64,000 nt of DNA from Candidatus Acetothermia bacterium (lineage in GTDB: Bacteria; Bipolaricaulota; Bipolaricaulia; RBG-16-55-9; JANLFV01), in the NCBI GenBank assembly GCA_024653345.1, contig JANLFV010000006.1:17061-81060 (forward strand), given 5' to 3'. Position 1 is the stretch's first letter. Each line of letters starts with the position of its first letter. The position numbers were made by a program, and so were the translations under genes. Shown here piece by piece: positions 1 to 64,000 of the stretch. The notes beneath the pieces were generated by a model. It was not told the DNA's origin and did no database searches. It saw only the letters and a program-made list of their open reading frames with translations.

Positions 1-470
1 TCGAGGCTCATGGCCAGCTTCAAGATCACGAACGGCCGGCCGGTCGTGATGAACTTGAAGAACGGCTCGTTGAGCTTCCGCGCCTCCTCCGCCAGAACGC
101 CCTCGACCACCTCGATCCCCGCCTGGCGAAGCCGGGCAAGCCCTCGGCCGTCCACGAGAGGATTGGGGTCCCGGACCGCCACGATGACCCGCTTGATCCC
201 CGCGCCGATGATCCACTCGACGCACGGCGGGGTCTTCCCCCAGTGGACGCAGGGCTCTAAGGTCACATACAGGTCCGCGCCGCTCGCCTCCTCGCCCGCG
301 GCCTCCAGAGCGAGGACCTCGGCATGGGGCCCGCCGAACCGCTGGTGATAGCCTTCGCCGACGATCCGGCCACCCCTGACGATGACCGCCCCGACGAGCG
401 GATTGGGACTTGTCCAGCCCGCGCCGCGCTCGGCCAGCTCGAGCGCGCGGCGCATCAGCTCCTCAGCCAC
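1..470 (-). CDS. ribD: Riboflavin biosynthesis deaminase/reductase RibD, N-terminal part (cut by window edge)
   Basis: The visible 156 codons are the deaminase half of the bifunctional RibD, which deaminates the pyrimidine intermediate of riboflavin synthesis. The cytidine-deaminase-fold zinc site is plain: an HAE motif within FGGPHAE, followed by EPCVHWGKTPPC with its two cysteines. The start is taken as the GTG at 468-470, which overlaps the last codons of rpe; an in-frame ATG at 453-455 is an alternative. The reductase domain lies outside the window. It is the last visible gene of a yugP-rpe-ribD operon. Confidence 0.9.
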   Translation of the reverse strand, partial: MAEELMRRALELAERGAGWTSPNPLVGAVIVRGGRIVGEGYHQRFGGPHAEVLALEAAGEEASGADLYVTLEPCVHWGKTPPCVEWIIGAGIKRVIVAVRDPNPLVDGRGLARLRQAGIEVVEGVLAEEARKLNEPFFKFITTGRPFVILKLAMSL

Positions 471-1113
471 CGGCCGCCTGCCTCAGGGCCGCGACCGCCC
501 TCCGCCGGTCCCTCTGCCCGAAGATGGCCGTGCCCGCTACGATCACATCCGCGCCCGCGGCCACGATCTCGCGTATGTTGCCCTCGTTCACCCCGCCGTC
601 GACTGCGATCTCCACAGCAAGGGACCGCCGGTCGATCTCCCGCCGAAGAAGCCTTATCCTCTCCAAGGAATCGGGCAGGAACTCCTGCCCCCCGAAGCCG
701 GGCTCGACGCTCATCACCAGGACCAGATCTGCCTCCGGGAGAAGGTCGAAGACCGCCTCGACCGGGGTCCGCGGCTTGAGCGAGAGACCGCCCCTTGCGC
801 CGGCCCGCTTGATCTGGGCGATCAGCGGCCGGGGATCGGCGACGACCTCGATATGGAAGGTGATGGTATCGCCCGGCCTCACCAGGAAACTGTCGATATA
901 CCTTGCGGGGTCGGTGATCATGAGGTGGATGTTGAAGGGGGTCGTGCAGCCGTCGCGGAGGGCGTTGACCACCGGCGGGCCGATGGAGATGTTCGGGACG
1001 AAGTGGCCGTCCATGACATCAATGTGGAAGGAGTCGACCAGGCCGGCGACTTCGGCGATCTCCTCGCGGAGCCGGCCGAGGTCCGCGGCGAGGATCGAGG
1101 GGGCGAGCTTCAT
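463..1113 (-). CDS. rpe: Ribulose-phosphate 3-epimerase
   Basis: Interconverts ribulose 5-phosphate and xylulose 5-phosphate in the cytosolic pentose phosphate pathway. The 216 residues match the usual TIM-barrel length. Visible signatures are the N-terminal APSILAADLG strand, the metal and acid motif HIDVMDGHFVPN (residues 30-41), MSVEPGFGGQEF near residue 137, and VDGGVN near residue 171. It lies just downstream of the zinc protease gene, and its 3' end overlaps the GTG start of ribD, so the three are probably co-transcribed. Confidence 0.96.
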   Translation of the reverse strand: MKLAPSILAADLGRLREEIAEVAGLVDSFHIDVMDGHFVPNISIGPPVVNALRDGCTTPFNIHLMITDPARYIDSFLVRPGDTITFHIEVVADPRPLIAQIKRAGARGGLSLKPRTPVEAVFDLLPEADLVLVMSVEPGFGGQEFLPDSLERIRLLRREIDRRSLAVEIAVDGGVNEGNIREIVAAGADVIVAGTAIFGQRDRRRAVAALRQAAGG

Positions 1114-1119
1114 CGCGAC

Positions 1120-1791
1120 TCAGCGCCTGCGGCTGAGAAGGTAGAGCAGGGTCAGGACCGCGGTCGCGGCCGCTGCGACGTAGGTGAGGGCCGCCGCGCC
1201 GAGGACGCGCTTCACCGCTCCTAGCTCCTGCCCCGAGGTCACAAAACCTCCGTCCCGCAGGAGAGCGATCGCCCGCTGGCTGGCGTTGAACTCGACCGGG
1301 AGGGTCACGAGCGTGAACAGCACCGCCAGGGAGTAGGCGACGATCCCGGCGGTCACAAGCGGCGGCATCTGGAAGAAGAGCCCGAGGAAGAAGAGCGGGA
1401 GGGCCAGCTGCGACCCGAAGTTCGCCATGGGGACAATCGCCGTCCGGAGCTCCAGGGGCCTGTAGGCCCGGGCGTGCTGGATAGCGTGGCCCACCTCGTG
1501 GGCTGCCACTCCGAGGGCAGCGAGCGAGCGGCTCTCGGGGTTGGAGAGCCGGAGCGTCCTCGTCCGCGGATCATAATGGTCGGTCAAGGTGCCCTTGACC
1601 TGTTCGATCTTCACGTTCCCCAACCCCGCCCCGTCGAGGAGCCGACGGGCCAGCCGCTCCGCGGTCGTCCCGGAGGAGGCGTTGACTCGGGAGTATTGCG
1701 CGAAGGTGCTCTGGACCCGCCACTGGGCGTAGATGCCCAGCGCCAGCGCCGGAAGCAACATGATCAGGTAGAGAGGATCAAAGAGCCACAT
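1120..1791 (-). CDS. Membrane zinc metallopeptidase, YugP family
   Basis: A 223-residue integral-membrane protein with the metalloprotease motif HEVGH (about residues 98-102, in AAHEVGHAIQHA). Hydrophobic segments lie at the N-terminus (FDPLYLIMLLPALALGIYA), in the middle around residues 125-165, and at the C-terminus, which fits the YugP-like neutral zinc protease family. Physiological substrates of the family are not settled. The ATG at 1789-1791 is preferred over an upstream in-frame start because a promoter sits just in front of it. First gene of the yugP-rpe-ribD unit. Confidence 0.88.
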   Translation of the reverse strand: MWLFDPLYLIMLLPALALGIYAQWRVQSTFAQYSRVNASSGTTAERLARRLLDGAGLGNVKIEQVKGTLTDHYDPRTRTLRLSNPESRSLAALGVAAHEVGHAIQHARAYRPLELRTAIVPMANFGSQLALPLFFLGLFFQMPPLVTAGIVAYSLAVLFTLVTLPVEFNASQRAIALLRDGGFVTSGQELGAVKRVLGAAALTYVAAAATAVLTLLYLLSRRR

Positions 1792-1813
1792 AGTAGTCCG
1801 ATCACCGGGAAGG

Positions 1814-1842
1814 ATTATAGCAAAGGTCCGGGCGCACGGCAA
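1814..1842 (-). promoter_or_regulatory. Promoter for yugP-rpe-ribD
   Basis: Minus-strand -35 TTGCCG (1837-1842), a 17-base spacer, and -10 TATAAT (1814-1819). The predicted transcript starts near 1807, about 16 bases before the ATG at 1791. Confidence 0.75.
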
Positions 1843-1862
1843 GCACGAGCGGGGGAGGAGAC

Positions 1863-2174
1863 TCAGCCGGGGCAGACTCCTTCCAAGATCGCAATCTCCT
1901 CCTCCGTCAAGCCATACAGCCTGTAGCCGACCTGGTCGATCAGCCTATCGGTCAGCTCCAGCTTCTTCTTGAGCAGTAGGAGCTCCGCGAGGGCAGCCTC
2001 GTAGAATGTCTCTAATCGAGCGCAGAGGCTAGGAAGGGCTGCCCTGAAACACAATGCGTTATTCGCTTTGGTTTCGGAGTGGCGCAGGAGATGGCGCGAA
2101 CTAAGAGGATTCGCTTCTGGGTTCGTCCAGCCATCTCCCTCATGAAGGTCCTTAGGCCTGAACCAGATCGTCAT
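1863..2174 (-). pseudogene. Remnant of an N6-DNA methylase / type II restriction-modification protein C-terminus
   Basis: The last half of this 103-residue frame (ETFYEAALAEL..., LTDRLIDQVGYRLYGLTEEE) looks like the C-terminal end of large Eco57I-type methylase/restriction proteins, which commonly finish with 'LID.VYRLYGLTEEEI.I(V/L)EG'. The catalytic methylase region (NPPY and the AdoMet-binding motif) is absent. The first half resembles nothing I recognise. A decayed restriction-modification gene next to the ribosomal cluster is the simplest reading; a short expressed protein cannot be excluded. Confidence 0.5.
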
Positions 2175-2268
2175 GAATTCACGGCTTCGCCATGCCTGCC
2201 CAAGACACCGGTCGGCCGATTGTCAAGGGATGCGCTTGTAGGAGAGCCAGCAGCCTGAAGAGAGGCTC

Positions 2269-2631
2269 TCAGTTCTCCCGCTCGAGCCTTGCGATCTCCT
2301 CGTCGCTCAGGCCGAAGTAGTGGGCGAGCTCGTGGATGACCGTTTTCCGGACCTGCTCGCGGACCTCCTCCTCAGTCCGGCAGAGGGCTTCGATGTTCCT
2401 CTGATAGATATAGATCTGATCCGGAAAGGGATACCGCGCCCAGACGGACCGCTGGGTCTGGGGGACCCCGTGGTAGAGGCCGAGGAGGCTCCTCTTCCTG
2501 AAGCGCCCTCCCGCCTCGGGGCCGGGATAGTCCTCGACGATGATCGCGATGTTCTCCAGCCGGTCGCGAAAGGACTTGGGGAGGCTAGCCACGGCCTCCC
2601 CCACCAGCGCCTCGAACCTCGCGCGGTCCAA
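2269..2631 (-). CDS. Small zincin-like metallopeptidase family protein
   Basis: A 120-residue protein with the extended zinc motif HELAHYFGLSDEE (H100, E101, H104, D110), matching the widespread short 'metallopeptidase family' (zincin-like, PF06262 type), whose function is unknown. It starts two bases after the rplQ stop codon, so it is probably translated from the tail of the ribosomal protein transcript. No signal peptide or membrane segment is seen, so it should be cytosolic. Confidence 0.8.
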   Translation of the reverse strand: MDRARFEALVGEAVASLPKSFRDRLENIAIIVEDYPGPEAGGRFRKRSLLGLYHGVPQTQRSVWARYPFPDQIYIYQRNIEALCRTEEEVREQVRKTVIHELAHYFGLSDEEIARLEREN

Positions 2632-2633
2632 CC

Positions 2634-2990
2634 CTAGACGAGCATCAGGCGGGCCATCTCCGCGCCGTCACCCTGACGCGGCCCGAGCTTGATGACCCGC
2701 GTATAGCCGCCGCTCTGGTCTCTATACTGCGGGCCGATCTCCTCGAAGAGGAGCTTCACCACTTCCTTGTCCTGGAGGAACTGGAAGGCCAGCCGCCGGG
2801 CATGGGTGTCCTCCGGCCCGCGGCGGGCCAGGGTGATCAGCCGCTCGATCTCCCTCTGGGCCTCCTTGGCCTTGGCTAGGGTGGTGTCGACCTTGCGGTG
2901 CTGGATCAGCCCCTTGGCCAGGCTCACCAGAAGGCTCTCCCGCTCCTCATGAGGGCGGGAGAGCTTCCGCCCCTGCTTACGATGGCGCAT
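2634..2990 (-). CDS. rplQ: Large-subunit ribosomal protein L17
   Basis: The 118-residue sequence begins MRHRKQGRKLSRPHEERESLL and contains the conserved VDTTLAKAKE segment, standard for bacterial L17, which contacts 23S rRNA near the peptide exit tunnel. It follows rpoA in the usual alpha-operon order, with the two frames overlapping by 14 bases. The C-terminal extension found in some L17 proteins is absent. Confidence 0.97.
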   Translation of the reverse strand: MRHRKQGRKLSRPHEERESLLVSLAKGLIQHRKVDTTLAKAKEAQREIERLITLARRGPEDTHARRLAFQFLQDKEVVKLLFEEIGPQYRDQSGGYTRVIKLGPRQGDGAEMARLMLV

Positions 2991-3924
2991 TCTTCTTCCT
3001 CTCCTTCTCGCTCCTCAGGGAGTAGCCCAGCTCCTCCAGCCTTCGCTCGACCTTCTCCAGGGTCTTCTCCCCGAACCCGTGGATGTCGGAGATCTCCTCC
3101 CGGCTCTTCTGGAGGAGGTCCTTGAGGGTGATCACGCCCCGGCTCTCTAGCAGGTTGCAGGCGCGGTGGTCGAAGTCCAGCTTCACCAGGGGCATGGAGA
3201 ACTCCTCCGGCTCCTCGATCACCACCGGCTTCCCCAGGGGGTGGAGGGCGAACTCGTGCAGGATCTGGAAGTGCTCGATCAGGATCTGCGAGGCCATGCT
3301 GAGGGCCTCCTCGGGCCTCACCCCGCGGTTCGTCTCGATCTCCAGGATCAGCCGGTCGTAGTCTGTCCGCTCGCCCACGCGGGTCGGCTCGACCTTGAAG
3401 TTCGCCAGCTTCACCGGGGAGAAGTCGGAGTCAACGGGGATCACACCCAGGGGCATGTCCTTCCGCTTATTCCGCTCCGCGGGGCGGTAGCCGACCCCCG
3501 ACTCGACCTCCAGCTCGGCCTTCAGCTTCCCCTTCTCGTCGAGGGTCGCGATGTGCAGCTCGGGGTTGAGGATCTCCACATTCTGGGGCGCGTCGATCTG
3601 GCCGGCGGTCACCTCCCCCGGCCCTTCGGCCTCGAGCTGGAGCCGGGCCTCCTCATCGTTCGGCATCCGGATCGCCAACCCCTTGAGGTTGAGGATGATC
3701 TCGAGGAGGTCCTCCTTCACCCCGCTGATCGTGTCATACTCGTGGTAGTGGCCATCGAACCGGACGCGGACGACCGCCGCGCCGCGGATCGAGGAGAGGA
3801 GGACCCGCCGGAGCGGGTTCCCGATCGTCACCCCGTAGCCCCGCTCCAGTGGCTCGATCACGATCCGCGCCCGGCTGTCGGTCAGCTCTTCAATCTTAAT
3901 CTCGGGCTTTACTGCCTGCTCCAT
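2977..3924 (-). CDS. rpoA: RNA polymerase alpha subunit
   Basis: The 315-residue alpha subunit has an N-terminal dimerisation domain (ERGYGVTIGNPLRRVLLSS near residues 30-48) and a C-terminal DNA- and activator-binding domain from about residue 240 (the HRACNLLESRGVITLKDLL region followed by a GFGEKTLEKV hairpin). The start is the ATG at 3922-3924, preceded by AAGGAG; a longer upstream frame runs back through rpsD and is rejected. It sits between rpsD and rplQ, as in most alpha operons. Confidence 0.97.
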   Translation of the reverse strand: MEQAVKPEIKIEELTDSRARIVIEPLERGYGVTIGNPLRRVLLSSIRGAAVVRVRFDGHYHEYDTISGVKEDLLEIILNLKGLAIRMPNDEEARLQLEAEGPGEVTAGQIDAPQNVEILNPELHIATLDEKGKLKAELEVESGVGYRPAERNKRKDMPLGVIPVDSDFSPVKLANFKVEPTRVGERTDYDRLILEIETNRGVRPEEALSMASQILIEHFQILHEFALHPLGKPVVIEEPEEFSMPLVKLDFDHRACNLLESRGVITLKDLLQKSREEISDIHGFGEKTLEKVERRLEELGYSLRSEKERKKNAPS

Positions 3925-3956
3925 CTCGTTGCTCCTTAGCGCTGTTGTGGGGAGAC

Positions 3957-4586
3957 CTAGCGCGAGTAGTATTCCACGATCAGGTTCGCCTGAATGGTTT
4001 GCTCGACCTCTGCCGGGTCGGGCGCGCTGACCACCCGGACCTGGCCGTCCAGCCGCTCCAGCCAAGAGGGGAGCGAGCCCTTCTGTTCGGCCATCGCCGC
4101 CAGCAGCTCCTTGATCCCCCGCTTCCCTAGAGAGCCCTCTTGGAGAGCGATCACATCCCCCTCCTTTGTCAGGTAAGAGGGGATGTCCACCTTCCGGTCA
4201 TTGACCGAGAAGTGGCCATGGCGGATGAGCTGGCGGGCCTGGTTCCGGGAGTTCGCGAAGCCCGCGCGGTAGACGACATTGTCGAGCCGCCGCTCCAGGA
4301 GCTGGATGAGATAGTCACCGGTTACGCCCTTCTTCTTCTTGGCCAGCTCGACATACCGGCGGAACTGCTCCTCGCGGAGACGGTAGATCCGGCGGGCCTT
4401 CTGCTTCTCCCGGAGGTGGATCGCATACTGCGAGGCCTTCCCGAACCGACGCCGGCCGCGCATCCCCGGCGGGCCGGAGCGGCGCTCGACGGGGCACTTG
4501 TCGGTGTAGCACTTCAGCCCCTTGAGGAAGAGCTTCTCCCCCTCGCGGCGACAGGCGCGGCACTTGGCCTCAGTATCCCTACCCAT
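3957..4586 (-). CDS. rpsD: Small-subunit ribosomal protein S4, zinc-binding form
   Basis: A 209-residue S4, the primary 16S rRNA-binding protein that nucleates assembly of the 30S body. The N-terminus has four cysteines in the zinc pattern C9-x2-C12-x13-C26-x4-C31 (CRACRREG... CYTDKC). The S4 RNA-binding domain follows ([29 protein letters not shown]). In many species S4 represses the alpha operon, but no S4-binding pseudoknot was identified here. Confidence 0.97.
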
Positions 4587-4621
4587 CGACGGAGACCTCC
4601 TTCGCTCTCGCTGCGATCGGC

Positions 4622-4948
4622 CTAGTTATGGGCGACGGGCGTGACATTCTTCACCTCTTCTACCCTAATCCCCGAGCCGCGGAGGGTCTGGATCACCGAG
4701 TTCCGCCCCGCGCCCGAGCCATTGACGAGCACGACGACCGAGCGGACCCCGAACTCCCGCATCCGCTCGAGCAGCCGTTCCGCGGCCGTCTGGGCCGCGT
4801 AGGGCGTCCCCTTCCGCGATCCCTTGAACCCGACCACCCCGGGGCTGATCCAGGTGAGGACCGCCCCCTCAGTGTCGGTGAGGGTGAGGATCGTGTTGTT
4901 GTAGGTGGAGTGGACATAGAGCCGCGCGCGCTCGACCTTTCTCGCCAT
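4622..4948 (-). CDS. rpsK: Small-subunit ribosomal protein S11, lacking the usual C-terminal tail
   Basis: S11 lines the 30S platform at the mRNA exit. The core is intact ([43 protein letters not shown]). The protein is only 108 residues, against about 129 usually. It lacks a long basic N-terminus and stops at VTPVAHN, where family members continue with a basic GCRPPKRRR-like tail. The stop is an in-frame TAG and no tail-like residues follow it. It lies between rpsM and rpsD. Confidence 0.95.
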
Positions 4949-4962
4949 AGGCTAGTGCTCCT

Positions 4963-5331
4963 TCACTTCTTCTTCCCGGCCTTCGCCGGCCGCGGGCCCT
5001 TCCAGGTCCGGGCGTTCGAGCGGGTCCGCTGCCCGCGGACCGGGAGCCCGACCTTGTGCCTCAGCCCGCGGTAGCAGTTGATGTCCTTCAACCGCTGGAC
5101 ATCCCCGCGGACCCTCCGCCGCAGGTCGCCCTCGACCACATACTTCCCTTCGATCTCCCGCCGCAGCTCGGCGATCTCGTCCTCGGACAGCTCCCGGACA
5201 CGCTTGGTGGGGGGAATCCGCGTGGCGCTCAGGATCCGCTGCGCCAGCGGTCTCCCCACCCCGTAGATGTAGGTCAGGGCAATCTCGACCGGCTTGCTAT
5301 CCGGCAGATCGGCTCCGGCAATCCGTGCCAT
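4963..5331 (-). CDS. rpsM: Small-subunit ribosomal protein S13
   Basis: A 122-residue S13 of the 30S head, forming intersubunit bridges with L5. It begins [21 protein letters not shown] and ends with the basic tail containing [19 protein letters not shown]. It follows rpmJ with a six-base gap and precedes rpsK, the standard order. Confidence 0.98.
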
Positions 5332-5337
5332 CCGCGA

Positions 5338-5451
5338 TCACCCCTGCCTCTGCTTGTGTTTGCGATTCCGGCAGATCACCATCAGTCTCCCATGCCGCTT
5401 GATCAGCTTGCAGTTGTCGCACATCTTCTTCACTGAGCTTCGCACCTTCAT
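5338..5451 (-). CDS. rpmJ: Large-subunit ribosomal protein L36
   Basis: A 37-codon frame beginning [19 protein letters not shown] and ending [10 protein letters not shown]. It has the canonical L36 zinc site C11-x2-C14-x12-C27 followed by a histidine, making it the zinc-binding form. It sits between infA and rpsM, the expected alpha-operon position. Nothing is odd about it except its short length, normal for L36. Confidence 0.96.
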
Positions 5452-5466
5452 CCTCGATCACCCGCT

Positions 5467-5685
5467 CTAGCTCTCACGGTAGATGATCCGCCCCTTGGTG
5501 AGGTCGTAGGGCGAGAACTCCACAATCACCCTGTCCCCGTTGAGGATCCGGATGTAGTGCTTCCGCATCCTCCCGGAGATGTGACAGAGGGCCTCCTGGC
5601 CATCCTCGAAGCGGACCTTAAACATCGAGCTCGGATAGGCCTCGATCACCTCGCCGCGCTTGCGAATGAAGCCGCTCTTCGCGAC
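5467..5685 (-). CDS. infA: Translation initiation factor IF-1, apparent non-canonical start codon
   Basis: IF-1 occupies the 30S A site during initiation. The OB-fold core is clear ([44 protein letters not shown]). The nearest ordinary start, a GTG at 5647-5649, gives only 60 residues and removes the first strand. In-frame sequence upstream reads (V)[19 protein letters not shown], which aligns with the usual MAKEE-IEVEG start and gives exactly the family length of 72. The first codon would be GTC (5683-5685), six bases after an AGGAGG (about 5692-5697). Either GTC or the rare ATT at 5665-5667 is used, or the base is an error for GTG. Confidence 0.85.
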
Positions 5686-6440
5686 CTGGCACCTCCTCTG
5701 GTCAGGATCTCCGGCCCCTCGGCCGTGACCAGGACCATCTCCTCGAAGTGCGCCGCCAGCCCGCCACGGGGGGTCACCGCAGTCCAGCCGTCCGCGAGGA
5801 GCTCGACCTCCCCCTCGTCCTCCTTAACCATCGGCTCCAGGCAGAGGACCATTCCCGGCCGGAGCCGCGGCCCTCGCCCCGGAAGGCCGAAGTTGGGGAT
5901 CTCCGGGTCCTCGTGGAGCTGCCGCCCGATCCCGTGACCTGCATAGCGCCTCACTACCGAATAACCCTGTGACTCCACATAAGAGCAGATGGCGAAGGAA
6001 ATATCCGAGACATGATTGCCCGCACACGCAGCGGCGATCCCGCGCTCGAGCGCCTCTTGCGCTACCTCGAGCAGGCGAGCCGCGCGCGGGCTCCCCGGCC
6101 CGATGAGCACCGTCGTGGCACCATCGGCGTAGAAGCCCCGTCGATAGAGACCTAAGTCGAGTGAGAGGAGATCTCCTTCCTGCAATATTCTATCATCTCG
6201 GGGGATGCCGTGCACCACCTCGTCGTTGAGCGAGGCACAGAGCGTCTTCGGATATCCCCGATAGCCCTTGAATGCCGGGACGCCCCCGGCGCGGCGGATC
6301 ATCCTCTCCGCCAAGCGGTCGAGCTGGGCCGTGGAGAGCCCGGGCGCGGCTTGCTCCGTCAACTCCTCGAGGATCTCCGCCAAGAGGCGGGCGTTCTCCC
6401 GGATGATCCGAATCTCTCGCTCTGACTTGATGCTAATCAT
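5646..6440 (-). CDS. map: Methionine aminopeptidase type I
   Basis: Removes the initiator methionine from nascent proteins in the cytosol. The pita-bread fold metal ligands are visible: [18 protein letters not shown] (two aspartates), [15 protein letters not shown] (histidine), and glutamates in [13 protein letters not shown] and HFEEMVLV. At 264 residues it is slightly long. The last 16 or so residues, rich in Arg, Ala and Ser, overlap the start of infA by about 40 bases if IF-1 begins at 5685. The start overlaps the adk stop by four bases (ATGA). Confidence 0.96.
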
Positions 6441-7096
6441 CTTCCTTCTTCCAGGAGGCGGAGCGCCTCCTGGAAGACCTCCTCGATGGCTCGGCCTCCC
6501 TCGACCTCGACGAGCAGGCCTCGCTGGCGGTAGAACTCGCGGAGCGGCGCGGTCTGGGCCTCGTAGACCCGATACCGGCGGCGGATGACCTCCGGGGTAT
6601 CATCATCGCGCTGGATCAGCCGCCCGCCGCAGGCGTCACAGACCCCTGGAACCCGCGGAGGATTGGAGACGAGGTTATAGTTCCGGCCGCAGTCGGCGCA
6701 GACCCGTCGCGCGGTGAGCCGCCGGACGGTCTCCTCCTCGGAGAGACGGATGCTGAGGACCCGCTCCACCTTGGCGATCCTCTCCAGCGCCTCGGCCTGG
6801 TTCGTCGTCCTCGGGAAGCCGTCGAGGAGGAACCGGCCATCGAGCCGGGAATCGAGCATCTCGATCATCAGTTCGTCCGGGACCAGCTCACCGCGGTCCA
6901 TATAGGCCCGGGCCTTCTTTCCCAGCTCGGTCCCCTGCTGGACCTCCTCGCGGAGGATCTCCCCAGTCGAGATGTGCTTCAACCCCAGCCGAGCGGCCAA
7001 GAGGGCCGCCTGGGTCCCCTTCCCCGCCCCGGGGGGGCCGAGAAGGACGATCCCCGAGGGCAGGTCCCGCGAGAGGCGGCGCGCTTCCCGGCTCAT
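6437..7096 (-). CDS. adk: Adenylate kinase, zinc-LID form
   Basis: Catalyses ATP + AMP = 2 ADP. The P-loop GPPGAGKGTQ is near residues 20-29, the AMP-binding segment STGEILREEV follows, and FLLDGFPRT is the conserved arginine motif. The LID domain has four cysteines in two CxxC pairs (CADC ... CDAC), so it probably binds structural zinc. The 219-residue length is typical. It overlaps secY and map by four bases each, the usual secY-adk-map order. Confidence 0.97.
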   Translation of the reverse strand: MSREARRLSRDLPSGIVLLGPPGAGKGTQAALLAARLGLKHISTGEILREEVQQGTELGKKARAYMDRGELVPDELMIEMLDSRLDGRFLLDGFPRTTNQAEALERIAKVERVLSIRLSEEETVRRLTARRVCADCGRNYNLVSNPPRVPGVCDACGGRLIQRDDDTPEVIRRRYRVYEAQTAPLREFYRQRGLLVEVEGGRAIEEVFQEALRLLEEGR

Positions 7097-8403
7097 AGCC
7101 TCCTCCCCAGGATCGCGCCCTTCTTGATCAAGCTCTCGTATTGCCGCTCGACCATGTGGGCCTCGATCTGCTTCATCATGTCCACCCCGACGCCGACGAC
7201 GATCAGCAGCGATGTCCCGCCGATCCAGATCCCGCTGATCCCGCTCGCCCCAATGATCAGGTAGGGGAGGATGGCGATGATCGTGAGGAAGAGAGCGCCG
7301 ATGAGCAGGACGCGGTTGATGATCCTGGTGATGTAGTCAGATGTATAGCGCCCGGGCCTGATCCCGGGGATGAAGCCGCCCCACTTTCGCAGGTTCTCCG
7401 AGACATCGCGGGGGTCGAAGATGATCGCGCTGTAGAAGTAAGTGAAGAAGATGATCAACAGCGCATAGGCGCCGAGATAGGCGGCGCTCCCCTCGCCCAC
7501 ATAGCTCCGCAGCCACTGGATGCCGGGGATGAAGTTGATCACCGTGAGCGGGAGGGCCAGGAGGGCCGAGGCGAAGATGATCGGGATGACCCCGCCCTGG
7601 TTGATCGCGATCGGGAGGTAGGTCGACTGCCCCCCATAGACCCGGCCCTGGACGATCCTCTTGGCATACTGGATCTCGATCTTACGCGCCCCGAGCTGGA
7701 CGAGGACGATCCCCGCGGTCACCCCGATGAAGACGATGATCAGTGCCAGAGCCCAGAAGGGGTTCGTGCCGCTGGTGATCGCCAGATAAGTGGAGGCCAC
7801 ATAGTCGGGGAACTGTGAGATGATCCCGAGCATGATGATCATCGAGACGCCGTTCCCGATGCCGTTCTCCGTGATCCGCTCCCCCAGCCACATCAGGAAG
7901 ATCGTCCCGGCGACCATGGAGATGATGGAGATGATGTAGAAGGGGATTTTCAGCTCGCCCGCCTTCAGCAGCCCCTGGTTGACGATGATGTAGCTATAGC
8001 CGAAGGCCTGAATAAAGGCTAACAGAACGGTGGCGTAGCGGGTCCAGCGGGTGATGATCTTCCGCCCCTCGTCCCCTTGCTGCTGGAGCTCCTTGAGGCG
8101 GGGGATGATTGGGACGAGCAGGCTGAAGATGATCGAGGCGTTGATGTAGGGGACGACGCCGAGGGCGAAGAGGGAGAATCTCTCCAGTCCCCCGCCGCTG
8201 AACATGTTGAGCAGGCCGAAGATCCCCCCGCCCAATCCCTGGAAGAACCCGGCAAAGGCACTCAGGTCCACCCCCGGGACGGGGATCGCCACCCCGAGGC
8301 GGAAGACGACGATCGCGCCCAGGGTGAAGAGCGCGCGCTTCTTGACCTCGGGGATGCTGAAGGCCTCAAAGACGCTCCGCCACAGGCTTACTCTCTGGGC
8401 CAT
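7093..8403 (-). CDS. secY: Preprotein translocase subunit SecY
   Basis: The central pore subunit of the SecYEG inner-membrane channel. The sequence has about ten hydrophobic segments, the conserved plug-region sequence with VPGVDLSAFAGFFQ, and loops containing GERITENGIGNG and the C5-loop motif PGIRPGRYTSDYI. The ATG at 8401-8403 is chosen because GGAGG lies seven bases upstream; an in-frame GTG six bases earlier overlaps rplO. Length is 436 residues, normal for bacteria. Confidence 0.97.
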   Translation of the reverse strand: MAQRVSLWRSVFEAFSIPEVKKRALFTLGAIVVFRLGVAIPVPGVDLSAFAGFFQGLGGGIFGLLNMFSGGGLERFSLFALGVVPYINASIIFSLLVPIIPRLKELQQQGDEGRKIITRWTRYATVLLAFIQAFGYSYIIVNQGLLKAGELKIPFYIISIISMVAGTIFLMWLGERITENGIGNGVSMIIMLGIISQFPDYVASTYLAITSGTNPFWALALIIVFIGVTAGIVLVQLGARKIEIQYAKRIVQGRVYGGQSTYLPIAINQGGVIPIIFASALLALPLTVINFIPGIQWLRSYVGEGSAAYLGAYALLIIFFTYFYSAIIFDPRDVSENLRKWGGFIPGIRPGRYTSDYITRIINRVLLIGALFLTIIAILPYLIIGASGISGIWIGGTSLLIVVGVGVDMMKQIEAHMVERQYESLIKKGAILGRRL

Positions 8404-8405
8404 GA

Positions 8406-8870
8406 TCACTCCTCCGTCGCCGCGGGCTCGGCGAGCTGGATCGCCTGGCCGCCAGCAGCCTCGATCGCGGCCTTGGCCGCGCGCGAGAAGCGGTGAGCCC
8501 GGACAATCAGGCTCTTCGTCAGCCTTCCCCGGCCGAGGATCTTGACCTCCTCCCGGCCTTTCACCAGGCCCCGTTCGCGCAGCGTGAGGGGCGTGACCTC
8601 AGCGCCGGCGTCGAAGGCCCGCTCAAGCAGGTCGAGGTTGACCCAGGCGTAGCTCTTCCGGCTGGGGTTGCGGAAGCCCCGCTTGGGGATGCTCTTCCAG
8701 AGGGGCGTCTGGCCCCCGGCGAAGCCGGGGACCATCCGGACCCCGGTCCGGGCCTTCTGGCCCTTGGTCCCCCGCCCGGACTGGTTCCCGTGGCCGCTGG
8801 CGTTCCCCCGGCCGACTCGCTTGGCCTTCTGCCGCGCGCCGCGGGCCGGGCGCAGATCTTCCAGTCTCAT
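8406..8870 (-). CDS. rplO: Large-subunit ribosomal protein L15
   Basis: A 154-residue L15 with the glycine-rich RNA-binding N-terminus (GRGNASGHGNQSGRGTKGQKAR) and the C-terminal globular domain. In most spc operons rpmD (L30) lies between rpsE and rplO. Here the rpsE stop and the rplO start overlap as ATGA, so L30 is absent from this position. Confidence 0.97.
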   Translation of the reverse strand: MRLEDLRPARGARQKAKRVGRGNASGHGNQSGRGTKGQKARTGVRMVPGFAGGQTPLWKSIPKRGFRNPSRKSYAWVNLDLLERAFDAGAEVTPLTLRERGLVKGREEVKILGRGRLTKSLIVRAHRFSRAAKAAIEAAGGQAIQLAEPAATEE

Positions 8871-9355
8871 CCTAGGATCTCCTCCAGCTTCTTATCCCGG
8901 AGTCGGGCGACCTCCTCCGGCGTGCGGAGCTGCTGCAGGGCCGCGAGCGTCGCCCGCGCCAGGGTGAGGGGATTGGTCGAGCCGAGGGACTTGGTGAGAA
9001 TATCCTGAATCCCGGCGAGCCGGCAGATCGTCCCCACCGTCGTCCCGGCGATGATCCCCGTCCCCTTGTAGGCCGGCTTGAGGATGACCTTGGCCGCCTT
9101 GAACTTCCCCTCGACCTCGTGGGGGATCGTCCCCTCCTTCAGGGGGATCGAGAGCATGTTCCGCTGGGCATCCCTGATCCCCTGCTGGATCGCGCGCGGG
9201 ATCTCGCGGGTGTTCCCCTTCCCGATCCCGACACGGCCCGCGCCGTCGCCGACGACGACCGTGATGCGGAAGCTCAGGTTCTTCCCGCCCTTGGTCACCT
9301 TGGCTACGCGCCGGATGTCGATGACCTCGTTCTGCAGCTCCAGAGTCTCTTTCAC
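8867..9355 (-). CDS. rpsE: Small-subunit ribosomal protein S5
   Basis: S5 contributes to decoding fidelity and the mRNA entry helicase. The 162-residue sequence has the double-stranded-RNA-binding-like N-terminal domain ([41 protein letters not shown]) and the C-terminal [22 protein letters not shown] region. It is joined to rplR and rplO by four-base overlaps. Confidence 0.98.
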
Positions 9356-9711
9356 AACTTCAATCCTCCCTCTCGCGCCGCATCAGCCAAGGCCCGCACT
9401 CGCCCGTGATAGGGGTAGCCCCCGCGGTCGAAGACCACGGACTCGATCCCCCGCGCGCGGGCCCGCGCGGCGATCAACCTTCCCACGGCCTTGGCCGACT
9501 CGATGTTGCAGCCACGCGCGCCGTTGAGCTGCGGATCGAGGGTCGAGGCCGCGGCCAGGGTCCGCCCGGTCGTGTCGTCGATCACCTGGGCATAGATATG
9601 GCGGAGGCTCTTGTAGACGCAGAGTCGGGGCCGCTCGGCGGTCCCCCAGATCTTCTTCCGCACGCGGCGGTGGCGGCGCTGGCGCGCTTGCTCTCTTGTC
9701 AACCTGGCCAT
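9352..9711 (-). CDS. rplR: Large-subunit ribosomal protein L18
   Basis: The 119-residue L18 binds 5S rRNA. Recognisable parts are the basic N-terminus ([24 protein letters not shown]), [20 protein letters not shown], and the C-terminal [26 protein letters not shown]. It stands between rplF and rpsE, in normal spc-operon order. Confidence 0.98.
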
Positions 9712-9713
9712 GG

Positions 9714-10268
9714 CTAAGCTTGGGCAGCCTTTCTCCCGAGCTTCCCTTCCTTCCGCACGACCTGCTCGTCCTTATACCTGATCCCCTTCCCCTGGTAGGG
9801 CTCGGGCTTCCGGAAGGCCCGGATCTTGGCCGCGACCTGGCCGAGCAGCTGCTTGTCCGGGCTGGAGAGGACGATCTGGTCCTGGGCCGGGAGCTCGACC
9901 AGCACGCCCTCGGGGACCTCGTAGCGGACGGGATGGGAGAAGCCGACCTCTAGCTCCAGTGTCCGGCCGGCCAGACGGGCGCGGAACCCCAGGCCCTTGA
10001 GGATCAGGGTCTTGCTGTAGGGCTCGGCCACGCCGCGGACCATGTTCGCGATCAACGAGCGGTAGAGCCCGTGCCGGGCGCGAAACTCCGGCGAGTCGCC
10101 CTTCCGCTCGACCGCGATCTGGCCGTCGCGCAGCTCAACGGAGACCTTGTCCGGCTCGTAGCGCTGCTCCAGCCGGCCGTGCTTCCCGGCCACGATCACC
10201 CGATCGGGGGTGACCTCGACCTTCACGCCCTCTGGAATAGGTATCGGCCTCTTCCCGATTCTCGACAT
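9714..10268 (-). CDS. rplF: Large-subunit ribosomal protein L6
   Basis: A 184-residue L6 near the factor-binding stalk base. It starts [19 protein letters not shown] and carries the two repeated L6 domains, with the conserved C-terminal [17 protein letters not shown] motif. It follows rpsH with a six-base gap. Confidence 0.98.
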
Positions 10269-10274
10269 TCTCGC

Positions 10275-10673
10275 TCACCAGACCTTGCAGAGCGGCTCCC
10301 CGCCGATCCCCCGCTTGCGAGCCTCCCGGTCGGCCATGATCCCCTGAGAAGTGGAGAGGATGACGATCCCCAATCCGGCGCGGACAGGGGGAATCTCGGC
10401 CTGGCCGAGGTAGACCCTGCGGGAGGGCTTGCTCATCCGCTCCAAGCCGGTGATCACCCGCTCCTTACCCCGCTTCCCCTTATACTTGAGGGAGATGACC
10501 AGGCTCCGCTTCACACCGTCCGTCTCGACCTTGTAGCCGCCGATGTAGCCCTCCTCCTTCAAGACCCGCGCCAGCTCCTCCTTCAGCTGGGAGGAGGGGA
10601 GGCGGACTTGGGCCTGGAAGCGCTCGTTCGCATTCCTAATCCGCGTCAGCATGTCCGCTATCGGGTCCATCAC
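10275..10673 (-). CDS. rpsH: Small-subunit ribosomal protein S8
   Basis: The 132-residue S8 binds helix 21 of 16S rRNA and is the autogenous repressor of the spc operon in Escherichia coli. It has the N-terminal MDPIADMLTRIRNANE and the C-terminal STSQGIMADREARKRGIGGE motif. I did not find an S8-binding mimic in the surrounding mRNA. Confidence 0.98.
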   Translation of the reverse strand: MMDPIADMLTRIRNANERFQAQVRLPSSQLKEELARVLKEEGYIGGYKVETDGVKRSLVISLKYKGKRGKERVITGLERMSKPSRRVYLGQAEIPPVRAGLGIVILSTSQGIMADREARKRGIGGEPLCKVW

Positions 10674-10859
10674 TCACCAGCTCGCCTTCTTCACCCCGGG
10701 GATCCGCCCGCGGTGGGCCAACTCGCGGAAGCAGAGCCGACAGATGCCGTAGTCCCGGATGTATGCTCCGGGCCGACCGCAGAGGCGGCAGCGATTGTGC
10801 TTGCGCACCGCGAACTTCGGCTCCCGCTGTGCCTTGAGGATCAACGATTTCTTGGCCAT
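10674..10859 (-). CDS. rpsZ: Small-subunit ribosomal protein S14, short zinc type
   Basis: A 61-residue S14 of the zinc-binding class (often called type Z). It has two CxxC pairs, CRLC and CRLC, around YIRDYGI, and the conserved [17 protein letters not shown] ending. It lies between rplE and rpsH, as usual. Confidence 0.98.
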
Positions 10860-10860
10860 C

Positions 10861-11394
10861 TCAGTCCTTGAACGGCAGCCCCAGGTGCTTCAGGAGGTAG
10901 TAGCCCTCCCGGTCGCTCCGGGCCGTCGTAACGATGATAATGTCCATCCCCTGGATCTTCTCAATCTCGTCATACTTGATCTCGGGGAAGACGAGCTGCT
11001 CGTCCAGCCCGAGGCTGTAGTTCCCCCGCCCGTCGAAGGAGGCCGAGGAGAGGCCGCGGAAGTCGCGGGTCTTGGGGAGGACGAGGTTGAACAGCTTCTC
11101 CAAGAAGACATAGGCCCGGACCCCGCGGAGGATCACCATGCACCCGACCGGCTTCCCCTTGGTGATCTTGAAGTCGGAGATCGAGCGCTTGGCCCGCGTG
11201 ATCACCGGCCGCTGGCCCGTGATCAGAGAGAGGTCCCGGACCACCCCCTCGAGGACCTTGGGGTTGTCCGTCTCCGAGACCCCGCAGTTGATCACGACCT
11301 TCTCGATCCGCGGGACCTGCATCACATTCTTGTAGCCCAACTCCTTCATCAGCTGGGGAACGATCTCCTCCTTGAACCGCTCGTGGAGCATCAT
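10861..11394 (-). CDS. rplE: Large-subunit ribosomal protein L5
   Basis: L5 binds 5S rRNA and the P-site tRNA. The 177-residue protein has [21 protein letters not shown] and the C-terminal [22 protein letters not shown] and [20 protein letters not shown] segments. The start chosen is the ATG at 11392-11394, which overlaps the rplX stop by four bases; a second ATG follows directly. Confidence 0.97.
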
Positions 11395-11705
11395 GGGAAT
11401 GTCCTCCCGCACTGCTTGCACTTCCTCAGTTTCTCCCCTTCCGGGGAGAGGGCGAACCCGACCCGCGTGGGGGTATCGCACTCAGGGCAGATGAGCAGGA
11501 CATTCGAGAGGTGGATCTTCCCCTCCTGCTCGATGATTCCGCCCTCGCGCTGCCGCGCGGTCGGGCGCTGGTGGCGCTTCACCATGTGGACGCCCTTCAC
11601 CATGATTCTATCCTCTGCCGGGAAGACCCGCAAGACCTCGCCCACCTTGCCGCGGTCCCGCCCGGCAATCACCTTCACCAAGTCGCCCTTGCGCACCTTT
11701 CTCAT
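11391..11705 (-). CDS. rplX: Large-subunit ribosomal protein L24
   Basis: Assembly-initiator L24, 104 residues. The KOW motif is at the N-terminus ([20 protein letters not shown]), followed by [11 protein letters not shown]. Two cysteine pairs (CPEC and CKQC) near the C-terminus could form a zinc site, as in many L24 proteins. It overlaps rplN and rplE by four bases each. Confidence 0.97.
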
Positions 11706-12070
11706 AAGACCTCCGAGGCGAGGGAGATGATCCGAAGCATCCCCTTCTGGCGGAGCTCGCGGGCTACCGGCCCGAAGACCCGCGTCCCGATCGGCTCCAG
11801 CTGCTCGTTGACGAGCACGATCGCGTTATCGTCGAACCTGATGTAGCTCCCATCCTCGCGGCGGAACTGGTCGTGAGCCCGGACGATCACTCCCCGGACG
11901 ACCTTCCCCTTCTCCAGCTCGCTGGTGGGAAGGCGCTTCTGGATCGAGCCGACCACGATGTCCCCGATCTTGCCCCCCTTGGCCCGGCCGCGCTTCAGGA
12001 TCGCGATGCACCGGACCTCGCGGGCCCCGGAGTTGTCCGCGACCTTGAGGATCGTCCGCTGCTGGATCAT
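11702..12070 (-). CDS. rplN: Large-subunit ribosomal protein L14
   Basis: The 122-residue L14 is highly typical: [19 protein letters not shown] at the start, RRGSIQKR-like central strands, and FGPVARELR near the end. It forms intersubunit bridges at the 50S surface. It follows rpsQ with a four-base overlap. Confidence 0.98.
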
Positions 12071-12357
12071 GCCGATGAACCTCGCTCCAGGATCTCCACG
12101 AGCCGCCAGCGCTTGAGCCGGCTCAAGGGGCGGGTCTCCCTGATCCGCACCAGGTCGCCCTCCTTGGCCTCGCGGCGCTCATCGTGGGCGTAGAACTTCG
12201 ACCGCTTCCAGATGAACTTCCGATACAAGGGATGCTGGACGCGCCGCTCCACGAGGACGGTGATGGTCTTGTCCATCTTCGCGCTCACGACGCGGCCGAC
12301 CTGCTCCTTGCGGGATCGCTCCCGGCGGACTGCTTCCGCAGCCCCTTCAGGCACCAT
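12067..12357 (-). CDS. rpsQ: Small-subunit ribosomal protein S17
   Basis: The 96-residue S17 has the OB-fold core ([29 protein letters not shown]) and the AHDE and [20 protein letters not shown] motifs. It has a short charged N-terminal extension ([19 protein letters not shown]) compared with most homologues. It overlaps rpmC by 11 bases, so the true start may be an internal codon. Confidence 0.96.
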
Positions 12358-12565
12358 GCTCTTCCTCCCTCTGCCGCGCCAGCTCCCGCTCGCGGATGAT
12401 CGTCTTGATCCGGGCGATATCGCGCCTCGTCTCGGTGAGCGCAGCCGTGTTGTCCTGCTTCTTCATCGCCACCTGAAAGCGGAGATTGAGGAGCTTCCGC
12501 TTCAGCTCCTTCTCCTTCTCCCACAGCTCCTCCAGGGTCAGCTCGCGCAGGGCCTCGCTCTTCAT
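12347..12565 (-). CDS. rpmC: Large-subunit ribosomal protein L29
   Basis: A 72-residue L29, the small helical-hairpin protein by the peptide exit tunnel. It begins [21 protein letters not shown] and includes [19 protein letters not shown] and the [14 protein letters not shown] helix. The start ATG (12563-12565) overlaps the rplP stop by one base. A much longer upstream frame is antisense-like noise and is rejected. Confidence 0.97.
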
Positions 12566-12996
12566 TATTCTTCGCCTCCCAGGGTGAGCCGGCGACGGAG
12601 GCGGGTCTTGATCGGGAGCTTGTGGTCGACCATCTCCGCAACCTCCTTCGCCCTCCGCTCGTCGACCCCCGCGAGCTCGAACATCACTCGGCCCGGGAGG
12701 ACGACGGCGACCCAATCCTCCGGGTTCCCCTTCCCGCCGCCCATCCGCGTCTCCGCCGGGGTCTTCATCACCGGCTTATCGGGGAAGATCCGGATCCAGA
12801 GCTTCCCTCCCCGGCCGAGTTGGCGGATCATCGCTGTCCGGCAGGCCTCGATCTGGTGGGCGGTGATCCAGGCCGGCTCGAGGGCCTGGATCCCCCAGTC
12901 CCCGAACGCGACCGAGGAGCCGCTGATCGCCTTTCCTGTCCGTCGCCCGCGCCGGTCCTTCCGGAACTTCCGGCGGTTAGGAAACAGGAGCGGCAT
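12565..12996 (-). CDS. rplP: Large-subunit ribosomal protein L16
   Basis: The 143-residue L16 sits close to the A-site tRNA. It contains [37 protein letters not shown] and the [16 protein letters not shown] loop. The ATG at 12994-12996 is chosen because GGAGG lies eight bases upstream; an in-frame GTG nine bases earlier is an alternative. The rpsC frame overlaps it by 20 bases. Confidence 0.97.
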
Positions 12997-13654
12997 CAGC
13001 ACCACCTCCGCTTGCGGGGGTCGGGACCGGCTGGGCTACGCCACGGTAGAGCCAGACCTTGATCCCGATCGGGCCGTATTTCGTCTGGGCCTCGGTAAAC
13101 CCGTAATCGATGTCGGCCCGGATCGTCTGGAGGGGAACGCGTCCGGCCATCTGCTCGACCCGGCGGGCGATCTCCGCCCCACCGAGTCGGCCAGAGCACT
13201 TGATCTTGATCCCCTGCGCCCCGTTGCTCATCACTCGCTCGATGATCTCCTTCATCGCCCGGACCGGGGGGGTCCGGTTCTCGATGCGGAAGGCGACATC
13301 GCGGGCCACGAGCTTGGCCTCCAGATCAGGGTTGTCAATCTCCTTGATCGCGATGCGCACCCGCCGACCGGTCATCTTCTCCAGCAACGCCTGGAGGTTA
13401 TTGATCTCCTGGCCGCCGCGACCGATGATGATCCCCGGGCGGGCCGTCCGGATCATGAGCGAGATCCGATCCTCGGTCGGCCGCTCGATGCTCACCTCGG
13501 CGACCCCAGCCCCCTGATACTGCTTCTCGATCAGCTTCCGGATCTGCTCGTCCTCCCACAGATACTCGGGGGCCTTCTTCTCGCTGAACCAGCTCGACTG
13601 CCAGCGCTTGTTGATCCCCAGCCTGAACCCGATCGGATGAGTCTTCTGGCCCAT
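12977..13654 (-). CDS. rpsC: Small-subunit ribosomal protein S3
   Basis: The 225-residue S3 forms the mRNA entry tunnel. It starts [20 protein letters not shown], has the KH domain ([23 protein letters not shown]), and the C-terminal [24 protein letters not shown] region. A short Ala/Gly/Pro tail ends the protein. It overlaps rplP. Confidence 0.98.
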
Positions 13655-14001
13655 CAGTCCCCCTCCTCGTCGGAGAGCACCACGGTGATATGGCTCGTCC
13701 GGCGGCGAATCATATCGGCCCGCCCGCGCGCACGGGGCTCGACCCGCTTGAGCGAGGGGCCCTCATCGACATAGGCCGCCTTGACGACGAGCTTGTCCAC
13801 ATCCATCTCATGATTGTTCTCGGCATTGGCGATCGCCGACTCCAGGGTCTTCAGGACGAACCGGGCAGCCTTCTTCTTCGAGAGGCGGACGATCTGCAGA
13901 GCGGCGTTCACATCCTTGTTCCTGATCTGGTCGATCACCAGCCGCGCCTTGTGCGGCGAGATCCGGACCATCTTGGAGACCGCCCTCGTTTCCATGTTCA
14001 T
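13654..14001 (-). CDS. rplV: Large-subunit ribosomal protein L22
   Basis: The 115-residue L22 lines the exit tunnel with its hairpin. Recognised by [45 protein letters not shown] and the loop [28 protein letters not shown]. The ATG overlapping the rpsS stop as TGATG is taken; another ATG is six bases downstream. Confidence 0.97.
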
Positions 14002-14285
14002 CACTTCGCCGCCGGGGCCTTCTTCTTCTTCACGCCCCCGTGCTGGCGAAAGGTCCGCGTCGGGGCGAACTCCCCCAGCCGGTGGCCGACCATGTTCTCG
14101 GTGATGTAGACGGGGACATGGACCCTGCCGTTGTGGACCTTGATCGTCAGGCCGACCATCTCGGGGATGACCATCGAGGCCCGGGACCAGGTCTTGATCT
14201 CCTGGATCTGGCCCTGCTTGAGCCGCTCGATCTTCTCCAAGAGGTGGGGCGCGACGAATGGCCCCTTCTTCAGCGACCGCGCCAT
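14001..14285 (-). CDS. rpsS: Small-subunit ribosomal protein S19
   Basis: The 94-residue S19 of the 30S head, partner of S13. It contains [44 protein letters not shown] and [25 protein letters not shown] lies five bases before the ATG at 14283-14285. The lysine-rich C-terminus KKKKAPAAK is normal. Confidence 0.98.
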
Positions 14286-15124
14286 CAAGTCCTCCTCTCC
14301 TCCCGCGCCCGGCGGACGATCAGCTTATCGCTCGGCTTGTGCTTCTTCCGCGTCCGCGGGCCGTGGGCCAGCTTCCCCGTCGACGAGACCGGCTGGCGCC
14401 CGACGCGATGGCGCCCCTCGCCCCCGCCGTGGGGGTGGTCCACAGGGTTCATCGCCACGCCCCTCACATGGGGCCGCCGCCCGAGGCGCCGGACCCGGCC
14501 CGCCTGGCCGTGCTTCACATTCTTGTGGTCGATATTGCTCAGCTGCCCGATCGTCGCCATGCACTCGCCCGCGAAGAGCCGCATCTCACCCGACGGGAGA
14601 CGGAGCCTCACCGTCCCGTCCTCAATCCCCATCACCTGGGCCGCCGTCCCCGCCGCGCGGGCGACCTTGCTCCCGCCGCCCGGCCGGAGCTCGACCCCGT
14701 GGACGAAGGTTCCCAGCGGGATCTTCCGGAGCGGGAGGGCGTTACCCACCTTCGGCTCAGCGTTCTCTCCCGCCTCGACTGTCTCCCCGATCTCCAGCTT
14801 GAGGGGGGCGAGGATGTAGCGCTTCTCCCCGTCTGCATAGTGGAGGAGGGTGATCCAGGCTGAGCGGTTGGGATCATACTCACGCGAGACGACCTTCGCG
14901 GGGATCCCGACCTTGTCCCTGTGGAAGTCGATCAGCCGATAGAACCGCTTGTTCCCCCCGCCGCGGTGGCGGACCGTGACCTTCCCCTGGTTGTTCCGCC
15001 CGCCCTCCTTGCGGAGCGGGACGAGGAGGCTCTCCTCCGGCTCGTCGGTCGTCAGCTCCGAATAGTCCGGCCACTCCGCATGGCGGAGTCCGGGGGACGT
15101 CGGCTTGAACCTCTTCAGCGCCAT
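14285..15124 (-). CDS. rplB: Large-subunit ribosomal protein L2
   Basis: The 279-residue L2 is needed for subunit association and peptidyl-transferase centre structure. Signatures are [20 protein letters not shown], the SH3-like domain, and [18 protein letters not shown] with the conserved histidine. Normal S10-operon position between rplW and rpsS. Confidence 0.98.
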
Positions 15125-15145
15125 CTAGCTCATCCTCGCAAAGCC

Positions 15146-15430
15146 TTACTGGTAGATATCAATCCTGTTCCCCTCAGCCAGGCGGACGACGGCCTTCTTC
15201 CAGCGGGGCGTCCGCCCCCGCTGGTAGAACCGTTGCTTCCGGGGCTTCCCCGGCATGTTCATCGTCCGCACGGCCACCACGCGAACCTTGAAGATCTCCT
15301 CCACGGCTTGCTTGATCTGCGACTTGCTGGCCTCCGGGTGGACTTTGAAAGTATACATGTTGTCCTCCTGGAGGCGCCAGCTCTCCTCACTCACCAAGGG
15401 AGCGACCAGAATATCCTCGAGGTGCTCCAT
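15146..15430 (-). CDS. rplW: Large-subunit ribosomal protein L23
   Basis: The 94-residue L23 at the exit tunnel rim is the docking site for SRP and trigger factor. It has LVSEESWRLQEDNMYTFKVHPEASKSQIKQAVEEIF and VRTMNMPGKPRKQRF. It overlaps the rplD stop by one base and precedes rplB. Confidence 0.97.
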   Translation of the reverse strand: MEHLEDILVAPLVSEESWRLQEDNMYTFKVHPEASKSQIKQAVEEIFKVRVVAVRTMNMPGKPRKQRFYQRGRTPRWKKAVVRLAEGNRIDIYQ

Positions 15431-16071
15431 CAGCAGAGCCTCGCTTTCAGCTCGTTGAGGGCCCCTTGGGTCATCAGGAGGCCCTCGTATTTTAGCAGGT
15501 CATAGACATTCGCTCCACTGGCGGGGAGGCACTTGACCCAGGGGATATTGCTGAACGACTTCCGGACAGCAAGCGTGTCCTCCTCAGCGGAGATGAGGAT
15601 CAGCACCTTCCCCTCCGCCCCGTGGTCATAACCGAGCCCCTCGAGGAGCCGGAGGGCCTCCTTAGTCTTGGGCTGAGCGAAAGCCAACTCCTCCAGGAGC
15701 GCGAGGCGCTTCTCATTGTGCTTGGCGGTGAGGGCCATGCGCAAGCTCTTCCGGCGCATCTTCTTCGGGAGGGCGAAGGAATACTCCCGCGGCCGCGGGC
15801 CGAAGGTCACGCCACCGCCGCGCCAGATCGGTGAGCGGCGGGAGCCGTGGCGCGCCCGGCCGGTGTGCTTCTGGCGCCAGGGCTTCCTCCCTCCGCCGCG
15901 GACCTCGCCGCGGGTCTTCGTCGAGGCCGTCCCCCGCCGGCGGTTCACCAGCGAATACTGGACTGCGCGGTGGAGCAGGTCGAGATCGACCTCCTCCTCG
16001 AGCAGGCAGGAGGGGAACTCGACCTCCCCGGCCTCGGCCCCGTCACTCTTGTAGAGCTTAACCTTCTCCAT
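15430..16071 (-). CDS. rplD: Large-subunit ribosomal protein L4
   Basis: The 213-residue L4 reaches into the exit tunnel. The conserved loop GGGRKPWRQKHTGRARHGSRRSPIWRGGGVTFGP is present, as is the C-terminal NVYDLLKYEGLLMTQGAL. In Escherichia coli L4 represses the S10 operon; no leader hairpin of that type was recognised upstream of rpsJ, which follows fusA after two bases. Confidence 0.97.
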   Translation of the reverse strand: MEKVKLYKSDGAEAGEVEFPSCLLEEEVDLDLLHRAVQYSLVNRRRGTASTKTRGEVRGGGRKPWRQKHTGRARHGSRRSPIWRGGGVTFGPRPREYSFALPKKMRRKSLRMALTAKHNEKRLALLEELAFAQPKTKEALRLLEGLGYDHGAEGKVLILISAEEDTLAVRKSFSNIPWVKCLPASGANVYDLLKYEGLLMTQGALNELKARLC

Positions 16072-16693
16072 GGGCCTTCCTCAGCTCGAGGACCCCTCCC
16101 TTCGCCCCGGGGACCGCGCCCCGAACGACGATGAGGCGTCGCTCGGGATCGACCTTCAGCACCTTGATCCCCTTGATGGTGATCCGCTCATTCCCGGTCC
16201 TACCGGCCATCCTCTGCCCCTTGAAGACTCGCCCCGTCCCGCGGATCGTCCCGATCGAGCCAGGCCGGCGGCGGAAGTTCGAGCCGTGGGACTTCGGCCC
16301 CCCGGCGAACCCGTGGCGCTTCATCACCCCTTGAAAGCCCTTCCCGCGCGAGCGGCCGCTCACCACGATCTCCTCCCCCGCCGCGAACAGCTCGACTCCC
16401 AACTCCTGCCCCGGCTTGAACTGCTCGGGATCTGGGACCCGGAACTCCCTGAGGACCCGGCGGGGGGCGACCTCGGCCCGCTTGAAGTGGCCGGCGAGCG
16501 GCTTGGTCAGGCGGCTCTCCTTCTGCTCCCCCCAGCCGAGCTGGATCGCGTTGTAGCCGTCCCGCTCGGCGCGCTTCACCTGCACGACGACCGAGGGGGA
16601 AGCCTCGATCACCGTGGCCGCGAGGGCCCGTCCCTCCTCGTCGAAGAACTGGATCATCCCCAGCTTCCGGCCCAGGATCCCCAGCGCGCTCAT
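16058..16693 (-). CDS. rplC: Large-subunit ribosomal protein L3
   Basis: The 211-residue L3 is an early assembly protein near the peptidyl-transferase centre. It has ALGILGRKLGMIQFFDEEG at the start and the glycine-rich loop GKGFQGVMKRHGFAGGPKSHGSNFRRRPGSIG. It overlaps rpsJ by four bases and rplD by 14. Confidence 0.98.
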   Translation of the reverse strand: MSALGILGRKLGMIQFFDEEGRALAATVIEASPSVVVQVKRAERDGYNAIQLGWGEQKESRLTKPLAGHFKRAEVAPRRVLREFRVPDPEQFKPGQELGVELFAAGEEIVVSGRSRGKGFQGVMKRHGFAGGPKSHGSNFRRRPGSIGTIRGTGRVFKGQRMAGRTGNERITIKGIKVLKVDPERRLIVVRGAVPGAKGGVLELRKAHGEG

Positions 16694-16998
16694 AGCTTGA
16701 CCTCGATATCGATCCCCGTCGGCAGCTCGATGTCCATGAGCGAGTTGATCGTCTCCGAGGTCGGCTCGCGGATGTCGAGCAGCCGCTTATGGATCCGGCG
16801 CTCGAAGTGCTCCATCGACTTCTTGTTCACATGGGGTGAGCGCAAGACGGTGTAGCGTCTGGTCTCGCTGGGGAGGGGGATCGGGCCGGAGATCTTGGCC
16901 CGCGACTCGAGGGCCGTCTTGATGATCCGCCTTATCGCCTCGTCCACCAGCTCGTGGTCGTAGCCCTTGACTCTGATCCTGATCTTTTCCCGTGCCAT
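16690..16998 (-). CDS. rpsJ: Small-subunit ribosomal protein S10
   Basis: The 102-residue S10 also acts as NusE in transcription antitermination. It has KIRIRVKGYDHELVDEAIRRI, GPIPLPSETRRYTVLRSPHVNKKSMEHFE, and the TPGIDIEVKL-like ending (ELPTGIDIEVKL). It follows fusA directly; the tuf gene found between them in many genomes is missing. Confidence 0.98.
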   Translation of the reverse strand: MAREKIRIRVKGYDHELVDEAIRRIIKTALESRAKISGPIPLPSETRRYTVLRSPHVNKKSMEHFERRIHKRLLDIREPTSETINSLMDIELPTGIDIEVKL

Positions 16999-17000
16999 CG

Positions 17001-19094
17001 TTATCGCCCCCTCAGAATCTCCTCTTTTCTCGCCGGCGGGACGGGCTCGTAGCGGGCGAACTTCAGGGAGTAGACCGCCCGCCCCTGGGTGAGGGAGCGG
17101 AGGCGCGTGGCATATCCGAAGGTCTCCGCCAGCGGGACCTCGGCCCGCAAGATCTGGGTGGAGTTGCGGCTCTCGATCGCCTTGACCTCGCCCCGGCGGA
17201 CCTTGACATCATCGACCACCTCGCCCAAATACTCGTTGGGGGAGATGATCTCCACCTCCATGATCGGCTCGAGCAGCGTCGCCCCGCCCCGGCGGAGCGC
17301 GGCGTGGAGCGCCCGCGCCCCGGCGGTCTTGAAGGCCAGGTCGCTCGAGTCGACCGGGTGGAAGGAGCCCCCGACGAGGGTGGCCTTGATGTCGATCACC
17401 GGGTAGCCGGCGAGCGGGCCGCTCTGCATCGCCTCCTCGATCCCCTGCCGGACGGAGGGGATGAACTCCTGGGGGATCAGGCCGCCCTTGATCTTCTCCT
17501 CGAAGATGAATCCCTGGCCCCGCTCGAGCGGGGCGAACTTGATGATCACATGGGCATACTGCCCTCGCCCGCCGGTCTGCTTCACGAACCGCTCCTCGAT
17601 CTCCACCGGCTCGAGGAGCGTCTCCTTGTAGGCGACCTCCGGTCGGCCGACATGGGCCGCGACCTTGAACTCCCGCGTGAGCCGATGGATGAGGATCTCG
17701 AGGTGGAGCTCGCCCATCCCGGAGATGATCGTCTGGTTCGTCTCAGCGTCCACGCGGAACTTGAAGGTCGGGTCCTCCGCCGCCAGCTTGTGGAGGGCCT
17801 CGGTCAGCCGCTTCTCCTCCGACTCCATTTGGGGCTCGATCGCGGCGGAGAGGACCGGCTCGGGGAACTCGATCTTCTCCAAGATGATCGGGTCGTCGGG
17901 GTCGCAGAGGGTCTCGCCGGTGGTCAACTCCCGCGGCCCGACCACGGCCACGATGTCCCCGGCCACGGCGGACTCGATCTCGGTCCGATCGTTCGCGTGC
18001 ATGTGGAAGATCCGGGAGATCCGCTCCTTCAAGCCCCGGGTGGAGTTGAGGAGGGCCTTTCCCCGCTCGAGCCGCCCGGAGTAGACCCGCAAGAAGACGA
18101 GCCGCCCCGTGTATTCGTCGGTCACGACTTTGAAGGCCAGGGCGGCCAGCGGCTCGTTCGGGTCGGCGTGGCGGACCTTCTCCCCTTGGCGACGGTCGCC
18201 ATTCTGCCCCTCCCACCAGATCCCGCGAACCGGCGGGACATCGAGGGGCGAGGGGAGATAGGCGACGATCGCGTCCAGGAGCGGCTGAATCCCGACGTTC
18301 TTCAGCGAGGCCCCCCCTAAGACGGGGACATAGCCGTGGCCGAGGGTGGCCTGCCGGATGAGCAGGCGGAGCCGCTCCTCCCCGAACTCCCGATTCTCCA
18401 GAAAGTCCATCAGTGCCCCCTCATCGACCTCCGCCAGCCGCTCGAGGAGAGCCTCCCGGAATGCGCGGGCCTCCGCTTCCATCTCCTTGGGAATGGGAAG
18501 GTATTCATACCGCTCACCCTGGCTCGCCTCGTCCCAACGGATGAGCTTCATCTTCACCAGATCGATCATGCCCCCCAGGTCTGGCCCGCTTCCGTAGGGG
18601 ATCTGGAGAGGGAGAGGAACAGCGGAGAGGCGCTCGCGGATCATCTCCATCGTCTGAGTGAATTGGGCCCCGACGCGGTCGAGCTTGTTGATGAACGCTA
18701 ACCTGGGAACCCTATACTTATCGGCCTGGCGCCAGACCTTCTCCGACTGGGACTCGACCATGTCCACCCCGGAGAAGATGACGATCGCCCCGTCGAGCAC
18801 TCGGAGGGAGCGCTCGACCTCCGCGGTGAAGTCCACATGGCCGGGGGTGTCGATGATGTTGATCCGGTGATCTCGCCAGAAGCAGGTCGTGGCGGCCGAG
18901 GTGATGGTAATCCCCCGCTGGCGCTCCTCCTCCATCCAGTCCATCTCGGTCGTCCCCTCGTCCACATTCCCCAGCTTGTGGGTCCGCCCGGTGAAATAGA
19001 GGATCCGCTCGGTGGTCGTCGTCTTCCCCGCGTCGATATGGGCGACGAACCCGATGTTCCTGACCCTCTCAATGCGATAGTTTCCCTCTTCCAT
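17001..19094 (-). CDS. fusA: Elongation factor G
   Basis: The translocation GTPase, 697 residues. GTP-binding motifs are AHIDAGKTTTTERIL (residues 19-33), the switch II DTPGHVDF and NKLD. Domain IV carries the GRGQYAHVIIKF segment. Ribosome-binding sequence RGITITSAATTCFW is intact. It is in the str-operon position between rpsG and rpsJ. Confidence 0.98.
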   Translation of the reverse strand: MEEGNYRIERVRNIGFVAHIDAGKTTTTERILYFTGRTHKLGNVDEGTTEMDWMEEERQRGITITSAATTCFWRDHRINIIDTPGHVDFTAEVERSLRVLDGAIVIFSGVDMVESQSEKVWRQADKYRVPRLAFINKLDRVGAQFTQTMEMIRERLSAVPLPLQIPYGSGPDLGGMIDLVKMKLIRWDEASQGERYEYLPIPKEMEAEARAFREALLERLAEVDEGALMDFLENREFGEERLRLLIRQATLGHGYVPVLGGASLKNVGIQPLLDAIVAYLPSPLDVPPVRGIWWEGQNGDRRQGEKVRHADPNEPLAALAFKVVTDEYTGRLVFLRVYSGRLERGKALLNSTRGLKERISRIFHMHANDRTEIESAVAGDIVAVVGPRELTTGETLCDPDDPIILEKIEFPEPVLSAAIEPQMESEEKRLTEALHKLAAEDPTFKFRVDAETNQTIISGMGELHLEILIHRLTREFKVAAHVGRPEVAYKETLLEPVEIEERFVKQTGGRGQYAHVIIKFAPLERGQGFIFEEKIKGGLIPQEFIPSVRQGIEEAMQSGPLAGYPVIDIKATLVGGSFHPVDSSDLAFKTAGARALHAALRRGGATLLEPIMEVEIISPNEYLGEVVDDVKVRRGEVKAIESRNSTQILRAEVPLAETFGYATRLRSLTQGRAVYSLKFARYEPVPPARKEEILRGR

Positions 19095-19117
19095 TGCGCT
19101 TCTCCTCGCTCAGGGGT

Positions 19118-19591
19118 TCACCAGCGATAGTGGGCGAAGGGCCGGCTGGCCTCGGCCATCCGATGGACCTCTAGCTTCTTCTCGTAGGCCTTCCCCTCCT
19201 TGTTCGCCGCGGCGATCAGCTCGGCGGCAAGCCGTTCGAACATCGTCCGCTCCGTCCGGGCCCGGCTGGCCTGGGCGATCCACTTGAGGGCGAGGGCCCG
19301 CTGGCGCTCCGGCGGGACCTCGAAGGGGACCTGGTAGGCCGCGCCGCCGACGCGCCGCGAGCGGGTCTCGAGCTTGGGGGAGCAGTTCTCCAGGGCCTTA
19401 TTGAAGACATCGAGCGCGGGCTGGCCGGTCTTCTCCTCCACCAGCTCCAGGGCGCGATAGACGATCTTCCGGGCGAGCGACTTCTTCCCCTCCCGCATCA
19501 CATAGTTGATGAGCTTCTCCACCACCTGGCTGTTGTATCTCAGGTCCGGGGCAATCTCCCGCCCGGGGAACATCTTCGCCACTGCCTCCAT
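19118..19591 (-). CDS. rpsG: Small-subunit ribosomal protein S7
   Basis: The 157-residue S7 organises the 30S head and contacts E-site tRNA. It has KLINYVMREGKKSLARKIVYRALE, the beta hairpin SRRVGGAAYQVPFEVPPERQRALA, and ends AEASRPFAHYRW. The ATG at 19589-19591 is preferred to an in-frame GTG three bases upstream. Confidence 0.98.
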   Translation of the reverse strand: MEAVAKMFPGREIAPDLRYNSQVVEKLINYVMREGKKSLARKIVYRALELVEEKTGQPALDVFNKALENCSPKLETRSRRVGGAAYQVPFEVPPERQRALALKWIAQASRARTERTMFERLAAELIAAANKEGKAYEKKLEVHRMAEASRPFAHYRW

Positions 19592-19594
19592 CAC

Positions 19595-19966
19595 CTAGCC
19601 TCCTCGCTTCGCCCCGTAGAGGGACCGGCCGCGCTTCCGGCCCTCGACCCCCGCGGCGTCGAGCGTCCCCCGGACAATGTGGTAGCGGACGCCGGGGAGG
19701 TCCTTCACCCGCCCGCCGCGGACCAGGACCATCGAGTGCTCCTGGAGATTGTGCCCCTCGCCCGGGATGTAGGCCGTCACATACTGGCCGTTGGAGAGCC
19801 GGACGCGGGCGACCTTGCGCAGGGCGGAGTTCGGCTTCTTCGGCGTTCGCGTAAATACCTTGGTGCAGACGCCGCGCTTCTGCGGAGCGCCGCTGAGCGC
19901 GACCGTCTTGCTCCGCTTCTCCTGCTTCTTCCGCCCCCGCCGCACTAACTGGTTCGCCGTTGGCAT
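19595..19966 (-). CDS. rpsL: Small-subunit ribosomal protein S12
   Basis: Decoding-centre protein S12, 123 residues, starting [20 protein letters not shown]. The streptomycin-relevant loops are wild-type-like: [20 protein letters not shown] (with the lysine equivalent to K42) and [10 protein letters not shown]. An AGGAGG precedes the ATG. It is the first gene behind the strong promoter at 20033-20061. Confidence 0.98.
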
Positions 19967-20032
19967 AAAGATCCTCCTGGATACAACTGAGGTGATCGGG
20001 GAAGATACTACTGATTCCCTGCCGTAGGCGGT

Positions 20033-20061
20033 ATTATAGAGAAAAAGCCCGCCCCTGTCAA
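20033..20061 (-). promoter_or_regulatory. Consensus promoter of the str-S10-spc-alpha cluster
   Basis: Minus-strand TTGACA (20056-20061), a 17-base spacer and TATAAT (20033-20038): a perfect sigma70 consensus. The TGA stop codon of rpoC lies within the -35 hexamer. The leader to rpsL is about 60 bases. Confidence 0.92.
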
Positions 20062-23000
20062 GGGAGCGCTGCCTGCCGCGAGAAGCCCGTTCCCGCAGGG
20101 ATCTTCTTCCCGACGATGATGTTCGGCTTCAGCCCCTCGAGCCAGTCGACCTCGCCGCGGAGCGCGGCCTCAGCGAGGACGGTCGTCGTCCGCTGGAAGG
20201 AGGCGGCGGAGAGGAAAGACTTCGTCTCGAGCGCCGCCTTCGAGATCCGGAGCATCACCCGCTCACCGAGCGGGAGGCGCCACTCCTTGATCCGGACCTG
20301 TTCCGCCCCAGCGCCCCGGTCGACGGTGAGCTCGCTCACCCCGGCCTGAACGAGCTGCTGGAGCAGCTCCTCCGTGAGCACCGTCCCCTTCGTCGCCACC
20401 ACCCGGTCGCCGAGCTCGACGTCCGCGAGCAGGACCTTCCCCACGAGGGCCTCGCGGCTCTCCCGCATCTGGCGATTCTCCCGCTGGAGCCGCTCCCGCT
20501 CGGCGTTGAACTCCTCGAGGACCACGAGCTGGTTCGGGAAGAACCGGGAGTCCCCCGGCTCCTCGATCCGGACATTATTCAGCATCTGGTGGATCACTAG
20601 CTCGATATGCTTGTCGTTGATGTCGACGCCCTGGCTCTTGTAGACCTTGTGGATCTCGGTGAGGAGGTATTCCCTCGCCCGCTCTACGCCCGCGACCTTG
20701 AGGAGGAAGTGCGGAGAGGTGACGCCCTTGGAGAGGAGGTCGCCGCGGCGGACCTTGTCCCCGACGCGAACGACGGGCGAACTGGCCGCGGGGAGCTCGA
20801 CCTTGCTCTCGTAGTGGAAGCTGATCTCCGCTAGTCCATCTCGCTCGTGGACCTTGTCCACCACAACCCAATCGCGCTCCGGGAGGTTCCGCAGGCGGAA
20901 GAGCGGCTCGCCCTTCTCCAGATGGGCCCCCTCGTCCTTGAGCAGCTCCAGGTCGGGAGTGAGCAGGAGGGCCTTGCCCCCGTTCTGGGGCTGACAGATG
21001 ATCACCTCATCGTCGCGGAGGTAGACCTGACCGCTCTGCTCGGCCTTGAGCTTGATGGGGATGGAGCGGGTGGTGAGCTTCTCCCCCTGCTTGACCTTGG
21101 CGCCGACCTGGACCTGGCAGCGCGCCCCGCGGGGGATCGGGTGCTCGATCCGCTGCCCGCGCGTGTCCTTGATGATGATCGCCCGCTTCCCGTTCTGGAC
21201 GATCTCCTCGACCACCCCGTCGCTCTGGGCCACGGTCGGCTCCTCATTGTAAGGGGCGACGATCTCGGTTCCCACCTCGACCCACTGGCCGTCCTTCAGC
21301 TTCACCTCCGCCCCGGGCGGCAAGCGGTAGCGGAGGCCCCCTTCCTGGGGGTTGAGGATCAGCAGCCTCTTCCGGCCATTCTGCTGGATGATCCGCAGCT
21401 CGCCGCTCGCCGGGCTGGTCCGCGAGATCAGCTCGCCCAGCGGGAGCTGGTCGCCGGGCTTCACCCGGCAGATGGCCGCGGGGACGGTAATCCTCTTCTC
21501 TTCGCCTCGGATCCGGACGAGCTGCGTCCCCTGAGGGGTGGCCTCGAAGCCGACGATGTTCCCGTTGATATCAGCGATCTTCCCCTCGGCCGAGCGGAGC
21601 GCCTTCCGGGCCTCGAAGAGCTCCTCCGCGCGCGGGAGGCCTTGGGTGATGTCCAGCCCCGCCACCCCGCCGGTGTGGAAGGTCTTCATCGTCAACTGAG
21701 TCCCCGGCTCGCCGATCGACTGGGCCGCGATCACCCCCACGGCCGTCCCGAGGGCGACGAGCTTGTGGTTCGAGAGGTCGAGCCCGTAGCACTTCTGGCA
21801 GACCCCTCGCCGCACCTCGCAGGTCATGGGCGAGCGGATCACGATGTTCGGGCGGACGGTCACCTCGCGAACGCCGCTCTCGCGGAGCCGCTCGGCCAGA
21901 TACTCGTTGATCAGCTCGTCCTGACGGACCAAGACGAAGTTCTCCCGCGGATCGCGGATGTCGGCCACGCTCTTCATCCCGATCACTCGATCGAGGAACT
22001 TCGGGTCGTCCGTCTTGACGGTGAACTGCATCTTGCCCAGCTTGCTCGCCTTCTCCTTTGTGATCAGCTCGCCCCGCTCGAGGTAGACCTCCCCGTCATA
22101 GCGGATCTCCTGGGCCGCAACCCGGCCGTAGATCCGCTCCTCGATCGTCTCCATCACCTCGCCCCGGCCGTAGTAGAGGGGATCGATCTCGATCCCGTTG
22201 GCCGTCCTGCAGTCCTCCTCCTTGACGATCAATTCCTCCGTGGCATCGACGAGCCGCCGGGTGAGGTAGCCGGAGTCGGCGGTCTTCAGGGCCGTGTCGG
22301 CCGTGCCCTTCCGCCCGCCGTGGGTGGAGATGAAGTATTCGATGACATTCAAGCCCTCGCGGAAATTGGACTTGACCGGCATCTCGATGATCCTCCCGGT
22401 CGGGTCGGCCATCGGGCCGCGGATCCCCGCGAGCTGGGTCACCTGCGTGGCGCTCCCTCGGGCGCCGGAGCGGACGATTGAGTAGACCGGGTTGAAGCGG
22501 GCGCGGGCGAAGTTCCGCATTGTCGCCTCCCGGACGCGGTCGACGGTCTCGCGCCAGACCTTGATGACCGCCTCCTTCCGCTCCTCTTCCGTGGCGAGGC
22601 CTCGCTCGTAGTCCTCATTGATCCTGGCCACCTGCTCCTCGGCCCGGCGGAGCAACTCCTCCTTCTCCGGCGGGATGAGCGCATCCATGATCGAGATCGT
22701 CAGCCCCGACTGGGTGGCGACATGGAAGCCCAGCTCCTTCAGGTCGTCGAGGAGCTGGACCGTCCGCTCCAGGCCGTGGCGATGGTAGCACTCCATCAAG
22801 ACCCGCTCGATATCCTTGCCGGTGAACACCATGTTGAAGTTCCGCAGATCCTGGGGGAAGAGGAGGTTGAGCTTCACCCTGCCGAGGGTGGTCTCGAGGA
22901 TCTTCCCCTCGAGGCGGACCTTGATCGGGGTGTGGAGGGTGATCAGCCGCTCCTCGTAGGCCCGCTCAGCCTCGCGGACGCTGGCGAACGCCATCCCCTT

Positions 23001-24974
23001 CCCCGGAGCCTCGGGGTCCTCCAGGGTGAGGTAGTAGTAGGCGAAGATCAGGTCCTGGGCCGGCTCGGAGAGCGGCTCACCCCGGGCCGGAGAGAGGATG
23101 TTCTTCGAGGAGAGCATCAGCTCGCGGGCCTCTTGGATCGCCTCCTTGGTGAGCGGGAGATGGACCGCCATCTGGTCCCCGTCGAAGTCGGCGTTGTAGG
23201 GCGGGCAGACGAAGGGGTGGATCTGGATGGCGTCCCCATCGACTAGGATCGGCTCGAACGCCTGGATCCCCAGGCGATGGAGGGTCGGAGCCCGGTTCAA
23301 CAGCACGGGATGCTCCTTGATCAGCTCCTCGAGGATGTCCCAGACCTGGGGCATCTCCCCCGAGAGGGCCTTATTCTTGATCTCGTCATAGTTGCTGATC
23401 AGCCTCGTCTCGAGCCGGTTGAGGATGAACGGCTTGAAGAGCTCGAGGGCCATCTTCTTGGGGATCCCGCACTGGTGGAGCTTGAGCTTCGGGTTGACCA
23501 CGATCACCGCTCGGCCGGAGTAGTCGACCCGCCTCCCCAAGAGGTTCCGGCGGAGCCGGCCATGCTTCCCCTGGATCCGCTCGGAGAGGGAGAGCAAGGG
23601 CCGGTTATCCCGCCCGAGGATCGCGTTCTCCTTCTTCTCGTTGTAGATCAGGGCATCGACCGCCTCCTGGAGCATCCTTCGCTCATTTCGCAAGATCACC
23701 TGGGGCGCGCCCATCTCCATCAGCTTCTTCAAGCGGTTGTTCCGGTTGATGATCCGCCGGTAGAGGTCGTTGAGGTCGGTGGTGGCGAACTTTCCCCCCT
23801 CGAGCTGGACGATCGGCCTGAGCGAGGGCGGGAGGACGGGGATGACCTCCAGGACGATGTCCTGGGGGCGATTCCCCGACTTCCTCAGCTGCTCCACGAT
23901 CTCGAGCCGCTTCTGGAGCCGCGTCCGCTGCGTATCGGCCGAGGCGGCGGCGATCTCCTCCTTGAGCTGCGCGCTCAGGCTCTCGAGGTCCAGGCTCTCC
24001 AGAACACCCTTGACGCCCAGTGCCCCGGTCTGGGCCTCGAACTGGCCCCTGTAGGCCAGCTCATAGGCCCGCTTCTCCAGCTCCCAGATCTGGTCCCCCA
24101 CCTTGAGCGGGATCTCCGGGTTCTTCACCTTGGTCACGAGGAAGAGGAGGTTGTCGACCTCATCGATGAGCCGCTCGGCCTCCAGGTCGGGATAGATGGT
24201 CTTAAAGAGCTTGAACTTCATCTCCGAGATGACCTCGGCCTTGGTGGGAGCCGCGGCTAGGGCAGTTCCTTCCTCGACCTCCGCTCCATCCTCCACGAGG
24301 ACCTCCGCCTCGGGCGAGAGCGGATACTCCTCCTCGCCGACGCGAAGCAGGACGATCTCCTCGCCGTTCTCCAGCTTCCGCCTTGCCAAGGAGACCCGAC
24401 CGCTATTGCGCGCGATGACCTCGGGGGCTCGGGAGACCACATAGGCCGGCTCGGCCACCAGTTCCTTCCGCCGGGAGAGGATGTCGAACTCCATCTTCGA
24501 GAGCAGCTCTCCGGCCTCGAGCTCGGGCTCAGAGGAGGAAATGATGATGAACTGCTCCTGGCGGAGCGGCTCGGTCTCGTAGTAGATGATCCGCCGGAGG
24601 ATGTTCCGCTTGACCCCCAGGAGGATCGAGAGCGGGGAGGAGATCCCCTGGATGAACCAGAAGTGGACCACCGGGCTAGCCAGGGTGATGTGGCCCATGT
24701 TCACCCGGCGGACGGAGCTGTCCGTGACCAGGACATGGCACTTCTCGCAGACGATCCCTTCGAACTTCCGCCCACGATACTTCCCGCAGGCGCACTCATA
24801 GTCGTTGATTGGGCCGAAGATCTCCTCGGCGTAGAGCCCGCCCCGCTCGGGCTTGTGGGTCCGGTAGTTGATCGTCTCCGACTCCGTGACCTCCCCCTTC
24901 GACCAACTGCGGATCTCCTCAGGGGAGGCCAGGCCGATCCTCACTCGGGCAATGTCCTCAGGGCTGGTAATCAT
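20058..24974 (-). CDS. rpoC: RNA polymerase beta-prime subunit
   Basis: Catalytic subunit of RNA polymerase, 1638 residues. The N-terminal zinc ribbon (C61, C63, C76, C79), the active-site loop [14 protein letters not shown] near residue 595, and the second zinc site (CRTANG near 920, [11 protein letters not shown] near 1055) are all present. The segment from about residue 130 to 330 is an insertion of beta-rich repeats, as in Thermus-like enzymes, which adds length over the 1,200-1,400 usual elsewhere. Unusually, the gene upstream is mut7C, not rpoB. Its stop codon overlaps the next promoter. Confidence 0.98.
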
Positions 24975-25433
24975 CTATTCACCTCTCTTGCTGCTGATCC
25001 TCTCTATCTCCGCCAGGGCCTGGGCAAAGTGCGACCCCTTCCAGTAGACCCGCCCGCACTCGGGGCAGCGGCCGAACTCCTCTTGCGTCGCCAGGATGAA
25101 GGGCGAGACCCCATCCTCGACCTCGGCGCGACTCACCCGCTCCAGCGCGGCGTTGCACTCGAGGCACCTGGTGAAGAGGCCGCTGGAGTCGAGCGGCACG
25201 GCCTCCGCCAGCTCGCGGAGCTGCTCGCGCCAATCGTCGGAGGAGATGAGAATCCCTCGACAGCGCCGGCGCAACTCCTCATCCCTGGTGAGCAAGATCC
25301 GTCCCTCAGCGCGGGCAAGGTCGAGCAACTCCTCGTCCCCCAGATCGCGGTAGTAGAGCACATCATAGCCGAGGATGCGGAGCCACTTCGCCAGCTTGCC
25401 CAGCATCGTATCGGCAAGGAATCTCATCTCCAC
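24975..25433 (-). CDS. Mut7-C RNase-domain protein with zinc ribbon
   Basis: A 152-residue protein of the Mut7-C family (PF01927 type), a PIN-like fold predicted to be an RNase. The N-terminus has FLADTMLGKLAKWLRILGYD with the conserved aspartate and LLTRDEELRRR. The C-terminus has a zinc ribbon with CLEC and CPECGRVYWKGSH. No substrate is known. It ends immediately before the rpoC start, so it is co-transcribed with rpoC in the place usually taken by rpoB. An RNA-related role is inference from the family. Confidence 0.85.
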   Translation of the reverse strand: MEMRFLADTMLGKLAKWLRILGYDVLYYRDLGDEELLDLARAEGRILLTRDEELRRRCRGILISSDDWREQLRELAEAVPLDSSGLFTRCLECNAALERVSRAEVEDGVSPFILATQEEFGRCPECGRVYWKGSHFAQALAEIERISSKRGE

Positions 25434-25460
25434 CCTGCAGACCTGGGGGGCAAGGGGCTC

Positions 25461-25706
25461 TCATCCTTCCTGAGCTGCCTTCTCTTCCTCCCTCTCCGGA
25501 GCGCGACGATGGTTGCCCCCGCCGTTCCGGCGGTAGTCGGTTGAGTGGAACCCGCTCCCCTTGTAAACCACCCCGACGCGCGAGATCTCCCGCCGGGCGG
25601 CGAGCTTCCCACACCTGGTGCAAATCTTCAAAGAGTCGTTGTGGAACGGCTCCAGCAATGTAAAGGCATGACCACACTCATCGCAGTGATAGCGATAGAG
25701 CGGCAT
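25461..25706 (-). CDS. FmdB-type zinc ribbon protein
   Basis: An 81-residue protein with an FmdB/CxxC_CxxC regulatory zinc ribbon: C8-x2-C11 and C29-x2-C32 around YRYHCDECGHAF and CTRCGKLAARREIS. The tail GSGFHSTDYRRNG is typical of this family, and a charged Glu/Lys segment follows. Function is not established; it is small and probably nucleic-acid- or protein-binding. First gene of the fmdB-mut7C-rpoC unit, with GGAGG before the ATG. Confidence 0.85.
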   Translation of the reverse strand: MPLYRYHCDECGHAFTLLEPFHNDSLKICTRCGKLAARREISRVGVVYKGSGFHSTDYRRNGGGNHRRAPEREEEKAAQEG

Positions 25707-25751
25707 CTTTCCCTCCTGAAGCTCTGTTTGTTCTCACATTCAAAAGGAAAG

Positions 25752-25773
25752 TTACCCCGGCCCAGGCCAGGGC
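25752..25773 (-). terminator. GC-rich hairpin in the fmdB leader, terminator-like
   Basis: Minus-strand CCCTGGCC and GGCCGGGG pair around a very short loop and are followed by ACTTTCCTTTT. It could end pcrA transcription or attenuate the fmdB-mut7C-rpoC transcript. The U-tract is interrupted, so support is weak. Confidence 0.35.
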
Positions 25774-25781
25774 TACCTCGA

Positions 25782-27764
25782 CTAGTATAACGAAATCCGG
25801 CGGTTTTTCAAGGGGTAGGGCGAAGATTCAGAGCCCAAAAGGAAATCCCCCTGGGAGGCCCCGATCGCCCCCGCCAAGTCCTCAGCGGGAAGCTCGGCCA
25901 GGAAGCGCGAGGGCGGGTTCTCCATCAGCATCCCGCAGAGAGAGCGCTGCACGGCATAGCAGAGGTATAGCCGGGCCTTGGCTCGCGTCATCCCGACATA
26001 GAGCAGGCGGCGCTCCTCCTCCAAGTCCCCGTCATCGAGCGCCCGGGCGTGCGGGAGGAGGCCCTCCTCCAAGCCGGTGATGAACACCGCCTCGAACTCC
26101 AGCCCCTTCGCCGCGTGGAGGGTCATCAAGGCCACCCTTCCCTCCTCGCCGCTGTAGCCGTCCGCCTCGGAGGCGAGCGCGAGCCACTCCAGGAACTCCT
26201 CGAGCCCGCCCTGGGCCTCGAACGCCCGCAGCTGAGCGACCAACTCCCGGATGTTCCCCAACCGCTCCTCCGCGCCGCGCTCCTCCTCCAGGAAGCGGAG
26301 GTAGCCGGTCCGCTCCAGGACCGCCGTAGCGAGCTCGCTCGGCCCCAATTCCTCCGCGCGCAAACCCTCGAGCAGCTCGACGAACTCCCGCAGGCGGGCG
26401 GTCCGTGCCGGGCCGAGAAGGCCCTCGGCCACAACCCCTTTCAACCCATCCCAGATTGGGAGCCCTTTCTGCTGCGCATACCCTTTGATCGCGGCGATCG
26501 CCCCCTCCCCCAGGCCCCGTCTCGGCCGGTTGAGCACCCGGAAGAGGCTCAGCTCGTCCCCGGGGTTGAGGACGAGCCGGAGATAGGCAATGAGGTCCTT
26601 CACCTCCGCCCGCTCGTAGAAGCGGAGCCCTCGGACGACTTCGTAGGGGATCCGCCACCGGACGAAGGTCTCCTCCAGGGCGCGGGAGAGGGTGTTCACC
26701 CGGTAGAGCACGGCGATCTCGCCCCAGTCCAGGCCCTCGCTGTGGTGGAGGCGGTCGATCTCCGCGGCGATGTATTCCGCCTCATCCGTCCCGTCGCGCG
26801 CTGCATAGAGGTGGAGTGGCAGCCCCTCGCCTTTGACGGTCAGGAGCTCCTTCTCCTTCCGGATCTCGTTGTTGCGGATGAGGGCCTGAGCAGCCCGGAG
26901 GACCCGCCCCGGCGAGCGGTAGTTGAACCGGAGGCGGACGACCTTAGCCCGGGGGAAGTCCTCCTCGAAGCGGAGGAGCCAGCTCGGATCGGCCCCCCGC
27001 CAGCTGTAGATCGCTTGGTCGTCGTCACCCACCACGCAGATGTTCTCATATCGCTCCGCGATCAGCCGGGCGAACAGATACTGAGCATAGTTGATGTCCT
27101 GATACTCGTCGATGAGGATGAACCTGAACCGCTCACGATACTCGTGCAGGACGGCGTGATTCTCCTGGAAGAGCCTGACTGTCAGCCCGATCAGGTCGGC
27201 GAAGTCGAGGGAGTTACTCCGCACCAGAGCCTCCTGGTAGCGCTTGTAAGCGTTGTAGATGGTCTTGAGGAGGAAGTCATCGAGCCTCTCCGCGTAGCGG
27301 CGCAAGAACTCCTCCGGGTCCCAGAGCTCGTCCTTCGCCCGCTCGATGAAGCTGGCGACCGAGGCGGGACTGAGGTGCTCCACCCCGAGCTCCTTCAGCG
27401 AAGAGGCGAGGAGCTCCCGCTGGTCCTGCTCATCGATGATGGTGAAGTTCCGTTCGTAGCCGACGAGCTGAGCGCAGTCGCGGAGGATCCGGGCGCAGGT
27501 GGAGTGGAAGGTCCTGATCCAGGGGGTCTGCCGCTCGCCCAGCAGCCGCTCGACCCGCTCGCGCATCTCCTCCGCCGCCTTGTTGGTGAAGGTCACCCCG
27601 AGGATCTGCTGGGGCGGGACGCGGTAATGCCGGATGAGGTAGGCCATCCGCTCGGTGATCACCCGCGTCTTGCCGCTCCCAGCCCCGGCGATGATCAGGA
27701 GCGGCCCCTCACCGTGGGTCACCGCCTCGAGCTGATCGGGGTTCAGATCGTGGAGGCTCTCCAT
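25782..27764 (-). CDS. UvrD/PcrA-type superfamily 1A DNA helicase
   Basis: ATP-driven 3'-5' helicase acting in excision repair and replication. All SF1A motifs are visible: Walker A AGAGSGKT (residues 26-33), TFTNKAAEEMRERV, DEYQDINYAQ (motif II), VVGDDDQAIYSWRGA (motif III), and VALMTLHAAKGLEFEAVF (motif V). Length is 660 residues, a little shorter than PcrA (about 720), with a brief C-terminal tail. It is the last gene of the hpf / PP-loop / helicase operon. Confidence 0.95.
   Translation of the reverse strand: MESLHDLNPDQLEAVTHGEGPLLIIAGAGSGKTRVITERMAYLIRHYRVPPQQILGVTFTNKAAEEMRERVERLLGERQTPWIRTFHSTCARILRDCAQLVGYERNFTIIDEQDQRELLASSLKELGVEHLSPASVASFIERAKDELWDPEEFLRRYAERLDDFLLKTIYNAYKRYQEALVRSNSLDFADLIGLTVRLFQENHAVLHEYRERFRFILIDEYQDINYAQYLFARLIAERYENICVVGDDDQAIYSWRGADPSWLLRFEEDFPRAKVVRLRFNYRSPGRVLRAAQALIRNNEIRKEKELLTVKGEGLPLHLYAARDGTDEAEYIAAEIDRLHHSEGLDWGEIAVLYRVNTLSRALEETFVRWRIPYEVVRGLRFYERAEVKDLIAYLRLVLNPGDELSLFRVLNRPRRGLGEGAIAAIKGYAQQKGLPIWDGLKGVVAEGLLGPARTARLREFVELLEGLRAEELGPSELATAVLERTGYLRFLEEERGAEERLGNIRELVAQLRAFEAQGGLEEFLEWLALASEADGYSGEEGRVALMTLHAAKGLEFEAVFITGLEEGLLPHARALDDGDLEEERRLLYVGMTRAKARLYLCYAVQRSLCGMLMENPPSRFLAELPAEDLAGAIGASQGDFLLGSESSPYPLKNRRISLY
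25784..25811 (-). promoter_or_regulatory. Promoter for fmdB-mut7C-rpoC, inside the end of pcrA
   Basis: Minus-strand TTGAAA (25806-25811), 16-base spacer, TATACT (25784-25789). It overlaps the last codons and the TAG stop of the upstream helicase gene and leaves a leader of about 70 bases before fmdB. Confidence 0.7.
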
Positions 27765-27768
27765 GAGC

Positions 27769-28773
27769 CTACTTCAGGTAATACTTCCGGAGCTCTTGTG
27801 GTAGAAGGGGGGAGACGCTGATCCAGAAGGTCTCGCACTTATTCTCGAAGCGGTAGTTCGCCTGGACCCGCTCGACGCGGTCATGGTGCGGGGCATGGGA
27901 CGCGGTGATCCGCGCGGCCAGCTCGATGATCCCCTCGATGTCCTGAGGGCTCTTCTCCCTCCAGTCGGCCCGGACCAGGGCCATCGGCCCCTCCTGGACC
28001 GGGACATAGACGCGGAGATCCTCGGGGAGGAAGAAGCTTTGGAGCCGGCGCTTCTCCTCGTCGCTCTTCCCGACGACGATCTTCACATCCGGTGGCTTCT
28101 TGTAATAGAGGGGAAACTCAAGAAGCTCGAGGGAGTTCATGGTGAACCCCGGCTCGCGGAGCAGATCTCCCAGCCGCTGGCCGAAGTAAGGCTGGGTCAG
28201 CTTGCAGCGCTGCTCGGCCGGGAAGCCCTCAGCTCTGATCCCCAGCTCGCTCGCCAGCGGGCGGAGCCCGTCCTCCCCCTCCTGGAGTGCGAGGAAGTGC
28301 TCGCGTCTCACCCAGCCCATCTGCTCAGGGATCGTCGGGGGGAGGAGGCGGGCAGAGAGCGGCCGGAGGATCAGCCCCTCCGCGCCGACCGCCCGGGGCA
28401 GCTCCTCCATCTCCAACAGGCCGAGATTGTGCCGGCCCAGCACCTCCCCGGTCACGAGGAAGTCCGCCCCGATCCGCTTCATGTATCTCACTCCCTTGTG
28501 GAGCATCAGGCGGCGGCAGTTGAAGCAGCTCTGCCGGAGTTGGTAGGCCCCGTCCGCGAAGGTGGAGAGCTCGTGAAATTCCCGCTTCAGAGCCTGGCTG
28601 CGGAACAGGAGCCGCCACAGGCTCTGGGCCAGCTCCTTGATCGGCTCGTAGTCGCGGAAGAAGGGTGAGCGGAAGTGGAGGAGCCTGACCTCCTCCACGC
28701 CCTCATCGAGCACCAGCTTGGTGGCGATGAGGCTTGCTAAGCTTCCTGAGAATAGGACTACTGCCCTGGCCAT
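27769..28773 (-). CDS. PP-loop ATPase, MnmA/ThiI-like tRNA thiolation family, altered P-loop
   Basis: A 334-residue protein resembling the PP-loop family related to tRNA 2-thiouridylase. The start, AVVLFSGSLASLIATKLV, fills the PP-loop position, but the usual SGG.DS reads SGSLAS, so the aspartate is lost. A CFNC pair (C83, C86) followed by ADFLVTGEVLGRHN matches the catalytic region of thiolases. The C-terminal half is less conserved. Whether it still adenylates tRNA is uncertain. It sits between hpf and the helicase gene with gaps under 20 bases. Confidence 0.7.
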   Translation of the reverse strand: MARAVVLFSGSLASLIATKLVLDEGVEEVRLLHFRSPFFRDYEPIKELAQSLWRLLFRSQALKREFHELSTFADGAYQLRQSCFNCRRLMLHKGVRYMKRIGADFLVTGEVLGRHNLGLLEMEELPRAVGAEGLILRPLSARLLPPTIPEQMGWVRREHFLALQEGEDGLRPLASELGIRAEGFPAEQRCKLTQPYFGQRLGDLLREPGFTMNSLELLEFPLYYKKPPDVKIVVGKSDEEKRRLQSFFLPEDLRVYVPVQEGPMALVRADWREKSPQDIEGIIELAARITASHAPHHDRVERVQANYRFENKCETFWISVSPLLPQELRKYYLK

Positions 28774-28791
28774 TCCTCCTCAGATCCCCGT

Positions 28792-29313
28792 TCAGTATTG
28801 CGGTTCGAGCAGCTCGGCCACCCCGTCTTCACGGCGATGGAGCACCTTCAGCCCGCCGGTCTCGGCGTCGATGAAGATGAGGAAGTCCTGCTCGAGCGAG
28901 CCGAGCTCGACGAGCGCCTCCTCCGGCGTCATCGGCTTGGGGAGAGCCACCTCGCGTCTAATCAGCTCGACCCTCCTCCCGCGGCGATCCTCGCCCGGAC
29001 CCTCCACTTCCCGGATCTCCCCGCGGTGCTCCTTGATCCTGCTCTTGTGCCGCCGGAGTTGGCGCTTCAGCTTGTCCACCGCCAGGTCGATCGAAGTATA
29101 CATGTCGTTCGACTCCTCCGAGACTTTAGCCACCTTCCGTCGGACGAGGTGTGCCACCATGTCAACGGTGTTGCGATTCTTCTCCAGCCCGAGGTTGATG
29201 TCCACGCTGATGATCCCATCATGGAAGCGCTCCAGACCCTCAACTTTGGAGAGGATGTAGCTGCGGAGAGTATCAGTCACTTCGACATGCCTGCCTGCTA
29301 TCGTGATCTTCAT
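28792..29313 (-). CDS. hpf: Ribosome hibernation promoting factor, long form
   Basis: The 173-residue protein has an N-terminal HPF/YfiA domain (MKITIAGRHVEVTDTLRSYI ... SNDMYTSIDLAVDKLKRQLRRHK), a charged linker, and the C-terminal dimerisation domain (PMTPEEALVELGSLEQDFLIFIDAETG) that joins two 70S ribosomes into a 100S dimer. The start is the ATG at 29311-29313. It is divergent from rimI and heads a three-gene unit. Confidence 0.95.
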   Translation of the reverse strand: MKITIAGRHVEVTDTLRSYILSKVEGLERFHDGIISVDINLGLEKNRNTVDMVAHLVRRKVAKVSEESNDMYTSIDLAVDKLKRQLRRHKSRIKEHRGEIREVEGPGEDRRGRRVELIRREVALPKPMTPEEALVELGSLEQDFLIFIDAETGGLKVLHRREDGVAELLEPQY

Positions 29314-29327
29314 CGCCTTCCTAGGCG

Positions 29328-29356
29328 ATGATAGCACAAAGGGGCCCATTAGTCAA
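29328..29356 (-). promoter_or_regulatory. Promoter for hpf
   Basis: Minus-strand TTGACT (29351-29356), 17-base spacer, TATCAT (29328-29333). Only 14 bases separate the -10 box from the hpf ATG, so the leader is about seven bases, with AGGAAGG partly usable as a ribosome-binding site. Confidence 0.75.
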
Positions 29357-29427
29357 CCGCGCCCTCTTCTGCCCTCCAGTCGCAGCGATCCGTCATCGCG
29401 CCCCTGGTCGTCGGCCACCGAGAGGGC

Positions 29428-29433
29428 TATAAT
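29428..29433 (+). promoter_or_regulatory. -10 box in front of rimI
   Basis: A perfect TATAAT 16 bases before the ATG at 29450. The matching -35 (TGGTCG at 29405-29410) is poor. The predicted leader is about ten bases. Confidence 0.5.
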
Positions 29434-29449
29434 GGCGCCGAAGACGGGG

Positions 29450-29962
29450 ATGCAGATCAGGAAGGCTGAGGAACGCGACCTGAAGCGGGTGATGGAGATC
29501 GAGCGCTCCTCCTTCACTAGCCCATGGCCGGAGGGGCTGCTGCGGGGCTACCTCGGCGAGGACGGCTTCCTCGTGGGCGAGGACGGCGAGGAAGTGGTGG
29601 GCTACATCCTCGTCGGGCTGAGGATCCCCTCGTTCTTCTCAAGGCTGGAGAGGCGCACCCGGCTCCTCTTCCAGCGCCGGGACGAGACAGACCCCGAGCT
29701 CCACATCGGCCATGTGATGAACCTGGCGGTGGCCGTTGACCGGCGCCGCCGCGGGCTGGGGTCCCAGCTCCTCCGCGCCGGGCTCGGTTACCTTAGAGAC
29801 CTCGGAGCCTGGCGCGTCGAGCTGGAGGTCCGGACGCAAAATAGGGAGGCGATCCAGCTCTACCGGAAGTTCGGCTTCTCGATCGAGCGGCTGATCAGCC
29901 GTTACTACAGCGACGGGGATGACGCCTACCTCATGGCGCTCCGGCTGCGCGGAAACCCTTGA
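29450..29962 (+). CDS. rimI: GNAT acetyltransferase, RimI-like
   Basis: The 170-residue protein has the GNAT fold. It shows RKAEERDLKRVMEIERSSFTSPWPEGLL at the N-terminus, typical of RimI, the acetyl-CoA-binding motif VDRRRRGLGSQLL, and ELEVRTQNREAIQLYRKFGF near the end. RimI acetylates the N-terminus of S18 in Escherichia coli; here the substrate is inferred. A loop of about 20 charged residues between strands is longer than usual. The ATG at 29450 is chosen because the ATG at 29432 lies inside the -10 box. Confidence 0.85.
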   Translation: MQIRKAEERDLKRVMEIERSSFTSPWPEGLLRGYLGEDGFLVGEDGEEVVGYILVGLRIPSFFSRLERRTRLLFQRRDETDPELHIGHVMNLAVAVDRRRRGLGSQLLRAGLGYLRDLGAWRVELEVRTQNREAIQLYRKFGFSIERLISRYYSDGDDAYLMALRLRGNP

Positions 29963-29965
29963 CGG

Positions 29966-29994
29966 TTGCGCCTTCACCGCACTTGGGCTACACT
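29966..29994 (+). promoter_or_regulatory. Possible promoter for the sbcD-sbcC-nurA-herA operon
   Basis: TTGCGC (29966-29971), 17-base spacer, TACACT (29989-29994), ten bases before the sbcD ATG. The match is moderate. If used, the leader would be only about four bases. Confidence 0.45.
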
Positions 29995-30004
29995 TCATTT
30001 TGAA

Positions 30005-31054
30005 ATGAGCGAGATCCTCCATCTGGCCGATACCCACATCGGGACGAGGCAATACGGCCTGGCGGAGCGGCGGGCCGACTTCTCCGCGGCCTTCCTCCAG
30101 GCGGTCGAGCTGGCCATCGCCGAGCAAGTCCGGGCGGTGGTCCACGCGGGGGACCTCTTCGACAGCCGGAATCCCTCGACCGAGGACCTCCGCGATGCCC
30201 TCTCGGGCTTGCTCCGCCTCCGCGAGGCGGGGGTCCCCTTCCTCGGCATCGTCGGAAACCATGAGCAGAAGAGAGGTGTCCAGTGGCTCGACCTCTTCGC
30301 CGCCCTCGGCCTGGCCGTCCACCTCGGCCCGGAGCCCTATCCTCTCGAGGGGACTCGGATCTACGGTCTGGACTACTCCGGGCGGAGGGAACTCGAGCTG
30401 CCGCGCCTCTCGGGAGGCGTGCTCGTGGCCCATCAGTTGCTCGACCGGATCGCCACGGTCTCCGGGGAGCTGAAGTCCGCCCAGCTCCTGGACTGCGGGG
30501 CCGAGCTCATCCTCTTGGGAGACTACCACGAGCACCAGAGCTGGCTCGAGCGGGGGGTCCTCATCACCTATCCCGGCTCGACGGAGCGCTGGCGGGCGAG
30601 CGAGCGGTCACCGCGGGGGGTGAGCCTGATCGACCTCGAGACGAAGCGGCTGACCCGAAGGAACCTCCAGACGCGGCCGTTCGTCTACATCGAGGCCGAT
30701 GAAGACCCGCTCCGGCGGCTCAAGGGCGAAGAGGTCCGTGGCGCCGTAGTCTGCGTCTATCGCGGCGCGGGCTGGAAGCCGGAAGAGATCGAAGAGGAGG
30801 CCCGAAGCCGGGGGGCACTCGCGGTCCAATTCCTCGAACCGGGCCCGGCTGCGCCCTTAGCGGAGGAGGTAGAGCTGAGCGGGGCGCAGCTGGAGTTCCT
30901 CGACCTGGAGGAGACGCTCGCCCAGGAGTTGGCCCGTCTGGGGCTCTCGCGGGAAGGGCAGGAGATCGAGGCGATCATCCGTGATGAGCGGATCCCGGAC
31001 TCCAATGTGGACGCCGAGGTGACCAGGCTCTTGGAGAGCTGGCAGGGGCGATGA
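30005..31054 (+). CDS. sbcD: Mre11/SbcD-type double-strand-break nuclease subunit
   Basis: The 349-residue metallophosphoesterase partner of Rad50/SbcC. Phosphoesterase motifs are HLADTHIGTRQYGL (motif I, residues 6-19), VVHAGDLFDSRNPS (II), GIVGNHEQKRG (III), and later LGDYHEHQ. The C-terminal cap region is short, as in archaeal-type Mre11. It has an active exo/endonuclease role at DNA ends with sbcC. Its stop overlaps the sbcC ATG (ATGA). First gene of a four-gene resection operon. Confidence 0.95.
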   Translation: MSEILHLADTHIGTRQYGLAERRADFSAAFLQAVELAIAEQVRAVVHAGDLFDSRNPSTEDLRDALSGLLRLREAGVPFLGIVGNHEQKRGVQWLDLFAALGLAVHLGPEPYPLEGTRIYGLDYSGRRELELPRLSGGVLVAHQLLDRIATVSGELKSAQLLDCGAELILLGDYHEHQSWLERGVLITYPGSTERWRASERSPRGVSLIDLETKRLTRRNLQTRPFVYIEADEDPLRRLKGEEVRGAVVCVYRGAGWKPEEIEEEARSRGALAVQFLEPGPAAPLAEEVELSGAQLEFLDLEETLAQELARLGLSREGQEIEAIIRDERIPDSNVDAEVTRLLESWQGR

Positions 31055-33816
31055 ACGAGCTAGAGGGCCGACTGCTCGACCTCTGGAGCAAGCAGGCTGC
31101 GGAAGAGGAGAGGGCGCTCAGGCCAGCGAGCGGGGGGATCCAACTCCTCCGGCTCGAGGTGGAGAACGTCTTCTGCTACCAGCGGGCGGAGGTGGAGTTC
31201 GAGCCGGGCCTGGCGGTCATCGCGGGGCCGAACGGCTCGGGGAAGTCCTCCCTGCTTGAGTCGATCTTCTTCGCGCTCTACGGGAGCCGCGCCTGCCCGG
31301 CGATGGGCCGCTCCCTGGCCGAGGTGCTGCGCGACGGTGCGCGGCAGGGCCGGGTCTCGCTCCACTTCCTCTGCTCCGGGCAGCGGTGGAAAAGCGAGAT
31401 GGGCCTGAAGCGCCAGGGGGAGCGGGTCACGAGCGAGCGCGAGAGCTGCCGGCTCCTCCGCGAGGACGGGATGGAGTGGCTGGGCGTGGAGGAGGTCACG
31501 GCTCAAGTCCAGGAGTTGCTCCACATGGACCGGGACGACTTCACCAACGCGGTCTATGTCCGGCAGGGGGAGATCGACCGTCTGATCCGGGCCGGGGAGG
31601 AGGAGCGGCGGGGGATGCTCGACCGGCTTCTCCGGCTCGAGCGGCTCGATAGCTATGCCACCCGGGCGAAGGAGGGAGCGGCACGGGCGGTCAACCGCCG
31701 GCTGGCAGTCCTCCAAGGCGAGCTGGCCGGCCTGAGGCGAGAGTTGGCCGCCCTGGAGGAGGAAGGGCTCGCCCGGGCCTGGGCCGCGCTCGAACGGGAG
31801 GTCCAGCAGAAGGAGGCAGTGCTGGCGGGCCTGGAGGCGGAGCGTGGACGCCTTGAGGAGGGCCGTGCCAGCCTCCGCGAGCGCCTTCGTCGGCTTGCCT
31901 CGGCGGCCAAGGAACTCCAGGAACTCGAGCTCGAACGGGAGGAGAAGCTCAGACGGACCAAGGCTCAGGAGGGGGAACTGGAGCGGCTCCGTCTCCTTCT
32001 CACCGGCCTCCAGGCCCAAGAGGAGGAGCAACGTGCCCAGCTTCAGGATTGGCTCAAGGCGTTCCCCGATTATCAGATCTTCCGCCTCCCGGAGCTGGAG
32101 GAGCGCCTGGAGCAAGCTCTAACTGAGAGCCGGGGCGAGCTGGAAAAGCTAAGAGCCGAGGTCCAGGCCCGCCGGGAGCGGCTGGCCCGGCTCGAGGCCG
32201 AGCTGGGCCATCTGCAGAAGGAGATGGAAGGCCTTGACTCCAAGGCTTATGAGCTGCGGACCGAGCTGGCAGCCGCTCGGGAACTAGCTCAGGCGAGCGA
32301 GCAGGAGCTGATGCGCTTTCAGAGCGGCCTGACGGAGATCGAGGCTAAGGCGGAGGCTCTCGCCTCGCGGGTGGGGGTCCAGCCGCTCGCTGGCGAGCCG
32401 CTCCACGCCCGGCAGGCAGCCCATCTCGAGCGGCGCGAGCGGGCCCGCGAGCAAGCAGAGCGGTTGCGCGCGGAGCTGGTCGCGGCCCGGACGCAGCGCG
32501 CGGAACTGGAGCGCGAACTGGCGGAGAAGGAGGGGCTGATCGAGGCCGGCCGCTGCCCCACCTGCGGCCAGCCGATCGCCGCGGCGACCTTCGCCGATGT
32601 CCTTGCCGAACTGCGCCAGGAGCGCCAGCGCCTGGAGGAAGCCGCTGCCGGGCTCGAAGAAGAGATCGGGAGCGTGGAGAGCCAGCTTCTGGCTCTTGAA
32701 GAGGAGCGGAAGGTGCTGGACCGGCTGGCCGTGCTGGCTGTGGAATTCCAGGCGAAGCGGGAGCAGCTCGAAGACAAGCGCCAGGGCCTCCGCAGATTCG
32801 AGGAGCAGTGCCGGGCCCTGGAGGAGCGGCTTGCCCAGGCAGAAGAGGAGCTCAAGGCGCGCGAGAGGGGCCTCGTGGCGAAGGGCAAGGAGCGCGCAGC
32901 CCTGACGGCCGAAGTTGAAGAGCTCTCGCGGCGCCTCAATCTCGCGGAGGAGGGGCAGGCCCGCCTGGAGAGGCTGGCGAAGTTGAGCAGTGAGCTGCTG
33001 AGGACGCTGGCCAGGCTCGAGGAGGCCGAGGGACGGAAGCAGGCCCTCCTCGAGAGCCTGGGCAGTCTGCGGGAGGACTTGGCCCGACTCGACCGGAAGG
33101 GCTCGCAGCTCCGGCTCGAGCTGGGCGAGCGGGCCAAGCTCGAGCAGGACGAGGCCCACCTCCTGGCAGCTCTGAAGGAGCTGGAGGCGCGAAGGGCAGC
33201 GCTCCAGCGCGAACACGCCGCGCTCCTCGATCGGCGGGGCCAGCTCGCGGGGAAGCTGGAGCGGTTGAAGCACCTCCAGGCCGAGGAGCAACGGCTGGCC
33301 GGGGAGGTCGGGCGGCTGACCGAGCTCGCCGAAGAGGTGGCCCGCTTGGAGGGGCTCTACCGGCAAGTGAAGGGAGAACTGCGCAAGCGGAATGTGGCCG
33401 CGATCGCCCGCCAGTTCGACCATCTCTTCCGCCTCATGGATGCCGGGGACAACTACAGCCGCGCGCTCATCGATGAGGGCTACCGGATCGAGATCGAGCT
33501 GAAGGATGGCCGCCGGATCGACCCCACTATCATGTCCGGCGGCGAGCGGGCGTTGATCAACATCGCCTTGAGGTGCGCGATCCACCAGGTCCTGGCGCGC
33601 GCGGTCGGACCGCTCCCGCTGATCCTAGATGAGCCGACGATCTACCTCGACCGCGAGCGGATTCAGCGGCTCCAGCTCCTGCTGGAAGAGCTGGGAGCCC
33701 AGCTCGGCCAGGTGCTCGTCGTCTCCCACGAGGAGAGCCTGGTCGAGGGCGCCGACCACGAGTATCGGACGGAGAAGGGGCCGGCCAACATCTCGACCGT
33801 GAGGAGGGTGAGGTAG
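31051..33816 (+). CDS. sbcC: Rad50/SbcC-type SMC ATPase
   Basis: A 921-residue SMC-like ATPase that tethers and unwinds DNA ends with Mre11/SbcD. The N-terminal Walker A is AGPNGSGKSSLLES (residues 58-71). Two long Glu/Arg/Leu-rich coiled coils flank a zinc hook CPTC (C502, C505). The C-terminal signature MSGGERALINIALR (about 828) and Walker B PLILDEPTIYLD (about 855) complete the head. The order and spacing are those of Rad50. It is followed by nurA after two bases. Confidence 0.96.
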   Translation: MNELEGRLLDLWSKQAAEEERALRPASGGIQLLRLEVENVFCYQRAEVEFEPGLAVIAGPNGSGKSSLLESIFFALYGSRACPAMGRSLAEVLRDGARQGRVSLHFLCSGQRWKSEMGLKRQGERVTSERESCRLLREDGMEWLGVEEVTAQVQELLHMDRDDFTNAVYVRQGEIDRLIRAGEEERRGMLDRLLRLERLDSYATRAKEGAARAVNRRLAVLQGELAGLRRELAALEEEGLARAWAALEREVQQKEAVLAGLEAERGRLEEGRASLRERLRRLASAAKELQELELEREEKLRRTKAQEGELERLRLLLTGLQAQEEEQRAQLQDWLKAFPDYQIFRLPELEERLEQALTESRGELEKLRAEVQARRERLARLEAELGHLQKEMEGLDSKAYELRTELAAARELAQASEQELMRFQSGLTEIEAKAEALASRVGVQPLAGEPLHARQAAHLERRERAREQAERLRAELVAARTQRAELERELAEKEGLIEAGRCPTCGQPIAAATFADVLAELRQERQRLEEAAAGLEEEIGSVESQLLALEEERKVLDRLAVLAVEFQAKREQLEDKRQGLRRFEEQCRALEERLAQAEEELKARERGLVAKGKERAALTAEVEELSRRLNLAEEGQARLERLAKLSSELLRTLARLEEAEGRKQALLESLGSLREDLARLDRKGSQLRLELGERAKLEQDEAHLLAALKELEARRAALQREHAALLDRRGQLAGKLERLKHLQAEEQRLAGEVGRLTELAEEVARLEGLYRQVKGELRKRNVAAIARQFDHLFRLMDAGDNYSRALIDEGYRIEIELKDGRRIDPTIMSGGERALINIALRCAIHQVLARAVGPLPLILDEPTIYLDRERIQRLQLLLEELGAQLGQVLVVSHEESLVEGADHEYRTEKGPANISTVRRVR

Positions 33817-33818
33817 AT

Positions 33819-35048
33819 TTGCTCTCCCCGGATGTCAAGCAGAGGTTAAGAGAAGGGATCGAGGAGTTCGCCCTCCCGTTCGACCTGGGGAGGTGGGGTG
33901 AACAGGCGCGGGAGGCGTTTACCAATCTCGAGCCTGACGGGGCCGTCCAGGCCCTCACCCCGCCGAGCTACGCCAGCCGCTCGATCGTCGAGCTCGCCTC
34001 ATGCGAGAGCCCGTTCAAGCGGACCTTCGGGCTCGACGGGGGCTCGACCCGGCCGATCCACTTCGCGAATGGGACGACACTGTGCGCCAATCAGGCCGTG
34101 ATGGTGAGCGAGCCGCCGCTAGAGTTGGAGGGGCTTCCGCTCGAGGCGTTCCGAACTGTGGCCCTGGTCACCCAGTCCTTCGCCCCGAGCGGCGGCCCGC
34201 GGGCCGCTTACCTCGAGGAGGGTCTTCTGGGGATCTGGCGAATCCACCTCACCAGGGACTACCTCCGGGGCGAGATCGACCATGTCCTGAAGGGCCTGGC
34301 CGACGCCGCTAGCGAGGCCCGCCACGCCCTCCGGCTGGCCGAGCATCTGAACTTGGGCCGGGATGACATGCTGTTCCTCGACGGGAATGTCTTCCCGATC
34401 GGCCTCTACTATCTAGTAGGCGCACGCCGCTCGCCGGAGGTTGACCTCACGGCCTTCCCTGGCGCGACGCGGGCCCTGGCCCAGCACCTCCGCCTCGCGG
34501 AAACCATGGTCGAGCGCGGGGCGACCTATGCCGGGATCAACAAGACCCCTCAGACAAGCTACCTCCTCGGCTGCCTCCCCGAGGAGGGGCCCTGGGCCGA
34601 CGATCGCCAGCTGATCCGGGCCGTCTTCCACGACCTCCCCAAGGCCGAGCTCGGCTGGACTAACTGGTTCCTCCAGGTCCGGTATCGCCTCCCTGCCCCA
34701 GACCGCGGGGCGAGCGACCTCTTCCGCCAGGTCCCCTTCTTCAAGCTGGAGCTTCCCCCAGAGGACTACGCTATCGCTTACTTCTTCGTCTCCGATCCGC
34801 GGACGGCCGGCGGAGCGGGAAGCGTCCTCAAAGTCGAGGTCCCGTGGGCGATCCTCGAGAGGCATGAGCCAGAGAAGCTGCAGCGGGTGATCCTAGCCGA
34901 GATCGCGCGAGGCGCGGCTGTCCCGAATGTGATCCGGCGGGCCGACAGCCGGGCCAGAATCACCCAAGAGGAGCGGGAGGCTTTCATCAGGGGGAGCGGC
35001 CTCCCGCCGGACCTGGGGTATAATCAGGGCCGTGGCGAGCCGTGGTGA
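33819..35048 (+). CDS. nurA: NurA-family 5'-3' nuclease
   Basis: A 409-residue protein with the NurA nuclease signature GLDGGSTRPIHFANG near residue 70 (metal-binding aspartate) and a C-terminal conserved region with VLKVEVPWAILE and RADSRARITQEER. NurA works with the HerA translocase to resect DNA ends in archaea. Translation starts with TTG, two bases after the sbcC stop; there is no in-frame ATG nearby. The stop overlaps the herA GTG. Direct adjacency to Mre11-Rad50 and HerA supports the assignment. Confidence 0.88.
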   Translation: MLSPDVKQRLREGIEEFALPFDLGRWGEQAREAFTNLEPDGAVQALTPPSYASRSIVELASCESPFKRTFGLDGGSTRPIHFANGTTLCANQAVMVSEPPLELEGLPLEAFRTVALVTQSFAPSGGPRAAYLEEGLLGIWRIHLTRDYLRGEIDHVLKGLADAASEARHALRLAEHLNLGRDDMLFLDGNVFPIGLYYLVGARRSPEVDLTAFPGATRALAQHLRLAETMVERGATYAGINKTPQTSYLLGCLPEEGPWADDRQLIRAVFHDLPKAELGWTNWFLQVRYRLPAPDRGASDLFRQVPFFKLELPPEDYAIAYFFVSDPRTAGGAGSVLKVEVPWAILERHEPEKLQRVILAEIARGAAVPNVIRRADSRARITQEEREAFIRGSGLPPDLGYNQGRGEPW

Positions 35049-36772
35049 ACGGTGAGATGAGCGAGAGCGAGTTCGACCTGGAGAAGGAGCTGGGGCTGGA
35101 GTTGGGGCGGCCGGCCAAGCCCGAGCTCGGACTGGGAGAGGACGAGCTCGGGCGGATCGCCATCTCGAGCGAGCTCTCCCTCAGCCTCACCGAGGCCAAG
35201 ATCGAGATGTATGTCCCCGAGAGCCGGCGGGACCGCGTGGCCGTGGGGGAGTATGTGGTCATCCCTTGCGATTATGCCGGGGGTAAGATCTTCGCCCGAA
35301 TCAAGCGCCTCTCCTACAGGAAGAGGGACGCGCTCGACGACATGAGCGAGGTCCACCTCCTGGTCGGGGCGGAGCGGGTCGGGGAAGAGGAGTATATCGA
35401 GCTGGCGGAGCTCGAGCCGCTCTCGATGATCGTCCAGGGCAAGGCCCTCGAGGTCCGCCACATCCCCAAGCCGAACACGCTCGTCCGCCGGGTCGCGAGC
35501 GAGGACGAGGTCAAGGTCGGACTCGACCTCCCGGAGGACGGCCTCTTCCTCGGCTATGTGGCGGTCAACGGCGAGCCGATCAGGCTCGCAAGCGGCCTCC
35601 CGATCCCTTACTACCTCCGGAACGACCCGGAGAGGATCGGGGATCCCCTGATCTTCACCCACACCCTGATCGCGGGGATGAGCGGCCGGGGGAAGACCCA
35701 TGTGGCCAAGAACTTCTTGAGACAGGTCGTCGGCTCGCGCTACCGGATGGAGCGGCGGGGCGGGGAGGAGCGCGAGGTGAACCTCGTGATCCTCGACCCG
35801 CACAACGAATACTGGCAGATGATGGAAGATAACCCGGTCCTGGCGAGCCTCCCCGCTAAGGAGCTGGACACCCTCCGCGGCCAGGGGGTGAAGTTCGGAG
35901 GAGTCAAGACGGTGAGGGTCTTCGTGGCCAAGGAGGAGGGGAGGCGCTACCAGGGCGCCCCGAAGTATCTGGAGTTCACGATCCCCTTCGCGCTCGTTCG
36001 CCAGTTCCCCTACCTGATCGCCGGCGGGGAGGTGAATGAGGAGCAGTTCGGGGCCCTCGTCCTCTTGGTCCGGGACTTCTTCGCTGCCGGAGGCGAGCGC
36101 TACCAGGAGTTCAAGGAGTTCCTCGAGGCCGCGACTGCCGAGGAGCGCTACAAGGCCGGGCTGATCCACTCTGAGACCCTCAAGGCCCTGAAGCGGCGGG
36201 TCCTCCGGCCCTACTTTGAGAAGGTCTTCGACCAGGGGGCCAACCCGCTCGACCAGCTCTATGAGGAGATCTTCGCCGAGGGGGCGGTGAGCGTCTTCCC
36301 TACGGAGCACCTGAGCCCGGAGGCCGAGCGGGTCGTGGTCCTCGCGATCATGTCGATGGTCGCGGACGCCAAGACCGAGGCGGTCGAGTCCGAATGGGCC
36401 AAGCGGATCGCCCGGTTCCCCGTGGTCCTGGTGGTCGATGAGGCCCACAACTACCTCACGAACGCCGCGACCCAGCAGGACCGGATCATCGTGGAGAAGT
36501 TCGTGGCCGCGGCCAAGCAGGGGCGGAAGAACCGGCTCGGGCTGGTCCTGATCACCCAGAACCCCCAGGATGTGAACGAGGCCGTCCTCTCTCAGGTGAG
36601 CACGAGGCTCCTCTTGGGGATGGAGGCGGGATTGGCCGAGCGGGCCGGCGCGCCGAAGGAGTATCAGAAGGCCCTGCCATACTTCGAGCGGGGAAGGATG
36701 GTTGTCCACTCCCCGGAGAACAGCCACCCCCTGGAGCTCCGCGGGCTGGACTCCTGCCTCGTCCAGCACTGA
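35042..36772 (+). CDS. herA: HerA-family hexameric DNA translocase
   Basis: A 576-residue FtsK/HerA-type ATPase. The N-terminal HAS-barrel-like domain runs to about residue 190. Walker A is AGMSGRGKTHVAKNF (about residues 212-226), Walker B is VVLVVDEAHNYL (about 460-471), and sensor and arginine-finger segments follow (LGLVLITQNPQDV). HerA pumps DNA into the NurA nuclease. The start is uncertain between GTG 35042, GTG 35045 (GTGA overlap with nurA) and ATG 35057. Last gene of the operon. Confidence 0.92.
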   Translation: MVNGEMSESEFDLEKELGLELGRPAKPELGLGEDELGRIAISSELSLSLTEAKIEMYVPESRRDRVAVGEYVVIPCDYAGGKIFARIKRLSYRKRDALDDMSEVHLLVGAERVGEEEYIELAELEPLSMIVQGKALEVRHIPKPNTLVRRVASEDEVKVGLDLPEDGLFLGYVAVNGEPIRLASGLPIPYYLRNDPERIGDPLIFTHTLIAGMSGRGKTHVAKNFLRQVVGSRYRMERRGGEEREVNLVILDPHNEYWQMMEDNPVLASLPAKELDTLRGQGVKFGGVKTVRVFVAKEEGRRYQGAPKYLEFTIPFALVRQFPYLIAGGEVNEEQFGALVLLVRDFFAAGGERYQEFKEFLEAATAEERYKAGLIHSETLKALKRRVLRPYFEKVFDQGANPLDQLYEEIFAEGAVSVFPTEHLSPEAERVVVLAIMSMVADAKTEAVESEWAKRIARFPVVLVVDEAHNYLTNAATQQDRIIVEKFVAAAKQGRKNRLGLVLITQNPQDVNEAVLSQVSTRLLLGMEAGLAERAGAPKEYQKALPYFERGRMVVHSPENSHPLELRGLDSCLVQH

Positions 36773-36775
36773 GGA

Positions 36776-36804
36776 TTGACTCCGGCCAAGTTCCGTGCTA
36801 TAGT
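36776..36804 (+). promoter_or_regulatory. Promoter for the S55 protease gene
   Basis: TTGACT (36776-36781), 17-base spacer, TATAGT (36799-36804), starting four bases after the herA stop codon. The leader is about 73 bases. Confidence 0.8.
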
Positions 36805-36883
36805 ATCGACAGATCTCGCTCGACGAAGGGAGGTGGTGGTTGGCAAGCAAAGCTAGCTCCTAACTACTCTCAAGGAGGTCAAG

Positions 36884-38797
36884 ATGAGCAGAAGGAAGCT
36901 CATTTTCCGGTTAGGTCTAGTCGCTCTAGTTGCGGTTATCCTCACCACGGCCCTCACCGGCGGCGGGCGCGATCGCGGGCAGTTCATGTTCTCGGAAGAA
37001 CTCCAGCCGGGGATGACGGGGTTCTGCAAGACCGCGGTGAACGGGAATCAAATCGTGACTTTCAACTTCACGATCGTCGACATTCTGAGGACGGCCTATG
37101 TGGGGCTCGACCCGCGGGCGGAGGAATACAAGATCACGATCCTGGCCCGCGCGGAAGAGGGCTTCTGGACTGCAGCGGGGATGAGCGGGAGCCCCTGCTA
37201 CATCGATGACAAGCTGATTGGCGCTTTATTCGCCAGCTACTCCTGGGACACACCGCTCACCGAGCCGGGGAAGCCCTTCCTAATCCAGCCGATCGAGGCG
37301 ATGCTCCCGGTCCTCGACGCCTGCCTGAGCAGGGTGAGCGCGCCGGCCAGTGGCTCAAGCAGCGCCTCAGCGCAGTTGGGTCCTGTGGGTCGAACCATTC
37401 AGGCGGTCAGCCTGACGGGGAAGACCGAGATTGAGCGGATCAAGGTCGTCGCTCGCCCTCCTGCCCCCGAGGAACTGGAAGCCCACCCGCGCACGCTCTT
37501 CGTCCAGTATCTCGCGACACCGGTCGCGGTGAGCGGCCTCTCGGGCAGGGCCTACCGCTGGTTGAAGGAGGGCATGGACGCCGAAGTCGGCGGGAGCGTG
37601 CTTCGCTACCTCCGCGGTGAGCGGGCCTTCCAGAGCTTCCTCTCCTCCCTTAGACAGGGCCTGGAAGAGCGGTATGATGTCGAGCTCTACAACTTCAGAG
37701 CGGGCGGGCAGGTCCAGGGGGTCGATCCCGGTCCGCTCGTCCCCGGCGCACCCGTGGGAAGCGCGATCATGCTCGGCGACTTCACCTACGGCGGCTACGG
37801 GACAGTCACCTACGTCGAGGACCAGTGCCTCATCGCCTATGGGCACCCCGACTTCTTCCTCGGGGAGACTGATCTATTCATGACCTCCATCTACATCACT
37901 GACTTGGTCCGCAGCATTCAGCGCCCCTTCAAGGAGGGCTACATTGTGGGCGAGGTTGGGAGCCTCCTCGAGGACAGACTGCACGCGATCGCCGGTGCGA
38001 TCGGCAGACCGACTACAGCGATCCAGCTCAATCTCACCGTCACAGACAGGGACTCCGGGATCACGAACACTTTCACGACCAAGTCGGTGGCCCTGCCAGA
38101 GTGGTATCCCGACAACCTCCTCTGGGCTGGCCTGGAGGCGGTGGACCGGACGTTGAACCGGGTGGGGCGAGGGACCTTGAACATGCATCTGACCATCAGG
38201 GGAGCCGCGGGCGAGAAGCTCCTGGAGCGGCGCGATATCTATGTGAGCAACTACGACATCTCCGAGGCGGGAACCTTCGATCCGGCCTGGATCTCTTATC
38301 TCCTGGCCTGGAACGAGTTCGCCGACCCTCAGATCAGCGCGATCGACCTCGAGATGACCGTCGAGAGGAACCTCCGCGTCAAGGTGATCGAGTCGGTCGA
38401 GCCGGCGAGCCAGTCCGTGAGCCGCGGCGGGACCCTCCGCTATAACCTCAAGCTCCAGCCCTATCGCGGGGCCCAGGAGACGATCACCGGCTCGCTCAAG
38501 ATACCTGACTGGGCAAACCAGGATGACGTGGTCTACCTCGAGGCCTTTCCCGCGAACTGGGCCTTCTGGAAGTTCGAGATGCAGGCCCCCTGGGCTCGGC
38601 CTTACTTCCTCTGGGACACGATCCTGGACCTCGACGGCCTGATCGAGGCGATCCAAGGGGCCTGGACGAATGACGCCGTGCTGGTCGTGGCCTGGTCCTC
38701 CACAACGGGAAGGGCATACGCCATCGACATCAAGTCCGTCGGCGACTTCTTCGTCGACGGCGATCGGGAGTCGGAGAAGGTCGCTCAGGTCCGGTAG
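36884..38797 (+). CDS. Secreted SpoIVB-type (peptidase S55) serine protease-like protein
   Basis: A 637-residue protein with an N-terminal signal or anchor (KLIFRLGLVALVAVILTTAL) and an S55 peptidase domain. Signatures are LQPGMTGFCKTAVNGNQIVTFNFTIVD near residue 45 and the catalytic serine motif GMSGSPCYIDDKLIGALF near residue 103. In Bacillus SpoIVB cuts SpoIVFA to activate sigmaK, but sporulation genes are not seen here. The C-terminal 400 residues are probably beta-rich and unassigned. AAGGAGGT precedes the ATG. Role is unknown; an envelope protease is likely. Confidence 0.75.
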   Translation: MSRRKLIFRLGLVALVAVILTTALTGGGRDRGQFMFSEELQPGMTGFCKTAVNGNQIVTFNFTIVDILRTAYVGLDPRAEEYKITILARAEEGFWTAAGMSGSPCYIDDKLIGALFASYSWDTPLTEPGKPFLIQPIEAMLPVLDACLSRVSAPASGSSSASAQLGPVGRTIQAVSLTGKTEIERIKVVARPPAPEELEAHPRTLFVQYLATPVAVSGLSGRAYRWLKEGMDAEVGGSVLRYLRGERAFQSFLSSLRQGLEERYDVELYNFRAGGQVQGVDPGPLVPGAPVGSAIMLGDFTYGGYGTVTYVEDQCLIAYGHPDFFLGETDLFMTSIYITDLVRSIQRPFKEGYIVGEVGSLLEDRLHAIAGAIGRPTTAIQLNLTVTDRDSGITNTFTTKSVALPEWYPDNLLWAGLEAVDRTLNRVGRGTLNMHLTIRGAAGEKLLERRDIYVSNYDISEAGTFDPAWISYLLAWNEFADPQISAIDLEMTVERNLRVKVIESVEPASQSVSRGGTLRYNLKLQPYRGAQETITGSLKIPDWANQDDVVYLEAFPANWAFWKFEMQAPWARPYFLWDTILDLDGLIEAIQGAWTNDAVLVVAWSSTTGRAYAIDIKSVGDFFVDGDRESEKVAQVR

Positions 38798-38851
38798 GAC
38801 GGACACATATTCTCGCAGCACCACGTCGACATCTGCTGACTGGAAAGGAAT

Positions 38852-38879
38852 GGGGCCGTCGGTCGAGCCCGACGGCCCC
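38852..38879 (-). terminator. Hairpin terminator between the S55 gene and tmRNA
   Basis: An 11-base-pair stem (GGGGCCGTCGG with CCGACGGCCCC, six-base loop) between convergent transcripts. On the minus strand it is followed by ATTCCTTTCC, a weak U-tract, so it mainly fits tmRNA; it may act for both. Confidence 0.65.
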
Positions 38880-38886
38880 AAGCTCT

Positions 38887-39245
38887 TGGTGGAGGTGCGG
38901 GGAATCGAACCCCGGTCCGAAAATGCTTCCACCCGACTTCTACAAGCTTAGTCCCATGCTCTATTCTGAGGCCGAAAGCTCCCATGGGACAGGATCTTCC
39001 GGCCCGAGCCCTTCAGTTTCGTCCCCCATCCCTTCCGGGCTGAAGGGAAGAGGCCAGCCCGTTTCAGTCGACGCCCCTAAGGCCCCACGGGCGAGGGCCT
39101 CAGGGACGGCCCCTCAGTTAGTTATAAGAGGGGACAGCGAATGCCAGATTGTCGGCATTTATTGGTAGATCTGCCATTTGCAGGAGATGGCAGAAACTCC
39201 GCTTGCCGCCGGACTTCCGCATTCCCGTCGAGACCGTTCACCCCC
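38887..39245 (-). ncRNA. ssrA: Transfer-messenger RNA
   Basis: A 359-base tmRNA for rescue of stalled ribosomes. The 5' end GGGGGTG pairs with the 3' CACCTCC to form an acceptor stem with a G-U at position 3, the alanine identity signal. A73 and an encoded CCA follow. The T-arm (GGGGTTCGATTCCCC) is perfect, and a GGTCTCGACGGG-like 5' segment is conserved. The tag frame is at 39118-39156. It is followed by the terminator at 38852-38879. Confidence 0.96.
39118..39156 (-). other. tmRNA proteolysis-tag reading frame
   Basis: The best frame starts at GCC and reads ADNLAFAVPSYN then TAA, directly followed by another in-frame-shifted stop region. The start (ADN-LA) resembles usual tags, but the end SYN differs from the normal small-hydrophobic LAA/AA. 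The other two frames do not begin with Ala or Gly. The tag assignment is inference. Confidence 0.6.
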
Positions 39246-39265
39246 ATCTCAAAGATCGCAGTGTT

Positions 39266-39293
39266 ATTATACAACAGAGAGCCCGAAATGCAA
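39266..39293 (-). promoter_or_regulatory. Promoter for tmRNA
   Basis: Minus-strand TTGCAT (39288-39293), 16-base spacer, TATAAT (39266-39271), about 20 bases before the mature 5' end, which leaves a short leader for RNase P to remove. Confidence 0.7.
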
Positions 39294-39294
39294 G

Positions 39295-39657
39295 CTACAA
39301 CCTCCGGCCGAGGAGCAGCCCGCCGAGCGCTCCGAGCGAGTCGGCGCCCCAGTCGAGGATCGAGGCCGAGCGCGTGGGGACGAAGAGCTGGTGGAGCTCA
39401 TCGGAGCCGGCGTAGGCCAAAGCGATGATCAGGGCCAGGCCGAGCCCGCGGGCGTCCCGCGGATTGAAGGCCTTCCAGGCCAGGAGGCCGAAGAGGAGAT
39501 ACTCGAGGAAGTGCCAGAGCTTATCCCCGTGGGCGAAGGGGAAGACGGGCGAACCCTCGGGGAGTGGGAGGCTCGAGAGCCAGAAGATCAGGCCGGAATA
39601 GAGGAGCAGCGTCAAGCCCCACAGCAGGCGTTTGTTCAATTCAGAGACATCTCCCAT
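39295..39657 (-). CDS. VanZ-like membrane protein
   Basis: A 120-residue protein of the VanZ-like family with three to four hydrophobic segments. Family motifs are HGDKLWHFLEYLLFGLLAW and DELHQLFVPTRSASILDWGADSLGALGG. VanZ-type proteins are of uncertain function, apart from teicoplanin resistance in Enterococcus. It lies between RNase P RNA and tmRNA on the same strand; the tmRNA promoter overlaps its end region. Confidence 0.85.
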   Translation of the reverse strand: MGDVSELNKRLLWGLTLLLYSGLIFWLSSLPLPEGSPVFPFAHGDKLWHFLEYLLFGLLAWKAFNPRDARGLGLALIIALAYAGSDELHQLFVPTRSASILDWGADSLGALGGLLLGRRL

Positions 39658-39659
39658 CA

Positions 39660-40015
39660 GAGCGCAGAGAGGGCCGTAAGCCGGATTCTGTGTTTAAGAG
39701 GGCCATCCATCTTGGCGGTCCACCCGGAGGCGAGAGGGCGGGCCGCCCTCGTCTTCCTCCCTACTCGACCTTGCTCCGGCCGGGGGGCTGCCAGCCCGGC
39801 CCGGTCGCCCGGGCCGGCGGTGGGCTCTTACCCCTTGAAGCCGCCTCTAGCGGCACCCTTTCACCCTTGCCCCAAGCGAGGCGGTCTGGTCTCTGTGGCC
39901 TTACCCGAGGGTCGCCCCTCCTGGGCTTGCGCCCAGCGGCCTGCCCTGTGGAGTCCGGACTTTCCTCGACCGAGCGGCAAGGCGCTCGGCCGCGGCCCTC
40001 CGGCCCTCTCTGCTC
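39660..40015 (-). ncRNA. rnpB: RNase P RNA
   Basis: Catalytic RNA of RNase P, which matures tRNA 5' ends (and tmRNA). The conserved P4-region GAGGAAAGTCCGGACTCC lies at about 39954-39971, and the 3' conserved segment CAGAATCCGGCTTACGGCCC lies at about 39670-39690. The ends pair to form P1 (GAGCAGAGAGGGCC with GGCCCTCTCTGC). The length of about 356 bases fits an ancestral type A RNA. Ends are estimated from P1 and could shift by a few bases. Confidence 0.93.
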
Positions 40016-40018
40016 ACC

Positions 40019-40024
40019 ATTATA
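40019..40024 (-). promoter_or_regulatory. -10 box of RNase P RNA
   Basis: A minus-strand TATAAT ends four bases before the predicted 5' end of RNase P RNA. The -35 at the right distance is poor (TACTCT). Confidence 0.55.
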
Positions 40025-40030
40025 CCGGAT

Positions 40031-40741
40031 TCATTCCCAGTAGAGTATCCGGTGGCAGTTCTCGCAGACCACCAGCTCCCGCCCCTCGCGCACTCGGTCG
40101 CGCGTGTTCTCCGAGAGCCACATCTTGCAGCCGGAGCAGGAATCGCCCTCGACTCTCGCGATCGGCTCGTCGTAGCGGTAGTCGCGCATCAGCCGCTCAT
40201 ACTGCTCGAGGAGGTGGCGTTCGACCTGCGCGGCCAGCTCGGCGCGGCGCTCGCGAGCTCGCTCCAGCTCGGCCTGGCGGGCGGCGGTCTCCTGAGCCAC
40301 CCGGTCGATCTCCTCGCGCATCCCGCGCTCCCATGCGCTGAGCGCCTCGGCCTCCCCGGCCAGTTGCTTCTCTTTGGCCTCGATCTCGTTCATCAGCCCG
40401 ATCGCCCCGTCCGCCAGCTCTTCCATCCGCCGCCTGGTCCAGTCGAGCTTCTCCTTGAGCGCCTCCATCTCCCGGTAGCTCATGATGCTCTCGCGCAGCT
40501 GCTTTTCGTAGTTCCGCATCTGGTAGTCGAGGGAGTCGACCTCGTCGTTCCGGCGGTGGCTCTCGCGGCGGAGATCGTCCAGCGCCCTCCGCTTCTCCGC
40601 CAGCTCCGCACGCCTCTGGTCGATTCTCTCCTCCAGCTCCCTCCGCCGCGCCGCGAGCCGCTCGAGGCGGGCGGAGAGCTCGCTGATAGCCCGGTCCTGC
40701 CGCTGCACTTGGAATAGGAGTGCCAGCCTCTCGCGCATCAT
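40031..40741 (-). CDS. Coiled-coil protein with C-terminal C4 zinc ribbon
   Basis: A 236-residue protein of the widespread C4-type zinc-ribbon family (zf-RING_7/CT398-like). Most of it is a long charged coiled coil (residues 10-180), ending in a zinc ribbon with CSGC and CENCHRILYWE. Members are often found by rnpB and are thought to be scaffold or chaperone-like; no activity is proven. The RNase P RNA gene starts 16 bases downstream. Confidence 0.85.
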   Translation of the reverse strand: MMRERLALLFQVQRQDRAISELSARLERLAARRRELEERIDQRRAELAEKRRALDDLRRESHRRNDEVDSLDYQMRNYEKQLRESIMSYREMEALKEKLDWTRRRMEELADGAIGLMNEIEAKEKQLAGEAEALSAWERGMREEIDRVAQETAARQAELERARERRAELAAQVERHLLEQYERLMRDYRYDEPIARVEGDSCSGCKMWLSENTRDRVREGRELVVCENCHRILYWE

Positions 40742-40810
40742 CTCGCCCTCTCACTGTCTGAGGTATCAGTGTAGCCGGAGCTTCAGGAGGGAGGCAAACT
40801 CGCGGCTCGC

Positions 40811-40839
40811 TTGACTAGCGGCCCCAGGGATGTTAACAT
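40811..40839 (+). promoter_or_regulatory. Promoter for tRNA-Ala
   Basis: TTGACT (40811-40816), 17-base spacer, TAACAT (40834-40839), nine bases before the mature tRNA. Confidence 0.65.
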
Positions 40840-40848
40840 ACCCCCGCG

Positions 40849-40924
40849 GGGGCCGTAGCTCAGTTGGGAGAGCGCCTGTATGGCATGCAGGAGGTCAGGG
40901 GTTCGACTCCCCTCGGCTCCACCA
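40849..40924 (+). tRNA. tRNA-Ala (GGC anticodon)
   Basis: A 76-base cloverleaf with encoded CCA. Acceptor GGGGCCG/CGGCTCC holds the G3-U70 pair that marks alanine tRNA. The anticodon loop is ATGGCAT, with anticodon GGC. The T-loop TTCGACT is normal. It is alone, with murE convergent just downstream. Confidence 0.97.
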
Positions 40925-40946
40925 GCTCCTAGGCGGGGGGCGGCAG

Positions 40947-42398
40947 TTAGATTACGCCCTCCGCTTCCAGAAAGGCCCGATCGTTGAACTCCTCCTCGTG
41001 GTCAGCAAAGATCTGCGTCCGCTCGTGGCCCTTCCCGGCGATGAGAACCACATCTCCCGGCTCAGCGAGAGCGAGGGCCCGTCGGATCGCCTCCCGCCGG
41101 TCGACGATCGCCTCGTAGCTTGCGAGGGTTTGTCTTATCCCGACCTCGATCTCGGCGATGATCCCCTCAGGCGGCTCGGACTTGGGGTTGTCGCTGGTGA
41201 TGATCGTGTAGTCGCTCAGCCGGCCGCTGATCTGGCCCATCACCGGTCGCTTCAGGCGATCGGATTCGCCCCCGCAGCCGAAGACGGTGATGAGCCGCCG
41301 GTAGCGCGGTCGGAGCGCTGAGAGCACCTTCTCGAGGGCATCGGGGGAGTGGGCGAAATCGATCACGATCTCGAAGCCCCCTCGGGCAGGGAACCGCTCG
41401 AACCGCCCCTCGACCCGCCTGACGCGCTCGACCCCCTGCTTGATCGCTGACAGTGGCAGGCCCCGGGCCAGCCCCACGCCGATCGCGGCGAGGATGTTGT
41501 AGACATTGAACTCCCCCGGGAGGGCCGTCTCGATGGCCATCTCTCCCCTCGGGGTCCGGACGAGGAACCGCGAGCTGGCCAGGCCGAGCTCGAGATCTCG
41601 AGCGCGGATCGTCGCTCCCTCGCTGAGGCCGTAGGTGAGGACTTCCGCCCTCGTGGCCTCGATGCAGTCCTGACCGTGAGGATCGTCGAGGTTCACAACG
41701 GCTGTGCCCGAAGGCTGGAGCATGGCGAACAGCCGGAGCTTGGCCCTGAGGTAGTCCTCCGCCGTGCTGTAGTAGTCGAGGTGATCGTGGGACAGGTTCG
41801 TCCAGACCGCCGCGCCGAAATCGACCCCCAGCACCCGCTCCTGCGACAGGCCGTGGGCCGAGACCTCCAGGACCAGGTTCCTCATGCCAGCCAAGACGGC
41901 CGCGCGGGCAATCCTCTGAATGGCCAGCGGATCAGGGGTTGTGTTGGCCAGGCCGCGCTCGAGGTTGTTGCTGATCGTGCTGATTATCTCAGTCTGAGCT
42001 TCACCGAGGACGCTCTGCGCCAGATGCGCCACGGTGGTCTTCCCCTTCGTGCCCGTGACGCCGACCGTGAAGAGCTCGCGAGTGGGATGGCCATAGAAGG
42101 CCGCAGCGAGGAGGGCAAGCGCCCTCCGGCTGTTGGCAACCCGGACATAGGTTATCCCGCTTGGGGCGAGGTCTTTCTCCCCGACGACGGCGACCGCGCC
42201 ACCGGCGACCGCCTCCTCGATGTGGGCATGGCCGTCGTGCTTCTGCCCTCTGACCGCCACGAAGACGCTCCCCGGCCCGACGGAGCGGGAGTCGCAACTG
42301 ATTGCGGAGATCTCGACCTCGGGCTCGCCGGACAGGGCGAGGGGCTCGACCTCTTCGAGCAGGGAGGCCAATTTCATCTTCGTCTGCGGGTTAGCCAT
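40947..42398 (-). CDS. murE: UDP-MurNAc-tripeptide synthetase
   Basis: Adds the third residue to the peptidoglycan stem peptide in the cytosol. Domain N-terminus is SCDSRSVGPGSVFVAVRG, the P-loop is GVTGTKGKTT near residue 112, and the carbamylated-lysine region and HSPDALEKVL are present. The substrate-specificity loop reads TSDNPKSEPPEG, where DAP-adding enzymes have DNPR; the third amino acid is therefore uncertain (DAP, lysine or ornithine). An ATG at 42396-42398 is used; a TTG lies six bases upstream. Confidence 0.92.
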   Translation of the reverse strand: MANPQTKMKLASLLEEVEPLALSGEPEVEISAISCDSRSVGPGSVFVAVRGQKHDGHAHIEEAVAGGAVAVVGEKDLAPSGITYVRVANSRRALALLAAAFYGHPTRELFTVGVTGTKGKTTVAHLAQSVLGEAQTEIISTISNNLERGLANTTPDPLAIQRIARAAVLAGMRNLVLEVSAHGLSQERVLGVDFGAAVWTNLSHDHLDYYSTAEDYLRAKLRLFAMLQPSGTAVVNLDDPHGQDCIEATRAEVLTYGLSEGATIRARDLELGLASSRFLVRTPRGEMAIETALPGEFNVYNILAAIGVGLARGLPLSAIKQGVERVRRVEGRFERFPARGGFEIVIDFAHSPDALEKVLSALRPRYRRLITVFGCGGESDRLKRPVMGQISGRLSDYTIITSDNPKSEPPEGIIAEIEVGIRQTLASYEAIVDRREAIRRALALAEPGDVVLIAGKGHERTQIFADHEEEFNDRAFLEAEGVI

Positions 42399-42477
42399 TT
42401 GCAACTGTGCGCGTTGCCGGCGCTGCCGAAACTATCTGTCATCCCCCCGCACTTGCCAACTGGGCAACTTGCGCAGC

Positions 42478-44388
<1,911 letters not shown>

Positions 44389-44392
44389 CTAA

Positions 44393-44421
44393 ATTGTAGC
44401 ACATCCTGATCAGTCTAGCAA
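44393..44421 (-). promoter_or_regulatory. Promoter for gyrB
   Basis: Minus-strand TTGCTA (44416-44421), 17-base spacer, TACAAT (44393-44398), with AGGAG just before the ATG. Confidence 0.7.
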
Positions 44422-44508
44422 AATCCCCGGCCACAGCCCCCTCAATGTGGTCGGGATTACAGTCCGAGGCAAGGTCAGGGGACGGCCCGCGCGGGGAAGG
44501 CTGTCCCC

Positions 44509-44537
44509 TTGTCCGCTTTGGGGGCGTGGGCTAGAAT
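44509..44537 (+). promoter_or_regulatory. Promoter for the octanoyltransferase gene, leaderless
   Basis: TTGTCC (44509-44514), 17-base spacer, TAGAAT (44532-44537). The ATG at 44545 is seven bases after the -10 box, where transcription should begin, and there is no Shine-Dalgarno sequence. Confidence 0.65.
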
Positions 44538-44544
44538 GAGCCCG

Positions 44545-45333
44545 ATGGAATGGCGGCTGCTGCGGAGCGGTCCCGGAGGTGCCGCGTGGAACATGGCCCT
44601 CGATGAGGCGCTCTGGCGCTCCTTCCCCAAGACCGGGAGGCCGATCCTCAGGCTCTACGCCTGGAGCGAGCCGGCGGTCTCCATCGGCTACGCCCAACGC
44701 GCTGCCGAGCTCGACCTTCGGGAGTGCTCACGACTGGAACTTTCGCTTGTCCGCCGGCCCACGGGGGGAAGGGCTGTCCTCCACGATCGTGAAGTGACCT
44801 GTGGCCTTATCCACCCTCTGGAAGGGCTCGGGGGCGTGGAGGCCTCCCACCGGTCGATCGCCACGGCCCTAGCCTTGGGCTTGCAGACGCTTGGCCTTGC
44901 AGCGGAGGTGGGCGAGGGAGGAAAGCGCGTGGGCGCCTGCGGTTCCGGCGCGTGCTTTGAGGCCCCCTCGCATTCCGAGCTGACCGTTCAGGGGAGGAAG
45001 GTCGCGGGCATGGCCCAGGTCCGGGATCAGTCGGCGCTCCTCGAGCAGTGCTCGTTCCCTCTGGAGCTGGATTACGAGGTGCTAGCCGCGGTCATGAGGC
45101 CGGATGGCCTCGAGGGCGAGGAGTTCATCAGCCTCCTCCAGGAGCGGGCGGCGGGGCTCCGCGAGTTCGGGCCGCTCGAAGTCGCTGATCTGGAGAGGGC
45201 ACTGATAGCCGGGTTCATCTTGCACTTCGGGGCTGAGCTCGAGGAGTCCGGCCCGACGGCTGAGGAGCTGGCCTTGGCCGGGGAACTGGCGAGCGAGAAA
45301 TATGGCGATCCTCGCTGGAACTTCAGGCGGTAA
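44545..45333 (+). CDS. lipM: Octanoyltransferase LipM / lipoate-protein ligase family
   Basis: A 262-residue protein of the biotin/lipoate transferase fold. Motifs are RRPTGGRAVLHD, the LipM-type catalytic cysteine in ACFEAPSHSELTV (C137), and GRKVAGMAQVRDQ with the lysine. The cysteine context favours LipM (octanoyl-ACP to GcvH transfer) over LplA, but the exact acceptor is inferred. The start ATG at 44545 is used; an ATG nine bases upstream lies across the -10 box. It is divergent from gyrB. Confidence 0.85.
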   Translation: MEWRLLRSGPGGAAWNMALDEALWRSFPKTGRPILRLYAWSEPAVSIGYAQRAAELDLRECSRLELSLVRRPTGGRAVLHDREVTCGLIHPLEGLGGVEASHRSIATALALGLQTLGLAAEVGEGGKRVGACGSGACFEAPSHSELTVQGRKVAGMAQVRDQSALLEQCSFPLELDYEVLAAVMRPDGLEGEEFISLLQERAAGLREFGPLEVADLERALIAGFILHFGAELEESGPTAEELALAGELASEKYGDPRWNFRR

Positions 45334-45364
45334 CTTAACTTCCGCGGGCATTTCGGCGGAGCCC

Positions 45365-45393
45365 TTGACAAAGCGTCCCGCGGCTGGTATACT
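45365..45393 (+). promoter_or_regulatory. Promoter for cspA
   Basis: TTGACA (45365-45370), 17-base spacer, TATACT (45388-45393). The transcript would start near 45400, leaving about 169 bases of leader before the ATG. Confidence 0.85.
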
Positions 45394-45399
45394 GCAGCG

Positions 45400-45568
45400 T
45401 CTGTAGCAGGCACTAGGATGTGGCTAAGTTTCGTGGCATTGAGACATAGCACCGATTGCCCTATGACTGGCTCTAGATGCTCCAACCTCACCAGAGGATC
45501 CTTAGCGGACCTTCCTGGGCAGTGGGCAGCATGAGAACAGTCAAATCTAGACAGACAGGGAGGTCGCG
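45400..45568 (+). promoter_or_regulatory. Long 5' leader of the cold-shock gene
   Basis: The stretch from the promoter to the ATG holds no gene. Its length resembles that of the temperature-responsive cspA leader of Escherichia coli. GGGAGG sits five bases before the ATG. No conserved cold-box could be verified by eye. Confidence 0.5.
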
Positions 45569-45772
45569 ATGGCTAAGGGAACCGTCAAGTGGTTCAACAA
45601 CTCCAAGGGCTACGGTTTCATCACGCAGGACAACGGCGATGAGCTGTTCGTCCACTTCAGCGGGATCAAGGCCCAGGGGTTCAAGTCCCTGCGGGAAGGC
45701 CAGGCCGTGCAGTTCGACGTCGAGTCGGACGCCAAGGGCCCGCGGGCAGTCAACGTCACGGCGCTAGACTAG
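45569..45772 (+). CDS. cspA: Cold-shock protein, CspA family
   Basis: A 67-residue OB-fold RNA chaperone. It has [20 protein letters not shown] with RNP1 (KGYGFI, 13-18) and RNP2 (LFVHFS, 26-31). It melts RNA secondary structure at low temperature. It has its own promoter and terminator and so forms a monocistronic unit; cold control is plausible from the long leader. Confidence 0.97.
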
Positions 45773-45794
45773 TCTCGAAAGAGCCAACGACCGG

Positions 45795-45829
45795 AGGCCC
45801 CATGAGCGATCATGGGGCCTCTGCTTTTT
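45795..45829 (+). terminator. Rho-independent terminator of cspA
   Basis: An 11-base-pair stem (AGGCCCCATGA with TCATGGGGCCT) closed by a GCGA tetraloop, then CTGCTTTTT. Confidence 0.93.
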
Positions 45830-46129
45830 CTGGTTGTCCTCTCCCAGGCTCCGTTCCGTCGCCGGAGGAGGCTCCCCGGACTTGACTTCACAGGAGTTGA
45901 CAGTGCTATGATCGGCCCAAGGAGTGGGGGCGAGCAGCCTCTTGATCTGAGGGTGAGAGGTGAAGCTAGCAATCGAGATGCGTGCTCGCCCCTAGCACGA
46001 TGATATACAACCCTCACCGGGGTTAGCTGTCACGGACATCACTATCCAGAAGGACTTGAGCCCAAGGCTTAAGAGAAAGCCGCACTCACTGGGGGAGAGG
46101 ATAAATCCGCCTCGGGCTGCAAAGAGCCC
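45830..46129 (+). other. Gene-free 300-base stretch with promoter and stable hairpins; possible small RNA
   Basis: No protein gene is visible on either strand. TTGACT (45882-45887) with a 19-base spacer and the extended -10 TGCTATGAT (45904-45912) could start an RNA near 45919. The RNA would form a 10-base-pair stem (GGGGCGAGCA 45927-45936 with TGCTCGCCCC 45983-45992), then AACCC/GGGTT and GGGCT/AGCCC hairpins. I do not recognise it as a known RNA family. Confidence 0.35.
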
Positions 46130-46205
46130 TGGTGGGTGGTGCAGGACTTGAACCTGCGGCCTCCTGCACGTCAAGCAGACGCTCTTCCAACTGAGCTAAC
46201 CACCC
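46130..46205 (-). tRNA. tRNA-Val (GAC anticodon)
   Basis: A 76-base cloverleaf with encoded CCA. Acceptor GGGTGGT/ACCACCC, D-arm GCTC/GAGC, anticodon loop TTGACGT (anticodon GAC), T-arm GCAGG TTCAAGT CCTGC. It is downstream of tRNA-Cys, separated by five bases, in one transcript. Confidence 0.97.
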
Positions 46206-46210
46206 TCGGG

Positions 46211-46282
46211 AGGCGGCGGCCGGACTCGAACCGGCGTATGAGGGTTTTGCAGACCCTGGCCTTACCTCTTGGCTACGCCGCC
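46211..46282 (-). tRNA. tRNA-Cys (GCA anticodon)
   Basis: A 72-base cloverleaf with acceptor GGCGGCG/CGCCGCC and discriminator U73, the cysteine identity base. Anticodon loop CTGCAAA gives GCA. The D-stem is three base pairs. The CCA is not encoded (CCC follows), so the CCA-adding enzyme must supply it. Confidence 0.96.
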
Positions 46283-46291
46283 ATCGTTGAG

Positions 46292-46320
46292 ATTCTAGCG
46301 CCCGCCGGAGCCGTTGTCAA
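46292..46320 (-). promoter_or_regulatory. Promoter for tRNA-Cys/tRNA-Val
   Basis: Minus-strand TTGACA (46315-46320), 17-base spacer, TAGAAT (46292-46297), nine bases from the tRNA-Cys 5' end. Confidence 0.85.
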
Positions 46321-46329
46321 CACCCCCGC

Positions 46330-46359
46330 TTGAAAAGGGCCCCCAGATTCGTCTATGAT
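46330..46359 (+). promoter_or_regulatory. Promoter for the DUF4139 gene
   Basis: TTGAAA (46330-46335), 18-base spacer, TATGAT (46354-46359), followed by GGAGGTGG before the ATG at 46380. Confidence 0.65.
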
Positions 46360-46379
46360 CGGCGACGGAGGTGGTAAAG

Positions 46380-47696
46380 ATGCGTAAGATCCTGCTCGTC
46401 CTGCCCCTGGCCCTCATCCTCTTGGGCCTCGGCACGATCTCACTGGGAGGAGCAGACCGGGCAATCACCCTGACCATCTACGGCAATGACCTCGCGCTGG
46501 TGACCGAGCTGGTGACCCTCAGGCTCGAACTGGAACAGACCAGGGTGAGCCTCACCGGCCTGCCGAACAGACTGATCACCGATTCCGTCTCGCTGGAGGT
46601 CCTCAGCGGCGAACTGCAGGTCCTCGAACAGCAGTTCCTCTACGAGCCCCTGAGCCAGGCGACCTTGCTCCGAAAGTTCCTCGGCCGGGAGATCGAGGTC
46701 CGCGAGGGAGTGAACATCTATCGGGGGACGCTCCTCGGCTTGGACGGAGCGGTGATTATCCAGGAGCGCACCGGCGAGGTCCAGATAGTTAAGGACCCGA
46801 CCGGCTTCACGCTCCCCGGCCTGCCCGAACTGACGAGCGAGCCGACCCTCTCCTGGCTGGTCGCGACCGATCTTGTCGGGCCGCAGCCGGCAAGACTGGA
46901 CTACCTCACCACCGGGCTGAGCTGGGAGGCAACCTACCTGGGAATCCTCAATGAAGAGGAGCTGGACCTTAAGAGCCGGGTATCGGTCAGCAACAGCTCG
47001 GGGCTGAGCTACAGAGATGTGACGCTCCGCCTTGTCGCCGGCCAGCCACACCGCGTTGGGACCGTCCGCGGGCTCGGCTACGCCAAGGAGACAGCGATGG
47101 CCGCAGCGGCGCCCCAGTTCGCCGAAGCGGCGGCGTTCGAGTATCACCTTTACACCCTGGACCGCCCGGCAACCATCGAGGACGGGACGACCAAGGAGCT
47201 CTCGTTCATCTCCGCCCCACATGTCCAGATCGCCCGGCACTACATCTACGAGGGCCAGTATCGGGATGGCGTCTGGACGGAGGTCGAGTTCTCCAATTCC
47301 AAGGCCAATGGCCTGGGCCAGCCGCTCCCCGCCGGGACGATCAGGTTCTACCAGGACGGTCTCTTCGTCGGGGAGGGCACGATCCCCCACACCCCGGTCG
47401 ACGAGGAGGTGACGCTCACCGTCGGGCGGGCCTTCGATCTCATCGGGGAACGGACGCTGGTAGACCAGCGCCGGATCGCCGAGCGGAAGTATCGCGACAC
47501 CGTCTTGGTCACCTTGAAGAACCACAAGGAGCAGGATGTGACCGTCAAGGTCATCGAGCATCCGCAGGGCGACTGGACGATCCTCCAGGCGAGCCCGGAA
47601 TACAAGAAGGTCGACGCCGAGACGATCGAGTTCGAGCTCCCGGTGCAGGCCGGCGGCGAGGCGCAGGTGAGCTACACCGTCGAGTATCAATACTAG
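46380..47696 (+). CDS. DUF4139-type secreted protein
   Basis: A 438-residue protein with an N-terminal signal (MRKILLVLPLALILLGLGTIS). The middle and C-terminus match the DUF4139 pattern: LTTGLSWEATYLGILNEEELDLKSRVSVSNSSGLSYRDVTLRLVAG, then beta-rich segments ending VEHPQGDWTILQ. It is predicted extracytoplasmic; function is unknown. GGAGGTGG lies before the ATG. It is followed two bases later by a 71-residue gene and then the phosphohexomutase and leuS, with which it may share a transcript. Confidence 0.72.
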   Translation: MRKILLVLPLALILLGLGTISLGGADRAITLTIYGNDLALVTELVTLRLELEQTRVSLTGLPNRLITDSVSLEVLSGELQVLEQQFLYEPLSQATLLRKFLGREIEVREGVNIYRGTLLGLDGAVIIQERTGEVQIVKDPTGFTLPGLPELTSEPTLSWLVATDLVGPQPARLDYLTTGLSWEATYLGILNEEELDLKSRVSVSNSSGLSYRDVTLRLVAGQPHRVGTVRGLGYAKETAMAAAAPQFAEAAAFEYHLYTLDRPATIEDGTTKELSFISAPHVQIARHYIYEGQYRDGVWTEVEFSNSKANGLGQPLPAGTIRFYQDGLFVGEGTIPHTPVDEEVTLTVGRAFDLIGERTLVDQRRIAERKYRDTVLVTLKNHKEQDVTVKVIEHPQGDWTILQASPEYKKVDAETIEFELPVQAGGEAQVSYTVEYQY

Positions 47697-47698
47697 CG

Positions 47699-47914
47699 AT
47701 GGAGGAGAAGGTCGAGGAGACATATCGGGAGCGGTATCGGGAGGCGATCGAGCGGGTCCTCCCCGAGCTGCCGGTGGAGAACGGGGCGATCTCCGTCACC
47801 TCGATCTGGGTCGAGACCTCGCTCCCGCGTGACCTGATCATCGAGATCGTGAAGGAGGGGCGGCTGCGGCTCCCGCCGACGGTGGAGCGGATCGTCATCG
47901 AGCCCCAGAAGTAG
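47699..47914 (+). CDS. Small protein of unknown function
   Basis: A 71-residue acidic protein (MEEKVEETYRERYREAIERV start). It has no signal, cysteine motif or recognisable domain; the first half is helical and charged, the second half is mixed. It begins two bases after the DUF4139 stop and ends ten bases before the mutase start, so it is probably a real co-transcribed gene. Function is unknown. Confidence 0.6.
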   Translation: MEEKVEETYRERYREAIERVLPELPVENGAISVTSIWVETSLPRDLIIEIVKEGRLRLPPTVERIVIEPQK

Positions 47915-47924
47915 CGGAACGGAG

Positions 47925-49388
47925 ATGCCCCAGGCAATTCAGTTCGGGACAGACGGCTGGCGGGGAGTCCTGGCGGAGGACTTCACCTTCGAGAATGTCG
48001 GAAGGGTGGCCCAAGCGCTCGCGGACTTCCTCAAGTCCCCGCAGCGGCGGGACCTGGAGATCTACCGCGACTGGGGGGTGGAGTATCGCCAGGCGGAGCA
48101 CGGGGTGCTCGTGGGCTACGACACAAGGTTCATGTCCCGCGACTTCGCGGTCTACCTGGGAAGGGTGCTCCGCTCGAACGAGATCCCCGTCTGCATCACG
48201 GCCGAGCCGGTCCCGAGCCCCGCGCTCGCCTGGGCCGTCCTCCATCACCGCGCGGCCTGCGGGGTGATGATCACCTCCTCGCACAATCCGTATCAATACA
48301 ACGGGATCAAGCTCAAGCCGGAGTTCGGCGGCTCCGCCCCGCCCCAATACACAAAGATGGTCGAGGGCTTCCTCTCCTACAAGCACAAGCTCACCGCCGG
48401 GGAGGAAGAGCTCCAGGAGATCGAGCTCAAGGAGCCATACTTGGCGCGGATCAAGGAGCTGGTCGATCTCGACCTGCTACGAAGCGCCCCGCTCCAAGTG
48501 GTCGTCGACGCCATGTATGGCTCGGCGCGGGGCTACATACCGACCATTCTTGAGGAGCTGGGAATCGAGCATGTGGCGATCCGCGCGGGGAACGACCCCT
48601 ACTTCGGGGGAAAGAATCCGGAGCCGATCATGCGGAACCTCGTCCCGCTCAAGGCCGTGATCCGGAGCGAGCGGACCAGAGCCAAGAATGGCCGGCTGAC
48701 CGTCGGGGTCGTCACCGACGGGGACGGGGACCGCGTGGCGGGGATGGACGAGGCGGGAAGCTTGATCGACTCGCATCGGGCCTACGCGCTGATCTTCCGC
48801 CACCTCTTGGCGAAGGGCCTCCGCGGGAAGGCGGTGAAGTCGATCTCCCTCACGGACATGGCTGACCGGATCGCCGAGCGGAACGGGATCGAGCTGGAAC
48901 AGACCCCCGTGGGGTTCAAGTTCATCGGGGAGAAGATGGTCCGCGAGGACGTGTTGATCGGCGGGGAGGAGAGCGGCGGGATCGGGATCAAGGGCCACAT
49001 CCCCGAGCGGGACGGGATCCTCAACTCCCTCCTGCTCCTGGAGATCGTGGCCCGCGAGAGGCGGCCGCTCAGCGCGATCGTCCAGACGATGATGGAGGAG
49101 CTCGGCTATCACTACTACGACCGGCGGGACCTCGCGCTCGAGGCCCGGCTCGAGCTGGTGGAGCACCTCAAGCTCCGCCCGCCGGGGGAGTTCGCCGGCC
49201 GGAGGGTGGTGGCGGTCGAGACGCTCGATGGGGTAAAATTGCGATTTACTGGCGGCTGGCTCCTCTTCCGGGCCTCGGGGACTGAGCCCTTGCTCCGGCT
49301 CTACTGCGAGATGCCCTCCCCCGAGGAGGTCCAGGAGGTCTTGAGCGAGGCGGAGCACTACGCGCGAGGTGAACGGAAGCTATGGTAG
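47925..49388 (+). CDS. Phosphoglucomutase/phosphomannomutase family protein
   Basis: A 487-residue alpha-D-phosphohexomutase that isomerises hexose-1-/6-phosphates. The catalytic phosphoserine loop is [13 protein letters not shown] (S119), the metal loop DGDGDR lies near residue 265, the sugar-binding loop GGEESGG is near residue 346, and the phosphate site [10 protein letters not shown] is near the end. Glucose versus mannose versus glucosamine preference cannot be read. It overlaps leuS by seven bases. Confidence 0.93.
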
Positions 49389-52171
49389 ACCGATACGACT
49401 TCAAGGAGATCGAGCGGAAGTGGCGCTCCTTCTGGGAGGAGCGGGGGTTCTTCAAGGCCGACATCAACGGGTTCGACCGGAAGCTCTACTACCTGAACAT
49501 GTTCCCCTACCCCTCCGGCGAGCTTCATGTCGGCCATGGCCGAAACTACATCATCGGGGACTGCCTCACCAGGTTCTACCTGATGAACGGCTACAATGTG
49601 CTCAACCCGATGGGCTGGGACGCCTTCGGCCTCCCCGCGGAGAACGCCGCGATCCGGCACAAGGCCCACCCGAAGAAGTGGACCTACGAGGCGATCGCCC
49701 GCTATAAGGAGCAGTTCCGGACCATGGGGGTCCAATTCGACTGGGAGAGGGAGATCACGACCTGCAAGCCGGAATACTACAAGTGGACCCAATGGCTCTT
49801 CCTCAAGCTCTACGAGAATGGGCTGGCCTACCGGGCAGCGGCCTTGGTCAACTGGTGCCCCTCCTGCGCCACGAGCCTGGCGAATGAGCAGGTGGTCGGT
49901 GGGGCCTGCGAGCGCTGCGGGACCCCGGTGAAGAAGAAGAAGCTCACCCAGTGGTTCTTCAAGATCACGGCCTACGCCGAGCGGCTGCTGCGGGACCTAG
50001 ACCTTCTGGATTGGCCCGAGCGGGTGAAGGTGATGCAACGGAACTGGATCGGGAAGAGCGAGGGGGCCGAGGTCGAGTTCCCCCTCGCTGACCGCGAGGG
50101 GAGCCTCAAGGTCTTCACCACCAGGCCCGACACCCTCTGGGGCGCGACCTTCATGGCCGTCGCCCCGGAGCACCCGCTGGTCGAGCGGCTCCTGGCCGAG
50201 CGGCCCGACCGGGCCCTGGAGGAGTTCGTCGACCGGGTCTTGAGGGTGAGCGAGATCGAGCGCGGGGCCGCCGAGGCGGAGAAGGAGGGCTACTTCACCG
50301 GCTGGCAAGCGGTCAACCCCGTCAACAACGAAAAGATCCCGATCTATGTGGCCAACTATGTCCTGATGGGCTACGGGACCGGGGCGATCATGGCCGTCCC
50401 GGCCCACGACGAGCGGGACTTCCAGTTTGCCCTGAGGTATGGCCTCCCGGTCATCCCCGTGATCAAGCGGCCCGACGGGCGGGCCAAGAGCCTGGTCCTG
50501 AAGGGGGCCTATCGCCCCGGCCTTAAGGAGGCCCTCGCCCGGGCCGGCTTCCAGCTCGAGGAGCGCGACGGCTCACTCTATGTCTCACTAGCGGAGGATC
50601 GCCGGGCCGAATACATCGCGCTGGTCCAGAAGTTCATCCTCCCCGGCTCCTGGACCGAGGTGATCGGCTCGAGCTGGCAGTTCGTCTTCCCCGACCGGGT
50701 GATGAACATCGGCTCAATCAGTGAGGAGCGGGCGGCCCTCGAGCGCTGCCAGGAGCTCGAGCCCGCCCTCCAAGGGAAGCGGACCGTCGCGGAGGTCCTC
50801 TGGGGGGTCGAGTTCTACCGCGATCTCCTCTTCCACGCCGAGTTCGGGGAGATGATCAACTCCGGGGAGCTCTCGGGGACCCCCGGCGAGGAGGCTGTGA
50901 AGCGGACGATCAAATGGCTCGAGGAGCGCGGCTTTGGGAAGGCCGCGGTCAGCTACCGCTTGCGGGACTGGCTGATCTCCCGCCAGCGCTACTGGGGGGC
51001 ACCGATCCCGATCATCTACTGCGATAAGTGCGGGATCGTCCCCGTCCCGGAGGAGGATCTCCCGGTCCTCCTACCCGATGTCCCGACGGTGACGAAGGAG
51101 GGGCTGGCGGGGATCCCCGAGTTCGTCCAGACGAGCTGCCCGAGGTGCCGCGGCCCGGCGCGGCGGGAGACCGACACCATGGACACCTTCGTGGACTCGA
51201 GCTGGTATTACCTCCGCTACATCTCGCCCCATGACCATGAGAGGCCGTTCGATACCCGCCTGGTGAACAAGTGGCTCCCCGTGGACCAGTATGTCGGTGG
51301 GGTGGAGCACGCGATCCTGCACCTGATGTATTCGAGGTTCATCACCAAGGCCCTCAAGGACATGGGCTACCTTGACTTCGATGAGCCCTTCGCCAGGCTC
51401 TTCACCCAGGGGATGGTCTGCCTCGGGGGCCAGGCGATGTCCAAGTCGAAGGGGAACATCGTCTCGATCTCCGAGGTCGTCGAGGAATACGGGGCCGATA
51501 CCCAGCGGCTCTACACCCTCTTCATGGGCCCGCCGGAGAAGGACATCGAGTGGAGCCCGACCGACATCGCCGGCTCTTCCCGGTTCATCCGCAGAGTGTG
51601 GCAGTTGGTGAACGAGCACCTTGATCTGGCCAGCCTCCCCAAGGCCGGGAAGTTCGAGCAGGCAGCGCTGGGCGAGCGCGACCGCCGGCTCTGGCAGCGG
51701 CTGAACCAGACAGTCAAGTCGGTGGGCGATGACATCTCCCTCTTCCACTTTAACACCGCGGTCAGTGCGCTCATGGAGTTCGTCAATGAGCTCGGGGACT
51801 ATGTGGCGGGCGAGATCAACGGGCCGCTGCTGAAGGTGGCGCTCGAGGAGTTGATCCTTCTACTCTCACCGTTCACGCCCTTCGTCTGCGAGGAGCTGTG
51901 GCAGCGGCTTGGCCACCGCGAGGCGGTCCTGGAGAACCGCTGGCCGCGCTACGATGAGCGGGCGCTCGTGGTCGAGGAGCAGGAGATCGTGGTTCAGGTG
52001 AACGGGAAGGTCCGGGGGCGGCTCACAGTCCCCGTGGCGCTGGCCGCGGATCAGGAGGAGCTGAAGCGCCGAGCGATGGAGCTGGAGTCAGTCCAGCGCC
52101 AGCTCGACGGCCACAAGCTGCAGAAGGTGATCGTCGTCCCCGGGAAGCTGGTCAACCTGGTGGTGGGGTGA
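49382..52171 (+). CDS. leuS: Leucyl-tRNA synthetase
   Basis: A 929-residue class I synthetase. The HIGH motif is HVGH (residues 49-52), the KMSKS motif is MSKSK near residue 686, and an editing CP1 domain with zinc-like CPSC/CERC pairs lies around residues 160-180. It charges tRNA-Leu and hydrolyses mischarged tRNA. Last gene of the mutase operon. Confidence 0.97.
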
Positions 52172-52192
52172 GCAGCATTCGCCGCGGAAGTT

Positions 52193-52393
52193 TTACCTTC
52201 TCAAGCCGCGGAGCTGGGCCCGCTGCCGTCGCGCCCAGCGGATTATGAGTATCGCCAGAGCAATTAAAATAAGGCGTAAAAGGAGTGACTACCCGGAGAG
52301 GAGATGGCCGCCAATGGTGACGGAGACTCGGCCAAATATGGAGCCTATGAGGAGGAACCAGCCGAGACCTTCGATCACATAGTATCCGGCCAT
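52193..52393 (-). pseudogene. Short two-helix membrane frame interrupted by an in-frame TAG
   Basis: From ATG 52391-52393 the frame gives 34 residues with a hydrophobic stretch (GLGWFLLIGSIFG), a TAG at 52289-52291, then 31 more residues containing SLLLRLILIALAILIIRWARR and a TAA. The two halves are in one frame and both look like membrane helices. A decayed gene or a coincidence is most likely. The 291 bases between leuS and comEC hold no other gene. Confidence 0.3.
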
Positions 52394-52462
52394 CTCTCGC
52401 CCTCGCTATGGGAGGCGTCCACCCTTGAGCCAGTCAAGGGCGAGGGATGAGGAGGGAGCGAG

Positions 52463-53977
52463 ATGCGCCGCCGGCCGTTGGTTGTGGCGGCCCTCGCCTA
52501 CATCGCCGGGATCAGCCTGGGAAGACATGTCCCTGGCTTACCCATCTCCCTCCTGTTCGCCCTCACCGCCTTATCCCTCGCTCTGGCCTCCATCTCCCAT
52601 CGATCCAAACCCGGTGTAAGCCAGGTGGCCCTAATCGGGGCGATCATCGCCACCGGAGCGCTCCTCTATTATAACTCCCGCCTCCCCGCCGAGGCCCTCT
52701 ACCTCCAGAGCCGGGAGTGGGCCTACATCCAGGGGGTGGTGGCTGACTACCCCGCCCAGGGGCCGGAGCGGACCTCTTTTATCCTGCGGCCGCGCGATAG
52801 CGCAGGCTATCTCCAGGTCTTCTACTTCCACAAGGGGGCCGGGGAGCCGCTCCAGATCAGCTACGGCGATGAGCTCCGCCTCTACGCCGAGGTCGAGTGG
52901 CCCGAGAAGATCGATAGCTTCGACTATCGCGAGTATCTCCTCCAGCGGGGGATCTGGGGGACCGTCGGGGTCTGGTCCAAGCGCGACCTCAAGCTCGTGG
53001 CCCACGGGCGGGGGAACCCGATCCTGGCACTCGGCTACTCCGTTCGGGAGAGGCTCTTCCGGTTCATCGATCATCACATCCCCTGCCAGGCTGGGCTGCT
53101 GAAGGCCCTCCTCTTCGGCGAGCGGGGCTACCTCGAGGCCGGCCTGGAAGAGCAGTTCCGCGACGCGGGCGTGGCCCATGTCCTGGCCGTCTCCGGGCTC
53201 CACTTGGGGATCATCCTCGGATTATTCTGGCTTGTCCTCAGGCGCATCCGGCTCTCCGCCGGGATGAGCTACGCTCTCCTCATCCCCGTCGTGGCCTTCT
53301 ATCTTCTGCTCGTGGGGTTCCGCGTGAGCCTAGTGCGCGCGGCGGTGATGTTCGCCTTCCTCGCCCTCGGGCTGGTCCTGGCCGAGCGGGGGCTGATCCT
53401 GCGGAAGTGGGCCGACCCTTATCAGAGCCTGAGCGCGGCGGCCTTAGCTATCCTCGGCTGGCAGCCGCAGGCCCTCTTCGATGTGAGCTTCCAATTGAGC
53501 TTCTCCGCCACGCTCGGGATCATCTTCTTCCTCCCCAAGCTCGAGCGGACTGAGCTCCTCAAGCTGATCCGCCCCCGCTGGCTCCGCGGCTTGATCGCCG
53601 TCTCCCTCGCGGCCCAGCTCGGCGTCATCCCCTTCATCGCCTGGCACTTCCAGCGCTTCTATCTCTTGGTGATCCTGGCGAACCTGGCGGTGATCCCGCT
53701 CGTGACGGCCGCCCTCTGGGGCGGGGTCGGGCTCCTCTTCCTCGGGCTAGCGATACCGCCGCTGGCGAGCTACCTCGGGCTGGCCGAGGACCGACTCCTC
53801 GAGGCCCTGGAATGGCTCACGGCCGCCCTGGCCAGGCTCCGTTTCTCCTACCTCGAGCTTGCGGGAGCGGCCTTCTTTGTCTGCCTCGGCCTCTACTTGG
53901 CCTTCCTGGCCGCGGCCGTGGCCCTCGTTTACTTCAGATCTCGGCCCGCGAGGCCACCCTCTCCCGAACGAAGCTGA
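52463..53977 (+). CDS. comEC: ComEC/Rec2-type DNA-uptake channel protein
   Basis: A 504-residue membrane protein with N-terminal hydrophobic segments, the OB-like DUF4131 region (GVVADYPAQGPERT), and the competence domain (DAGVAHVLAVSGLHLGIILG near residue 240, GFRVSLVRAAVMF) with about ten membrane helices. It imports single-stranded DNA in competent bacteria. The C-terminal metallo-beta-lactamase domain found in many ComEC proteins is absent. Its 3' end overlaps thrS by 44 bases on the opposite strand. Other competence genes are not in the window. Confidence 0.88.
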   Translation: MRRRPLVVAALAYIAGISLGRHVPGLPISLLFALTALSLALASISHRSKPGVSQVALIGAIIATGALLYYNSRLPAEALYLQSREWAYIQGVVADYPAQGPERTSFILRPRDSAGYLQVFYFHKGAGEPLQISYGDELRLYAEVEWPEKIDSFDYREYLLQRGIWGTVGVWSKRDLKLVAHGRGNPILALGYSVRERLFRFIDHHIPCQAGLLKALLFGERGYLEAGLEEQFRDAGVAHVLAVSGLHLGIILGLFWLVLRRIRLSAGMSYALLIPVVAFYLLLVGFRVSLVRAAVMFAFLALGLVLAERGLILRKWADPYQSLSAAALAILGWQPQALFDVSFQLSFSATLGIIFFLPKLERTELLKLIRPRWLRGLIAVSLAAQLGVIPFIAWHFQRFYLLVILANLAVIPLVTAALWGGVGLLFLGLAIPPLASYLGLAEDRLLEALEWLTAALARLRFSYLELAGAAFFVCLGLYLAFLAAAVALVYFRSRPARPPSPERS

Positions 53978-55859
53978 TGAACTCCTCGAGCGGCTTTTTG
54001 CCGAGGTCCTCCCCGGTCCGGAGGCGGGGGGCGACTTGGCCTTCGGCCTCCTCGCGGTCGCCGACCACGAGCATGTAGGGGACCTTCTGGAGCTGGGCCT
54101 GCCGGATCCGGTAGGAGAGGGTCTTCCCCCCGCCGTGGAGCTCGGCCCGGAGGCCGGCCTCCCTCAGGCGGGCCACCACCCTCTCGGCGTAGGCCGAGTT
54201 CTTCTCGATCACCGGGAGGACGGCCGCTTGGACCGGGGCGAGCCAGACCGGGAAGGCCCCGGCGTAGTGCTCTATGAGGATCCCGAGGAACCGCTCCAGA
54301 GACCCGAGCAAGGCCCGGTGGATCATGTAGGGCCGGTGCTCGCGGCTGTCCTCGCCCATGAAGGTGAGGTCGAACCTCTCCGGGAGATTAAAGTCGAACT
54401 GGATGGTCGAGAGCTGCCAGCTCCTTCCGATCGCGTCCTTGACCTTGATGTCGATCTTCGGGCCGTAGAAGACCGCCTCCCCCTCCATCCTGGTGTAGGG
54501 GAAGCCCCGGCGCTCGAGGGCCCGCGCGAGGGCCCCCTCGGCCAGCTCCCAGCTCTCTTCGCTCCCGGCATACTTCTCCGGGGTCGCGGGGTCACGGACG
54601 CTCAGGATCAGCTCATACTCCTTGAACCCGAACGCCTCGAGCATGTAGAGGCTGAAGTCCAGGACCTTTAGAATTTCGTCCTCAACCTGGTCCGGCCGAC
54701 AGAAGATGTGGGCGTCGTCTTGGGTGAAGCCGCGGACACGCAAGAGGCCATGCAAGACCCCGCTCCGCTCGTAGCGGTAGACCGTCCCCAGCTCGGCCCA
54801 CCTTAAGGGGAGGTCGCGGTAGCTCCGCGGCTGGCTCTTGTAGATCAGGATGTGGAAGGGGCAGTTCATCGGCTTGAGGTAATACTCCTGCCCTTCGATG
54901 TCGATCGGGGCATACATGTTCTCGCGGTAGAAGTCGAGGTGGCCGCTCTTCTCCCAGAGCCTGGCCCGCCCGATGTGCGGTGTGTAGATGAGCTCGTAGC
55001 CGTTCTTGAGGTGCTCGGCCCGCCAGAAGTCCTCGATGATCAGCCGGACCCTAGCCCCCTTGGGGTGCCAGTAGATCAAGCCGGTCCCGCCCTCATCGTA
55101 GGTGTTGAATAGGTCCAGCTCCCGCCCGAGCCGGCGGTGGTCCCGCTTGGCCGCCTCCTCCAGTTGCTTTAAGTAGCTTTCCAGCTCCTCCCTCTTGTAG
55201 AAGGCGGTCCCGTAGACCCGCTGGAGCATCTTGTTCCGCTCATCGCCCCGCCAGTAGGCCCCGGCCACCTCGAGGAGCTTGAAGTGCTTGACCTGGCCGG
55301 TGCTCAGCATGTGCGGCCCGCGGCAGAGGTCGAGGAACTCGCCGTCCTTGTAGAGCGAGACCTCCTCATCGGGGATCCCCTCGAGGAGCTCGAGCTTGTA
55401 GGCCTCCCCCCGCTCGGCGAAGATCCGCCGGGCCTCTTCCTTCGAGACCTCTAATCGCTCGAAGGGGTGGTTCTCCCGGATGATCCTCTCCATCTCCTTA
55501 GAGATCTTCTCTAGGTCCTCGTGGGAGAGGCTCGCCGGGAGGTCGAAGTCGTAGTAGAAGCCATCTTCGATCGCCGGGCCGATCGCCAGCTTCGCCTCGG
55601 GGATCAGCCGCTTGACCGCCTGGGCCAGGATGTGGGAGAGGCTGTGGCGGTAGATCTCCCTGGCCTCCGGGGAATCGATGGGAATGAGCTCGACCCTGGC
55701 CCCGTCAGGGACGGCCCGGTGGAGGTCGATCAGCTCGCCGTCGAGCTTCGCGCCTATGATGATCGATTTAGCTCGGGGCTCGAGCTCGGCCAGGAGCTCC
55801 TTCAACGGCCGGCCGCCGCGGGCCTGTAGGCTCCTTCCATCGGGCAGCTTGATGATCAT
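53934..55859 (-). CDS. thrS: Threonyl-tRNA synthetase
   Basis: A 641-residue class II synthetase with an N-terminal TGS domain (about 1-60), the editing domain with HxxxH (SHILAQA), and class II motifs, including the conserved CPFHILIY zinc-cysteine region and RGFTQDDAHIFC. It charges tRNA-Thr and edits serine. AAGGAGG precedes the ATG. Expression is probably controlled by the leader hairpin and terminator at 55878-55951. The 3' end converges on comEC. Confidence 0.97.
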   Translation of the reverse strand: MIIKLPDGRSLQARGGRPLKELLAELEPRAKSIIIGAKLDGELIDLHRAVPDGARVELIPIDSPEAREIYRHSLSHILAQAVKRLIPEAKLAIGPAIEDGFYYDFDLPASLSHEDLEKISKEMERIIRENHPFERLEVSKEEARRIFAERGEAYKLELLEGIPDEEVSLYKDGEFLDLCRGPHMLSTGQVKHFKLLEVAGAYWRGDERNKMLQRVYGTAFYKREELESYLKQLEEAAKRDHRRLGRELDLFNTYDEGGTGLIYWHPKGARVRLIIEDFWRAEHLKNGYELIYTPHIGRARLWEKSGHLDFYRENMYAPIDIEGQEYYLKPMNCPFHILIYKSQPRSYRDLPLRWAELGTVYRYERSGVLHGLLRVRGFTQDDAHIFCRPDQVEDEILKVLDFSLYMLEAFGFKEYELILSVRDPATPEKYAGSEESWELAEGALARALERRGFPYTRMEGEAVFYGPKIDIKVKDAIGRSWQLSTIQFDFNLPERFDLTFMGEDSREHRPYMIHRALLGSLERFLGILIEHYAGAFPVWLAPVQAAVLPVIEKNSAYAERVVARLREAGLRAELHGGGKTLSYRIRQAQLQKVPYMLVVGDREEAEGQVAPRLRTGEDLGKKPLEEFISFVRERVASRAEI

Positions 55860-55877
55860 CCTTCAACCCTCCTTAAG

Positions 55878-55913
55878 AAAACGAAAAGACCTTGGACCCT
55901 TCGGTCCGAGGTC
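55878..55913 (-). terminator. Attenuator-type terminator in the thrS leader
   Basis: Minus-strand stem of about 11 base pairs with one mismatch (GACCTCGGACC / GGTCCAAGGTC), then TTTTCGTTTT, about 20 bases before the thrS ATG. Confidence 0.8.
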
Positions 55914-55921
55914 GGCACATA

Positions 55922-55951
55922 GTAGCACCCTGCAACGAGCCAGGGTGCTAC
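55922..55951 (-). promoter_or_regulatory. Perfect 11-base-pair hairpin in the thrS leader with a CGU loop
   Basis: Minus-strand GTAGCACCCTG pairs with CAGGGTGCTAC around an 8-base loop GCTCGTTG. The loop contains CGT (55935-55937), the anticodon of a tRNA-Thr, as in the operator of Escherichia coli thrS. A T-box role is an alternative, but the canonical T-box sequence is not present. Confidence 0.55.
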
Positions 55952-56031
55952 CCCTCCGTCGTGCGCGTGGACAGGGACTCCGCTAGGCTCCTCACCTCCC
56001 CGCGAAGTGATCTCTCAGCCATCACGGAGGA

Positions 56032-56060
56032 AATATAACACACCTCCTGTCAGTTGTCAA
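56032..56060 (-). promoter_or_regulatory. Promoter for thrS
   Basis: Minus-strand TTGACA (56055-56060), 17-base spacer, TATATT (56032-56037). The leader is about 165 bases. Confidence 0.88.
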
Positions 56061-56132
56061 TCCCCGGCGGGCCCGCGCTTGTGCAAAGTTGATGAACGGC
56101 CAGCTTGGCCGAGCCGATCTCCTTGCGGGAGC

Positions 56133-56666
56133 CTAGCGGAGCGAATATCCCAGACCGAGCGTGACCGCGATCGGGGCCACGACCAGCTTCCCACCGGGCC
56201 AGACGAACCCGATCCTCAGCTCACCGAGGAGGCTCAGCCTGTCGGTCACTGCGCATCTAATGCCCAGCGGCGCCTCGGGGATGAGAAGAGGCCTCAGCCA
56301 CTCCCCGAGCGGGGGCGGGGGCCAGGTCTCGATGAAGCCCAGGGTGCCGGTCACCCCGAGGCCGGCGTAAGGGGAGAGGCGGCTCTGCGGCAGGAGGTTG
56401 TAGAGATAGACCGCTCTTCCCAAGAGGCCGAAGACCGCCGTCGGCCCGGAGAGGTCGAGCACGAAGTTGAGCCCCGCCCTGATCTTCGAGTGGCTGTCCA
56501 GACCCCAGGAGCACTCGACCCCCGTGGATACATTCGTGCTCCAGGTGACATTCAGGATCACCTCTTCCAGTCCGGCCCCAGAGGCAGCCGGCGCTACTGA
56601 AACCGCAGCGACCGCCAGCAGGGTTGCTGCGAAGGCCGCTCTCGTCATTCTGGGCCTCGGGAGCAT
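56133..56666 (-). CDS. Secreted protein, outer-membrane-barrel-like
   Basis: A 177-residue protein with an N-terminal signal (RAAFAATLLAVAAVSVAPAASG). The rest alternates hydrophobic and polar residues and ends in a hydrophobic aromatic strand (APIAVTLGLGYSL), as in small outer-membrane beta-barrel proteins. No family was recognised. It points to an outer membrane if correct. Start is inferred: ATG 56664-56666 with a GGGGGTG upstream. The neighbouring AAA ATPase gene is 124 bases upstream on the same strand; a functional link is unproven. Confidence 0.45.
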   Translation of the reverse strand: MLPRPRMTRAAFAATLLAVAAVSVAPAASGAGLEEVILNVTWSTNVSTGVECSWGLDSHSKIRAGLNFVLDLSGPTAVFGLLGRAVYLYNLLPQSRLSPYAGLGVTGTLGFIETWPPPPLGEWLRPLLIPEAPLGIRCAVTDRLSLLGELRIGFVWPGGKLVVAPIAVTLGLGYSLR

Positions 56667-56790
56667 CCGGGCATCACCCCCTGGGGAGGAGGGAAGGCTG
56701 CCGCCTTTCCCAACCGGGATGGAGCTGAGGATTGAGCGGATCACATTCAGCGGCGCCTTCCTCTCCCAGCCGGTTCCGGGCCGAATCGCG

Positions 56791-58128
56791 CTAGCTTGTC
56801 GAGGGCCGTTCCGCGGTCGCTTCTTCAGTGTGGAACCCCAGGACCCGCCGCGTCATTAAGCCCCCGCGGATCGTGAGCTCGCGGAGCGCCTCCTCGAGAT
56901 CCTTCTGGTCAACTCGAGAAGGGTGCCCTGCTTCTGCCGCGAAGAGCGCGGCCGTGCGCAGCAGCTCGCGGATGAACGCTGCGCTCGCACCATCCGTCTT
57001 GGGAATCAGCGGCTCCCAGTCGGCCCGCTCGACCGGCAGCCCCCGTGAATAGAGCTGGAATAGTCGCCGCCGACACTCGGGGTCGGGGAGCGGGAGCTCG
57101 ATCGCGAGATCGATCCTCCCCGGTCGAGAGGCCAGCGCCGGCTCGATCACATGGGGCCGGTTGGTCGTGAGGATGAAAAGGATGTCGGCATCGTCGGCTA
57201 GCCCGTCCATCTCGTTGAGCAGCTCGTAGAGAAGCGGGCTGGTGCAGCCGATCTCCCTGTCCCGGCCGATGAGGTCGACATCTTCGATGATGATCGTGGC
57301 CGGGGCTAGTGCCCGGGCCATTCGGCAGGCATACGCGACCAGACCCTGGCCGAGCCCGGTCACCAGGAAGACGGTCCGGCCCTTCATGGCGTTCGCCAGA
57401 TACGTGGCCGTGAGGGTCTTCCCCGTTCCCGGGCGGCCGTGGAGGAGGAGGCCGCGCTTCAGGTGCCGGCCTGCAGCGCGCAGGTGCTCGGCCTGCCGGG
57501 CGAATCCGATCGTATGCCGCTCGATCCGCTCCAGCAGCCCCTCGGGGAGGATGATCCCCTCACGAGAGACAGGTGGGAGTTGGTGAAGCTTTACCTTCAG
57601 CGAACGGAAATCAGTTTCCAAGGAGATAATCCGGCCGCGGTAGACATTACGCTCGCGCATACTTGTGCGGATCTCGCCGAGGAATCGCCCTGCATCCTCA
57701 CGCGATCTGGCCATGACCTGCACTCGCACCTTCCCTGCGCTCATAGGCGAACCGTTGATTGAAACAAGCGCGACAAGCGCTCTCTTGCCATCCCGCAAAA
57801 AGAGCAAGCCCTCCTTGATGCAAGTTACGACCCGCCCTTCTTCAAGCTGGATATTAGCGTACTGGACTGGTCCCGGCTCAGGTTGAGGGGGATAAGATCT
57901 TAGCAGGTCGGTGATAGTCAACTCGCGCCAACCGTCCGCACCGCGAATGCCGAGCAGCTCGGAAGTCCGCCCCGGAACGGAGAGCCAGGCATCGAGCGCC
58001 ACCTGGAGGTTGACATGATCGTGGGACTCGAACTCTTCGGATAAGACAGGCAACTGGAGGGGGCTGACGCCGAAGTGCTCCTCGAGCCGCACCTCGAAGA
58101 TCGACTTGCTCTTCTTTATTCTCCTCAT
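56791..58128 (-). CDS. AAA-family ATPase of unknown role
   Basis: A 445-residue protein whose C-terminal half is a classical AAA module: Walker A HGRPGTGKTL (about residues 234-243), Walker B TIIIEDVDLIGRD (about 276-288), a sensor-1 asparagine in FILTTNRPHVIEPAL, and an arginine region in ASRPGRIDLAIEL. The N-terminal 200 residues are unassigned; they have the look of a substrate-binding domain. Family resemblance is to proteasome-regulatory/FtsH-like ATPases, but there is no protease domain. The ATG at 58128 lacks a Shine-Dalgarno and is six bases after a TAAAAT, so it may be leaderless. Confidence 0.75.
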   Translation of the reverse strand: MRRIKKSKSIFEVRLEEHFGVSPLQLPVLSEEFESHDHVNLQVALDAWLSVPGRTSELLGIRGADGWRELTITDLLRSYPPQPEPGPVQYANIQLEEGRVVTCIKEGLLFLRDGKRALVALVSINGSPMSAGKVRVQVMARSREDAGRFLGEIRTSMRERNVYRGRIISLETDFRSLKVKLHQLPPVSREGIILPEGLLERIERHTIGFARQAEHLRAAGRHLKRGLLLHGRPGTGKTLTATYLANAMKGRTVFLVTGLGQGLVAYACRMARALAPATIIIEDVDLIGRDREIGCTSPLLYELLNEMDGLADDADILFILTTNRPHVIEPALASRPGRIDLAIELPLPDPECRRRLFQLYSRGLPVERADWEPLIPKTDGASAAFIRELLRTAALFAAEAGHPSRVDQKDLEEALRELTIRGGLMTRRVLGFHTEEATAERPSTS

Positions 58129-58216
58129 GCCATGATTTTACCCGAAGACCGGGTCGAAATCAGTGGAAAGAAGGTGAAAGCCCGCGTGATCGGCCCGCGC
58201 TGCTCCTGGGCGCGGC

Positions 58217-58330
58217 CGCCTTACCGGCCTGGAATCAAGTGGCGGCGAGATCGCCCGGCGCTCCAGGCCAACAGACCTATCCCAGCACCGCGAGGCCCAC
58301 GCCCAGAAACACTGTCTTTGATCTTCTCAT
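58217..58330 (-). other. Very short membrane-helix frame, apparently frameshifted
   Basis: Behind a promoter and GAGGAGGT, ATG 58328-58330 opens MRRSKTVFLGVGLAVLG and a TAG at 58277-58279. In the next frame the sequence continues IGLLAWSAGRSRRHLIPGR. Joined at the GGG run, the two give a single-helix protein of about 37 residues. It could be a real short protein with an indel, or a chance frame. Confidence 0.35.
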
Positions 58331-58360
58331 CACAAACCTCCTCAGCTAGTAAATTTGCTG

Positions 58361-58389
58361 ATTATACCAGCCTCTTACCCCGAAGGCAA
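58361..58389 (-). promoter_or_regulatory. Promoter upstream of the short frame and AAA ATPase
   Basis: Minus-strand TTGCCT (58384-58389), 17-base spacer, TATAAT (58361-58366), followed by GAGGAGGT. It may also serve the ATPase gene about 230 bases downstream. Confidence 0.7.
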
Positions 58390-58752
58390 GCGGCAGAGTC
58401 GGAGCGCCTTTCCCATGCCCCCATCTCCAGTGTGGGCTAAGGCGTCGGCGTTCGCCAGGGTCGCCGAGACAGTGAGCCTCAGGGCTTGCTGCAAGGTGAT
58501 CGGGGCCTTGCTTCTCCCTGACTGAAGGCGTGGCCGGGAAAGAGTCAGAGCGAGCGCTGGCGGAGACCGACGCCCACTGTCCATTTCATACCAAAGAAAG
58601 CTATCCTGTCAGCTGTGGTGCTTGGCAAGACAAGCCAAGTCCGTCAGCTCCCCGCATTCTTGCCGCAGGCCCGAGCCTGCCGAATAAGGCGGACGGATTG
58701 GCCAGACCTGCACTGGCCACCCCCAGTTCTCGGGAATCTTCCGGAGCCGCGA
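58390..58752. other. 363-base stretch with no recognised gene
   Basis: No convincing reading frame or RNA is seen. Small hairpins are present (CTTGGC/GCCAAG and GCAGGC/GCCTGC), without T-runs. Confidence 0.5.
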
Positions 58753-59696
58753 CTACGGACCTGGCCTCACCAGGCGGAAGCCCAGGTTGAAGTTCTCTGT
58801 GGCTGCCAAGCCATAGTAGCGAAAGGCGACGCGGCAGTCGCGGGCAAGGTCGAGCCAGCTCCCGCCGCGAGCTACGCGATTCCAGCCCGAGGCCGGGCCG
58901 CGAGGGTCGGTCCCTGGGGAACTAGCGTAATACTCGAGGTCATACCAGTCCCAGACCCACTCCCCCACATTGCCCGCCATGTCGTGGAGCCCATACCCGT
59001 TGGGAGCGAAGCTCCCCACGGGGCTGGTGTAGGGCATCGGCTCGGTGGCGTAGCCCGGTGGAAGCCGCGCGTCGGGCTCGTGTCGTAGCTGAAGCTGGGG
59101 TCGCTGTAGTAGTTCGCCCGGGCGTGCTGGATCTCGTCCGTGTCGCTCCAGGGGAAGCGGCGCCCCTCCGCGCCACCGCGGGCGGCATACTCCCACTCCG
59201 CCTCGGTCGGCAAGCGGTATCCGCTCGCTGCCCAGTCGCAGTCGGGCTCGCTCTCCCCTGAGCGATAGACGCTCCCTCCCACAGTGTAGGCCGGCGTGAG
59301 GCCGTCCTTCTCGCTCCGGGCGTTCGCCCACTTCACGGCCTCATACCAAGAGACATTGTAGACTGGGCCGTCCGGCCCCTTCCCATCGCCGTCCGCGGGC
59401 CCGATATCGTAGCCATGCCCGGCCGCCCAGGCAGCCACCTCGTCCCACAGGGCCTTGGTCACCTCGAACTTGTCCATGTAGAACGCGCTCACTGTGACCG
59501 CGTGGACCGGGCGCTCGTTCTCCCAGCCCTCGCCAAAGCTATCCCCCATCTGGAAAGTGCCCGCCGGGATGAGGGCCATCCCCGCCGGCGGCTCGCCCTG
59601 AGTGGCGGACGCGAGTTGCAGTCCGACCGTCCCGAGAAGGCCCAGCCCGAGGCTCAGCAGGACCAGGCCGAATAGCTTGCAGGCTCTGAGTCTCAT
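58753..59696 (-). pseudogene. Formylglycine-generating-enzyme family (SUMF1-like) protein, frameshifted
   Basis: The N-terminal frame has a signal peptide (LVLLSLGLGLLGTVGLQLASA) and FGE-family sequence: MALIPAGTFQMGDSFGEGWENERPVHAVTVSAFYMDKFEVTK, YRLPTEAEWEYAARGG. From about 59075 the family sequence continues in another frame, ARLPPGYATEPMPYTS ... GYGLHDMAGNVGEWVWDWYD ... RVARGGSWLD ... LGFRLV. A single base is missing or added around 59062-59080. Combined, about 315 residues. Either a true pseudogene or a sequencing error. ATG 59696 has AGGAGG eight bases upstream. Confidence 0.8.
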
Positions 59697-59724
59697 CGCC
59701 ATCCCCTCCTTTCGTCTTGAGGCA

Positions 59725-59752
59725 AGTATAGCAGCAAGGGTGCGGCGGTCAA
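59725..59752 (-). promoter_or_regulatory. Promoter for the FGE-like gene
   Basis: Minus-strand TTGACC (59747-59752), 16-base spacer, TATACT (59725-59730). Confidence 0.7.
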
Positions 59753-59782
59753 GTTCTCAAAGCGAAGGCCCCTACCCAGACG

Positions 59783-61171
59783 CTAGAGGATATACCGGCT
59801 GAGGTCGAGGTCCTGGACGATCCCCGCGAGCTTGTCGCGGACATACTGGGCGTCGATCACGAACCGCCGGCCCTCCTCCAGCGCGACGGTCTCGAAGGAG
59901 ATGTCCTCCATCAATTTCTCCATCACCGTCTGCAAGCGGCGGGCACCGATGTCCTCAAGCCTCGAGTTCAGCTCGGAGGCGATCCGGGCGATCTCCGAGA
60001 TCGCGTCCTTGGTGAACTCCAGTTCGAGGCCCTCGGTAGCCAAGAGGGCCCGATATTGCTTGGTGAGGGCATCCTCCGGCTCAGTGAGGATCCGCTCGAA
60101 GTCGGCCTGGGTGAGGGAGTGGAGCTCGACCCGGATCGGGAGCCGGCCCTGGAGCTCGGGGATTAGGTCGGACGGCTTGGCCATGGTGAAGGCCCCGGCG
60201 GCGATGAAGAGGATGTTCTCCGTTCGCACGTTCCCGTAGCGGGTCCGGACGGTCGAGCCCTCGAGTAGCGGCAAGAGATCGCGCTGGACCCCCTGGCGGG
60301 AGACCCCCGGGCCGGCCCGCTCCTCCCTCCCCCCGGCGGCGAGCTTGTCCAGCTCGTCGATGAAGATGATCCCCATCTCCTCGGCCCGCTTCACCCCCCT
60401 TGCCCGGATCTCCTCCTGGTTGATGAGCTTGTCCGCCTCCTGGTTGAAGAGGATCTCGCGAGCCTCCCTGATCCGGAGCCTCTTCGTCGCCACCGCCCCC
60501 GGGAAGACCCCGGAGAGCATCTCGCTCATGTCGATCACCATCTGGTCCATCCCCTCTTGGATGTTGATCTGGGAGATCGGGGATTGCTTGACTCGGATCT
60601 CGATGTAGTGATCTTCCAGCTCGCCGGCGCGGAGCCGCTGGCGGAACCGCTCGCGGCTCCTGAGCCAGGACTCCTCCCGCTCCTTGTCCACCCCATCGGG
60701 CGGGCGCGGGAGGAGCGCGTCGAGGATGCGCTCTTCCACCATCCGCTGGGCTTCGGTCTCGACCTTCCGCACCTCCTCCTCGCGGACCATGTGGATCGAG
60801 ATCTCGACGAGGTCTCGGATCATCGAGTCCACATCCCGCCCGACATAGCCGATCTCGGTGAACTTGGTGGCCTCGACCTTGAGGAAGGGACAGGAGGTCA
60901 GGGCCGCGAGGCGCCGGGAGATCTCGGTCTTCCCCACCCCGGTCGGGCCGATCATCAGGATGTTCTTCGGCTGAATCTCCCTCCTCAGCGCGGGGTCCTT
61001 CACCCTCTGGCGGCGGATCCGGTTCCGCAGGGCGATCGCCACGGCCTTCTTCGCCTCTCGCTGCCCGATGATGTATTTGTCGAGCTGGCCCACGATCTCC
61101 TTGGGGGAGAGGTCATCGAGCCGCTCCTCGGCCCTCTGGAGCTCGACGATCTGGCTCCTTCCCTCTACCAA
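59783..61171 (-). CDS. hslU: HslU ATPase of the HslVU protease
   Basis: A 462-residue AAA+ unfoldase that feeds HslV. It has the [33 protein letters not shown] start, Walker A GPTGVGKT (75-82), the pore motif GYVGRDV, Walker B with [14 protein letters not shown], and ends RYIL, as needed to activate HslV. The intermediate domain lies around residues 110-240. It starts seven bases inside hslV. Confidence 0.97.
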
Positions 61172-61722
61172 GCTAGCTCCTCCATGTAGATCTGGTCGTT
61201 AGTGTAGACATCGATCGAGCTGGCGATCAAGAGGGCCCTCCTGGCAACCTCCTCGACGGGGAGGCTCGTTGCCTGGCGGAGGGCCTTGGCCGCGGCCAGG
61301 GCGTAGGGCCCGCCGCTCCCCAGCCCGATGAGCGCATCGTCCGGCTCGATCACATCCCCCGAGCCGGAGATTAACAAGAGAGTCTCCTCGTTCCCCACGG
61401 CCATCAATGCTTCTAACCTCCGCAGGACCCGGTCGGTCCGCCAGTCCTTGGTCAGCTCGACCGCGGCGCGGAGGAGCTTCCCATTATGCTCTTTCAACTT
61501 CCCCTCGAACCTCTCGAACAATGTAATGGCATCGGCCGTGGCCCCGGCGAAGCCGACCAAGACCCGGCCGTCATAGATCTTCCGGATCTTCCGGGCATGG
61601 GCCTTGATGATCGTGTTGCCGAGCGTCGCCTGGCCGTCGCCGGCGATCACGACCTTGTGCTCCTCCTCCGAGCGGAGGGCCAGGATGGTCGTCCCTTCGA
61701 TCTTCAAAATCCGCTTTCCCAT
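61165..61722 (-). CDS. hslV: HslV peptidase, with a ten-residue N-terminal extension
   Basis: The proteasome-like threonine protease of HslVU, 185 residues. The catalytic threonine is in [10 protein letters not shown], followed by [13 protein letters not shown] and [17 protein letters not shown]. Normally that threonine follows Met directly; here [10 protein letters not shown] precedes it, so self-processing is required to expose T11, as in some ClpQ-type proteins. The ATG at 61722 is six bases after a TAGAAT box. Overlaps hslU. Confidence 0.95.
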
Positions 61723-61728
61723 CGTTGA

Positions 61729-61757
61729 ATTCTATCAAGGAACCCTCCCGCACGCAA
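61729..61757 (-). promoter_or_regulatory. Promoter for hslVU, leaderless
   Basis: Minus-strand TTGCGT (61752-61757), 17-base spacer, TAGAAT (61729-61734). Six bases separate the -10 box from the ATG, so the transcript should begin at or next to the ATG. Confidence 0.65.
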
Positions 61758-61935
61758 GCCGCTGGGCCCAATTCTAGAACATCTTGCCCGCTCAGTCTTC
61801 AGGAGCTAATAGATTATTGTGCCGCAATGCAAGATCAGACCCCACCGTCTTCTGAAGCAAGGCAAGCTCTACCGAAGGGGGACAAGACAATGAACAGGGG
61901 GGTCGGGACTTGGACTTTGATCTCCTATAGGGTCC

Positions 61936-64000
61936 TCAATTGCATGATGAGCCATAACACCCTTCCCTCGCTGTCACTAGAAATGCAAGATCATCAGGGC
62001 AGATATCGATGCAGAGAATGCTAGGATCTGGCCAGCATCCCCATCGCCAACTTCCCGAAATCTCATTGTTGCTCCCTTGCACCTTGCCCTCAAACTCATA
62101 AGTATGGGAGTGGCAGGATTCGTATCCGAGCACTACGCCGTAACTCTCACTCTTGATGATCTTGTTCCCCAAAATCACGACCTGAGCTGAGTCTCCTATG
62201 TAAATCCCGTACCTATTTCCAGGGATCGTGTTACCCTCGATGGTAGTCTGACCCGAGCCTCCCGCATCAATACCGGCACCCCAATTTCCAGGGATTTGGT
62301 TGTTTTGAATAACAGCCCTAGCCGAATCTCCTATGTAGATGCCTTCGCGATTGGCGGAAATTATGTTACCGTAGATGAAACCTTGAGCCAGGGCCGCTAT
62401 GGAGATGCCCGTCCCGTTTCCGGAGATTGTGTTGCCTTGAATAGTGGCTTGGGCTGACGCCCGAACGCAGATGCCATCGCGCCCGCTTTGGGAGATCACG
62501 TTGCTCTGAATCGTAGCTTGGGCTGAGTCGATCATGAGGATGCCATGCAAACCATTCCCCGAGAACCGGTTGCTCTGGATCGTGGCCTGGACTGAGCCTC
62601 CCGCGACAATACCATGGGCATTCCTGGAAATCCCGCAATCATTGATCCTTACCCTAGCTCTGCCATCGAGCGACAGGCCGTTAGGGCAGTGCAGAGGCGA
62701 TTCGGCACAAGTAAATCCCTTGCCGTCGGCGATGGTGAACCCCTCAATTGCAACCTCGATCGCCCCGCTGCTGTGAACCAAGACTACCGGCTCGCCCTCA
62801 TTCTTCCCTTTCACAACCGACTTTTCCCTGCCTGCCCCCTTCAGATAAAGGCCCTTCTTGATAACCAAGTTCTCCTGCCAAGCCCCTTCCCCCAGGCAGA
62901 TCACGGCCCCTTCTTGGGCAACATCAATCGCCGCCTGGATCGACATCCCTGGCTGGACCATTACTAGACAGTCCGCTTGAATGGAGCTGGCTTCGGGGAG
63001 AATGTCAGGAGACCAGGCCTCGCAGTAGCCATTCATGAAGCCTGATTGTGGAGCTGTTGGAGTGTGAATTGTCTGAGCTAGCGCCCTAACCGTCTTGCCC
63101 AGATCGTCCCGCGAGATGATGGGGTTGTGATCAGAGCCAGCGATACCTACAAACCATGGGAGTCTGAAAAACGGTTCTCCGAAGAAGGTTTCCTCTTTCA
63201 CAAACCCCCAGAAGCGGCTGTCGAGGCTGTTGCGGGAATTATCCCCCAAGACGAAGTAATAGCCCTCAGGGACGGTCACGACCGTCTCGGGGTCGCTCAT
63301 CGTGCAGTGGTCGCCCGTGGCCGCCCCGATCTGGCAGAAGTTGTAGCTCCCGCTGTTGTAATAAGAGTGATCGAAGGCTGCCCCCTCAAGCTTCCTACCG
63401 TCTACATAGACCCCGCACTCGTCAGCAGGGAAGTCCTGACAACCCTTGATCTGGATCGTTTGCCTCTCTATAGCTATCAACCTTTGGATGTAAAGGACAA
63501 CCTGACCCCGCTCGCGGCGATGGAAGGCGATGACGTCTCCCGGTATAGGGCTATAGCTGCGATAAGAGATTTTATCGATAAAAAGGACACTTCCTTCTAT
63601 AATGCTGGGTAGCATAGAACCCGAGGACAGAGTAGTTGATTCAACAGCATCTTGCTCAATAAGCTGATTTAGCACATTGAATACAGCATCTGGATCACAA
63701 ACAGTTTCCCATGACGGCTCTCCTCCCAGCAATCCCGCTATCATGGAGAATATTGGCAGGTTAAGCTTGCCACTTGAGGGATGCACCGCCGGCTTCCGTA
63801 TTTGGATAGCAATAAAGTTTTGTTCTGATATGTTACTATTAGAGAGAGTAACAGACTTACTGGGAGGGTTGAATACGTAATCTGACTTCCCGGGGGTGAT
63901 CGTGTAGAGGCCATTCTGCAAACCGCTAAAGGTGTAGCAACCACTATGTAGTGGACCCCTCGGATTGGACACCTCTGTTAGGGAGGGGTAAGGTCCAAGG
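61936..64000 (-). CDS. Signal-peptidase-I-like / right-handed beta-helix fusion (5' end outside window)
   Basis: At least 678 residues and open to the window edge. An N-terminal Ig-like repeat (GLYTITPGKSDYVFNPPSKS) precedes a serine peptidase S26 domain: SSGSMLPSI with serine 119, YIQRLIAIERQTI, and YYFVLGDNSRNSLDSRFWGFV. The catalytic lysine position (YIKR in LepB) is glutamine 163 (codon CAA). Residues 440-600 form 22-23-residue beta-helix coils (SAQATIQSN type). The peptidase/helix pair is unusual. GC content is visibly lower than in neighbouring genes. Residue numbers run from the GTG at 63972, which need not be the true start. Confidence 0.75.
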   Translation of the reverse strand, partial: LGPYPSLTEVSNPRGPLHSGCYTFSGLQNGLYTITPGKSDYVFNPPSKSVTLSNSNISEQNFIAIQIRKPAVHPSSGKLNLPIFSMIAGLLGGEPSWETVCDPDAVFNVLNQLIEQDAVESTTLSSGSMLPSIIEGSVLFIDKISYRSYSPIPGDVIAFHRRERGQVVLYIQRLIAIERQTIQIKGCQDFPADECGVYVDGRKLEGAAFDHSYYNSGSYNFCQIGAATGDHCTMSDPETVVTVPEGYYFVLGDNSRNSLDSRFWGFVKEETFFGEPFFRLPWFVGIAGSDHNPIISRDDLGKTVRALAQTIHTPTAPQSGFMNGYCEAWSPDILPEASSIQADCLVMVQPGMSIQAAIDVAQEGAVICLGEGAWQENLVIKKGLYLKGAGREKSVVKGKNEGEPVVLVHSSGAIEVAIEGFTIADGKGFTCAESPLHCPNGLSLDGRARVRINDCGISRNAHGIVAGGSVQATIQSNRFSGNGLHGILMIDSAQATIQSNVISQSGRDGICVRASAQATIQGNTISGNGTGISIAALAQGFIYGNIISANREGIYIGDSARAVIQNNQIPGNWGAGIDAGGSGQTTIEGNTIPGNRYGIYIGDSAQVVILGNKIIKSESYGVVLGYESCHSHTYEFEGKVQGSNNEISGSWRWGCWPDPSILCIDICPDDLAFLVTAREGCYGSSCN
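62173..62595 (-). repeat. Tandem 22-23-residue beta-helix coils
   Basis: About six or seven coils in the C-terminal domain of the peptidase-like protein, each with a core like SAQATIQ(S/G)N.ISGN...GI. At DNA level the unit is about 66-69 bases and diverged, so it is protein structure rather than a DNA array. Confidence 0.8.

Follow-up and report, generated by a model that had tools for sequence, protein, structure and literature searches.

Gene layout of the locus

Four open reading frames on the forward strand lie closely packed at positions 30005-36772 of the window, the 64,000-nucleotide stretch of DNA analysed here. They are mre11, rad50, nurA and herA, and all of the key motifs of the four families are intact in them, as the original prediction had read them. 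The source genome is placed in the Bipolaricaulota, in the order of RBG_16_55_9 (below, "the order"). The features of the locus are as follows.

29989..29994, + strand: TACACT, a weak -10-like element shortly before mre11, read from the sequence
30005..31054, + strand: mre11, 349 aa, haloarchaeal-type; Mre11_Halo 247 bits over the full length, SbcD 59 bits; tree
30521..30523, + strand: codon of Mre11 Asp173, replacing the metal-site His, which is His206 in P. furiosus
31051..33816, + strand: rad50, 921 aa, haloarchaeal-type; PRK02224 450 bits, Rad50_Halo 415, SbcC 76; tree
32554..32565, + strand: Rad50 CPTC zinc hook, from a motif search
33819..35048, + strand: nurA, 409 aa, TTG start, divergent subfamily; Pfam 22.7 bits, fold match, invariant residues
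35057..36772, + strand: herA, likely ATG start; DUF87 and HerA_C above cut-off; alignment
36776..36804, + strand: sigma-70-like promoter, 10/12 matches; 0.3 per region expected by chance

The mre11 and rad50 genes overlap by 4 nt in an ATGA, and rad50 and nurA are separated by 2 nt. An alternative herA start, GTG 35042, would overlap nurA by 7, but the homologue from the same genus aligns from 35057 onward, which makes ATG 35057, with a gap of 8, the more likely start. Upstream of mre11 is a rimI-like acetyltransferase gene. Inspection of the sequence found no clear ribosome-binding site at the mre11 start, and the promoter scan did not pick up TACACT at 29989..29994; the mre11 message is possibly near-leaderless. 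The sigma-70-like promoter that comes next after herA suggests that the operon ends there. Beyond herA is a gene (36884-38797) for a 637-aa protein that matches nothing in Pfam or NCBIfam and whose gene has a promoter-like site of its own; at first impression this protein is a SpoIVB/S55-like candidate.

Family assignment of the four proteins

The Mre11 motifs DTH, GDLF, GNHE, AHQ and GDYHEH were all located, and the calcineurin-like nuclease domain (Metallophos, PF00149) scores 37.9 bits. Against the bacterial SbcD model TIGR00619 the protein scores 59 bits, under the cut-off of 78, and it is thus not assigned to SbcD. Rad50 has a split ABC ATPase, a long coiled coil and a CXXC zinc hook, with Walker A, CPTC, SGGER signature and Walker B motifs and SMC_N/AAA_23 in the family search. 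The haloarchaeal models outscore those for SbcC and SbcD by far along the full length of both proteins, although neither protein reaches the cut-off of the haloarchaeal equivalog (247 of 550 bits for Mre11, NF041030; 415 of 1000 bits for Rad50, NF041035). Haloarchaeal Mre11 proteins from plasmid four-gene cassettes also score under the NF041030 cut-off, at 269-299 bits. The equivalogs are thus the nearest relatives of the bacterial pair, which are not members of them. The next best models for Rad50 are other archaeal Rad50s (Pyrococcus-type, 207 bits) and not SbcC (76 bits).

The Mre11 of the window does not have the metal-site histidine, carrying Asp173 in its place like all of the haloarchaeal Mre11s examined. 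In our alignment, Asp occupies this site in 14 of 14 rows from the order and 7 of 7 haloarchaeal rows, and His in both archaeal PDB rows and 28 of 29 other rows, the exception found being L223. Asp173 therefore looks like a variant of a Mre11 subfamily and not a ground for exclusion from Mre11. As a discrete marker common to the order and the haloarchaea, it poses a clear biochemical question.

NurA is the weakest of the four calls by sequence. Its Pfam score of 22.7 bits is barely above the cut-off of 21, and a genome-wide search with the Pfam NurA model missed this gene. PDB sequence searches gave no NurA match, returning nothing or chance matches to repeat proteins, and we therefore judged its identity by fold. 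The structure was predicted with AlphaFold2 from 14 homologues (mean pLDDT 87.8), and the best PDB matches of the predicted structure are solved NurA proteins, those from Thermococcus, Sulfolobus and Pyrococcus at Z 16-18 and those from Thermotoga and Deinococcus at Z 12.6-13.3. This match of the model confirms the protein as NurA, with a predicted RNase H-like fold. The original prediction had named the NurA-specific residues as the point at which an alignment might overturn it. The acidic core holds: D73, E166, D188 and D376 are invariant across the order and the haloarchaea and are placed in the model where the catalytic acids of an RNase H-like enzyme are expected, so that they are the putative catalytic acids. 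The fourth acid of this core is Asp, at a position where Sulfolobus NurA presumably has His.

HerA carries the motifs GMSGRGKTH (Walker A) and VVDEAH (Walker B), and both of its domains score over their cut-offs (DUF87, PF01935, 42.4 bits; HerA_C, PF05872, 24.5 bits).

Kinship with haloarchaea and distribution in the phylum

In a phylogenetic tree of Mre11, the order forms one clade (100/99), and a second node of 100/99 unites it with seven haloarchaeal proteins. Bacterial SbcD branches far away from this group, as does the Mre11 of Bipolaricaulota family f8, a family with a different Mre11-Rad50. The Rad50 tree, made without five bacterial rows, has the order at 96/98 and the order, the haloarchaea and one long-branch row together at 93/88, a lower support than in the Mre11 tree. 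In the HerA tree, the order and the haloarchaea are split from other bacterial HerA at 100/100, one row labelled as bacterial (L041) being a member of the order that falls inside it. A NurA profile of the order and the haloarchaea gives other bacterial NurA at most 25 bits. The archaeal sampling behind these comparisons is thin: two sequences with solved structures and seven loci on haloarchaeal plasmids. The original description of the operon as archaeal-type has thus been borne out for Mre11, Rad50 and HerA, whose trees place them outside ordinary bacterial SbcCD and HerA, and can be narrowed to haloarchaeal-type.

A tblastn search against plasmids found four haloarchaeal megaplasmids with mre11, rad50, nurA and herA in the identical order; these four records, all from plasmids, are the only ones of the four-gene form that we found in haloarchaea.

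L072, 6149-13707: haloarchaeal megaplasmid cassette
L073, 6105-13701: haloarchaeal megaplasmid cassette
L074, 6058-13720: haloarchaeal megaplasmid cassette (Natrinema)
L076, 11992-21085: haloarchaeal megaplasmid cassette (Natribaculum)

The cassettes come from Halocatena salina (NZ_CP096020), Haloferax alexandrinus (pBNX82-4), Natrinema sp. SYSU A 869 and Natribaculum breve and have the same genes, order and near-zero spacing as the bacterial operon. Homology extends along all four proteins, and their Mre11s have Asp at the His206 site. They differ from the bacterial set in sequence (Mre11 and HerA about 30-36% identity, NurA 26-28%) and in the length of Rad50, about 1,090-1,100 aa on the plasmids versus 921 aa here; herA is split in Natrinema and Natribaculum. 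Whereas the haloarchaeal cassettes are plasmid-borne and sporadic, the set occurs throughout the bacterial order. Some of the plasmid cassettes are near integrase, transposase or Orc1/Cdc6 genes.

These plasmids bear on the published absence of HerA-NurA, stated for Haloferax volcanii in one review (PMC7776575) and, in another, for halophilic archaea, where the pair is said not to be apparent (PMC12977600). The annotation of Natrinema altunense is likewise at odds with a halophile-wide absence (PMC9995536). The four plasmids with the full set qualify both statements and, together with that annotation, contradict the general one that haloarchaea lack HerA-NurA. The H. volcanii genome, which we used as a control, scores over the cut-off with the Pfam NurA model, although a review says that the species lacks NurA.

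Within the Bipolaricaulota, 17 of the 19 genomes of the order encode NurA of this kind, as against none of the 81 genomes from elsewhere in the phylum. The corresponding HerA also spans the order: full-length copies within the order score at least 860 bits with the HerA profile, and nothing outside the order in 389 sampled bacterial genomes scores above 72. A profile scan of genome contigs with the NurA alignment matched only Bipolaricaulota, its patterns being too specific to reach archaea. The linkage of all four genes is retained in several families of the order, but herA sits elsewhere in most of family f4 and other members lie apart in two genomes (G005 and G002), so a single transcript is not essential for the gene set. 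The genes flanking the cassette are not conserved among relatives. In one of these (G008, L025 10339-13700), mre11 and rad50 are separated by genes for a DprA protein and for a RecQ-like helicase whose tail resembles a phosphoribosyltransferase.

Chance and binning error are ruled out, as the same genes turn up together in some 17 independent MAGs from the order and the contig with the operon also carries bacterial-type tmRNA, RNase P and PcrA. Contamination or a recent acquisition is ruled out as well: GC, GC3 and gene context are native and the relatives agree.

AddAB, possible function and origin

The feature is real and well conserved, and is more specific than in the first reading: it appears to be an end-resection operon of haloarchaeal type, standard in one order without detectable AddAB. 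The original prediction had proposed a search for recB and addA, and neither AddA nor AddB/RecB was found in the source genome. The PDDEXK_1 nuclease domain of RecB/AddB had no match in this MAG (about 92% complete) or in any of the 13 genomes from families f1, f2 and f4. In families f3 and f5 the matches score weakly or are short (listed lengths 240 and 281 aa), and most genomes of f6, f7 and f9 have PDDEXK_1 proteins of about 1,000 aa. Among the chosen families for which the source genome was searched, there was no AddA-like UvrD_C protein, PcrA being the only full-length UvrD-type helicase found. Since proteins of AddB/RecB size are absent throughout the order and present in most other Bipolaricaulota families, the HerA-NurA operon has likely replaced AddAB in the order. 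Lack of AddAB is not confined to genomes with HerA-NurA, because three genomes outside the order (G029, G081 and G089) also have no PDDEXK_1 match.

The same prediction had proposed a search for recJ. RecJ was found in the source genome, as was RecR, and HerA-NurA is therefore not a substitute for RecJ. HerA of Deinococcus radiodurans is reported to stimulate RecJ (PMC12977600). Bipolaricaulota family f7 was found without a full-length RecJ, yet nearly all of its genomes have AddB-like proteins.

The four proteins would act together on double-strand ends. Rad50, through its ATPase and zinc hook, and Mre11 would recognise and open broken or blocked ends; a HerA hexamer would pump duplex DNA into a NurA dimer, which would degrade the duplex and leave a 3' single strand onto which RecFOR proteins would load RecA. 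RecJ would be available in parallel to this resection and would also feed RecFOR-RecA. The operon would hold the role that AddAB has in most other Bipolaricaulota. AddAB and RecBCD, with presumably the same cellular role at double-strand ends, are unrelated protein families.

We consider it probable that the locus is a complete haloarchaeal-type Mre11-Rad50-NurA-HerA end-resection operon, anciently exchanged, kept across the order and filling the AddAB role. The exchange would have involved the ancestor of the order on one side and the haloarchaeal stem, or near relatives of it, on the other, and the order would then have retained the operon throughout. As the original prediction suggested, such a transfer would be old, since GC and GC3 are native and the set is order-wide. 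Its other proposal, a thermophilic way of life, is not needed as an explanation, because the closest relatives are haloarchaeal and some MAGs of the order come from groundwater and sediment. Bipolaricaulia and Halobacteriales occur together in hypersaline sediment (PMC11287216) and a MAG of this order is abundant in a geothermal brine pool (PMC9992828), making contact between the two groups plausible. More tentatively, somewhat short of an even chance in our estimation, the whole resection pathway may have crossed domains as one cassette and displaced AddAB in the order's ancestor, with the His-to-Asp Mre11 defining an enzyme class of its own, shared by haloarchaea and Bipolaricaulota, in which metal use or strand preference may have changed.

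Because the order and the haloarchaea are sister groups, the Mre11 and Rad50 trees fit a transfer in either direction. The order or its kin could have been the source, and an ancestor of the haloarchaea the recipient, of Mre11-Rad50, whether or not NurA-HerA came along; the haloarchaea are known to have acquired a large number of bacterial genes (PMC7599335), and their four-gene form, found in four records and on plasmids alone, would suit this direction. The second-best matches of Rad50 are archaeal, fitting an archaeal root, and we regard this reversal as rather unlikely. Descent without transfer, from an old gene set that most bacteria have since lost, could account for the scatter of HerA, NurA and Mre11-Rad50 families among many bacteria, but it would require very many losses, and the specific closeness to haloarchaea, including the active-site substitution, and the different Mre11-Rad50 of f8 make it quite improbable. 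That ordinary bacterial SbcCD and HerA merely resemble archaeal proteins here is scarcely credible: motifs alone cannot separate the two types, but the trees and profile scores exclude it.

The cassette might also serve mainly in defence against phages and plasmids. HerA is partnered with nucleases in anti-phage systems (PMC12977600), the haloarchaeal copies are plasmid-borne, and there are partial matches to the PADLOC models for HerA and LmuB. NurA and Mre11 have no PADLOC match, however, and the order-wide conservation in single copy, the rad50-nurA linkage, the coincident lack of AddB/RecB and the DprA and RecQ-like neighbours in one relative all suggest housekeeping recombination, so that a defensive role seems improbable. 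Viral contigs scanned with HerA, NurA and Mre11 did not contain the cassette, yielding one weak HerA, no NurA and 13 Mre11s, the best of which groups with M. jannaschii.

The operon can be compared with systems already described. HerA-NurA and Mre11-Rad50 of Sulfolobus, Pyrococcus and Thermococcus comprise the same four families with the same operon linkage (PMC2288612, PMC12977600), but sequence identity to the proteins here is low and their Mre11 retains the metal-site His. HerA-NurA is present in Deinococcus-Thermus (PMC9960219), sometimes beside SbcCD (PMC5448004, PMC9960219). Four such genes together in a bacterium are not in themselves new, because Oceanithermus has previously been reported to have nurA-hepA-sbcD-sbcC as a linked set (PMC5448004). 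These bacterial systems belong to other subfamilies, with another gene order, SbcCD of bacterial type and the weaker of the NurA fold matches. The same kind of cluster as in Oceanithermus, a tandem bacterial-type nurA-herA-sbcD-sbcC, occurs in another phylum (G332; L229, C1:2894170 onward). Swaps of core recombination machinery between domains are rare, and an order with the archaeal-type kit and without the bacterial machine that most sister families retain makes both the exchange and its consequences testable.

Two further observations concern other gene sets. A genome of the order (G002) has a second, divergent NurA-like and HerA-like pair (C15:26599-28307) besides the main cassette. Two small bacterial genomes of one family (G257 and G109; L184, L186) have a Mre11 that clusters with that of Methanocaldococcus (99/97) and so appears to be a separate instance of archaeal-type Mre11 in bacteria; their HerA and NurA matches are at other loci.
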